From assembly GCA_947447995.1 (NCBI GenBank), contig CANFLQ010000011.1:1-43681 (forward strand): a stretch of 43,681 nt of DNA, read 5' to 3'. Numbering within the stretch: position 1 is the stretch's first letter; each line of letters starts with the position of its first letter. Origin of the DNA: Bacteroidota bacterium (GTDB lineage: Bacteria; Bacteroidota; Bacteroidia; 2-12-FULL-35-15). The position numbers and the translations under genes are program-made. Below, piece after piece: positions 1-43,681 of the stretch. The notes under the pieces were generated by a model, which was given only the letters and a program-made list of their open reading frames with translations, searched no databases and was not told the DNA's origin.

Positions 1-75
1 CCATTTTATATCGGCTATGTATTTTATACATTCTTCCTCTGTCTTAAAATATTGGTTGAATTTTATTGAATTCAT
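1..75 (-). CDS. Putative IS1595-like transposase N-terminus, truncated by the window edge
   Basis: Reverse strand from 75 reads MNSIKFNQYFKTEEECIKYIADIKW and is open to the window edge. It resembles the N-termini of zinc-ribbon IS1595-family transposases. Only 25 codons are visible. Confidence 0.45.
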   Translation of the reverse strand, partial: MNSIKFNQYFKTEEECIKYIADIKW

Positions 76-266
76 ACCGACAAATTTACCCCGATTTTCC
101 ACAACATAAAAGTAGAAAAAATTGGGATAACTAAACGCCTATACCTATTAAAGTATTTTATTACATTTAATTAGTTGAACTTTTTTAATTAAAGGTTTTA
201 AGGTTTATTTATTAAAAGTGTATAATTTTGAACTAAGAAAATAATATCAATTAATAAATTAGTTTA

Positions 267-734
267 ATGTATTTAATTCTTTTAGCCATACACTCATTGT
301 TTCGTTGGTTGGTGGTAATAAGTTTACTGTATGCCATTTATCGTGCTTATAAAGGTTGGTATTTGGGCAACTCCTTTTCAAAGCAGGATAATTTTATCCG
401 ACATACAACGGCTACCATTGCTCATGTTCAATTTATACTTGGTATTTGGTTGTATTTTATTAGTCCGGTTGTAAATTATTTTTTACATAATTTTAAAGAT
501 GCCGTTCATTTACGTGAAATTCGTTTTTTTGGAATGGAGCATAGTTTAATGATGTTTACAGCCGTTGTATTTATCACTATTGGTTCAGCAAAGGCAAAAC
601 GAAAACTAACAGACAAAGAAAAGTTTGAGACTATTTTAATTTGGTTTAGCGTAGCACTGTTTATAATTCTACTCAATATTCCTTGGAAGTTTTCGCCATT
701 GATAAGCCGACCATATTTCAGAACTTTTAATTAA
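267..734 (+). CDS. Small multi-pass membrane protein (cytochrome-b-like, uncharacterised)
   Basis: 155 aa ORF with four hydrophobic segments and conserved-looking His residues ([21 protein letters not shown]). Confidence 0.6.
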
Positions 735-759
735 GATTTATTTTTGCTTCAAAAATCAA

Positions 760-767
760 TATCTTTG
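760..767 (+). promoter_or_regulatory. Bacteroidota -7 box TATCTTTG just upstream of trmD
   Basis: Exact match to TAnnTTTG, 4 nt before the ATG at 772. The -33 element is not clear. Confidence 0.5.
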
Positions 768-771
768 TCCA

Positions 772-1446
772 ATGCGCATCGATATTATAACCGTTTTACC
801 ACAATTACTTGAAAGTCCTTTTCAGCACAGTATTTTAAAGCGTGCAATTGATAAAGGTATTGCACAAGTTAATCTAATTAACTTGCGTGATTATTCCACA
901 CACAATCAAAAAAGTGTGGACGATTATGCCTTTGGAGGAGGAGCAGGAATGGTAATGAGTATTGAACCGATAGCTAATTGTATCAATGCCTTGAAAGCTG
1001 AACGCATGTATGATGAGGTAATTTATACCAGTCCTGACGGAGAAACCTTGAATCAAAAAATGGCGAATCAGTTGTCAACATATAATAATATCATCATCCT
1101 TTGCGGGCATTACAAGGGTGTGGATCAGCGTGTGCGCGATCATTTTATTACTAAAGAAATTTCCATTGGTGATTATGTACTTTCTGGTGGAGAGTTGGCA
1201 GCTGCGGTTATTTGCGATAGTATTATTCGCATTATTCCCGGAGCTATTTCAGATGAAACTTCTGCTTTAACAGATTCTTTTCAGGATAATTTATTAGCAC
1301 CGCCAGTATATACTCGCCCAGCGGAATACAACGGTTGGAAAGTGCCGGATATATTACTTTCTGGTCATACCAAAAATATTGATAATTGGCGTGACGAACA
1401 AAGTTTGGACCGTACCCAAAAACGCAGACCAGATTTGTTGAAGTAA
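772..1446 (+). CDS. trmD: tRNA (guanine(37)-N1)-methyltransferase
   Basis: [38 protein letters not shown] and [14 protein letters not shown] motifs. Confidence 0.96.
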
Positions 1447-1471
1447 GAAACATAATAAAAGAGGTATTCAA

Positions 1472-2107
1472 CTAAAATTCCCCACTTTCAATTAATTGGA
1501 TAGCCTGTTCAATGTCTTTATCTTCGCCTACGGCATCGTATTCCGATTTAAGACTAGAATTAAATAGTACAGATAGGCTTTGCCACATAAAAGCGGAGAA
1601 AGAGCCTCGCATATCTTTCACAATGTTGTAAGTTGTTTTTCCAGTTTCTCTGTCAACTAATTTTAATAATATTCGTCCCTGATTGATGCTTAAATTCTTC
1701 AACTCTTCACCAAATTGAACTTTTAATTGTTCTTCGGCAAGTTTCATATATTCTTTCTTTTCTTTTTCGCTGGGGAGCATAGCTAAAATACGGTCGTATT
1801 CCTTAAGTTTAGCTGCCGCTAAAATAGCATAAGGATATACCTTTTTTACGTTGTATTTAAGCCTGTCCCATTTAATGGCTTCTCTTTTATTTTTAAAAAT
1901 GCGTTTTGTAGAACATACCACAGGAGCTAAAGTAATATATGGTATTGTTTCTCCTTCATAAACTATAGTACGTACAATAATACCGCCATTGGGTAGTAAT
2001 GTACCTACAGGAAGTGGAGGTGGGGCATTTTGAATAAGTCCGCTAGATTCCTGAGCAGAGATGATGAGGTGTGATAAAAGAAAAAATATGAAAAGTTTGT
2101 ATGCCAT
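1472..2107 (-). CDS. DUF4294 family exported protein
   Basis: N-terminal signal peptide; sequence typical of Bacteroidota DUF4294 (RIFKNKREAIKWDRLKYNVKKVYPYA). Confidence 0.75.
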   Translation of the reverse strand: MAYKLFIFFLLSHLIISAQESSGLIQNAPPPLPVGTLLPNGGIIVRTIVYEGETIPYITLAPVVCSTKRIFKNKREAIKWDRLKYNVKKVYPYAILAAAKLKEYDRILAMLPSEKEKKEYMKLAEEQLKVQFGEELKNLSINQGRILLKLVDRETGKTTYNIVKDMRGSFSAFMWQSLSVLFNSSLKSEYDAVGEDKDIEQAIQLIESGEF

Positions 2108-2176
2108 TAGGCTTCAGGGTACAAATTATATACCCAATTTGATTGGTGTAACGCAGTAGTGGTTAAAATGTTTTAT

Positions 2177-3661
2177 TTATGATCTGTTTAATTTCCACAA
2201 AGACTTTGTCGTTCCCGTTTCCATACTTAGATCTATCCCCACTTTTTTTGAAGTAGTCATTAGTTTAGCACCAAATAAAGCGGCAATAATAGCTTCATCA
2301 TCGCTTGAGTTGCTTAACATTTCGGGTAAAAAGTGGTCTTTTACAAAATGCGTGTCAAAATTACCTGAAGTAAAAGCATTATGTTTTAAAACAAACTTAC
2401 AAAAGGCTAGTGTAGTAGCAACTCCCGTAATTTGGTAATCATCAATGGCGCGTATCATGCGGTTTATAGCTTCCTCTCTATCCTTTCCAAAAGTTACTAG
2501 TTTTGCAATCATCGGATCGTAATAGATTGGAATTTCCATGCCTTCTTCAAAACCATCATCAACCCGTATACCTAATCCTTGCGGACGTTTGTAGGTTTCT
2601 AATTTACCAATATCAGGTAAAAAATTATTTGTAGGGTCTTCGGCATAAACGCGCACTTCTATACTGTGTCCATGTATTTTCAAATCTTCTTGGGTAAAAG
2701 ATAACTTTTCGCCACGCGCTATTTTTATTTGTTCTTTTACCAAGTCAATTCCTGTTATCATTTCAGTTACCGGATGTTCTACCTGCAAACGGGTATTCAT
2801 TTCTAAAAAGTAAAAATTTTTGTTTTCATCCAACAAAAATTCAACCGTTCCTGCCCCTTCATAATTACACGCTTTTCCAACATTTACAGCACATACGCCC
2901 ATAGCTTTGCGAATTTCGGGTGTTAATACCGATGAAGGCGCTTCTTCAATTACCTTTTGATGACGACGTTGGATAGAACATTCTCTTTCAAACAAATAAA
3001 CAATATTACCAAAAGAGTCACCCAAAATTTGAATTTCAATATGACGTGGCCTCGCAACATAACGTTCAATAAATACCGCCCCATCGCCAAATGCTGATAA
3101 AGCCTCACTAACCGCTAATTTCATTTGTTCTTCAAATTCATCAATGTGTTCCACAATGCGCATACCTTTACCACCTCCGCCTGCACTTGCTTTTATTAAA
3201 ATAGGAAATCCTGTTTCTTTGGCTGTTTTTTTGCCTTCTTCAATGGACGAGATGGCTCCTTCAGAACCAGGAACCATTGGGATTTTATATTTTTTAGCAG
3301 CAGCTTTTGCTGATAATTTATCACCCATCATGTTCATCGCTGCTGGGGAAGGCCCGATAAAAATAAGTCCAGCTTTTTTTACTGCTGCGGCAAATCCTGC
3401 ATTTTCAGATAAAAATCCATATCCTGGATGAATACCGTCTACATTCAATTGTTTGCAAATTTCAATAATCTTATCTCCCAATAAATAAGATTGGTTGGAT
3501 GGGGGGGGGCCTATACAAACTGCTTCATCAGCATATTTAACAAATGGTGCATTTCTATCGGCCTCCGAAAAAACAGCAACAGTTTTAATACCCATTTCCT
3601 TACAAGTACGCATTACACGTAAAGCAATTTCTCCCCTGTTGGCAATTAATATTTTTTTCAT
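2177..3661 (-). CDS. accC: Biotin carboxylase subunit of an acyl-CoA/acetyl-CoA carboxylase (AccC-like)
   Basis: MKKILIANRGEIALRVMRTCKEMGI, ATP-grasp KASAGGGGKGMRIV, EMNTRLQVEHPVTE. No biotin carrier or carboxyltransferase gene lies next to it. Confidence 0.9.
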   Translation of the reverse strand: MKKILIANRGEIALRVMRTCKEMGIKTVAVFSEADRNAPFVKYADEAVCIGPPPSNQSYLLGDKIIEICKQLNVDGIHPGYGFLSENAGFAAAVKKAGLIFIGPSPAAMNMMGDKLSAKAAAKKYKIPMVPGSEGAISSIEEGKKTAKETGFPILIKASAGGGGKGMRIVEHIDEFEEQMKLAVSEALSAFGDGAVFIERYVARPRHIEIQILGDSFGNIVYLFERECSIQRRHQKVIEEAPSSVLTPEIRKAMGVCAVNVGKACNYEGAGTVEFLLDENKNFYFLEMNTRLQVEHPVTEMITGIDLVKEQIKIARGEKLSFTQEDLKIHGHSIEVRVYAEDPTNNFLPDIGKLETYKRPQGLGIRVDDGFEEGMEIPIYYDPMIAKLVTFGKDREEAINRMIRAIDDYQITGVATTLAFCKFVLKHNAFTSGNFDTHFVKDHFLPEMLSNSSDDEAIIAALFGAKLMTTSKKVGIDLSMETGTTKSLWKLNRS

Positions 3662-3699
3662 AATACAATGGTTCTTAATTAATAAATAGTATCCATTTT

Positions 3700-5106
3700 T
3701 TATACAAACATTTTATCTGGATTTAAAATTCCATTAGGATCAAATACTTTTTTTATATTTTTTTGTATTTCAATTTCTTTTTCTGAAAATACAATTGGAG
3801 TGTACCCTTTTTGCACCCAGCCTATGCCGTGTTCGCCGCTTATAGTTCCTTTTAATTGTTTGCACAATGTAAACAGTTCAGCAATCACATTTTTCATGTA
3901 ATCTCCGTTCCATTGCTCGTCTGTTAATTCGCCTTTAATAAGCCTAATGTGCAAGTTTCCATCGCCAGCATGACCATAACATACACTTTTAAAATTGTAT
4001 TTAACTCCCAGTGCTTTCACACCTTTCATTAGTTTTGGTAATTCGGCACGCGGCACCACCGTGTCTTGTTCCTTGCTAATGGTGGTAGCTCTTACTGCTT
4101 CATTAATTTTTCGGCGAAGTTTAAATAACTCTTGCTTTTGTGCTGCAGATTCGGCAAATAATAGCTCACCTACTTCATATTTGCTTGCCAGTTCTGCAAT
4201 GGCTTCCATATCTTTTGTCAATACATCAATATCATTGCCATCCACCTCAATTAATAAATGTGCTTCAATATCATCTTCCATATATATTGCCAAACTATCA
4301 ATAAATTTACTTGCTATAATTAACGCATCGCGTTCCATCATTTCCATTCCGCTTGGCGTAAAGCCTGCGCGAAATACTTCGCTAACAAATTCGCAGGATT
4401 GTTCAATGCTTTTAAATGGCACAAGCATTAACAAATCATGCTTTGGGAAAGGAATAAGTTTTACAATTATTTTTGTTACCACACCCAAGGTTCCTTCACT
4501 ACCTACCATCAATTGGGTTAAGTTATAACCTGTTGAATTTTTAAGGGTATTTGCCCCAGTATAAATAATTTCTCCAGTTGGTAATACAACTTCTAAATTT
4601 AAAATATAATCCTTGGTAGTACCATATTTTACACATTTGGGTCCGCCCGAACTTTCAGCAACATTACCACCTAAAAAGCAACTGCCTTTACTTGCCGGAT
4701 CTGGTGGATAAAATAATCCCACCTCTTTTACTGCGTTTTGAAACACTTCATTAATTACACCAGGTTCAACGGTAGCTTGTAAATTGCGGGTGTCAATATC
4801 TAAAATTTTATTGAATCGCTCCATAGAAATAAGAATACCGCCTCGTACAGGTAATGCTCCCCCTGTTAGTCCTGTTCCAGCACCCCTCACCGTTACGGGT
4901 ATTAATTCGTTATTGGCAATGGTTAGTATGGCTGCAATTTCTTCGGGGGTTCTAGGTTTTACAACAGTTTCAGGTAAATATAAATGAAAGTCTGTTTCAT
5001 CCTGACCGTATTTATTTAAGTTTTCAGTGTCGGTGAAAACATACGCTTCTCCAACAACTTGTTGGAGAAGCAGAATGCTGTTTTTTGTTATTTTGTTAAA
5101 TTTCAT
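3700..5106 (-). CDS. FAD-binding oxidase, GlcD/D-lactate dehydrogenase-like
   Basis: VRGAGTGLTGGALPVRGGILISMERFN, VGSEGTLGVVTKI, YGHAGDGNLHIRL, GTISGEHGIGW. Confidence 0.92.
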   Translation of the reverse strand: MKFNKITKNSILLLQQVVGEAYVFTDTENLNKYGQDETDFHLYLPETVVKPRTPEEIAAILTIANNELIPVTVRGAGTGLTGGALPVRGGILISMERFNKILDIDTRNLQATVEPGVINEVFQNAVKEVGLFYPPDPASKGSCFLGGNVAESSGGPKCVKYGTTKDYILNLEVVLPTGEIIYTGANTLKNSTGYNLTQLMVGSEGTLGVVTKIIVKLIPFPKHDLLMLVPFKSIEQSCEFVSEVFRAGFTPSGMEMMERDALIIASKFIDSLAIYMEDDIEAHLLIEVDGNDIDVLTKDMEAIAELASKYEVGELLFAESAAQKQELFKLRRKINEAVRATTISKEQDTVVPRAELPKLMKGVKALGVKYNFKSVCYGHAGDGNLHIRLIKGELTDEQWNGDYMKNVIAELFTLCKQLKGTISGEHGIGWVQKGYTPIVFSEKEIEIQKNIKKVFDPNGILNPDKMFV

Positions 5107-5124
5107 GGTTCAATAAAGTATCTG

Positions 5125-6714
5125 TTAATGAATGCCATGCATTAACTTTTTAATTAAGGGCGAAAACAATAAAATGATAAAACTTGCAATGATTGAAATG
5201 ATTCCTATTTGAGCAAATACAGTTGTAGACATTGCCAATGATTTAATTCCTTTAACTGTTGATTCGTCAATTGTAGTATTAAACCCCGTAATATAGGATG
5301 CTAATTGGGTTAATAACCCCTGATTACCCGACGATGTTACAGAGGGTAAAGTTAGTTTAGCAATAAAACCTCCCAAATGATGTGCAAAAGAAGAAGAAAG
5401 TAATGAAACACCCATCATAAAGGATACAATTTTTAGTGGAGATAGTTCAGTGGTTTTTGATAATATAGTAGGGGATAAGCATAATTCCCCAATGGTTAAA
5501 ATAAAATATCCCAATACTAAATATATAAAAGGTACTTGCCCAATACTATTCATAAAGTTTGCCGAATAAGCAAAAACTAAAAAGCCTATTCCCAATAAAA
5601 ATAGACCAATAAAAATTTTAACAATAGTAGTTGGATTTAATTTTTTTTTACCCAATGCAGGCCACATAAATGAAAAAGGGATTGCAAAAATCATAATGAA
5701 TAAAGGATTGATAGATTGTGTTTGAGCAGCATTGCACCAAGAAGGCAACAAAACATTTTCATCGGCAAAAACAGTTAATGATGTACCTGCTTGTTCAAAA
5801 AACGACCAAAATATCATGGAAATAAATGTGAAAATTACAATTACAAATAAACGTTGCGCATCTACTTTGCTTTCGTTATACATGTGTAATGCAATTTTAA
5901 TTAAAACAATAATTCCTAGTATGGATAAAATCGAAGTCATTAATCCAAATTGTCCAATTTTAGATTCGTTTAGGTTAACTAACATTGCAAATAATGGAAC
6001 AAAAATAATGCTAATACTATAAATTAGAGTTTCTGTTTTTAATCCAAAATGTTTTTTTGTTGCATACGCAGCTGGTTGAAATCCGCTATTGCCTAAAACA
6101 TTTTTTTTATTTCCAATTAAAAAAATGATTAATCCAGCTAGCATTCCAATACCTGCTAATCCAAAGCCGTAATGCCACCCATATTTTTGGCCTAGCCAAC
6201 CGCACAAAATGGGAGAAATAAATGCACCTAAATTTATGCCCATATAAAAAATGGTAAAGCCGGCTTCTCTTTTTTGATCCCCATCGGGATATAGGGAACC
6301 AACTAATGTAGAGATGTTAGGTTTAAAAAAACCATTGCCAACTATTAATAATCCTAAGGCACTATAAAAAAACAGCGTGCCAGGTAATGCCATTAAAAAA
6401 TGCCCTAATGCCATTAATATAGCTCCTAAAACAATTGTTTTTCTCGACCCTAAAAAACGATCGGCAATAATACCACCTATTACAGGGGTTGCATATACTA
6501 AAGCTCCATAAGCCGCAAATATGCCGTAAGCAATGGATGTTCTTTCGGTTTCATTAACATTCAAAAAAAATGTATCAATAATATATAATACCAACAAAGA
6601 TCGCATTCCGTAATATGAAAAACGCTCCCAAAACTCAGTAGCAAAAAGGTAAAATAAACCCTTAGGATGTCCTAATAAAGTTGTTGTGCTTTGAAGGATA
6701 TTTTCCTTTTTCAT
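5125..6714 (-). CDS. POT/PTR family proton-dependent oligopeptide MFS transporter
   Basis: ATEFWERFSYYGMRSLLVLYI, FTIFYMGINLGAFISP; multi-pass hydrophobic profile. Confidence 0.93.
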   Translation of the reverse strand: MKKENILQSTTTLLGHPKGLFYLFATEFWERFSYYGMRSLLVLYIIDTFFLNVNETERTSIAYGIFAAYGALVYATPVIGGIIADRFLGSRKTIVLGAILMALGHFLMALPGTLFFYSALGLLIVGNGFFKPNISTLVGSLYPDGDQKREAGFTIFYMGINLGAFISPILCGWLGQKYGWHYGFGLAGIGMLAGLIIFLIGNKKNVLGNSGFQPAAYATKKHFGLKTETLIYSISIIFVPLFAMLVNLNESKIGQFGLMTSILSILGIIVLIKIALHMYNESKVDAQRLFVIVIFTFISMIFWSFFEQAGTSLTVFADENVLLPSWCNAAQTQSINPLFIMIFAIPFSFMWPALGKKKLNPTTIVKIFIGLFLLGIGFLVFAYSANFMNSIGQVPFIYLVLGYFILTIGELCLSPTILSKTTELSPLKIVSFMMGVSLLSSSFAHHLGGFIAKLTLPSVTSSGNQGLLTQLASYITGFNTTIDESTVKGIKSLAMSTTVFAQIGIISIIASFIILLFSPLIKKLMHGIH

Positions 6715-6816
6715 ATAACATATTAGTTAATTGACTAATTAATAAACAGTAGCGAAAGTAGTTAATTTTATAATTATTTTTGTGTTTAATTAATCGAGTT
6801 TCTAAAATCTATAGAT

Positions 6817-7383
6817 ATGATAAAAAAAATAGTGCTTTTAATTGGTGTTATCATTAGTTTAACTATTGTTCAAGGATTCACATTTTTACCAACTTCGCAT
6901 TTAATAGAGACGAATACTTTAGTACATTGGTACACTTTTGGTGAAGCCGTTGAATTACAAAAAAAATCGCCAAGAATGATAATGGTAGATGTTTATACCA
7001 ATTGGTGTGGTCCATGTAAAATGATGTCGGCTTACACATTTGAACATTCTGTAATTGCCCAATACTTAAATGAACATTATTATCCTGTAAAGTTTAATGC
7101 CGAAACACGAGATTCGGTTATTTTTAATGGTAACATGTTTGTAAATCATAACCCAGATGGAACAGCCCGTCCAGTTCATGATTTTGCGGTATCTATTTTA
7201 GATAATAAGCTTTATTATCCATCCATTGTGTTTTTGAATGAAGATCTAATTAAAGTGCAAACTGTGTCGGGCTTTTATAAAGCAGATCAATTTGAACCAA
7301 TCATTAAATTTTTTGGGAGTGGAAAATATAAAGATACTAAATACGATGATTATGTAAAAAACTTTATAACGGAAGTAAAATAG
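6817..7383 (+). CDS. Thioredoxin-fold family protein
   Basis: Signal-anchor N-terminus followed by VDVYTNWCGPCKMMSAYTF (WCGPC active site). Confidence 0.85.
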   Translation: MIKKIVLLIGVIISLTIVQGFTFLPTSHLIETNTLVHWYTFGEAVELQKKSPRMIMVDVYTNWCGPCKMMSAYTFEHSVIAQYLNEHYYPVKFNAETRDSVIFNGNMFVNHNPDGTARPVHDFAVSILDNKLYYPSIVFLNEDLIKVQTVSGFYKADQFEPIIKFFGSGKYKDTKYDDYVKNFITEVK

Positions 7384-7434
7384 ACTATCGTTATTATTTT
7401 TTTATGATTTTTTAAAATAGTATCACTTAACAAT

Positions 7435-7467
7435 AAAAAAGCTCCCCAATTATTGGAGAGCTTTTTT
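7435..7467. terminator. Bidirectional rho-independent terminator between convergent thioredoxin and tRNA-His genes
   Basis: AAAAAAGCTCcCCAAT-T-ATTGGaGAGCTTTTTT: A-tract, stem and T-tract on both strands. Confidence 0.85.
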
Positions 7468-7475
7468 CTATTAAG

Positions 7476-7550
7476 GGTGGCCAATGGGGCTCGAACCCAC
7501 GACCCTCGGTACCACAAACCGATATTCTAACCAACTGAACTATGGCCACC
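7476..7550 (-). tRNA. tRNA-His(GTG)
   Basis: Minus strand GGTGGCCATAGTTCAGTTGGTTAGAATATCGGTTTGTGGTACCGAGGGTCGTGGGTTCGAGCCCCATTGGCCACC. Full cloverleaf, anticodon GTG, encoded G-1 paired with C73, no encoded CCA. Confidence 0.96.
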
Positions 7551-7567
7551 ATTTAATTTTGAGAGTG

Positions 7568-7575
7568 CAAAGATA
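7568..7575 (-). promoter_or_regulatory. -7 box (TATCTTTG) of the tRNA-His promoter
   Basis: Minus strand TATCTTTG matches TAnnTTTG, 18 nt upstream of the tRNA 5' end. Confidence 0.5.
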
Positions 7576-7645
7576 TAGTTTTTTACAATTTTATTATAGT
7601 AAACTGAAAAAATATTTACAAAACTAATAAACTAGCTATTTATCA

Positions 7646-7661
7646 ACTTAAATATTTAAGT
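7646..7661. promoter_or_regulatory. 16-bp perfect palindrome upstream of the copper ATPase (candidate operator)
   Basis: ACTTAAAT|ATTTAAGT, ending at the T of a TACCTTTA -7-like box 16 nt before the ATG. Confidence 0.4.
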
Positions 7662-7677
7662 ACCTTTACTACTCTAA

Positions 7678-9834
7678 ATGACTGAAAACACAACAAATAT
7701 AACACTTCATGTAGAAGGTATGGATTGTACATCCTGCGCCTTGGGCATTACCAAAAATCTTCAAAAAAAAGGAGCAGAGAATGTTTTTGTGGATTTTGCG
7801 TCTGGCGAAGCCAACTTTTTTTTGAAAGATAAAAAGGAACTCCAATTAATGATAAATAGTATCAATGATTTGGGGTATAAGGTGGTAGATAGCAAATTTA
7901 GGGAAGAAAATGAAGGTAAAATGTCAGTTGTAGAAAAACGTTTTTATTTTACCTTGCCCTTTACCATTATTTTGTTTTTCGGGCACATGCTGCTTTCTCA
8001 CAATTTTATACTGAATCAACCTTGGATTCAACTGCTGCTGTGCCTACCTGTTTTTATTATTGGGATAATGCAGTTTGGTAAAAGCGCTTGGGGATCTCTA
8101 AAAGCCAGAGTTCCCAATATGGACGTTCTTGTTTTTATTGGTTCGGCATCGGCATTTATATATAGTATTGTAGGTATGTGGTTGCATTATGGAACGCATC
8201 AAATGCACAATTACATGTTTTTTGAAACGGCAGCTACCATTATCACATTGGTATTGTTGGGTAATGTATTTGAACACCGTTCGGTAAAACAAACAACTAC
8301 CGCTCTTCGCGATTTAAGTGCCATACAGGTATCTAAAGCTAAATTGCTGGGCTTACAAATGGGTAAAGAGGTAATTACCGAAATTGATTATAAGGATATA
8401 ACCATTGGTGCAATACTTCAGGTAAATACAGGTGATAAAATACCTGTTGATGGGGAAATTATTTCAGGTGAAGTAACCATTGATGAATCTATGTTAACAG
8501 GCGAAAGCAGTCCGGTTGAAAAAACAAATACGGACAACGTTATTGGAGGAACCATTGTTGTAAACGGTAGTATTCGGATGCGTGCCCAAGTGGTGGGTAA
8601 CGAAACAGTACTAGCAAAAATCATTGAATTGGTAAAAAAAGCACAACAAGCAAAACCCGAAATTCAAAAGTTGGGGGATAAAATTAGTGCCATATTTGTT
8701 CCTGTAGTATTAGGTATTTCAGTGATTACATTTTTTGTCAATTATTTTTTTGTCAATTTCCCTATAGACATGGATACATTTCAGGAGTCAATTATGCGTA
8801 GCATTGCGGTATTGGTTATTTCTTGTCCATGTGCTATGGGCTTGGCAACACCAACTGCTGTAATGGTGGGCATTGGCAGAGCAGCAAAAATGGGCATATT
8901 AATTAAAGGTGGTAGTACTTTGGAAGAGTTTGCCAAAATAAAAAATATTGTTTTTGATAAAACAGGAACACTTACTACCGGTGATTTTAAAATAAAAAAC
9001 ATCAATTATTTTGAAGGTGCAACAGAAAACGAAGTGAAAGATATATTGTTTACCCTTGAACAACATTCCTCACATCCTATAGCTAAATCAATAGTTAACG
9101 AACTTAAAAATACTGTTTCAACAATTGCGTTTAATAATATAATTGAAGACAAAGGTTTAGGTATTTCTGCCACAGACGCTAATAACAACACCTATCAATT
9201 AGGTTCTTATAAAATAGCTTCCAGCTTCACATTAAGTGATATGCATAATATTTATGTTATAAAAAATAAAGTGTTAATAGCAACCGTAGATTTGGAAGAT
9301 ACCTTAAAAGCAGGTGTTAAGGAAACCATTGCCAATTTTAATAAACAAGGTATATTAACCGTTATCCTGAGTGGCGATAGCCGTAAAAAATGTGAGGAAC
9401 TGGCGCAAAAAATAAATATTGATAAAGTATACAGTGAGCAGTTACCTTCTCAAAAGCTTGAATTGATTGAAAAATTAACAAAACAAGCACCAACCGCAAT
9501 GGTGGGCGATGGTGTAAATGACGCGCCTGCATTGGCAAAAGCCACAGTAGGCATTTCATTGAGCAATGCAACGCAAGTGGCAATACAATCTGCACAAATT
9601 ATATTATTAAAAAATAACGATTTGTCGATGCTTACACAGGCACATTTAATAAGTAAACATAGCCTTATTACCATAAAACAAAATTTGTTTTGGGCGTTTT
9701 TTTATAACATTATTGCAATTCCGGTTGCAGCAATGGGATTATTAAGTCCGGGTATTGGTGCATTAGCAATGGCTTTTTCCGATGTTATTGTGATTGGGAA
9801 TTCAATTCGTTTGAAAACAAAAAAGTTGAAATAA
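7678..9834 (+). CDS. copA: Heavy-metal (copper) translocating P1B-type ATPase
   Basis: HMA motif GMDCTSCA, membrane CPC (VISCPCAMGLATP), DKTGTLTTG, SSHPIA, MVGDGVNDAPALA. Confidence 0.94.
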   Translation: MTENTTNITLHVEGMDCTSCALGITKNLQKKGAENVFVDFASGEANFFLKDKKELQLMINSINDLGYKVVDSKFREENEGKMSVVEKRFYFTLPFTIILFFGHMLLSHNFILNQPWIQLLLCLPVFIIGIMQFGKSAWGSLKARVPNMDVLVFIGSASAFIYSIVGMWLHYGTHQMHNYMFFETAATIITLVLLGNVFEHRSVKQTTTALRDLSAIQVSKAKLLGLQMGKEVITEIDYKDITIGAILQVNTGDKIPVDGEIISGEVTIDESMLTGESSPVEKTNTDNVIGGTIVVNGSIRMRAQVVGNETVLAKIIELVKKAQQAKPEIQKLGDKISAIFVPVVLGISVITFFVNYFFVNFPIDMDTFQESIMRSIAVLVISCPCAMGLATPTAVMVGIGRAAKMGILIKGGSTLEEFAKIKNIVFDKTGTLTTGDFKIKNINYFEGATENEVKDILFTLEQHSSHPIAKSIVNELKNTVSTIAFNNIIEDKGLGISATDANNNTYQLGSYKIASSFTLSDMHNIYVIKNKVLIATVDLEDTLKAGVKETIANFNKQGILTVILSGDSRKKCEELAQKINIDKVYSEQLPSQKLELIEKLTKQAPTAMVGDGVNDAPALAKATVGISLSNATQVAIQSAQIILLKNNDLSMLTQAHLISKHSLITIKQNLFWAFFYNIIAIPVAAMGLLSPGIGALAMAFSDVIVIGNSIRLKTKKLK

Positions 9835-9840
9835 AGTTTA

Positions 9841-11028
9841 ATGGAACTTCCAAAATTAAATATACTTTTTCTATCCAGTTGGTATCCAAACAGGTGTAAT
9901 CCACGACTGGGTAATTTTGTACAAAAACATGCTGAAGCCGTTGCATTGACATCCCGTGTTGCAGCTTTATTTGTTTGTTCTGACGCTTCTTGTAAACAAA
10001 GATTTGAAATTACGGAAGCTTTTATTAATAATGTATATACAGTAAATGTATACTATAAAAAAGTAGAACATTCAATACCCCTAATTTCAACTGCACAAAA
10101 AGCTTTGCGTTCTGTCCGTGCTTATATTAAAGGATTTAAAATAATCCAAAAACATTTACCTAATATAAATCTGGTTCATCACAATATTTTATACCCTGCT
10201 GGAATAATAGCTATGTATTTAAAAAAAGTGAAACATATTCCATATATAATCACTGAAAATTGGACAGGATATTTACCTTCAAAAAAAATAAAATTGGATT
10301 GGTTGCAAAAAAAGCTTTCAAAACTAATAGCTTCCAACGCTAGTTATATTGTGCCAGTATCTGTCGATTTGCGTGATGCAATGATGAATTTGGGATTTAA
10401 TACCAATTATGAAATCATTTACAATGTGTTTGATACACAATTGTTTTATCCAAGAAACGACAAAATAAAACATGATAAGATTAAAATAATTCACATATCT
10501 ACGCTAGATGATGCACACAAAAACGTATCAGGTATGTTGCGTGTTACTAAGCAATTAGCAAAACAGCGTAGCGATTTTGAAATATGGTTTATGGGTGATG
10601 GAGACACCTCCCCTTATATGAAATTGGCATCTGAATTAAAGATTAAAGACACTTTTGCATTTTTTGATGGAATAAAATCGACAAAGGAAGTAGCAGAAAT
10701 TATGCGTAATTCAGATTGCTTTTTACTTTTTAGTAATTATGAAAATCTACCCTGTGTAATGGTAGAAGCTTTAGCAAGTGGTATCCCAATCGTATCTTCT
10801 ACTGCAGGAGGAATACATGAACATATTACCGAAAATTTAGGAATACTTTTAAAGCCCCTTGACGAAGGGGCTTTATTAAATGCATTAAATGTAGCAATTG
10901 ATAATATAAAATCAAATAAATATAATGCAGAAGAGTTAAGCCAGTATGCAAACAGAAATTTTAGTTATGAAAAAATAGGCGAAAAGTTTCATGTTTTATA
11001 TTCTAAAATATTAAAACACAAAATATAA
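9841..11028 (+). CDS. Glycosyltransferase family 4 (GT-B)
   Basis: ILFLSSWYPNRCNPRLGNFVQKHA; NYENLPCVMVEALASGIPIVSSTAGG donor-binding motif. Confidence 0.9.
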   Translation: MELPKLNILFLSSWYPNRCNPRLGNFVQKHAEAVALTSRVAALFVCSDASCKQRFEITEAFINNVYTVNVYYKKVEHSIPLISTAQKALRSVRAYIKGFKIIQKHLPNINLVHHNILYPAGIIAMYLKKVKHIPYIITENWTGYLPSKKIKLDWLQKKLSKLIASNASYIVPVSVDLRDAMMNLGFNTNYEIIYNVFDTQLFYPRNDKIKHDKIKIIHISTLDDAHKNVSGMLRVTKQLAKQRSDFEIWFMGDGDTSPYMKLASELKIKDTFAFFDGIKSTKEVAEIMRNSDCFLLFSNYENLPCVMVEALASGIPIVSSTAGGIHEHITENLGILLKPLDEGALLNALNVAIDNIKSNKYNAEELSQYANRNFSYEKIGEKFHVLYSKILKHKI

Positions 11029-11831
11029 TGAATAAAGTCTTCAAACTTTTTAAAGCCTTTTTTTTACTATTAAAACAACCATCTTTACTTAACAATGTTT
11101 TGAATGATGCTGATGTAAATAAAAATGAAGTAAAAAAAAAATACAATCTCCCAAAAGGATTAAAAACAATTGAATTAACAGATTTGATACCCAATTTGAA
11201 TATAACAGTTAATCCCTATTGCTCAATGGATGGAGGTTCTACGCCTGTTGATTTAGCTTTGCTAATTGGTTTAGCAACTCAAAAACCTAATTGTAATTAT
11301 TTTGAAATTGGTACTTGGCGTGGAGAAAGTGTTGCTAACGTAGCAACAGTAGCAGAAAAGTGTATTACTCTTAATATATCGGATAAGGAAATGCAGGCTT
11401 TAGGGCTGGAAAAAAGCTATATAGATTTACATCGTTTTTTCTCAAAAAACTTAAAAAATGTAATCCATATTCAGGCAAATTCTTTAACCTTCGATTATTC
11501 TACGCTTAATCAAAAATTTGATTTGATTTTTATTGATGGAGATCATCATTATGAAAGTGTAAAAAGTGACACCAAAAATGCTTTTCAATTACTGAAAGAT
11601 GAAAACTCAATAATTGTTTGGCATGATTACGGTCACACTCCTGCTGATATAAGGTGGGATGTTTTTAGGGGAATATTGGATGGCAGCACTAAGGAGCAAA
11701 TTCAATATTTATATAGGGTATCTAATACATTGTGTGCCATTTATACACAACAAAAAATAGCATCAATTTATCCTACACCAAATGCCAATCCTAAAAAGCA
11801 ATTTTCTATTCATATAAAAGCAAATCAATAA
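11028..11831 (+). CDS. Class I SAM-dependent methyltransferase
   Basis: NYFEIGTWRGESVANVATVA and FDLIFIDGDHHYESVKSDTKNAF. Start overlaps the upstream stop (TAATG). Confidence 0.82.
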   Translation: MNKVFKLFKAFFLLLKQPSLLNNVLNDADVNKNEVKKKYNLPKGLKTIELTDLIPNLNITVNPYCSMDGGSTPVDLALLIGLATQKPNCNYFEIGTWRGESVANVATVAEKCITLNISDKEMQALGLEKSYIDLHRFFSKNLKNVIHIQANSLTFDYSTLNQKFDLIFIDGDHHYESVKSDTKNAFQLLKDENSIIVWHDYGHTPADIRWDVFRGILDGSTKEQIQYLYRVSNTLCAIYTQQKIASIYPTPNANPKKQFSIHIKANQ

Positions 11832-11853
11832 TAAAAATTGATTTGCTTTTATA
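11813..11853 (+). terminator. Long-stem terminator-like hairpin overlapping the methyltransferase stop codon
   Basis: TATAAAAGCAAATCAA-(9 nt)-TTGATTTGCTTTTATA, 16-bp perfect stem; the left arm encodes the last codons. Confidence 0.6.
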
Positions 11854-12003
11854 ACCGGTTGGGGTAAAATTGATTTATTCTATTTGGCATATTTGTTGAC
11901 CAATCCCTTTTTATATAAGTGCATACATTAAAATATTAATTACTTTTGCTTTTAGCAAAAGCCAATTGTTTATTCATACAATTATTTAATTTAAACAGGA
12001 TAG

Positions 12004-12786
12004 ATGAAAATTATAATCTCAATTAGTACACTTTTTTTTTATTTTTCTTCGTTTTTTTCTTCCGCACAAACCGATAATCTGAATAAAACAGATGCCGCAG
12101 GTAAAAAGCAGGGCCATTGGATTAAGTTGGACGATGATAGAAAAAAGATGTACGAAGGCAGCTTTGTTGAAGGCATTCCTGTTGGTAAGTTCACTTATTT
12201 TTATGATACAGGCACTCCTTGGTCGGTTACTTTTTTTTCTAATAACGGAAACATTTCACGTACTCAAATGTTTGATGCCGCTGGAAAATTGACTGCAGAA
12301 GGGAAATATGTAAATGAGAAAAAAGATAGTTTATGGAAATTTTATAGTAAATCAGGAAAACTGATATCAACAGAAAATTATATCAACGGTGTAAAAAACG
12401 GAACATTTAAAGTTTTTTATGAAAATGGAGAGCTTTTAGAAGAACAAAACTGGAAAAATGGCGTTCAGGAAGGCTTATCGGCTAAATACTTTGATAGCGG
12501 ACAATTAAAATATCAACGAAATTATATAAATAATAAGGTAGAAGGAAAGGCTACATATTATTATCCTTCAGGAAAAGTTAATATTGAAGGCGTTTATAAA
12601 AACGATTTAAAAGAAGGACCTTGGAAATATTACAAGGAAAATGGAACACTAGAGCGCACCGATGAATATTTTAACGGGCTATTTGTTGGTAAAAAAGACC
12701 CCAACGTTATTTCAAAAGAGGTAGAAGAAAAAGAACGAAAATTATCGGAACAATTTGAAATTAAAGACCCTTACGGAGATAGGTAA
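12004..12786 (+). CDS. MORN-repeat / YwqK-like exported protein
   Basis: Signal peptide plus repeated YxxGxxxGxWxxYxxxG units (ENYINGVKNGTFKVFYENGELLEE and similar). Confidence 0.85.
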   Translation: MKIIISISTLFFYFSSFFSSAQTDNLNKTDAAGKKQGHWIKLDDDRKKMYEGSFVEGIPVGKFTYFYDTGTPWSVTFFSNNGNISRTQMFDAAGKLTAEGKYVNEKKDSLWKFYSKSGKLISTENYINGVKNGTFKVFYENGELLEEQNWKNGVQEGLSAKYFDSGQLKYQRNYINNKVEGKATYYYPSGKVNIEGVYKNDLKEGPWKYYKENGTLERTDEYFNGLFVGKKDPNVISKEVEEKERKLSEQFEIKDPYGDR

Positions 12787-12823
12787 TAAGTTAAAAGTTG
12801 TAAGCTTTAAACTGAATTAAAAG

Positions 12824-13930
12824 ATGAGCAAAAAAGGAAAAGTATTATTAGCAATGAGTGGAGGAATTGATAGTTCCATTGCAGCGCTATTGTTGCACGA
12901 ACAAGGCTATGAGGTGGTTGGTATTACTATGAAAACATGGGATTACGCTTCGTCTGGAGGCTCCAGTAAAGAAACAGGTTGTTGCAGTTTGGATTCTATT
13001 AACGATGCTAGGTTATTGGCGGTAAACTTAGGCTTTCCTCATTTTATTTTAGATATTAGAAATGAATTTGGAAACTTTGTTATTGATAATTTTGTTGAAG
13101 AATATTTGGCTGGTCGTACACCAAATCCTTGTGTATTATGCAATACGCACATTAAATGGGAGGCACTATTAAAACGTGCCGATATGCTTGATTGCGAATT
13201 CATTGCTACGGGGCATTATGCACGCATCCGTGAGGAAAACAACCGCTATGTGGTTTCAAAGGGGTTGGATCAAACCAAAGATCAATCGTATGTGCTTTGG
13301 GGCTTAACACAAAATAGTTTAAAACGCACACTTTTTCCTTTACAAAACTATCTTAAATCAGAAATAAAACAAATGGCCATTGATAATGGTTATGTTGATT
13401 TGGCAACAAAAAATGAAAGTTATGAAATATGTTTTGTGCCAGACAATGATTATCGAGGATTTTTAAAACACAAAGTAGAAGGGCTAGAACAAAAAGTTGC
13501 TGGTGGTAATTTTGTGGATAAAGCAGGCAAAATTTTAGGTAAACATAAAGGTTATCCTTTTTATACCGTAGGGCAACGCAAAGGGCTGGAAATTGCTGTA
13601 GGAGAACCGTTACATGTATTGGAAATAGTGCCAGAAACCAATACTGTTATTTTAGGTTCAAAAGATGATTTGGAGCAACAACAAATGACAGTAGGGCAAT
13701 TTAATCTTATAAAATATGGGCAGTTGCCCAACAGTTTTCAAACATTAACCAAAATACGATATAAAGATCCTGGTACAATGGCTACAGTATCGCACGTAAA
13801 TGATAAACTAAATGTATTGTTTCACAATACTGTTTCTGCCGTTGCCCCAGGGCAATCTGCCGTGTTTTACGAAGGAGATGATTTGGTTGGTGGTGGCATA
13901 ATTGAACGTCAACGCCCTCTATTGATATAA
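12824..13930 (+). CDS. mnmA: tRNA-specific 2-thiouridylase
   Basis: LLAMSGGIDSSIAALLLHEQGYEV, TPNPCVLCNTHIKW, ESYEICFVPDNDYRGFL. Confidence 0.96.
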   Translation: MSKKGKVLLAMSGGIDSSIAALLLHEQGYEVVGITMKTWDYASSGGSSKETGCCSLDSINDARLLAVNLGFPHFILDIRNEFGNFVIDNFVEEYLAGRTPNPCVLCNTHIKWEALLKRADMLDCEFIATGHYARIREENNRYVVSKGLDQTKDQSYVLWGLTQNSLKRTLFPLQNYLKSEIKQMAIDNGYVDLATKNESYEICFVPDNDYRGFLKHKVEGLEQKVAGGNFVDKAGKILGKHKGYPFYTVGQRKGLEIAVGEPLHVLEIVPETNTVILGSKDDLEQQQMTVGQFNLIKYGQLPNSFQTLTKIRYKDPGTMATVSHVNDKLNVLFHNTVSAVAPGQSAVFYEGDDLVGGGIIERQRPLLI

Positions 13931-13976
13931 CTATTCAATAAAATTCCTTAATTTAGCTTTTGAGATTTTATTAACA

Positions 13977-14732
13977 ATGAAACCAGCTTTCGGAAAATTA
14001 TTCCTATTCTTTTTTTTGGGCATCGCTCTTTTTTCTTGTAAAAAAGATGCTAATGTAGCTGATATGGGATATAATTATTTTCCTACAGACGTTGGTAAGT
14101 ATGTAATTTACGATGTTGATTCTACCTTTTATGATGGTTTTTATAGTCCAGTTAAAGCCGTAAATTTTAAGTTTCAATTAAAAGAAAAAATAGAATCCAT
14201 TTTTAACGACAACCAAGGCAGACCAACCCTGCGTTTGGAGCGCTACGTAAAATACTACGATAGTATTGTACCTTATAGTGCCCAACCTTGGACATTAAGG
14301 GATGTTTGGATGGCAAACCGAAATACAACCAATGCCGAAAGGGTGGAGGAGAATGTAAGGATTGTAAGGCTAATTTTTCCTGTCAGAAAAAATAAAACAT
14401 GGAATGCGAATGCACAAAACACCTATGATGAAAGAGATTTTAATTATGAATACTGTGATTTTTCTGAAACTATTGGAAGTATAAATTTTACTCAGGTTTT
14501 ACAAACTTTATATAATGATGGCGGAACAATACTAACTAGCAGAGAATACAGAACTGAAAAATATGCACGAGATGTAGGATTAATCTTTCGTGAGGAAATT
14601 GTTGTAGAATCGCAACCCAAAGCGGGAGCTACTTCAACGGAATTACAGGCTTTTTTTGCAAAATCTATTATGCAACGCATCACTTCAGGTTATAAATATA
14701 CCATGACTGTTCATTCTTACGGAACAGAATAA
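13977..14732 (+). CDS. Hypothetical lipoprotein
   Basis: Lipobox-type N-terminus FLGIALFSCKKD; no family recognised. Confidence 0.75.
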   Translation: MKPAFGKLFLFFFLGIALFSCKKDANVADMGYNYFPTDVGKYVIYDVDSTFYDGFYSPVKAVNFKFQLKEKIESIFNDNQGRPTLRLERYVKYYDSIVPYSAQPWTLRDVWMANRNTTNAERVEENVRIVRLIFPVRKNKTWNANAQNTYDERDFNYEYCDFSETIGSINFTQVLQTLYNDGGTILTSREYRTEKYARDVGLIFREEIVVESQPKAGATSTELQAFFAKSIMQRITSGYKYTMTVHSYGTE

Positions 14733-14796
14733 TAGTTTATTTTTTGGCTTCCCAAACTTTCTAACTTTGAACTTTTCAACTTTGAACTTAAATTAT

Positions 14797-16056
14797 ATGC
14801 AAGCAGAAATAATAACTATTGGTGACGAAATACTTATTGGTCAAATTGTGGATACAAACTCGGCATACATGGCAACAATACTAAATTTGAATGGTATTAA
14901 CGTAAAACAAATATCCTCCGTATCCGATAATCGCGACCATATAATTAAAGCATTGGACGAAGCCAAGGAACGTGCAGATATTATTTTAATAACAGGCGGT
15001 TTAGGTCCTACAAAAGACGACATTACTAAAAAAACACTAACTCAGTATTTTAATACTAAAATGCGTTTTGATGAAGAGGCATATCAGGATGTGAAAAACA
15101 TTTTTGATTTTTATGGAAAAGAAGTAACACCTATTAATCGCTTGCAAGCAGAGGTGCCAGAAATATGTGAGGTAATAAGAAACTTGAATGGTACTGCACC
15201 TGGAATGTGGTTTGATGTGGATGGAAAAGTTTTTGTATCAATGCCTGGAGTGCCTCATGAAATGAAGGCAATGATGAAAGAGCGCGTTGTGCCTAAAATT
15301 TTAGAACGTTATCATTTACCATTCATAGTTCATAAAACAGCTCTTACACAAGGAATAGGGGAATCCTTTTTAGCTGAAACAATTACAGATTGGGAAAATA
15401 GTTTATCAACAGTTGGTATTAAACTTGCTTATTTACCATCCCCAGGAATGATGGTTAGATTGCGACTAAGCACAACAGGTAAGGACAAAGATAAATTGAA
15501 TGAAGCGGTTGATAATAAAATAGAAGAACTTAAAAAACGTATTCCTGAATACATTTACGGATATGAAATTTTTGGCGAAGAAAGAGAAACGCTGGAGCAA
15601 TTGGTAGGAAAGCTATTAAAGGACAATCAAAAAACAGTATCAACAGCCGAAAGCTGCACTGGAGGTTATATTTCTCATTTAATTACCAGAATTGCCGGCA
15701 GCTCTGATTATTATGCCGGTTCGGTGATTTGCTATTCCAATACGGTAAAAGAAATGGAATTGGGTATTTCAAAAGAATTGTTAGCTGCAAAAGGAGCGGT
15801 TTGTCAGCCAGTTGTGGAGGCAATGGCTCAATCTGTTAGGGAAAAGTTAAAAACCGATTATTCCATTGCTTGTTCTGGTATAGCAGGCCCTACAGGAGGT
15901 ACAGATAAAAAACCAGTAGGCACAGTTTGGATTGCCATAGCAACACCCGAAAAGGTAATTTCTGAAAAGTTTTTATTCGGTAATAACCGAGAACGAAATA
16001 TTCAAAAAACGGCAAATGCAGCTTTAAATATGTTGAAGAAGGTATTGGAGAGCTAA
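14797..16056 (+). CDS. cinA: CinA-like competence/damage-inducible protein (nicotinamide-nucleotide amidase)
   Basis: MQAEIITIGDEILIGQIVDTNSAYMA; STAESCTGGYISHLIT; CSGIAGPTGGTDKKPVGTVWIA. Start placed at the internal Met rather than the ORF-track start at 14767. Confidence 0.93.
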   Translation: MQAEIITIGDEILIGQIVDTNSAYMATILNLNGINVKQISSVSDNRDHIIKALDEAKERADIILITGGLGPTKDDITKKTLTQYFNTKMRFDEEAYQDVKNIFDFYGKEVTPINRLQAEVPEICEVIRNLNGTAPGMWFDVDGKVFVSMPGVPHEMKAMMKERVVPKILERYHLPFIVHKTALTQGIGESFLAETITDWENSLSTVGIKLAYLPSPGMMVRLRLSTTGKDKDKLNEAVDNKIEELKKRIPEYIYGYEIFGEERETLEQLVGKLLKDNQKTVSTAESCTGGYISHLITRIAGSSDYYAGSVICYSNTVKEMELGISKELLAAKGAVCQPVVEAMAQSVREKLKTDYSIACSGIAGPTGGTDKKPVGTVWIAIATPEKVISEKFLFGNNRERNIQKTANAALNMLKKVLES

Positions 16057-16067
16057 CAAGCAATAAA

Positions 16068-16090
16068 TCAGCAACTCCTTAGAAGCAACC
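16068..16090. repeat. Degenerate copy of the REP-like GCTCCTnAGGAGC element
   Basis: Reverse complement ACAGGTTGCTTCTAAGGAGTTGC aligns with ACAGGTCGCTCCTAAGGAGCTAA (complement of the copy near 26582-26604). Confidence 0.45.
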
Positions 16091-16152
16091 TGTTTTAGTT
16101 AATAGGATTTATGAAGGAGTTAAGCGCCTCAATATTATTTTTTAATAAAACA

Positions 16153-16182
16153 TTGCATAATTAATTCAAATAACTATCTTTG
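16153..16182 (+). promoter_or_regulatory. Promoter of rpmE: TTG-N19-TATCTTTG
   Basis: TTG at 16153-16155, 19-nt spacer, TATCTTTG at 16175-16182; matches the Bacteroidota -33/-7 consensus. Confidence 0.65.
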
Positions 16183-16210
16183 CATTCCTAAAAATAAAAT
16201 TAGAATAAAA

Positions 16211-16459
16211 ATGAAAGCAGGACTTCACCCAGAAAATTACCGTTTAGTAGTATTTAAAGATTTGAGTATCAATTACTCTTTTTTAACAAAATCATGCGTA
16301 GAAAGCAAAGAAACTGTTAAATGGGAAGATGGTAATGAGTATCCAATTGTTAAGTTGGAGATTTCTCACATGTCGCACCCTTTTTACACTGGTAAAGTTA
16401 AATTGGTAGATACAGCAGGTCGCGTTGATAAATTTCGTACCCGTTACGCTAAAAAATAA
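16211..16459 (+). CDS. 50S ribosomal protein L31 type B (no zinc-binding Cys motif)
   Basis: [29 protein letters not shown]...[27 protein letters not shown]. Confidence 0.95.
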
Positions 16460-16479
16460 ATTTACATACTATTTGTTTA

Positions 16480-16516
16480 AAAATCCCTCAGCAATAAATT
16501 GTTGGGGGATTTTTAT
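16480..16516 (+). terminator. Rho-independent terminator after L31
   Basis: AAATCCCTCAGCAATaaATTGTTGGGGGATTTTT, imperfect stem plus T-tract. Confidence 0.8.
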
Positions 16517-16624
16517 TTTTATTTGGCTCTAAAAATTGATAATACTCAATAAAAAACATACATTTGGGACTTATAAAGAATAGTATTTAAAATTTTTCCG
16601 AATCGACAACTAAAAAAATAATTT

Positions 16625-17836
16625 ATGAATATACACGAATATCAAGGGAAAGCCGTATTAAAAGGCTTTGGAGTAGCAGTTCAAGAAGGGATTTTAGCAG
16701 ACACGCCAGAAAAAGCAGTTGAAGCTGCAAAGGAATTACAAAAACAAACTGGAACAGGTTGGTGGGTAGTAAAATCTCAAATACATGCAGGAGGTAGAGG
16801 TAAGGGTAAAATTGTAGGCACAGAACAAAATGGCGTTGCACTGGCAAAAAATTTAGATGCAGTAAAAACTATTTCACAAAATATTTTGGGCAATTTTTTG
16901 GTAACTGCACAAACAAGTGAAACAGGAAAAAAAGTAAGTAAAGTATTAATTGCTCAGGATGTATATTATCCGGGAGCAACACCAACCAAAGAATTTTATG
17001 TAAGTGTATTGTTAGATAGAGCTAGAGGTCGTAATGCCATTGTGTATTCAACCGAAGGAGGAATGGATATTGAAACAGTGGCACATGATACTCCGCATTT
17101 GATATTTAAAGAAGAAATAGATCCTAAAGTGGGTTTACGCGATTTTCAATGTCGTAAAATTGCATTTAATTTGGGGCTTGATGGTGAGGCTTTTAAAGCA
17201 ATGACAAAATTCATTGCTTCGTTATATAAAGCTTATGAAGCAACTGATTCGGCTATGTTTGAGATTAATCCTGTTTTAAAAACATCGGATAATAAAATTA
17301 TAGCTGTAGATGCAAAAGTAACGTTGGATGGAAACTCTCTATTCCGTCATCCAGATTTAGCTGCTTTGCGTGATGTTACTGAAGAAGATCCAACAGAAGT
17401 TGAAGCAGGAGCAAACAATTTGAATTATGTGAAGTTAGATGGAAATGTTGGTTGCATGGTTAACGGTGCAGGTTTGGCAATGGCTACCATGGACATTATT
17501 AAACTTTCGGGTGGAGACCCTGCCAACTTCCTTGATGTTGGAGGTACAGCTAATGCTGCACGTGTAGAACAAGCATTCCGCATTATTTTAAAAGATCCTA
17601 AAGTAAAAGCTATTCTTGTAAATATTTTTGGTGGTATTGTTCGTTGCGATAGGGTAGCACAAGGCATTGTAGAAGCATATAAAAATATGGGAACTGTGAA
17701 TGTGCCTATAATTATTCGTTTGCAAGGAACAAATGCAGTTGAAGCGAAGAAAATAATTGACGATTCGGGATTAAAAGTATATTCCGCTATTACACTGCAA
17801 GAAGCTGCAGAGTTGGTTAAGAAAGTGGTAGGTTAA
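16625..17836 (+). CDS. sucC: Succinyl-CoA synthetase (ADP-forming) beta subunit
   Basis: MNIHEYQGKAVLKGFGV, VKSQIHAGGRGKG, GGDPANFLDVGGTA, VNIFGGIVRCD. Confidence 0.96.
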   Translation: MNIHEYQGKAVLKGFGVAVQEGILADTPEKAVEAAKELQKQTGTGWWVVKSQIHAGGRGKGKIVGTEQNGVALAKNLDAVKTISQNILGNFLVTAQTSETGKKVSKVLIAQDVYYPGATPTKEFYVSVLLDRARGRNAIVYSTEGGMDIETVAHDTPHLIFKEEIDPKVGLRDFQCRKIAFNLGLDGEAFKAMTKFIASLYKAYEATDSAMFEINPVLKTSDNKIIAVDAKVTLDGNSLFRHPDLAALRDVTEEDPTEVEAGANNLNYVKLDGNVGCMVNGAGLAMATMDIIKLSGGDPANFLDVGGTANAARVEQAFRIILKDPKVKAILVNIFGGIVRCDRVAQGIVEAYKNMGTVNVPIIIRLQGTNAVEAKKIIDDSGLKVYSAITLQEAAELVKKVVG

Positions 17837-17851
17837 TAATTTTGTTTTTTT

Positions 17852-17893
17852 AGGGTTGATGAGGTAACTATTATTTCATCAACCCTTTTTTAT
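17852..17893 (+). terminator. Rho-independent terminator after sucC
   Basis: AGGGTTGATGA...TCATCAACCCT followed by TTTTTT. Confidence 0.85.
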
Positions 17894-17929
17894 TAAAAAA
17901 ATATTCATTTCATTAATATATTCAATGGT

Positions 17930-19876
17930 TTGAAATTTATTACGCTTGTTTTTTTATACATAGTATTCTCACAAAACAGCTTTGGGCAAAAGGACCCCAT
18001 ACCTCTAAAATATTTAGTAGCGCTTCCAAATTATTATCAAAACTATTTAAAGGCGGATGTAAGTAAGAAACTTATTACCAACTTCGCGGAAGATAACGCA
18101 TTTTCGAAATTTAATTATACTTTTTATAATAAAATTTATTATGATCAACCTTTGTTGGTTGCTTACATTCGTTCCATACTTATTAAATTAGAACCCAATT
18201 TAGCTTTAGCAAATAGTTTAGATATTTACGTTACCCGTTCAACAGAGTTTAATGCGTTTACAATTGCTGACGGTTCTATTTTTGTTAATATTGCCGCCTT
18301 GGCGCAAATGTCGAGCGAAGCAGAATTGGCGTATTTAATGGGACATGAATATGGACATTTTAAATTAGAACACGTTAAAAAAGGTTATTTACAAAGTAGA
18401 AAAAATGGTGTAAAAGTAAGTAATAGAAAAGCAAGGCATTCCAGCGAATTTAGTCAGAATAATGAGTTAGAAGCCGATAGCTTAGGTTTTGTATTGGCAA
18501 ATAGTGCGGGATATGATAACCGTGCGATGGATATATTAATGCAACGATTGATTTTTTTGCAAAAACAGGGTGCTTTAATAACCAGTAAAAGCTACAATGA
18601 ACATGATGTTTTACCTACAACACATCCTGTTGGTGAAAAAAGAATGGATCAAATTAAATGGATGAAAATTATCAATGAAAATGGAAGTTTATATCCAAAT
18701 GGTGAAGAACGATTTAACTACATAAAAAAGTTAGCAGAATTTGAATATTTAAAATTATTGGACGAAAGTTTTGATATTCATTCAATGATTTCATTTCCAT
18801 TAAAAAAATACTTACTTACTGGCGATGAAGTATATTTACCCACATTAGTAAGAGGCATCCGAAAAGTATTGTTATTGAATTCCGCTCTTAAAAACGAAGG
18901 GTTTTTGACGACACATTTTGCCAAAAGTGAAGAGCGATTTAGTAAGAAAGAAAATATTTTAAATCACCTATATTATGAATTTCCTGATTCGGCAGATGTT
19001 AAGCTTATCCAATTAAAATCTATTATTAATTTTGAAACAATACCCTTTTATTCGTTTGAACAAGGGTTTAAATATTTTTCTGACAAAGCTATTGCAGCAG
19101 GTTATCAGGAGCCATTGTTGGATAAAGCCTTGCATTATGGAATTAAAAGTGCTGTTGGCGGAAATGCTTTAGACAGCTACTTGAAAAACACTAACAATTT
19201 ATATTACGATTACGCAAATAAATTGAAATCAAAAAAAATGATAGAGTCATTGAAAGGTGGTGACGATGTTATATTACTTGGTGGTTTTCATAAACATGTA
19301 CTTAAAAAAAATTGGGTATATAATAACAGCGTTGAGGAGTTTGAGAAAAGACAAGTGTTTTTAACCGAAATGCGTGAAAGGTATTTGAATCATGAACTAA
19401 AATATAAACTATATAATTACGAGGATTTTATTCAGTCCAATACATTTGGAGTGCATTTATATACTATTGAAAAATTGTTGTATGGTGGTTATAGTGCAAA
19501 AATTTTGGAATACGATCCGCGTTTGTATTATGCCTTTAAAAGGGCTAATATCAGTAGTGTTGAATATTTTAGTATGAATACCTATCAAATCCCAAAACGT
19601 AAATTTTCATTTATATTGCTTTCACCTCCGTTTACACTTTATACGGCATTTTATGCCATAACTCATCCTTTATCGTTTGCCGAATACATTAATTATTCGG
19701 AATGTTATCGCTTATTAACTAATGATAAGGAGTGGGTAGGGCAAATTAATACGAATCTTCAAAAAGGACGTATGACCCAAAAAAGAGCTGAAAGAAGTTT
19801 ATATAGGTTAGATAGAAATACAAGAAGAGGTTATGAAATGTTTTTAGGTGTTATAAAACTGGTATACAAAGAGTAA
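17930..19876 (+). CDS. M48-family (Ste24/BepA-like) metallopeptidase
   Basis: Signal peptide; HEYGHFKLEH (HExxH), downstream NNELEADSLGF. Start is TTG/ATG region as in the ORF track. Confidence 0.88.
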   Translation: MKFITLVFLYIVFSQNSFGQKDPIPLKYLVALPNYYQNYLKADVSKKLITNFAEDNAFSKFNYTFYNKIYYDQPLLVAYIRSILIKLEPNLALANSLDIYVTRSTEFNAFTIADGSIFVNIAALAQMSSEAELAYLMGHEYGHFKLEHVKKGYLQSRKNGVKVSNRKARHSSEFSQNNELEADSLGFVLANSAGYDNRAMDILMQRLIFLQKQGALITSKSYNEHDVLPTTHPVGEKRMDQIKWMKIINENGSLYPNGEERFNYIKKLAEFEYLKLLDESFDIHSMISFPLKKYLLTGDEVYLPTLVRGIRKVLLLNSALKNEGFLTTHFAKSEERFSKKENILNHLYYEFPDSADVKLIQLKSIINFETIPFYSFEQGFKYFSDKAIAAGYQEPLLDKALHYGIKSAVGGNALDSYLKNTNNLYYDYANKLKSKKMIESLKGGDDVILLGGFHKHVLKKNWVYNNSVEEFEKRQVFLTEMRERYLNHELKYKLYNYEDFIQSNTFGVHLYTIEKLLYGGYSAKILEYDPRLYYAFKRANISSVEYFSMNTYQIPKRKFSFILLSPPFTLYTAFYAITHPLSFAEYINYSECYRLLTNDKEWVGQINTNLQKGRMTQKRAERSLYRLDRNTRRGYEMFLGVIKLVYKE

Positions 19877-22065
19877 TGGTTAAGCTTAAATACATAATAT
19901 TGTTGTTAATGGTTGTGCAATTCCAAGTGGGGGGTGCGCAATCGGAATTGTATGTAAATTTAAGCACAGCTAAAAAAGATCCAGTTAAAGTAAAATACCT
20001 TGTTGTAAATGGTGATAAGGAATCCTTAGATACCTTGAACTATTATATTGCCCGCTTCGGACATTTATCAGGATTGGCCATTGAAGGTAAAGTTTACAAT
20101 GAAGAAAGTTTATGGAAATCCTTATACCAACTTAGGTTATTGGAGCAGCTTATCTTTTTAAATAATGAATTAAGCACTATTCAGCTGGGAGGCAGTTCTT
20201 CTACTGTTAAGGAGTTATGGATAACAGGTAGTAAAAAACTGAGCAGCAAAAATTTAACAAGCATTATTTCACAAATTAAATACTTACAGGTTTTAAAGAT
20301 TAATGAGATTGAAGATAATGTTACACCCAATACAATCAAAGATCTTAAATTATTGCGATTTGCGCAGATTACTAATTGTAATTGGAAATTTGATGATATC
20401 GTATCTCAATTGGGAAATTGTAAAGCGCTAAAATATTTGGACTTATCTGAAAATAGATTTCAGATAATAAGTAGACATATTAAACAATTACCAGACGTGG
20501 TGTTTCTTGATTTGAGCGGTAATGAATTAACTGAAATATCTCCACGCTTAAAAAATTTAAAAACACTGGATTCCCTGATTTTGAACAGAAATCAAATTAC
20601 CACTATTGAACCCGTTGCAAAGTATTTACAAAACACTACGCTTAACTATGTAGTATTTGACGATGATACTATTGTAAATAAAGATGGCATAGCTTATTTG
20701 CTTCCAGGTAAAGAGATTGTTTGGTTGGATAATAAAATAACAGTCAACCAATTTGTTTTACCAAAAGGTAAAGTTAAGGATTCTCAAAAAAATAAGATTG
20801 ATTCCATTTCCTTTGAGAATACTCAAATCCAAGTAAGTGGTAATTCATCGGTAAGGTTATTATCCCCTGCTTATATTGAATACGATCAGCTTTATTTCCC
20901 AAACCCATTAAAAAAGTACGACTCTCTAAATTTTGCTAAACGTTATTTGGATTCAAGTTACATCTACACTCAAAAAATAACCTACCAAAACAATACACCC
21001 GAAGGTTTTTATTATCCTTTAAAATATGATAAAGCTCATCAGAATTGGTATAAAAAAAAACGCCTTAAAAAAATAGTTCATCAAAAGCACTCGTATATAT
21101 TGGTTACATTGCTTAATTCTCCTAAAGAGATGGAGGGTAGTGTTTTATTTGTAATAAATATAAATGATATAAAGTCTAAAAGAGATGATTTGAAAGCCTT
21201 TGAAGGCATTGTTTGGGAAGCGTTTAACTATAACAGCAAAAAACTATTTGAAGAAGAGATAATCACACAAAAAGCATGGTCGGATGTTAGGATAGCTTTT
21301 GATGAGACCAAAACAGAATACAGGATAGCGTTAAAAGGCAGATTTAAAAACGCTACGGTATTGGTTCAGCCTAGAAAAAGTACTGATTTAGGAAATAGTA
21401 AGGACATGGAAAAAACTGCTCCAAAAATGGCTGACAGATATAAAAAAGCATTAAGTAAAAATGAAATTCATTTTAACAAAGAGCTTATTAAAACCAAACA
21501 AAAATTATTACGACCTTATGATAAGGAACTTAAAAATTTATGGGGAATTGTGGAAGCAAAAATGAGCGATGAAGAAAAAGGCTGGACAAAAGATGTTTGG
21601 TTAGAATATTATAAAGCTGTGAAAGAAAATGAATTCACTTTATTGGCAAACAAAGAATTAGGTATTCAATATTTGAGTTGTTATTTAGAAAGCCAGAGTT
21701 TTATGCGCTCTAACGGATTGGATTTTTATGTGGGGCAAAAGTGGGTGAGTTTTGAATTATTAAGCAAGGATTCTACCAATTTGGATATAAAAGACTATTG
21801 TATAATTGATATGGACAGAAAATTAGTAAAATATTATAATGCGACTAATAATCATCAAATATTATATGAGCCATTTCATAAATACATGTTTATTACCCAA
21901 TTAAAAGATGGGCGGGTGGTTTATTTGAATGATAAACAATTATTAGCTTTAAAAGGTTCAGGTAAATTGCTAATTGACAAGGAAAGTATTATTAATAGTG
22001 ATATTTCAAATGGAGTTTTCTTTAAAAAGTATATTCTGAATACTTTAAATGCCTTAAATTATTAG
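19876..22065 (+). CDS. Exported leucine-rich-repeat protein of unknown function
   Basis: LKYLDLSENRFQIISRHIKQLPDVVFLDLSGNELTEISPRLKNLKTLDSLILNRNQITTIEP. Start overlaps the M48 stop (TAATG). Confidence 0.75.
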   Translation: MVKLKYIILLLMVVQFQVGGAQSELYVNLSTAKKDPVKVKYLVVNGDKESLDTLNYYIARFGHLSGLAIEGKVYNEESLWKSLYQLRLLEQLIFLNNELSTIQLGGSSSTVKELWITGSKKLSSKNLTSIISQIKYLQVLKINEIEDNVTPNTIKDLKLLRFAQITNCNWKFDDIVSQLGNCKALKYLDLSENRFQIISRHIKQLPDVVFLDLSGNELTEISPRLKNLKTLDSLILNRNQITTIEPVAKYLQNTTLNYVVFDDDTIVNKDGIAYLLPGKEIVWLDNKITVNQFVLPKGKVKDSQKNKIDSISFENTQIQVSGNSSVRLLSPAYIEYDQLYFPNPLKKYDSLNFAKRYLDSSYIYTQKITYQNNTPEGFYYPLKYDKAHQNWYKKKRLKKIVHQKHSYILVTLLNSPKEMEGSVLFVININDIKSKRDDLKAFEGIVWEAFNYNSKKLFEEEIITQKAWSDVRIAFDETKTEYRIALKGRFKNATVLVQPRKSTDLGNSKDMEKTAPKMADRYKKALSKNEIHFNKELIKTKQKLLRPYDKELKNLWGIVEAKMSDEEKGWTKDVWLEYYKAVKENEFTLLANKELGIQYLSCYLESQSFMRSNGLDFYVGQKWVSFELLSKDSTNLDIKDYCIIDMDRKLVKYYNATNNHQILYEPFHKYMFITQLKDGRVVYLNDKQLLALKGSGKLLIDKESIINSDISNGVFFKKYILNTLNALNY

Positions 22066-22078
22066 TTCAATAGATTTT

Positions 22079-22471
22079 CTAAAATTTAGAACTAATTCTT
22101 TGCGCCATTTCAGCCAATTCCTCTTTGCTTGGAGATATTTTAGCTTGAGCAAAATTAATATCGCTAACGCTGTTCATAGGCACTAGGTGAATGTGCGCAT
22201 GAGGTACTTCTAAACCAATTACTGCAATACCAATCCGCTTACAGGTAACTGCTGCTTTTTGAGCTTTTGCAACTTTTTTGGCAAACAATATCAATTCTGA
22301 TAGGTCATTATTTTCCATATCAAAAATATAATCTACTTCCTTTTTAGGTATAACTAAAATATGTCCATGTACTAAAGGAAACACATCTAAAAAAGCCAGA
22401 AATTTTTCGTTTTCAGCAATTTTATAACAAGGTATTTCACCGTTTACAATTTTAGTAAATATACTTGCCAT
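22079..22471 (-). CDS. HIT-family (histidine triad) hydrolase
   Basis: SIFTKIVNGEIPCYKIAEN; HAHIHLVPMN histidine triad. Confidence 0.95.
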   Translation of the reverse strand: MASIFTKIVNGEIPCYKIAENEKFLAFLDVFPLVHGHILVIPKKEVDYIFDMENNDLSELILFAKKVAKAQKAAVTCKRIGIAVIGLEVPHAHIHLVPMNSVSDINFAQAKISPSKEELAEMAQRISSKF

Positions 22472-22474
22472 GGT

Positions 22475-22948
22475 TTAACGTGTTATTTCAATGATTTCAA
22501 ATTTAATAGTTCCTGAAGGAATTGTTATTTCAGCAATTTCGCCTACTTTTTTACCCAATAATCCTTTCCCGATTGGTGAATCAACTGAAATTTTAAAAGC
22601 TTTTAAATCAGCTTCACTTTCGGCAACTAAAGTATATGTCATACTTGCACCAGTGGTAGTGTTTTTTATTTTCACTTTAGAAAGAACAAGCGCTTTTGAT
22701 GTATCCAATGTGGATGCATCTATCAATCGGGCACCACTTACAACTTCTTCCAGTTTAGAAATTTTTAGTTCTAATAAACCTTGGGCTTCTTTAGCAGCAT
22801 CGTATTCGGCATTTTCCGAAAGGTCGCCTTTATCCCTGGCTTCAGCAATTTGTTTGGAGATGTAGGAACGCTCAGCCGTTTTTAATTGATGTAACTCATC
22901 TTTTAATTTTTTTAAACCTTCTTCTGTATAATAAGATACGTGTGACAT
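22475..22948 (-). CDS. greA: Transcription elongation factor GreA
   Basis: YTEEGLKKLKDELHQLKTAERSYISKQIAEARDKGDLSENAEYDAAKEAQ; SPIGKGLLGKKVGEIAEI. Confidence 0.96.
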   Translation of the reverse strand: MSHVSYYTEEGLKKLKDELHQLKTAERSYISKQIAEARDKGDLSENAEYDAAKEAQGLLELKISKLEEVVSGARLIDASTLDTSKALVLSKVKIKNTTTGASMTYTLVAESEADLKAFKISVDSPIGKGLLGKKVGEIAEITIPSGTIKFEIIEITR

Positions 22949-22983
22949 AATTATAGATTGTATTAGATATTATTTAAACGATA

Positions 22984-23022
22984 AAGAGAATCCCCTCTTG
23001 ATTTAGGAAGGATTCTCTCTAT
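22984..23022 (-). terminator. Hairpin between the basic exported protein and greA (terminator or attenuator-like)
   Basis: AGAGAATCC-(spacer)-GGATTCTCT inverted repeat; only a weak T-tract on the minus strand. Confidence 0.4.
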
Positions 23023-23100
23023 GGATACAAATATATGAATTTTTATTTATCGGTATTCAATCAACACTTTTATGTTTTTGAACTATTATAACCAATTCGA

Positions 23101-23424
23101 TTATTTTCGTCTAAACATTTTAGCAAAAAAGTTTTTCTTTTTATTTTCTCTTAGTTTATCACTTTTCTTCTTTTCCCTTTTCATTTCCTTCAATGTTTTT
23201 TTTGTTTGAAGTTTTTTGTGATGTTGCTTAACAGCCTTTTTAGTCTCATGTTCTAATATCCTTTGCTCTTTCCATTTTGCTTTTGCTTTTTTACGTTGTG
23301 CTCTTTTAGCTGCTGGAGTTGCATTGGCGGCACTGTTTGATTTTTCCTCCTGCGCAATGGCAATCATTGGCATAAGAAATATAAGCAGTAGGATTATTTT
23401 TTTTATTATTGTTTTCATATTCAT
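23101..23424 (-). CDS. Exported, extremely Lys/Arg-rich small protein
   Basis: Signal peptide MNMKTIIKKIILLLIFLMPMIAIAQ followed by KRAQRKKAKAKWKEQR...KEMKREKKKSDKLRENKKKNFFAKMFRRK. Start set to the internal Met that begins a signal peptide. Confidence 0.7.
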   Translation of the reverse strand: MNMKTIIKKIILLLIFLMPMIAIAQEEKSNSAANATPAAKRAQRKKAKAKWKEQRILEHETKKAVKQHHKKLQTKKTLKEMKREKKKSDKLRENKKKNFFAKMFRRK

Positions 23425-23524
23425 TTTAAAGAACACAAATTTAATGAAATTATTTGCGGAAAAGCGTTTGTTATAAATCAATTGCGATAATTTTAGTTAA
23501 TTTTGTTATATCCAATTTCCGCTG

Positions 23525-23953
23525 ATGAAAATTTATTTTATTTTAGTAATATTACTAATTATTGTTGTTTTTGCTTCTTGTAAAAAGGATAATAACAATA
23601 ATAACACCATTCCTGTAGTATCAGTTAATCTCTCCTTGTATATAAATAATCCAAGTTATGTTAATATAAATTCTGTGGGTGGCTGTGTAACAGTTGCAGG
23701 GGGTGTTAGAGGTATTTTGGTTTACCGTTATTCTACCACAGAATTTAAGGCTTATGATCGCAATTGTACCTATCAATCAACTAATCCTTGCGCAACAGTA
23801 AATATTGATGCGAATAATATAATGGCAATCGATACATGCTGTAAGTCGCAATTTTTACTGGTTGATGGCAGCGTAAGTCGTGGACCGGCAACAATACCTT
23901 TAAAAACATACAATACAAGTTTCGACGGTAATATTTTGCGAATTTATAATTAA
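23525..23953 (+). CDS. Small lipoprotein resembling a degenerate Rieske fold
   Basis: Lipobox VVFASCKKD; AYDRNCTYQSTNPC...DTCCKSQFLLVDGSVSRGPATIPLKTY resembles the Rieske layout but lacks both ligand His. Confidence 0.6.
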   Translation: MKIYFILVILLIIVVFASCKKDNNNNNTIPVVSVNLSLYINNPSYVNINSVGGCVTVAGGVRGILVYRYSTTEFKAYDRNCTYQSTNPCATVNIDANNIMAIDTCCKSQFLLVDGSVSRGPATIPLKTYNTSFDGNILRIYN

Positions 23954-23959
23954 TTTCGT

Positions 23960-26338
23960 TTACTTTTTTTTACTTACAATCTCAAACCGTTGAGTAATTG
24001 ATTCACCTTCCTGATCCACAAGCGTGAGTATATGTATTCCTTCATCGGGTGTTAATCCCATTTGATGTATGTTTTGGGTGCTGCCTAAATAATTACCATC
24101 CAAATGCCAGTAAATAGTAGTATTTGCTTTGCGATGCGCTACCTGAAAAACTGTTTTCCCCATTGTTCCATTTAATTCCACCGGCACATATATTTTACTG
24201 AACTGTTTAGGATAAATGATTTCCATGGCGTTTATCCCGTTTGTTTCGCAATCGGATCGGAATGGAGGTAACTCTTTATAGCTAGCGTTCTTGGATTTAT
24301 AATACCATTCTAAAGCGGGTGGCAATACAAACCAGCTTAGGTGTTGCATTTTATTTACATTTTCACAATTACTATTTACTCTGTATTTACCGCTTGCATC
24401 CACATGTATCAATTGATGGTATTTGCAGGATTCTGAACGCAACCCAGTATTTTGTATCCACATAGTATCAATGGGTTCACAAATGTCTGATGCTCTTGCT
24501 CCACTTTGGTGGCAAATGACAACCTTTTCCATCTCGTCGTAAGGCGGTAAAAACCATTTTCCGGGTTTTAATAAACTGAAAATGTCGAACAAAATTGGAG
24601 CGGCAGTTTGTATACCAGTTAATCCCGGGCGACCTTCACCATCGGCATTACCCACCCAAACACCAACTACATATTTAGGCGTAACGCCAACCGCCCATCC
24701 GTCTCGGTAACCAAAGCTTGTTCCTGTTTTCCATGCTACTTTACTTGCCGATGTGTATTGCCTCCAGCCAGCTTCTTCGTCGGGGCGAGATACTTCTACC
24801 ATTGCTTCCAATGTTAAGTAAATGGATGCAGCGTTTAAAAAAGAGGTTTCATTTAAGTCGATGTCTTCGTTTTTATCTTGTAATGTATAATATGGAGGAT
24901 GAAAATCTTTGTTATTGTATTTCCCATTGTATTCTCTGAAATGATTTAGGGTGCGTGCCATGCTGGCGTACATTCCTGTGATGTCCCATAATTTACCTTC
25001 TGCACCACCCAAAATAATGGTTAATCCGTAATGGTCGGGACTAAAATGCAAGGTAGTCATACCCATTTTTTTTAAATTATGATTGAACTTTTCGATACCA
25101 TAATTTTGAAGCATGCGCACGGCAGGTATGTTTAAACTTCTTGCCAACGCACGTTTAGCAGGAACAGCACCATCAAAGGTTTGATTGTAATTTTGAGGCG
25201 TATACCCTGCAATTTGTGTGGGGATATCGGGTACAAGGGTTGAGGAAAGTAATTCTCCTTCATTCAGCATATTGGCAAACAAAAATGGTTTTAAAATACT
25301 ACCTGTACTGCGCTCTGAAGTGATAATATCCACATCACTTTCATATTCCAATTTGCCTGTATTGTTGGTATTGCCGACATAAGCAAGCACATTGCCTGTT
25401 TCTACGTCCAATACAATTGCGCAAGCATTGTGAATTTCGTTGGAGCGTAAAATTTTATGATGGTTTTCGATGATCTCATTTACTATTTCTTGCAAAGCGC
25501 CATCTATAGTGGATATTACCCGCTTGCCTTCAAAGCCTTCCTTGGCAGAGCGTTGCAACAAATGAGGCGCAATTTGTGGTATAGCATGGGGCTTTCCGGG
25601 TAGGGCTTCTTGTTTACTGAGTTCAAATGTTTCTTCATCAATAATGTTTGCAAGTAATAGTTGATTGAGTAGTCGGTTGCGTTTTTTGCGAAGCCTTTCT
25701 TCATTTTTCCCCGGATAAATTAAACTGGGAGCATTGGGTAAAATGGCTAAAGTTGCCGCTTCTGCCCAAGATAGTGTAGATGCATTCCTTCCAAAATATC
25801 GCCAGGAAGCAGCGTCCACGCCCACTACATTGCCGCCAAAAGGTGCGTTGGAAGCATACAGTGTAAGTATTTCGGATTTGGAATATGTCAATTCCATTCT
25901 GACAGCTAAAATAATTTCGATTAGCTTTTCAAAATAGCTACGACTCTTTCCTTTACGGGAAAGTCGGATTACCTGCATAGAAATAGTACTTCCGCCACTT
26001 ACCGTTTTTTTTGCTTTTATATTTTGTTTGATAGCACGAACAAATGCACTGGGACTGAATCCTAAATGATGATAAAAACCTCTGTCTTCAAATTGAACCA
26101 GACTGGCAATAAATTTATCAGGAACGGTTTTGCTCATCGGGAAACGCCATTGCCCGTCACCTGCGATGCGGGCAGATAAAAGATTCCCTTTGTTATCTTC
26201 TAAAACGGTACTTGTTTGATCTTTAAATAGAGGAGAAGGTAAACACAACCAAAACCAACTGCAGAGCAGAATGGAGATGATTGTGTAAATTCCTTTTTTT
26301 GTTTTTAGGAAGAGAAGGAGTGGGGTGATTTTTTTCAT
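23960..26338 (-). CDS. pbpC: Penicillin-binding protein 1C (bifunctional glycosyltransferase/transpeptidase)
   Basis: GT51 region VQFEDRGFYHHLGFSPSAFVRAIKQN, transpeptidase STGSILKPFLFA, KTGTSFGYRDGWAVGVTPKYVVGVWVGN, and a C-terminal BiPBP_C-like domain. Confidence 0.93.
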   Translation of the reverse strand: MKKITPLLLFLKTKKGIYTIISILLCSWFWLCLPSPLFKDQTSTVLEDNKGNLLSARIAGDGQWRFPMSKTVPDKFIASLVQFEDRGFYHHLGFSPSAFVRAIKQNIKAKKTVSGGSTISMQVIRLSRKGKSRSYFEKLIEIILAVRMELTYSKSEILTLYASNAPFGGNVVGVDAASWRYFGRNASTLSWAEAATLAILPNAPSLIYPGKNEERLRKKRNRLLNQLLLANIIDEETFELSKQEALPGKPHAIPQIAPHLLQRSAKEGFEGKRVISTIDGALQEIVNEIIENHHKILRSNEIHNACAIVLDVETGNVLAYVGNTNNTGKLEYESDVDIITSERSTGSILKPFLFANMLNEGELLSSTLVPDIPTQIAGYTPQNYNQTFDGAVPAKRALARSLNIPAVRMLQNYGIEKFNHNLKKMGMTTLHFSPDHYGLTIILGGAEGKLWDITGMYASMARTLNHFREYNGKYNNKDFHPPYYTLQDKNEDIDLNETSFLNAASIYLTLEAMVEVSRPDEEAGWRQYTSASKVAWKTGTSFGYRDGWAVGVTPKYVVGVWVGNADGEGRPGLTGIQTAAPILFDIFSLLKPGKWFLPPYDEMEKVVICHQSGARASDICEPIDTMWIQNTGLRSESCKYHQLIHVDASGKYRVNSNCENVNKMQHLSWFVLPPALEWYYKSKNASYKELPPFRSDCETNGINAMEIIYPKQFSKIYVPVELNGTMGKTVFQVAHRKANTTIYWHLDGNYLGSTQNIHQMGLTPDEGIHILTLVDQEGESITQRFEIVSKKK

Positions 26339-26368
26339 TATTGATTTGAAAAATGTATTTCAAAAAAG

Positions 26369-26421
26369 TAGTTTGACAATGAAAAAGTTGTTAAACTAGT
26401 TGACAATAAATATATTGTTAA
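26369..26421. repeat. Two adjacent imperfect inverted repeats upstream of pbpC
   Basis: TAGTTTGACAA-8nt-TTGTTAAACTA (one mismatch) and TTGACAATA-4nt-TATTGTTAA (one mismatch). Confidence 0.5.
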
Positions 26422-26442
26422 TATCCTTTGAATTTTATTTAA

Positions 26443-26489
26443 ACAATTAACAGGTCGCTCCTACGGAGCTTATATAAACTGTTAATTGT
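26443..26489. repeat. Nested REP-like palindrome A
   Basis: ACAATTAACAG-[GCTCCtacGGAGC inside]-CTGTTAATTGT; 11-bp perfect outer arms. Confidence 0.75.
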
Positions 26490-26494
26490 CGAAC

Positions 26495-26558
26495 TTCTAC
26501 AAACAGTATGTCCCTATGGGACATTAAAATGCTCCGTAGGAGCAATCTGTTTGTAGAA
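26495..26558. repeat. Nested REP-like palindrome B with two inner hairpins (three-way-junction geometry)
   Basis: TTCTACAAACAG-[TGTCCCtatGGGACA]-[GCTCCgtaGGAGC]-CTGTTTGTAGAA; 12-bp perfect outer arms. Confidence 0.8.
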
Positions 26559-26581
26559 ATAATTAGGATATAAATAAATTT

Positions 26582-26604
26582 AGCTCCTTAGGAGCGACCT
26601 GTAT
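26582..26604. repeat. REP-like copy C (inverted relative to A)
   Basis: TTAGCTCCTTAGGAGCGACCTGT; reverse complement ACAGGTCGCTCCTAAGGAGCTAA matches copy A ACAGGTCGCTCCTACGGAGCTTA. Confidence 0.7.
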
Positions 26605-26642
26605 TAAAATCAAATAGGTTCATAATAACCTTTATAATTATT

Positions 26643-28214
26643 TTAAAGTAAAATATTGCACATTTTAATAAAGCTTTCAAATGTATATTCCGAATTCATC
26701 TTTAAAACCCAATCTTTTTGTTTTATTAAATATTCGCAAAATAGTATTAAAACAATGTCTCCTTCACTATTATTAACGTGGTAAAATTGTTTTAAAAATG
26801 AGCTCCCACCGGTGGCAAAACTTAAATATTCTATTTCAGATGGCGTAAAATATGCCAATACATGGTTGTATGCATACGGTGATATATTGGGTGAATTTTG
26901 TTTGGTTTGTGGATTTATATCAGGATTACCCTTTAAGGCAATTTTTTGCAAAGAAATTGAAAAACTATCTAATCCTAAATTGTTTTGGATAATATTTAAT
27001 ACTACAGAGAATGATTGAGGGTTGTTTTTGTTAATTCTGTTATGGTCATTTAAATAAGCAATTGCATAGTTGGTTTGCTTTCTATTGTAATCAGAAAGCA
27101 CTTTAAATTCTTTTGGATAAAATTCGTAAAGTATAATAAAAAATAACACAAAAATAGTTTCTAACAAATCACCATCTCCTCCTATGATAATATTAGGAAT
27201 TAAATGTTTTTGTGCATTAGGTAAACTTCCCTGCAATTTGAAATTTCTAATAATTTCAAATTTATTTAGTACCTTTTTTAAATGTCGAGGATTAGTGAAA
27301 TTTATTGATTTGAAAAATTTTTCAATAAAAATTGAGTGAGAACCTTGAATACCGTAATAAATTGTCCCTTCAGGAAAATAATGTAGTAAAAATTTATGAA
27401 TTGAAATATCCTGAGGCATGTTAAATGAAACATCGATTACTTTTTCAAGATACTCATCTGCTTTAATAATATCCCCATATTTATGTTGTACCGCTTTACT
27501 GATAGCCTCCTTGTCGCAACCAAAGAAGAATATTACGTCTTTGCTGTATGTGAAAAATAATTTTATAGAACTGATTAATTCTAAAACGTTTTCGGGTTCG
27601 CACCTGTCAAGGTCATCAATAAAGATGATAAGTTTTTTCTTTTTCGCATTTTTTAAAATCTCAGTTTCAATTTTCTCAAAATTTTCTTTAAACTCTTTTG
27701 TTTTAGTAAATTTTGATTCTGCTTTTTTGATTCTTTCTTTATCATAGGTCTCAAAGTTCTCAAATGCTTTTGCTGGGTCTAGTTTTGCACTTACACCTGT
27801 GGTTAATTCTAATAGCATTCCACTTTCAATAGATATGGATTTTGTTAAAGATTTAAAAATATGCCATGCTGTTTCTTTAAACTTAATTAATTCATTTGTT
27901 AACGAGATTCCAGAATTTTCAGAAATGAAATGGACTAATGATAGAGGTAAGTTTTCATCTTTTTCGAATTCCCACGCAGGGAAATATAAGCTTTTATAAT
28001 CATTGTTTTCAAGCTCTTTACCAATGTATTTCATTAAGGTACTCTTTCCGCTTCCCCAGTTTCCGTATAAGGCAAACATATTCGAGTCTGTTAGATCATT
28101 AATGTTGCTTTTGAAAAAAGAAATAATAGCGTTCCCTTTGTCAATATGTCCAAAGGAATCGCTATCATCAGTTAATATAATTTCTCTATTGGGTAAATGT
28201 CTAGTTTTCATCAT
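26643..28214 (-). CDS. KAP-family P-loop NTPase
   Basis: Walker A ALYGNWGSGKSTLMKYIG, Walker B KLIIFIDDLDRCEPENVLELISSIKLFF, sensor-like NPRHLKKVLNKFE. No transmembrane insert seen between the Walker motifs. Confidence 0.85.
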   Translation of the reverse strand: MMKTRHLPNREIILTDDSDSFGHIDKGNAIISFFKSNINDLTDSNMFALYGNWGSGKSTLMKYIGKELENNDYKSLYFPAWEFEKDENLPLSLVHFISENSGISLTNELIKFKETAWHIFKSLTKSISIESGMLLELTTGVSAKLDPAKAFENFETYDKERIKKAESKFTKTKEFKENFEKIETEILKNAKKKKLIIFIDDLDRCEPENVLELISSIKLFFTYSKDVIFFFGCDKEAISKAVQHKYGDIIKADEYLEKVIDVSFNMPQDISIHKFLLHYFPEGTIYYGIQGSHSIFIEKFFKSINFTNPRHLKKVLNKFEIIRNFKLQGSLPNAQKHLIPNIIIGGDGDLLETIFVLFFIILYEFYPKEFKVLSDYNRKQTNYAIAYLNDHNRINKNNPQSFSVVLNIIQNNLGLDSFSISLQKIALKGNPDINPQTKQNSPNISPYAYNHVLAYFTPSEIEYLSFATGGSSFLKQFYHVNNSEGDIVLILFCEYLIKQKDWVLKMNSEYTFESFIKMCNILL

Positions 28215-28244
28215 TTGTAATCTTATAACTTAGTTTCTCATTTT

Positions 28245-31200
28245 TTACTCCCCCGCTTTCACTACTTCTACCCATTTACCAGCTTTACGTGCGTTAATGG
28301 TATTATCGTACATGGCCTCACAATAAATAGTAGGCAAATAAAATTTACCGATATACGCTGCATTTAATACAATACGGTAGGTATTGGTTTTAAATGGTGA
28401 AATGTTAAAGTAAGTGTACACCCTGTCATCGCGTATGTCCTGATACGTGGCATAATCACTTTTTATAGTGCTTTCAGCATCATCCATACGGGTATTGTGT
28501 ATTTCCCAACCACTTGGGAATATTTGTGACAATGCCATTTGTAAATATTCACCACGTGTTCCCGGATTGCTTATCTGAGCTTCAGCAATAAAGTCGGTGC
28601 CTTGTTCTAATTTAGTAACATCAATTTCTTCACCTTTCATAGTGGTGTATCTGATGCTTACTTTTAAATCATTATTGACATCTGTTTTATCGCCTGTTTC
28701 GGGAATACCTTCTAAAATAACGCGAGCAAATAAAATGCCTTTGCCATTGTTTACAATGCTTAGTTTACCTGCTGATGCACCTTTTAATTGCATATCAATT
28801 TGTTTTAAAGGCAATTTGGTATTTAAGCTGATAGGGCTGTTGTTATTGATAGTTGCAGTATAACGCATTTCGCTGCTGCTGCCACTTGTGCCAGCAAATT
28901 TAGAAACTGCAATTAAACAATATGCTGTTGTTTGTGTACTCATCCAATAACCTGAATTCAACGCTTTAGAAACTTCTTTTGCCATTAATGCAGCTTTTGT
29001 TTTCATACCCAGTAAGGTGAGTGTTTCCAATATCATCGCCTCATCGCGGTCGGAAGAGCCATAACTATATGCCATTTCGCTGTATTTAGGAATAGCAGTT
29101 GTTAAATTGGCAATTAAATTTTTAGCTACTTCAGGCTGTCCGGCTTTTACATAGGCCGCAGCCAATCGCCATCTGGCAGAAACAGAAAGTGTTTTAGATT
29201 CTTTCAATCTGTTCATAGCACCCAACTCAGGAGCTTTTGCTAAAGCCAGTGTATATAAACGGTATGCCTGATCTAAGTCATCGTTGTAATAATAACTTTC
29301 TTTTCCTCTTGGCGACCAGGTATTTGCTTTGTTACGTTGGTAACGTTTCCAGTTATCCATAAAACCTACCGGAAGGGTATATCCTTTTAATTCAGCTTCA
29401 ATCATAAAATGACCGGCATAATTTGTTCCCCAATCGTCAGCATCATATTGTCCAGCCCAATAGCTCATTCCACCTGCTGAAGTTTGGAATAATTTCAGAC
29501 GTTCAATTCCTGCTTTGATATTTCTATCAATGGTAATTTTATAATCGCTGCTCAACTCCATGATGTCACTCAAATACAATTGGGGGAAAACGGATGAGGT
29601 AGTTTGCTCCACACAGCCATGTGGATAACCAATCAGATAATTTAAGCGTGTGCCTAAATTGATTGGAGGTATGGATGACAATTCAATAGTTCCTTTGTTT
29701 GTGCCCGTCATGCCGGCAGGGGTATATGTTGTATTCCATGTTTTACCTGCTTCAACAATGCCTTCCAATACATTTACTACTTTCGGGTTAGGATTGCGTA
29801 CATCAATTTCAATGTCATAATTCACTTTTTCTGTACCACTGGTAGCAACAATATGTACTTTACCAACCCCTAGTTTGGAATTTACTTTTAATTTAAAAGT
29901 AACCATATCATCACCCACTTCTTTAAATGTAATGGCTTTATAAGCGCCGTCTAATAAGGTGAACATGTTGTTTGCCTGAATTTCTACTTTTACATTTTTT
30001 ATTTGTTTTTCCATTGCAAACACGGTAACAGGCAGGTCAACCGATTCGCCGGGACCGACAACTCGGGGTAAAGTTCCCAATATCATTAATGGTTTACGAA
30101 CAGGAGTTGTTTTGTCGGCCGAGCCATAAGCTGCTTTATAACCAGCAATTACCATTGTTCTTACCGATCCAACATATTGAGGCATCATAAATTCGTGGGT
30201 TGCTGTTTCTCCTTTTTTTAAGAAGAAGGGACCCATAAATTTTACCATGGGTTTAAAGCGGTTAGCTTTGTTGCCTGCTTTATTGTTCAAATCTCCATCA
30301 CCACCAATTGCCAATATGCGCGATAGTTCAGCACCAAAAGCACCCATAACCATATCAAACATATCCCATGTTTTTACGCCCAAAGCTTCACGTGCATAAA
30401 AAGATGAATAAGCATCCGGGGTTTTAAAACGTGTAAGATCCAATAATCCATCATCTACTATTGCAATGGTGTAGGTCATTTCCTTGCCATTTTTTTCTGA
30501 TACTTTTAAGCTGGATTTTGTTTCCGGTTTCCATACTTCAGGAGTTGTAATAACAGGGAATAGATGCGTGTTAGGATCTTCAACCGATATAGGAATAACG
30601 CCATATAATCGTATGGGAAGGTCGTTAACTGTTTGTGCGTGCGGTTGCACTAATGTTACATTCACATAAACATTTGGCGACATAGCAGGAGTAACTTTAA
30701 AGCTATAATCGGTAGTGCCTTTTTTAGTTTCAACCCAATACGCTTCAATTACTTTTGACCCACTTTCAATACTTACCAATGCGCGTCCTACAGCGCTGGA
30801 AGGGATGGTAAGTTTTACATCTTCACCCACTTTGTATTGTTTTTTATCGCTTGAAAAAGAGAGTAGGGTAGCACCCTCACTTCCTCGTGGAGATGATCCT
30901 GCCCAAGATGGCCAATCCATGTAAAAGGTTTGTCCGGTAGTATGTCCGCTTTCTTCATCGGTTACACGTGCATAATAGCGTCCCCAGTTTGGTTGATTTA
31001 TACGAAGTGTAAACTGTCCATTACCATTCACAGTTGATATATTCATTGTTTGGTAAATCTCTTCGGAGCTGCTGCCAACATAATTAGCCAAATCGCCGTT
31101 ATAACTATCCCACCACCAACGCCACGATACTTTATAGATCTGTACTTTTAGTTTTTTGCGCGACACAGGTTTCCCATCGCTATCAACAGTAACCACTTTT

Positions 31201-33839
31201 ACACTATTGTCTTTATCTGTTTCCAGCATACCTGTAAATTTATTGCCTTCCGGCATTTTAATTCCCACGTAACTATCGTATGGAGAATACGGCATAGAAA
31301 ACTGATCCACACTAAATGCTCCGCCTTGCTCAAATACACGTACTTTAAAACTTGCGCGTAACATACCCGGAGCAGCATTTTCTACATTTATATTTGGTTT
31401 AATTAGAGCAATACCACGTTCCATCAAATTTCCATCAAATATGCTTTGTGCTTCTGATTTAAAGCTTCTGGCAGCATCGTCAAATACATACTCTTCGTAT
31501 TTTTTAAATGTTGTATTTGTTCCGCTTAAAGTTACTTCTACTTTGGCATTTAAGTTTTTTGCAATAGCACCGTGCAGCCATTTTACTTCCAGTGTTCCGG
31601 CTTCCTCTTTTTTATTTGCGTAAAGTTTATCGGCTTTAAAATCCAGATGGATCTTTAAACGATTTGGCATTATGGTTTCTATTTTGATATTTTTTGTAAA
31701 CCATACACCACCCACTTTTACGCGGGCTGTCCAGTTTCCTGTAGGCGAACTTTTGTCGGTTGTAGTTGCAAAATTGTAAAAACCATTCAATGTATTTACT
31801 TTGGTTATTTTTTTAAAAACCTGCCCTTGCGGATTTAACAATTCAAATTGTACAGGATGATTTTCAGGTAATGTATTTTGTTTGTCTTCTAAAATAAAGG
31901 ATAAAAATAATGTGTCGCCTGGACGCCACACGCCACGCTCACCATAAATAAATCCTTTTATTCCTTTTTGAATTTGTTCGCCTGAAACATCAAAAGCACT
32001 TAACGAAAGTGAAGAACCATCGTCCAGTTTTAAATAACCTCTTTGAGTGCCGCTTTTTACAAGCATTAAAAACGGTTTCTTTTTGAATGTAGCCTCGCAC
32101 ATCCCATCTTTATTTGTTTTCAGGCTTTTAATTACCTGTAATTGATAATCCAATAACTCAACTGTGGCATCCGAAACAGGTTGGGTAGTAATAAGGTTGG
32201 TAACAATAAAATTCATAGAACCTTCTGTTCCTCGTTTTGCAATTAAACCGAGGTCTGATGCCAGTACATTTCTGTAAACTTCTTTGTTTCTATAATATGC
32301 GCTGTTACAAGGATTTTCTCTTTCCTTATAATCGTAATCATCGCCATCGTAGTATTCGTAATCATCGTAATAATAATCACTGTAATATTCCCATTCGTTT
32401 TCATTTTCATCGTCTTCATTATCTTCCACTTCTTGCAGACCCTCATTTCCAGTATCCGAGCTTTCTCCGCTACAGGTGAATGTAGAATATGATTTTCTGA
32501 AACTGATGATTACTTTATAGATTGCGCCAGGTTCAGCTTTAATTAATTCAGCAAGATCAAGTGAGTAAGTGTTCCATTTGCCCAATTCCATTTTGCTTTT
32601 TTGTGTCAGTTGAATTGTTTTTTTTAATACAACTTTACCAACACGGCTCAATTCTCGTTGTCCGGAAGCACTTGCATTTACCTGAAAGAATTGAGGGATA
32701 TTTTTTTCGTAAATTTTTAGAATCTTGACATCAATAGCTTTTAAGCTCACCGCTCTGAAAGGAAAAATAAGACCGTTGGAGTTGGGAAGGATAACACCTT
32801 TACCAATTAGTTCCACTCTGGGTTTTAACTCTTCAAACATCAGTTCCATTGAATATTTTTCTTTCAAGGACATGCCTAAAATATTTTTAACAGCCGCCTC
32901 TACAAAAATGGTACGCGCTCCGCCTTGGCGGGATGAAGGGTAAACACGAATCTCATTATCTTCAATGATGTATTTTAAACCGTTACATTGAGATATAGAT
33001 ATTAAGCCGGATAAATTTTGATTTTCTAATACAGGATCAGAAAACTGTAATGCAACATATTGTTCCGGACTTTGAATAACTTTGACATCTAGTATTTTAA
33101 AATCGCCAAGAGCAGGGATTTGAAACGCTTTATTTCCTTCCAATTCTACATTAATAGGTTTTCCATCCCATTGAACGATGACGCTGTCTGCCTTTTCAGA
33201 CCTTTGTACACCATCAGCCGAAAAATGATGGCTTGTTCTGGTGGGTTCATGTATCCAGGTAAGCGGTAGCGATTTACCATTTTGCATCACCGTTACAATT
33301 TTTTCTATCAGCAAAGGATCTGCAACATCAGCTGTAGCTAAGGTTCCATCCAAGCGTTGTGTACGCAGTGTTTTTTTATCGGTGGTAGTCATACCATCAA
33401 TAAAAACTTCAAAGGATTGTTGCATCGTTTGGAAATCAAAATCGAATGTTTCAAATCCATCTGGAACTTTTAAAATTTCGGATAAATAAAATTCAGCTTT
33501 GTATTCGGTATTGTTTGGTAAAGGATGTTCGGGCCTAAACTCAATGGTTCTTTTATCCAACCAAACCGCAGAACCTTTTATTGAGGGAGAAAAATCGAAT
33601 AGTGTTTTTTCGATAGGTTTTCCAATTGTTATAGAGTCTTCCATATCGTTGGTTAACAAAATTCGAATGGTTGATTCGTTGGAAATTATTCCTGATGTGA
33701 AGGCATTTATATACGCAGCAAAAGCTGGATTCTCTTTGTTTTCGGAAGAAGATGAAGACCCTTTTTTATAGAACAAGGTAAATCCGATTAACAGTGCTGT
33801 AACAAGGCTACTGATAATCAACAATAAACGTTTTGACAT
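28245..33839 (-). CDS. Bacterial alpha-2-macroglobulin family protein (YfhM-like)
   Basis: 1864 aa; N-terminal membrane anchor, MG-like domains, PQYVGSVRTMVIAG, thioester motif YPHGCVEQ. Confidence 0.93.
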   Translation of the reverse strand: MSKRLLLIISSLVTALLIGFTLFYKKGSSSSSENKENPAFAAYINAFTSGIISNESTIRILLTNDMEDSITIGKPIEKTLFDFSPSIKGSAVWLDKRTIEFRPEHPLPNNTEYKAEFYLSEILKVPDGFETFDFDFQTMQQSFEVFIDGMTTTDKKTLRTQRLDGTLATADVADPLLIEKIVTVMQNGKSLPLTWIHEPTRTSHHFSADGVQRSEKADSVIVQWDGKPINVELEGNKAFQIPALGDFKILDVKVIQSPEQYVALQFSDPVLENQNLSGLISISQCNGLKYIIEDNEIRVYPSSRQGGARTIFVEAAVKNILGMSLKEKYSMELMFEELKPRVELIGKGVILPNSNGLIFPFRAVSLKAIDVKILKIYEKNIPQFFQVNASASGQRELSRVGKVVLKKTIQLTQKSKMELGKWNTYSLDLAELIKAEPGAIYKVIISFRKSYSTFTCSGESSDTGNEGLQEVEDNEDDENENEWEYYSDYYYDDYEYYDGDDYDYKERENPCNSAYYRNKEVYRNVLASDLGLIAKRGTEGSMNFIVTNLITTQPVSDATVELLDYQLQVIKSLKTNKDGMCEATFKKKPFLMLVKSGTQRGYLKLDDGSSLSLSAFDVSGEQIQKGIKGFIYGERGVWRPGDTLFLSFILEDKQNTLPENHPVQFELLNPQGQVFKKITKVNTLNGFYNFATTTDKSSPTGNWTARVKVGGVWFTKNIKIETIMPNRLKIHLDFKADKLYANKKEEAGTLEVKWLHGAIAKNLNAKVEVTLSGTNTTFKKYEEYVFDDAARSFKSEAQSIFDGNLMERGIALIKPNINVENAAPGMLRASFKVRVFEQGGAFSVDQFSMPYSPYDSYVGIKMPEGNKFTGMLETDKDNSVKVVTVDSDGKPVSRKKLKVQIYKVSWRWWWDSYNGDLANYVGSSSEEIYQTMNISTVNGNGQFTLRINQPNWGRYYARVTDEESGHTTGQTFYMDWPSWAGSSPRGSEGATLLSFSSDKKQYKVGEDVKLTIPSSAVGRALVSIESGSKVIEAYWVETKKGTTDYSFKVTPAMSPNVYVNVTLVQPHAQTVNDLPIRLYGVIPISVEDPNTHLFPVITTPEVWKPETKSSLKVSEKNGKEMTYTIAIVDDGLLDLTRFKTPDAYSSFYAREALGVKTWDMFDMVMGAFGAELSRILAIGGDGDLNNKAGNKANRFKPMVKFMGPFFLKKGETATHEFMMPQYVGSVRTMVIAGYKAAYGSADKTTPVRKPLMILGTLPRVVGPGESVDLPVTVFAMEKQIKNVKVEIQANNMFTLLDGAYKAITFKEVGDDMVTFKLKVNSKLGVGKVHIVATSGTEKVNYDIEIDVRNPNPKVVNVLEGIVEAGKTWNTTYTPAGMTGTNKGTIELSSIPPINLGTRLNYLIGYPHGCVEQTTSSVFPQLYLSDIMELSSDYKITIDRNIKAGIERLKLFQTSAGGMSYWAGQYDADDWGTNYAGHFMIEAELKGYTLPVGFMDNWKRYQRNKANTWSPRGKESYYYNDDLDQAYRLYTLALAKAPELGAMNRLKESKTLSVSARWRLAAAYVKAGQPEVAKNLIANLTTAIPKYSEMAYSYGSSDRDEAMILETLTLLGMKTKAALMAKEVSKALNSGYWMSTQTTAYCLIAVSKFAGTSGSSSEMRYTATINNNSPISLNTKLPLKQIDMQLKGASAGKLSIVNNGKGILFARVILEGIPETGDKTDVNNDLKVSIRYTTMKGEEIDVTKLEQGTDFIAEAQISNPGTRGEYLQMALSQIFPSGWEIHNTRMDDAESTIKSDYATYQDIRDDRVYTYFNISPFKTNTYRIVLNAAYIGKFYLPTIYCEAMYDNTINARKAGKWVEVVKAGE

Positions 33840-33989
33840 GTTTTTAAGGAGTTTGGGTTAAATTGGGAGTGATAATTTTGTGTAAATGTATTGCAAAATA
33901 CATTTGGTCTAATAAAATCTATAAAAAATCTTTTGGAAGTTGAGGTTTGTCTTTAATATGAAGGAGGAGCAAGCTAAATACTAATACTA

Positions 33990-34097
33990 TCAAATATGAA
34001 ATAGCTTAGGAACAAAAATAAACGCCTCAACACACAGTGCTGTTATTGCAGCAACTAAAACCGCTGCTGCACTCATATCTTTTACCTTTTTTGCCAT
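33990..34097 (-). pseudogene. C-terminal remnant of a diacylglycerol kinase (DgkA-like) gene
   Basis: Minus strand encodes MAKKVKDMSAAAVLVAAITALCVEAFIFVPKLFHI*, matching the last transmembrane segment of DgkA. No recognisable N-terminal part upstream. Confidence 0.6.
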
Positions 34098-34197
34098 TTT
34101 TGTATTGATATAGATAATGTATAAATTCCAAATTCGCCTAAAATTCCCATGCTTAATTACAGCATCCAACTTTTTTATTTCGATAATTCTTTAAAAT

Positions 34198-34221
34198 AAC
34201 TTTCAAATATATTTGAAAGTT
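34198..34221. promoter_or_regulatory. 24-bp perfect palindrome, candidate GbsR operator O1
   Basis: AACTTTCAAATA|TATTTGAAAGTT; contains the TTTG used as -33. Confidence 0.7.
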
Positions 34222-34242
34222 CAGAAACATATTGTATGTTTG
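34212..34242 (+). promoter_or_regulatory. Promoter of the GbsR-like gene: TTTG-N19-TATGTTTG
   Basis: TTTG 34212-34215, 19-nt spacer, TATGTTTG 34235-34242. Confidence 0.7.
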
Positions 34243-34246
34243 CCGT

Positions 34247-34753
34247 ATGAAATTACCGGAAGCAAAAGATAAATTTATGCAAGCATGGGGTACATTAGGA
34301 TCCAGCTGGGGAATTAACAGAACCATGGCACAAGTTCATGCCTTATTATTAATTTCTCCAGATCCATTAAGTGCCGAAGATATAATGGAGGAGTTAAAAA
34401 TTTCGAGAGGAAATGCAAACATGAATGTGCGTGCATTGATTGATTGGGGATTGGTAAGTAAAACATTTAAGTCGGGTGAACGTAAAGAATTTTTTTCTGC
34501 TGAAAAGGATATTTGGAAAGTAGCAACTCAGGTAATGAAAGAAAGAAGAAAAAGAGAATTAGAGCCTGTATTAAAATTGCTTCATGAACTGAGTAATGTG
34601 GAAGGTGATAAAAAAGATAAGAATATAAAAGCATTTAACGATTCTATAAACGGTATTAAGGGTGTTGTTTCAAAGGCGGATAAAACTATTGAAACCATAA
34701 TAAAAGCAGACGAAAGCTGGTTTGTTGGGTCATTTTTGAAATTGATGAAATAG
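34247..34753 (+). CDS. GbsR/MarR-family transcriptional regulator
   Basis: MQAWGTLGSSWGINRTMAQVHALLLISPDPLSAEDIMEELKISRGNANMNVRALIDWGLVSK. Start placed at MKLPEAKDKF. Confidence 0.88.
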   Translation: MKLPEAKDKFMQAWGTLGSSWGINRTMAQVHALLLISPDPLSAEDIMEELKISRGNANMNVRALIDWGLVSKTFKSGERKEFFSAEKDIWKVATQVMKERRKRELEPVLKLLHELSNVEGDKKDKNIKAFNDSINGIKGVVSKADKTIETIIKADESWFVGSFLKLMK

Positions 34754-34770
34754 CTTTTTTTATAATAATA

Positions 34771-34788
34771 TTTCAATAATTATTGAAA
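34771..34788. promoter_or_regulatory. 18-bp perfect palindrome, candidate GbsR operator O2
   Basis: TTTCAATAA|TTATTGAAA; same TTTCAA-N6-TTGAAA layout as O1. Confidence 0.65.
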
Positions 34789-34847
34789 CTTTAGAAAGTA
34801 CAATATTTTAAAAAGAGGTGTACCATAATCGATTAAATAGAATCATC

Positions 34848-35654
34848 ATGAAAAATTATGTATTGATATTTGATGCCGAATGTCCAATATGCAAAACCTA
34901 CAGCGGTGCATTTGTAAAAGCAGGAATGTTGGATAAAAACGGAAGAGAGGCTTACCAAGACATGAGTAATCAAACATGCAGCCTAATAGATAAAAAGAGA
35001 GCCCGTAATGAGATAGCACTTGTAAATACAAATACAGGTGAAGTTAGTTACGGTATAGACAGTGTTTTTAAAGTGGTAGCAAACAGTTATCCTGTATTTA
35101 AAAGACTGTTCAGTTTTTCTCCTTTTTATTGGATAATGAAAAGGCTGTATTTTTTTATCTCTTACAATAGAAAAGTAATTATACCAGGTAATAGTAAAGA
35201 AGATACATGTACACCTGATCTTAACATAAAATATCGTTGGACCTATATAGTTTTTACTTGGGTAATTTCTTCTGTTATTTTAACGCGGTATTCCCACTTA
35301 TTAACCGGACTAATACCTGTAAGTAAATTTTACAGAGAGTTTATTATTTGTGGCGGACAAATTATTTTTCAAGCGCTAGTAATAAATTTTATTGCCAAAG
35401 ATAAAGTACATGAATACCTTGGTAATATGATGACAATTTCTTTTTTCGCTTCTTTGTTGTTATTGGTATTTATGAGCATTGCTAATTTGTTAACTATTAC
35501 AAACCCTTTAATATACGCAAGCTTTTTTATGTTTGTAGTAGCAGGTATGTTATTAGAGCATGCTCGCCGAATGAAACTAATTGGAATACCTTGGATTGCA
35601 TCAGTAGGTTGGGTAATCTACCGTTTAATAGTATTAACTTTTATACTTAATTAA
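34848..35654 (+). CDS. DCC-type (DUF393) thiol-disulfide oxidoreductase fused to a multi-TM domain
   Basis: LIFDAECPICKTYSGAF (DxxCxxC) followed by four to five hydrophobic segments after residue ~135. Confidence 0.8.
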   Translation: MKNYVLIFDAECPICKTYSGAFVKAGMLDKNGREAYQDMSNQTCSLIDKKRARNEIALVNTNTGEVSYGIDSVFKVVANSYPVFKRLFSFSPFYWIMKRLYFFISYNRKVIIPGNSKEDTCTPDLNIKYRWTYIVFTWVISSVILTRYSHLLTGLIPVSKFYREFIICGGQIIFQALVINFIAKDKVHEYLGNMMTISFFASLLLLVFMSIANLLTITNPLIYASFFMFVVAGMLLEHARRMKLIGIPWIASVGWVIYRLIVLTFILN

Positions 35655-35656
35655 TT

Positions 35657-36586
35657 ATGAAAAAATATAAAAAAATTGTTCTTGCAGGAGGCACAGGACA
35701 AATTGGTACGGCTTTAATAAAACACTTTAAAGGGCTTACGGATAAAATAATTATACTTAGCCGGGGTGCCGAAAAGCAAGTGGATAATTTACAGTATTTG
35801 AATTGGGATGGGAAAAATGTGGGACCATGGGCAAAAGAAATAGAGGATGCAGATATACTATTTAATTTGGCAGGCAAAAATGTAAACTGTAGGTATACCG
35901 AAAAAAATAAAAAAGAAATTTTTGATTCCAGAACCGACTCCATTAAGGTATTGGCTAAAGCTATTGCAAATTGTAAACAAGTCCCTAAACTTTGGATGCA
36001 GAGCGCTTCTGCTACTATTTACAGACATTCCGAAGATAGACCGATGTCTGAAAAAGATCTTGAAATTGGTGATGGATTTTCTGTTGACGTATGTAAAAAA
36101 TGGGAAAAAACATTTTGGGAAGAAACCGAACAATTTAAAGATATGCGCAAGGTAATACTTAGAACAAGTTTGGTATTGGGCAAAAAAGAAGGTGTTTTTC
36201 CACGATTAAAAAATCTGACTTTGTTGGGTTTAGGTGGCAAACAGGGTAGTGGCAAACAATGGGTAAGCTGGATACATGAACAAGATGTGGTTGGTCTTTC
36301 TGAATGGATTGCAGACCATAATGAGATAAATGGAATAATAAATTGTACTGCTCCAGTTCCTGTAAAAAATACTGAATTTATGAAAGCTTTTCAAAACGCT
36401 TATAAAATGCCGATAGGATTGCCTTCTCCTAAATGGTTGTTGGAACTAGGCGCATTTGTTATTGGAACCGAAACAGAATTGATATTAAAAAGCAGGTGGG
36501 TGTTACCAACTAAACTTTTAATTTCCGGTTTTAAATTTCAATACCCGGAAATAAATTCTGCGGTTAATCAAATTGTTGAAGAGTAA
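35657..36586 (+). CDS. TIGR01777-like SDR-superfamily epimerase
   Basis: IVLAGGTGQIGTALIKHF, LINLAGKNVNCRYTEKNKKEIFDSR, QSASATIYRHSED, KKWEKTFWEE, LRTSLVLGKKEGVFPRLK. Confidence 0.9.
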   Translation: MKKYKKIVLAGGTGQIGTALIKHFKGLTDKIIILSRGAEKQVDNLQYLNWDGKNVGPWAKEIEDADILFNLAGKNVNCRYTEKNKKEIFDSRTDSIKVLAKAIANCKQVPKLWMQSASATIYRHSEDRPMSEKDLEIGDGFSVDVCKKWEKTFWEETEQFKDMRKVILRTSLVLGKKEGVFPRLKNLTLLGLGGKQGSGKQWVSWIHEQDVVGLSEWIADHNEINGIINCTAPVPVKNTEFMKAFQNAYKMPIGLPSPKWLLELGAFVIGTETELILKSRWVLPTKLLISGFKFQYPEINSAVNQIVEE

Positions 36587-36629
36587 TTTATGACTTTAAT
36601 AGAGTTGGTGTAAATTCTTATTTGTATTT

Positions 36630-36637
36630 TATATTTG
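36630..36637 (+). promoter_or_regulatory. -7 box TATATTTG upstream of the CPBP-family gene
   Basis: Exact TAnnTTTG; possible -33 TTG at 36605-36607. Confidence 0.45.
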
Positions 36638-36643
36638 CATCCC

Positions 36644-36672
36644 AACAGTATTTTAATCTAAAAAATACTGTT
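36644..36672 (+). promoter_or_regulatory. 5'-UTR hairpin
   Basis: AACAGTATTTT-7nt-AAAATACTGTT, 11-bp perfect stem starting just after the -7 box. Confidence 0.55.
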
Positions 36673-36693
36673 TACTAAATCTTATATTTCTAT

Positions 36694-37506
36694 ATGCTCA
36701 ATTTAAAAAGGCTGCTTCATTCTATTATTACCGAAGCTGAAAAGGATAAACAAGTATCAGCCAATAATACTAAGTTGGAAAAAAAAGTACTTATCACTTT
36801 TATCGTTGTTCCTTTTTGCCTTACAATGATTAATTATTGGGGCAATTATAGTTTTGTAAGAAACTGGTTAATAAGTATTGATGCGACTGACGTTGTAAAA
36901 TCAATGGATAGGGTTATATATCATTCATCAGCGAATAATCTGGGCAGTCTTTGTTATTGGGTTTGTAATCTTTTTTTATTTTACTTCGTTATTCCTGCAC
37001 TCACTATAAAATTTATTTTTAAAGAAAATTTATCAGACTATGGTTTAAAGTTGAATGGGGCTTTTAAGGATTATTATTTATACATTATCATGTTGATGGT
37101 AATGATACCATTGGTTGCCTATTTCTCTGGTACTGCATCTTTTCAAGAACGTTATCCCTTTTTAAAAGTAGGTGAAGGCGATTCTCTTTTTCCTGATTTG
37201 TTGAAATGGGAATTATTTTATTGTGCACAATTTTTCGCTTTGGAATTTTTTTTTAGAGGATTTATTTTGTTCGGGCTCACACCCAAATTAGGATTTTATT
37301 CGGTATTTGTAATGACGATTCCTTATTGTATGATACATTTCGGTAAACCTTTGCCCGAAACCCTTGCAGCTATTTTTGCCGGAATAGTATTGGGCTGTCT
37401 CAGTTTAAAAAATCGGTCGGTTTGGTTAGGGTTTTTAATTCATTGTTCGGTTGGTGTGGGCATGGATTTGGCTGCATTGTGGCAAAAGGGATTAATCCAT
37501 TTTTAG
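36694..37506 (+). CDS. CPBP-family intramembrane protease-like protein with atypical active site
   Basis: Multi-pass; FALEFFFRGFILFG (CPBP motif 1 with first Glu replaced by Leu), PYCMIHFGKPLPETLAAIFAGIVLG. Confidence 0.8.
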   Translation: MLNLKRLLHSIITEAEKDKQVSANNTKLEKKVLITFIVVPFCLTMINYWGNYSFVRNWLISIDATDVVKSMDRVIYHSSANNLGSLCYWVCNLFLFYFVIPALTIKFIFKENLSDYGLKLNGAFKDYYLYIIMLMVMIPLVAYFSGTASFQERYPFLKVGEGDSLFPDLLKWELFYCAQFFALEFFFRGFILFGLTPKLGFYSVFVMTIPYCMIHFGKPLPETLAAIFAGIVLGCLSLKNRSVWLGFLIHCSVGVGMDLAALWQKGLIHF

Positions 37507-37604
37507 GATGATTGTGTATTAGATCCGCTAACTTTATTTGTAAAAATACACTTACGTTTTTTATTTATATTTGGTAACTTATTATTCAAATATTTAATTT
37601 TTTT

Positions 37605-38537
37605 ATGAGCGAAAAATCCTCTTCCAATCACGATCACAGCACAAAACATATAATTCAAAGCTTGATTGTAAATGTGGTTATTGCACTTTTTAAAGGATTT
37701 GCAGCATTTATGACAGGTTCAGGTGCCTTGTTTGCCGAAACCATTCATTCGTTTTCCGATTGCGCCAATCAGGGTTTGTTATTGATAGGTGTAAATCAAA
37801 GTAGAAAACCAGCGGATGAAAAACATCCCTTTGGATATGGAAGAGCAGCCTATTTCTGGTCGTTTATGGTGGCTATGTTATTGTTTTCTTTGGGTGGTAT
37901 GTTTTCTGTTTATGAAGGTGTGCATAAATTCAGTCACCCCGAACCTATTGAACAAGTTGCTTGGGGCTTAGGTATTTTGTTGTTTGCTTTATCATTGGAA
38001 GGGTATTCAACCTATTCCAATATTGTAGAAATCAATAAAAGAAAAGGTAGCGCAAGTTTTATGAATTATTTATCCAGCACAAAGGACAGTGATTTAATTG
38101 TAGTATTTGGTGAAAACTTAGCTGCTGTACTTGGTCTTTTTTTCGCATTAATAGCCATGTTAACATCGTATTATACAGGTGATGGAAGGTACGACGCTGT
38201 TGGTTCTATAGTAATTGGTGTAATTTTAATTTTAGTTGCCGTTTTTCTTGCCAAAGAAGTAAAATCATTGTTAATAGGTGAAAGCGCTGATCCTGTAATT
38301 ATTGATCATGTAAAAGAAATTACGGAAAAACATCCTGAAATTATAGAGCTAATTAACTGTAGAGCTATTCAACAAGGTCCTGGAGAAGTATTGGTATGTG
38401 TAAAAATAAAATGTTCAGGTAATCTTACTTCATTACAATTAAGTTCACTCATCAATGATTTTGAAAAGCAACTGAGAGCCAAAGCTCCGGAAATAAAATG
38501 GCTGTATGTAGAACCTGATCTTCAGGAATGGAAATAG
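37605..38537 (+). CDS. Cation diffusion facilitator family transporter
   Basis: SGALFAETIHSFSDCANQGLLLIG, DEKHPFGYGRAAYFWS; C-terminal cytosolic ferredoxin-like region. Confidence 0.92.
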   Translation: MSEKSSSNHDHSTKHIIQSLIVNVVIALFKGFAAFMTGSGALFAETIHSFSDCANQGLLLIGVNQSRKPADEKHPFGYGRAAYFWSFMVAMLLFSLGGMFSVYEGVHKFSHPEPIEQVAWGLGILLFALSLEGYSTYSNIVEINKRKGSASFMNYLSSTKDSDLIVVFGENLAAVLGLFFALIAMLTSYYTGDGRYDAVGSIVIGVILILVAVFLAKEVKSLLIGESADPVIIDHVKEITEKHPEIIELINCRAIQQGPGEVLVCVKIKCSGNLTSLQLSSLINDFEKQLRAKAPEIKWLYVEPDLQEWK

Positions 38538-38549
38538 TAAAACCTTGAA

Positions 38550-39890
38550 TCAATACGTCCCTGTTGTAGTAATTTTTTGAACCCCAATCAACTGTTCATA
38601 AAACTTATTCAGCGGTTTATGGTACACATAAATGGTATAGGTGTTTTCTGTTTCGTAATGAGTTCCTTCTACTATGGTTTCGTCGGCAGTATGTGTACCA
38701 TCTTTTAAAAAGGCATATTCATAATCGTAATAACCTTGCTTTAAAAATAAGGTGGCCTCATAACCTAAATATTTACCATTGTACTTCATTTTATTTTGAG
38801 GGTCACACCGCCATCCGTTAAATCCGCCAAATACATAAAAATCTCCATCGTTAAAAAGCACATCAAAGGGTAAAAATAAGTGTACATAGCAATAATCTGC
38901 ATCTACTTCGCTATTATCACCATCCTGATTTTTTATTAAAAAATTGCCATCCAAATCCGATTCAAATGCATATTGTTTGAAACTGCGTTTTTGGTCAGCA
39001 ACCATATAAATATGTGTTATATTGGCAGTGTCTTTTACAATTTTTGAATATTGGTCGGATCGGTAACGTATGCTTTTAGTATTCATATGGCGAAACTCAT
39101 TGCCTCCCGGAAAAACATTGTCCTTGCTCAATTCAAATATCATCTCATCGTTTTTTACAAACAAGGGTTTTAAATTTGTTTTGGCATTGTCCCAACGGTT
39201 ATTTTGAGTAATAACTACTTTTAGGTCGGAATAAGGGTTGGTAATTTCATATCCGGTGCTGTTAATAGTAAAATCAATTTCCTGATTGTAATTATTATAA
39301 ACAGCATCACTTACGCGTGTAATTTTTGGCATAATATTAATTTTATTTTGAAATACCATAAATCGTTTGGTAATAATGATATTATCCGGGTTACCGTTTT
39401 CATATACCTTTAAAATATAGTTGCCCGATAAGGTAAAACGTGAAGCGCTGCCGGGAAAATAAGCATTGTAATGTACATATCTTTGTAAGGTATTGTAGGA
39501 ATATTTGTATTCATTAATTAGGTTTTCCTGAAACCCATCTATGTATTCAATAGGCATTAAGTTGGACGGTTCCCAATTGGAATTACAATGAATATAGGTG
39601 AAAGCGTAGTTTTTATAATCAGCATCCAGTTCATCAAAGCTTAATTTTAATCTTTCGGGACCATTAAGGTTAATGAGAGGTTGTGATATTTCAAAATTTT
39701 CGTCGCGTAATTGAACAGACTTAATGGAGGGCGAATAAACAAAATCTTCGTAACGAATGCCTGGGATTCCATAATAATCATCCGTAAGCGTATCGGAAGC
39801 TTTATTTTTGTTTTGTGCAAAGCTAAAGTTGCTAAACAACAAAATAAGAGTAAGACAAATACAGTATCTAAAAACGCTGCGATTCAACAT
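38550..39890 (-). CDS. DUF5103 / T9SS plug-type protein
   Basis: SIKSVQLRDENFEISQPLINLNGPERLKLSFDELDADYKNYAFTYIHCNSNW typical of Bacteroidota DUF5103. Start placed at MLNRSVFRY, which begins a signal peptide. Confidence 0.82.
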   Translation of the reverse strand: MLNRSVFRYCICLTLILLFSNFSFAQNKNKASDTLTDDYYGIPGIRYEDFVYSPSIKSVQLRDENFEISQPLINLNGPERLKLSFDELDADYKNYAFTYIHCNSNWEPSNLMPIEYIDGFQENLINEYKYSYNTLQRYVHYNAYFPGSASRFTLSGNYILKVYENGNPDNIIITKRFMVFQNKINIMPKITRVSDAVYNNYNQEIDFTINSTGYEITNPYSDLKVVITQNNRWDNAKTNLKPLFVKNDEMIFELSKDNVFPGGNEFRHMNTKSIRYRSDQYSKIVKDTANITHIYMVADQKRSFKQYAFESDLDGNFLIKNQDGDNSEVDADYCYVHLFLPFDVLFNDGDFYVFGGFNGWRCDPQNKMKYNGKYLGYEATLFLKQGYYDYEYAFLKDGTHTADETIVEGTHYETENTYTIYVYHKPLNKFYEQLIGVQKITTTGTY

Positions 39891-39926
39891 TATTAATAAT
39901 CTAAATATTGTTTGTACAAGGTTTGT

Positions 39927-39951
39927 AACTGGGCTAATTATAAGCCCAGTT
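39927..39951. promoter_or_regulatory. Hairpin upstream of the DUF5103 gene
   Basis: AACTGGGCT-AATTATA-AGCCCAGTT, 9-bp perfect stem. Confidence 0.5.
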
Positions 39952-39991
39952 AAAATTATATCATTTTTTTGTTTAATCATTGATTTATTTG

Positions 39992-40008
39992 TTGGAATTA
40001 AATTCCAA
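39992..40008. promoter_or_regulatory. Palindrome in the intergenic region between divergent surface/secretion genes
   Basis: TTGGAATT-A-AATTCCAA. Confidence 0.4.
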
Positions 40009-40325
40009 ATAGAGTCTCGTACTATTTTTTGTAAATTTTAGTCATTTTTATCTCAATTGTTAAATATTTTTCAAAAAATGTTATTTTTATTTTGAAATAG
40101 TCTATATTCGCGGTCTTAATCGGCTTAAAAATGATTTTAATCGACTTAAAGTGCTGAAATTCACATCTGCAATGTGAAGAAGTAAAAATTACAAAATGAT
40201 AATTAATCCTAATAGATAAATTTTAAGAGAGTTTTAAATTAATATTTAAAAAATTAGCGTGAGATATTAACGGTTATATTAAATCAAAAATTGTTTATTA
40301 CAATTTCGGAATACAAAAAATATTT

Positions 40326-43300
40326 ATGAAAAAAAATCGAATACTAATTATATTCCTCGCCATTTTAGGTTTGAGTAATTTCGTTAAAGGGCAAACAGCA
40401 CCAACAATAACTTCTTTTTCACCTTTATCAGGTAAGGTGGGAACAGTTGTAAATATTACAGGTACTAGTTTTAATACGACTCCTGCAAACAATATAGTGT
40501 ATTTTGGTGCAGTAAAAGCTACGGTAACTGCAGCAACTGCAACAAGTTTAACTGTAACTGTTCCTGCGGGGGCTACTTATAATTATCTTACTGTTACTAA
40601 TTTAGCAAACAATCTTACTTCCTATTCTTTAAAAAAATTCAGCTCTATTTTTGATTGTGGAGGAACAATTAATTCAACTTCTTTTGCTGCTTCTGTCGAT
40701 TCTACCATAGGTTTTAACGGTATTACGACTATTGGTGATTTTAATATGGATGGATTGCCAGAGATAGTTGTGAGTACCGGTTCTGGAAAAGGTTCGGTTA
40801 CAGTAATGAAAAATACAAGCTCTGCCGGTTCAATTTCATTTACCAGTAAAATTAGTTTATTGATTAATTCTCAAGGTAAACCGATTGTTGGAGATGTTAA
40901 TGGAGATGGAAAGCTTGATATAATTTGCTACAGTTTGGATTCTTTATTCGTTTTCGAAAATACCTCAAATGGGGTGGATGGGGGGCTTTCTTTTTCAAAA
41001 ACTCAATTCATTATTGGTATAGGGGCTTCTAATTATATCTCTGACCTAGTTTTGGGTGATATTAATTCTGATGGGAAACCAGAAATAATAGTGAGCAGAG
41101 GACAATCAAATGCGTTTGGCATCTTCGAAAATAATGGATCTGTCAATACAATATCTTTTCGTTCACCAGTTGTTTTTTCTGTTGCTAATAATATCTTGGG
41201 AATAGATATCGGAGATATGGATCAAGATGGGATAGCGGATATTTTGATTGCGAATTATTTAGCAAATGGGATTAGAGTTTATAAAAACAATGGTTTAACT
41301 GGAACAATTTCAAATTCTTCTTTGACTAATATTGTTACTGTTCCCACCCCTGGTAACTATAATGGTTTGATTGAAATTGGTGATTGGGATATTGATGGAA
41401 AACTTGATTTTGCATTTGGATCTTTATCGCCAAGAAAACTGTATGTTTTTAGAAATAATAGTTCCTCTGGTACAACTTATGATACTTTAAGTGTTGATAT
41501 GGGAACTGTAGGCGTCCCTGTTCTAAATTTTGCAGGAGATATTGATGGTGATGGTAAGCCAGATTTTTCTGTTGTTTCAGAATCAAAAGTTAAACTGTTC
41601 AAAAATTCACTTACTTCAGATAATTTTAAAGCTTCTGCTGTTACAAATGTATTAAGCTATCCTTTTACTACTTTCGTGGTAAATTCTTCATTAACTGATT
41701 TAAATGGGGATGGTAAGCAGGATTTAATTATAGCAGGTTTTGTAAACAATAAAGTTTCAATTTTTAAAAATACTAGTAGTTTTACCCCTACAATGATAAG
41801 TGCTTCTTCCGCTACTATATGTAGTGGAGCTAGTCCTAATCTTATTTTTTCTGCCACTGCTACTTCGTCTTTCAGTTGGGAGGCAGCGGCTAATATATAT
41901 GTTACTGGTGAAACCTCTAGTCCAACTGTGTCAGCTACATTAAGTAATACACTTACAAATATAACCTCATCTGTTCAAACGGTAACTTATACGGTAATTC
42001 CAACTTCTACATCTGGCAGCTGTTCGGGTTCTCTGGGAGCCCAGCAAATATTTACCATTACAGTAAATCCAGTAGTAGGAGTATCTCCTTCTGCTACTAT
42101 TTGTAAGGGTAATTCAACTGTTTTAACAGCAAGTGGTTCCTCAAGTTATACTTGGTCTCCTTCATTCAGTTTAAACTCCTCCACAGCGACAAGTGTTACC
42201 GCTACGCCTACAGTTACAACTACATATATAGTAACTGGTACTAATGGAAGTTGTGCAAATACAGCAACGGTCACAGTAACAGTAAATCCCAATGCCTCAA
42301 TCGCTTTAAGTTCTGTCGCTGCTACTGCCAATCAAAGTGTATGTGTTGGATTAGGGATTGTTTCCACTAGGTATTCAATAGGAGGTAGCGGTACTAACGC
42401 CACTCAAACTGGCTTACCACCGGGCGTAACTGGAAGTTTCAATGCAGGAGTTTATACGATAATAGGAGCACCAACAACGGCAGGTATTTATGTCTATACA
42501 GTAACCACAACAGGAGGTGGTTGTGCACAAACAAGTATAACAGGTACTATAACAGCAACCCCCAATGCTTCAATCGCATTAAGTTCAGCCGCTGCTACTG
42601 CCAATCAAAGTGTATGTGTTGGATCAGGGATTGTTTCCACTACTTATTCCATAGGCGGTAGTGGTACTAACGCCACTCAAACGGGCTTACCACCAGGTGT
42701 AACTGGAAGTTACAATGGAGGGGTTTATACGATAATAGGTGCACCAACAACAGCAGGTATTTATGTCTATACAGTAAACACAACAGGTAGTTGTGCGCAA
42801 ACAAGTATAACAGGTACTATAACAGCCACCCCCAATGCTTCAATCGCATTAAGTTCAGCCGCAGCTACTGCTAATCAAAGTGTATGTGTTGGATCAGGGA
42901 TTGTTTCCACTACTTATTCCATAGGCGGTAGTGGTACTAACGCCACTCAAACGGGCTTACCACCAGGTGTAACTGGAAGTTACAATGCAGGGGTTTATGC
43001 GATAATAGGAGCACCAACAACGGCAGGTATTTATGTCTATACAGTAACCACAACAGGAGGTAGTTGTGCACAAACAAGTATAACAGGTACTATAACAGCA
43101 AACAGTTTACCAACAGTAGGAACAACAGTATCACCATCAACAGGAGTTTGTGCAGGCACCAGCGTAACCTTATTAGGTACAGGGGCAGTTAGTTATACCT
43201 GGACGGGCGGGGTAAGTAATGGCGTAGCATTTATCCCAAGTACCACCACCACCTATACTGTAACAGGTACAGATGCAATGGGCTGTAAGAATACCGCCCA

Positions 43301-43681
43301 AACCACAATAAATGTGAGTGGTTTACCAACAGTAGGAACAACAGTATCACCATCAACAGGAGTTTGTGCAGGCACCAGCGTAACCTTATTAGGTACAGGG
43401 GCAGTTAGTTATACCTGGACGGGCGGAGTAAGCAATGGCGTAGCATTTATCCCAAGCGCCACCACCACCTATACCGTAACGGGCACAGATGCAATGGGTT
43501 GTAAGAATACGGCCCAAACCACAATAACAGTAAATAATTTACCAAGTATATCGGTAAACAGTCCGAGTATATGTAGCGGAGCAACAGCCACTTTAAATGC
43601 AACAACAGGTTTAAGTTCATATATATGGACCAATTCAGCTCAAACTACATCTTCCATCACAACGGGATCATTAAGCAGTCC
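40326..43681 (+). CDS. Very large exported adhesin-like protein (IPT/TIG + FG-GAP + Ig/PKD-like repeats), C-terminus beyond the window
   Basis: Signal peptide MKKNRILIIFLAILGLSNFVKGQ; TIG-like PTITSFSPLSGKVGTVVNITGTSF; seven D-x-[DN]-x-DG motifs; SATICKGNSTVLTASG-type repeats. Frame stays open to the last base. Absent from the ORF track, presumably because no stop is present. Confidence 0.88.
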   Translation, partial: MKKNRILIIFLAILGLSNFVKGQTAPTITSFSPLSGKVGTVVNITGTSFNTTPANNIVYFGAVKATVTAATATSLTVTVPAGATYNYLTVTNLANNLTSYSLKKFSSIFDCGGTINSTSFAASVDSTIGFNGITTIGDFNMDGLPEIVVSTGSGKGSVTVMKNTSSAGSISFTSKISLLINSQGKPIVGDVNGDGKLDIICYSLDSLFVFENTSNGVDGGLSFSKTQFIIGIGASNYISDLVLGDINSDGKPEIIVSRGQSNAFGIFENNGSVNTISFRSPVVFSVANNILGIDIGDMDQDGIADILIANYLANGIRVYKNNGLTGTISNSSLTNIVTVPTPGNYNGLIEIGDWDIDGKLDFAFGSLSPRKLYVFRNNSSSGTTYDTLSVDMGTVGVPVLNFAGDIDGDGKPDFSVVSESKVKLFKNSLTSDNFKASAVTNVLSYPFTTFVVNSSLTDLNGDGKQDLIIAGFVNNKVSIFKNTSSFTPTMISASSATICSGASPNLIFSATATSSFSWEAAANIYVTGETSSPTVSATLSNTLTNITSSVQTVTYTVIPTSTSGSCSGSLGAQQIFTITVNPVVGVSPSATICKGNSTVLTASGSSSYTWSPSFSLNSSTATSVTATPTVTTTYIVTGTNGSCANTATVTVTVNPNASIALSSVAATANQSVCVGLGIVSTRYSIGGSGTNATQTGLPPGVTGSFNAGVYTIIGAPTTAGIYVYTVTTTGGGCAQTSITGTITATPNASIALSSAAATANQSVCVGSGIVSTTYSIGGSGTNATQTGLPPGVTGSYNGGVYTIIGAPTTAGIYVYTVNTTGSCAQTSITGTITATPNASIALSSAAATANQSVCVGSGIVSTTYSIGGSGTNATQTGLPPGVTGSYNAGVYAIIGAPTTAGIYVYTVTTTGGSCAQTSITGTITANSLPTVGTTVSPSTGVCAGTSVTLLGTGAVSYTWTGGVSNGVAFIPSTTTTYTVTGTDAMGCKNTAQTTINVSGLPTVGTTVSPSTGVCAGTSVTLLGTGAVSYTWTGGVSNGVAFIPSATTTYTVTGTDAMGCKNTAQTTITVNNLPSISVNSPSICSGATATLNATTGLSSYIWTNSAQTTSSITTGSLSS
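42291..43103 (+). repeat. Three tandem ~270-bp in-frame repeats within the adhesin
   Basis: Units begin at 42291, 42564 (273 bp) and 42834 (270 bp): NASIALSS.AATANQSVCVGSGIVSTTYSIGGSGTNATQTGLPPGVTGS... Confidence 0.9.
43104..43535 (+). repeat. Two tandem 216-bp in-frame repeats (second class) within the adhesin
   Basis: SLPTVGTTVSPSTGVCAGTSVTLLGTGAVSYTWTGGVSNGVAFIPSTTTTYTVTGTDAMGCKNTAQTTI, starting at 43104 and 43320, near-identical at DNA level. Confidence 0.9.

Follow-up and report, generated by a model that had tools for sequence, protein, structure and literature searches.

A conserved palindromic operator pair predicted to serve autoregulation of a Bacteroidota GbsR-type repressor and control of an adjacent DCC-SDR operon

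CydE of the gammaproteobacterium Alishewanella sp. WH16-1 is a GbsR-type repressor that binds its own promoter region, where DNase footprinting located its site 1 (TATTTCAGAAATTTCTGAAAGTTCA), and that governs cytochrome bd genes in a sulfate-responsive manner (PMC6096048). In Bacillus subtilis, the MarR-superfamily repressor GbsR, which belongs to the Mj223-like fold class, responds to choline and controls gbsAB and opuB through an A/T-rich inverted repeat whose half-sites are separated by 4 bp (PMC7396694, PMC6207618), and its operators lie downstream of the transcription start, where it acts as a roadblock (PMC7396694). OpcR, a separate B. subtilis protein with a regulon of opuC and opuB and another operator sequence, represses by covering the promoter -35 region (PMC7396694). 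Mj223 of Methanocaldococcus jannaschii (PDB 1ku9) serves as the structural template for GbsR-type proteins (PMC6207618). In a 2018 survey of GbsR-type proteins, no consistent set of targets emerged for those of Bacteroidetes (PMC6207618), and a literature search with little reach into subscription journals returned no described Bacteroidota GbsR operator.

The locus analysed here lies in a Bacteroidota contig of 43,681 nucleotides, which in its full length we refer to as the window. It comprises the following features:
34198-34221, no strand assigned: O1, predicted 24-bp palindromic operator, AACTTTCAAATATATTTGAAAGTT, with its core at 34201-34218
34212-34215, plus strand: TTTG within the right arm of O1, predicted -33 element for the regulator gene, read from the sequence
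34235-34242, plus strand: TATGTTTG, predicted -7 element, 6/6 of TAnnTTTG, 4 nt before the ATG
34247-34753, plus strand: GbsR-type/MarR-family regulator of 168 aa (MarR_2 and Mj223 matches; alignment A1)
34755-34762, plus strand: TTTTTTTA, candidate -7 box of P2 (the predicted promoter of the operon), weak at 4/6 of the consensus and lying 8 bp before O2
34771-34788, no strand assigned: O2, predicted palindromic operator, TTTCAATAATTATTGAAA, at about +5 to +22 of P2
34848-35654, plus strand: putative first gene of the target operon, DCC1-like thiol-disulfide oxidoreductase domain protein with a hydrophobic C-terminal region (PF04134, E 1.5e-7, above cut-off)
35657-36586, plus strand: putative second gene of the target operon, TIGR01777-family SDR, YfcH-like (TIGR01777, 270 bits against a cut-off of 207)

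We propose, with a probability of roughly 0.8, that O1 and O2 are operators of the GbsR-type repressor encoded between them, which would bar access to the promoter at O1 and hinder transcription in its early phase at O2. With a dimer bound at O1, the -33 element of the probably leaderless promoter that drives the regulator gene would be covered and RNA polymerase excluded, so that occupancy of O1 would result in negative autoregulation. The DCC-SDR pair would have a promoter of its own, and a second dimer, on O2 just past the start site of that promoter, would block initiation or early elongation; a ligand would release O1 and O2 together. A dimeric repressor would suit the palindromic form of the sites. 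In this scheme O1 resembles the -35 occlusion used by OpcR, and O2 the downstream roadblock of B. subtilis GbsR; the locus appears to differ from GbsR in choline response, controlled genes and operator architecture, and from OpcR in regulon and operator sequence. Sequence comparison provides the sites, their conservation, their restriction to the locus, their fixed spacing to promoter elements and their resemblance to a footprinted GbsR-type operator; what we infer, for this organism, is that the protein binds the DNA, that it represses and does not activate, where transcription starts and that there is an inducer.

An earlier note, made from the sequence of this stretch, had called the regulator GbsR-like, and profile searches agree. 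The protein matches the MarR-type winged helix-turn-helix domain MarR_2 (PF12802) with an E-value of 7.1e-8 and a score above the curated cut-off, and its best match of known structure is Mj223, found over residues 3-151 by phmmer with the single sequence (E 7.7e-17) and over nearly the full length with a 16-sequence profile (E 7.1e-23). Assignment to the GbsR type within the MarR superfamily is thus supported. Against the equivalog model for the choline regulators CudC/GbsR (NF047500) the regulator reaches 54.3 bits, the cut-off being 218. Orthologues were found in 48 of 148 relatives searched. In alignment A1, S53-R54-G55-N56, N60 and R62 are invariant within a near-invariant SRGNANMN(V/L)R stretch of the DNA-binding domain; elsewhere in A1 the tryptophans W14, W21, W67 and W158 are likewise invariant. 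Homologues back the ATG at 34247 as the start codon; the TTG at 34232 was discarded as an artefact of the open reading frame listing.

The two matched palindromes described as flanking the regulator gene are both present exactly at 34198-34221 and 34771-34788, each with perfect dyad symmetry and with TTTCAA-N6-TTGAAA in common. The core itself is not rare: allowing one mismatch, a mean of 1.39 copies is expected in an AT-rich window of 44 kb. The 3.08-Mb genome, however, contains only five exact copies, compared with three of a reversed control pattern. Two of the five flank the regulator gene; the other three correspond to about 0.0006 copies expected by chance within the 591-bp stretch. The decisive evidence for the palindromes is their conservation and placement. 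A PWM was trained on about 40 loci of a first set, made up of the window and 40 further loci (L036-L075), with the window's own sites excluded from training. On this matrix O1 scores 30.2 bits, the best in the window, and O2 25.5 bits.

Within the first set, O1 (at most one mismatch) occurs in 37 loci and O2 (at most two mismatches) in 27. The second set of 80 loci, fetched after the PWM had been trained, came from named genomes including Chitinophaga, Niastella, Rufibacter, Mucilaginibacter, Rhodocytophaga, Saprospiraceae and a Flavobacteriales MAG, among others; in 75 of these loci O1 reached 14 bits or more and in five it stayed below, while the maxima of shuffled 200-bp sequences had a 99th percentile of -0.2 and a highest value of 7.5 bits. 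Locus L128 of the second set repeats one of the training loci, and a pair of Chitinophaga loci is 97% alike. With the duplicate removed, the pooled sets retain O1 in 111/120 loci and O2 in 77/120, and the proposal thereby withstands the check for which the earlier note had asked, conservation of the sites upstream of orthologous clusters. Four orthologue loci (L052, L053, L056 and L063) have no site of at least 13.5 bits in the fetched region. Three of them, L052, L053 and L056, retain the recognition-helix sequence despite the absence of O1. In these three the regulator lies close behind a gene of family 17 (in L052 at about 47 bp), which suggests that it is under different control there. Operator-like sites of 15.4-23.6 bits also occur further downstream, at +882 (L067), +897 (L054) and +1032 (L069) from the regulator start; in L067 and L054 the extra site follows a small membrane gene close behind the regulator, as if O2 had shifted by one gene boundary.

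The comparison extends beyond the Bacteroidota. Site 1 of CydE (TATTTCAGAAATTTCTGAAAGTTCA) follows the TTTCA-N8-TGAAAGTTCA pattern seen in O1 and O2, and it scores 21.6 bits on the Bacteroidota matrix, against a maximum of 13.6 bits among 2000 random 400-bp sequences, which suggests that the operator pattern spans phyla. Binding of CydE to its own promoter region corresponds to what is predicted for the regulator at O1. The two systems differ in the genes governed and in the sulfate response of CydE; the comparison here is one of operator sites rather than of aligned proteins, and the second footprinted CydE site (GGGATGCGCATATGCAAAT) is unlike O1 or O2.

At O1, the proposal that the -33 element for transcription of the regulator lies in the right arm is well borne out. 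TTTG-N19-TATGTTTG is literally present in the window and agrees at 6/6 positions with the Bacteroidota sigma-A promoter pattern, a TAnnTTTG -7 element with TTG or TTTG about 19 bp upstream. In 103/111 loci the start of the O1 core is followed, 33-35 bp further on, by a -7 box with at least 5/6 of TAnnTTTG. The distance from this box to the ATG is 3-5 nt in 66 of the 103 and up to 60 nt in the rest; because the spacing to the box is constant while the distance to the ATG varies, O1 appears to belong to the promoter and not to the gene start. In flavobacteria the -7 box occupies positions -12 to -5 (PMC9723704), which, together with the 4-nt gap, would make the A of the ATG the first transcribed base. 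We therefore predict a leaderless regulator mRNA starting at 34247, and likewise in the 66 loci with a short gap. Leaderless or nearly leaderless mRNAs are reported to make up 3.7-5.5% of the total in Bacteroidetes (PMC7366714, PMC9723704), and a frequently leaderless regulator mRNA would be unusual for the group. Adjoining O1 on the other side, the minus-strand reading frame 33990-34196 is a remnant of a prokaryotic diacylglycerol kinase: the C-terminal 30 residues alone match PF01219 (E 6.5e-6), an in-frame stop lies upstream, and the frame looks like a decayed dgkA.

O2 is arranged differently. In 44 of 48 loci that have O2 within 30 bp of the regulator stop (the near group, to which the window belongs), a TTT(G/A) element lies 8-9 bp upstream of O2, and TTTG-N7-9 precedes O2 in 16 of 27 first-set loci, where shuffled sequence gave a mean of 1.0; before O1, TTTG at this distance was found in 0/37 loci. 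Read as a -7 box, TTT(G/A) would put the transcription start 4-5 nt before O2, giving a predicted P2 start at about 34767 in the window with O2 just downstream. This start site is uncertain: the box in the window agrees at 4/6 positions, a search for a conserved -33 element among the O2 loci examined was negative, and in 24 of 30 loci with O2 more than 30 bp from the stop (the far group) the T-rich element doubles as the tail of a terminator hairpin. L130, L134, L137, L141, L151, L153, L166, L171 and others carry a terminator-like GC hairpin and TTTTATTT(G/A) immediately upstream of O2, and the T-tract TTTTATTT may serve both as a terminator tail and as the -7 element of the next promoter.

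A first alternative, which we regard as unlikely, is that O2 has no promoter of its own and acts as a roadblock or as an auxiliary looping operator on a single read-through transcript started at O1. Such a transcript is plausible in L055 and L064, where O2 is absent and the DCC-SDR pair follows directly, the DCC start lying about 10 bp or less behind the regulator stop. Near-group loci are also compatible with it, a terminator-like hairpin having been found in 0/48 (fold z +0.9 in the window). In the far group, by contrast, a hairpin resembling an intrinsic terminator separates the regulator from O2 in 24 of 30 loci, which implies that regulator and operon are separate transcription units there. 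Two further observations argue against this alternative: the TTT(G/A) element keeps its place beside O2 in loci where O2 lies at another distance from the stop codon (L036, L037, L062), and the O1-O2 spacing ranges from 565 to 716 bp with no fixed value, leaving a defined loop unsupported.

The earlier note had assumed the same architecture at both sites, with each right arm acting as an occluded -33 element and O2 repressing a promoter with TATTTTAA at 34804-34811 as its -7 box. The TTG at 34783-34785, an 18-nt spacer and TATTTTAA are literally present in the window, and the unusually long distance of 76 bp between O2 and the next ATG would accommodate them. This reading is nevertheless improbable, as TATTTTAA fits 4/6 of the fixed bases of TAnnTTTG and an O1-like -7 box (at least 5/6, at O2+33..35) occurs in just 5 of 77 O2 loci, compared with 103/111 at O1. 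In 24 of 27 first-set loci the next ATG lies 19-47 bp from the start of O2, so that most O2 loci have no room for an O1-like geometry, and in L125, the closest relative with a regulator 86% identical, the stretch aligned with TATTTTAA holds the start codon of the next gene. Coverage of a -33 element thus stands for O1 and falls for O2, for which a block just after a predicted start site is the better model.

The assignment of O2 to a target operon agrees with gene content. Among 121 loci, the commonest downstream family is the TIGR01777 SDR (60 loci), followed by a small membrane protein family (31) and DCC (26); a 158-aa family, a membrane protein with a weak Polyketide_cyc2-like match, DUF2071, a fatty acid desaturase and a methyltransferase are rarer. 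Of the 78 loci with O2, 73 have at least one of the listed target families downstream, against 17 of the 43 that lack O2 (Fisher p about 1e-10, indicative only, since the loci are related), in line with the earlier expectation that O2 precedes a target operon, here the DCC-SDR pair. On these comparisons, a widespread Bacteroidota GbsR subfamily may control a redox/lipid-like operon from one operator sequence used at two mechanistically different positions of the locus, one covering the -33 element of the regulator's leaderless promoter and the other just past the transcription start of the target genes; we consider the odds for and against this generalisation to be even. If true, the dual placement would unite modes that are split between OpcR and GbsR in B. 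subtilis. What is new is a predicted binding site and targets for the Bacteroidota GbsR branch, the mode of control being ordinary in kind. The operator pair points to a likely target operon and offers a precise DNA site that is testable in cultured species, Chitinophaga pinensis and Niastella yeongjuensis among them.

A genome scan with a fixed TTTCA-N8-TGAAA core recovered O1 and O2 as the top two sites; all others examined scored at most 14.4 bits, the next best lying inside an ORF and nearly all within long ORFs. Genome scanning, suggested earlier as a way to define the regulon, thus returned the two known sites as its best and yielded no wider regulon. As the remaining matches are low-scoring and mostly within ORFs, a wider regulon was rejected and the regulon appears confined to the regulator locus, although the core was fixed and the assembly is 94% complete, so that a more degenerate distant target could escape. 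A strong extra site in one relative (G017, L108; 28.1 bits) also lies within an ORF. Scanning 23 relatives with a stricter pattern gave mostly the regulator locus or low-scoring sites; this pattern misses O1 variants beginning GTTTCA and was not used for presence or absence.

This distribution bears on whether another transcription factor, and not the adjacent GbsR-like protein, binds the palindromes. Autoregulation is deduced from proximity and a few orthologues have no site, as such a factor would allow. We consider it very improbable, given that the high-scoring genomic sites are found solely at the regulator gene, that O1 accompanies the gene at nearly all pooled loci (111/120) and that the footprinted site of another GbsR-type protein, CydE, matches. 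The palindromes are almost certainly the regulator's own binding sites, kept across many Bacteroidota. A role as RNA hairpins, whether terminator or attenuator, could draw on the perfect dyads and on the position of O2 within a predicted 5' leader, but can be virtually dismissed because O1 lies upstream of the predicted start and would hence be untranscribed from it, because the fold of O2 is weak (-4.1 kcal/mol, z -1.6), on which ground a hairpin role for O2 was rejected, and because conservation is found in the arms, as it is in a protein site, with the CydE match at the DNA level.

Two further observations concern the surroundings in the window. On the minus strand, a gene for a KAP-family P-loop NTPase lies between genes for a bacterial alpha-2-macroglobulin and a penicillin-binding protein (26643-28214, 23960-26338 and 28245-33839), the penicillin-binding protein gene encoding transglycosylase, transpeptidase and BiPBP_C domains. 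On the plus strand, 36694-37506 encodes a CPBP-type (Rce1-like) membrane protease whose match to the archaeomyxosortase MrtA falls below the cut-off (91.6 against 200 bits).
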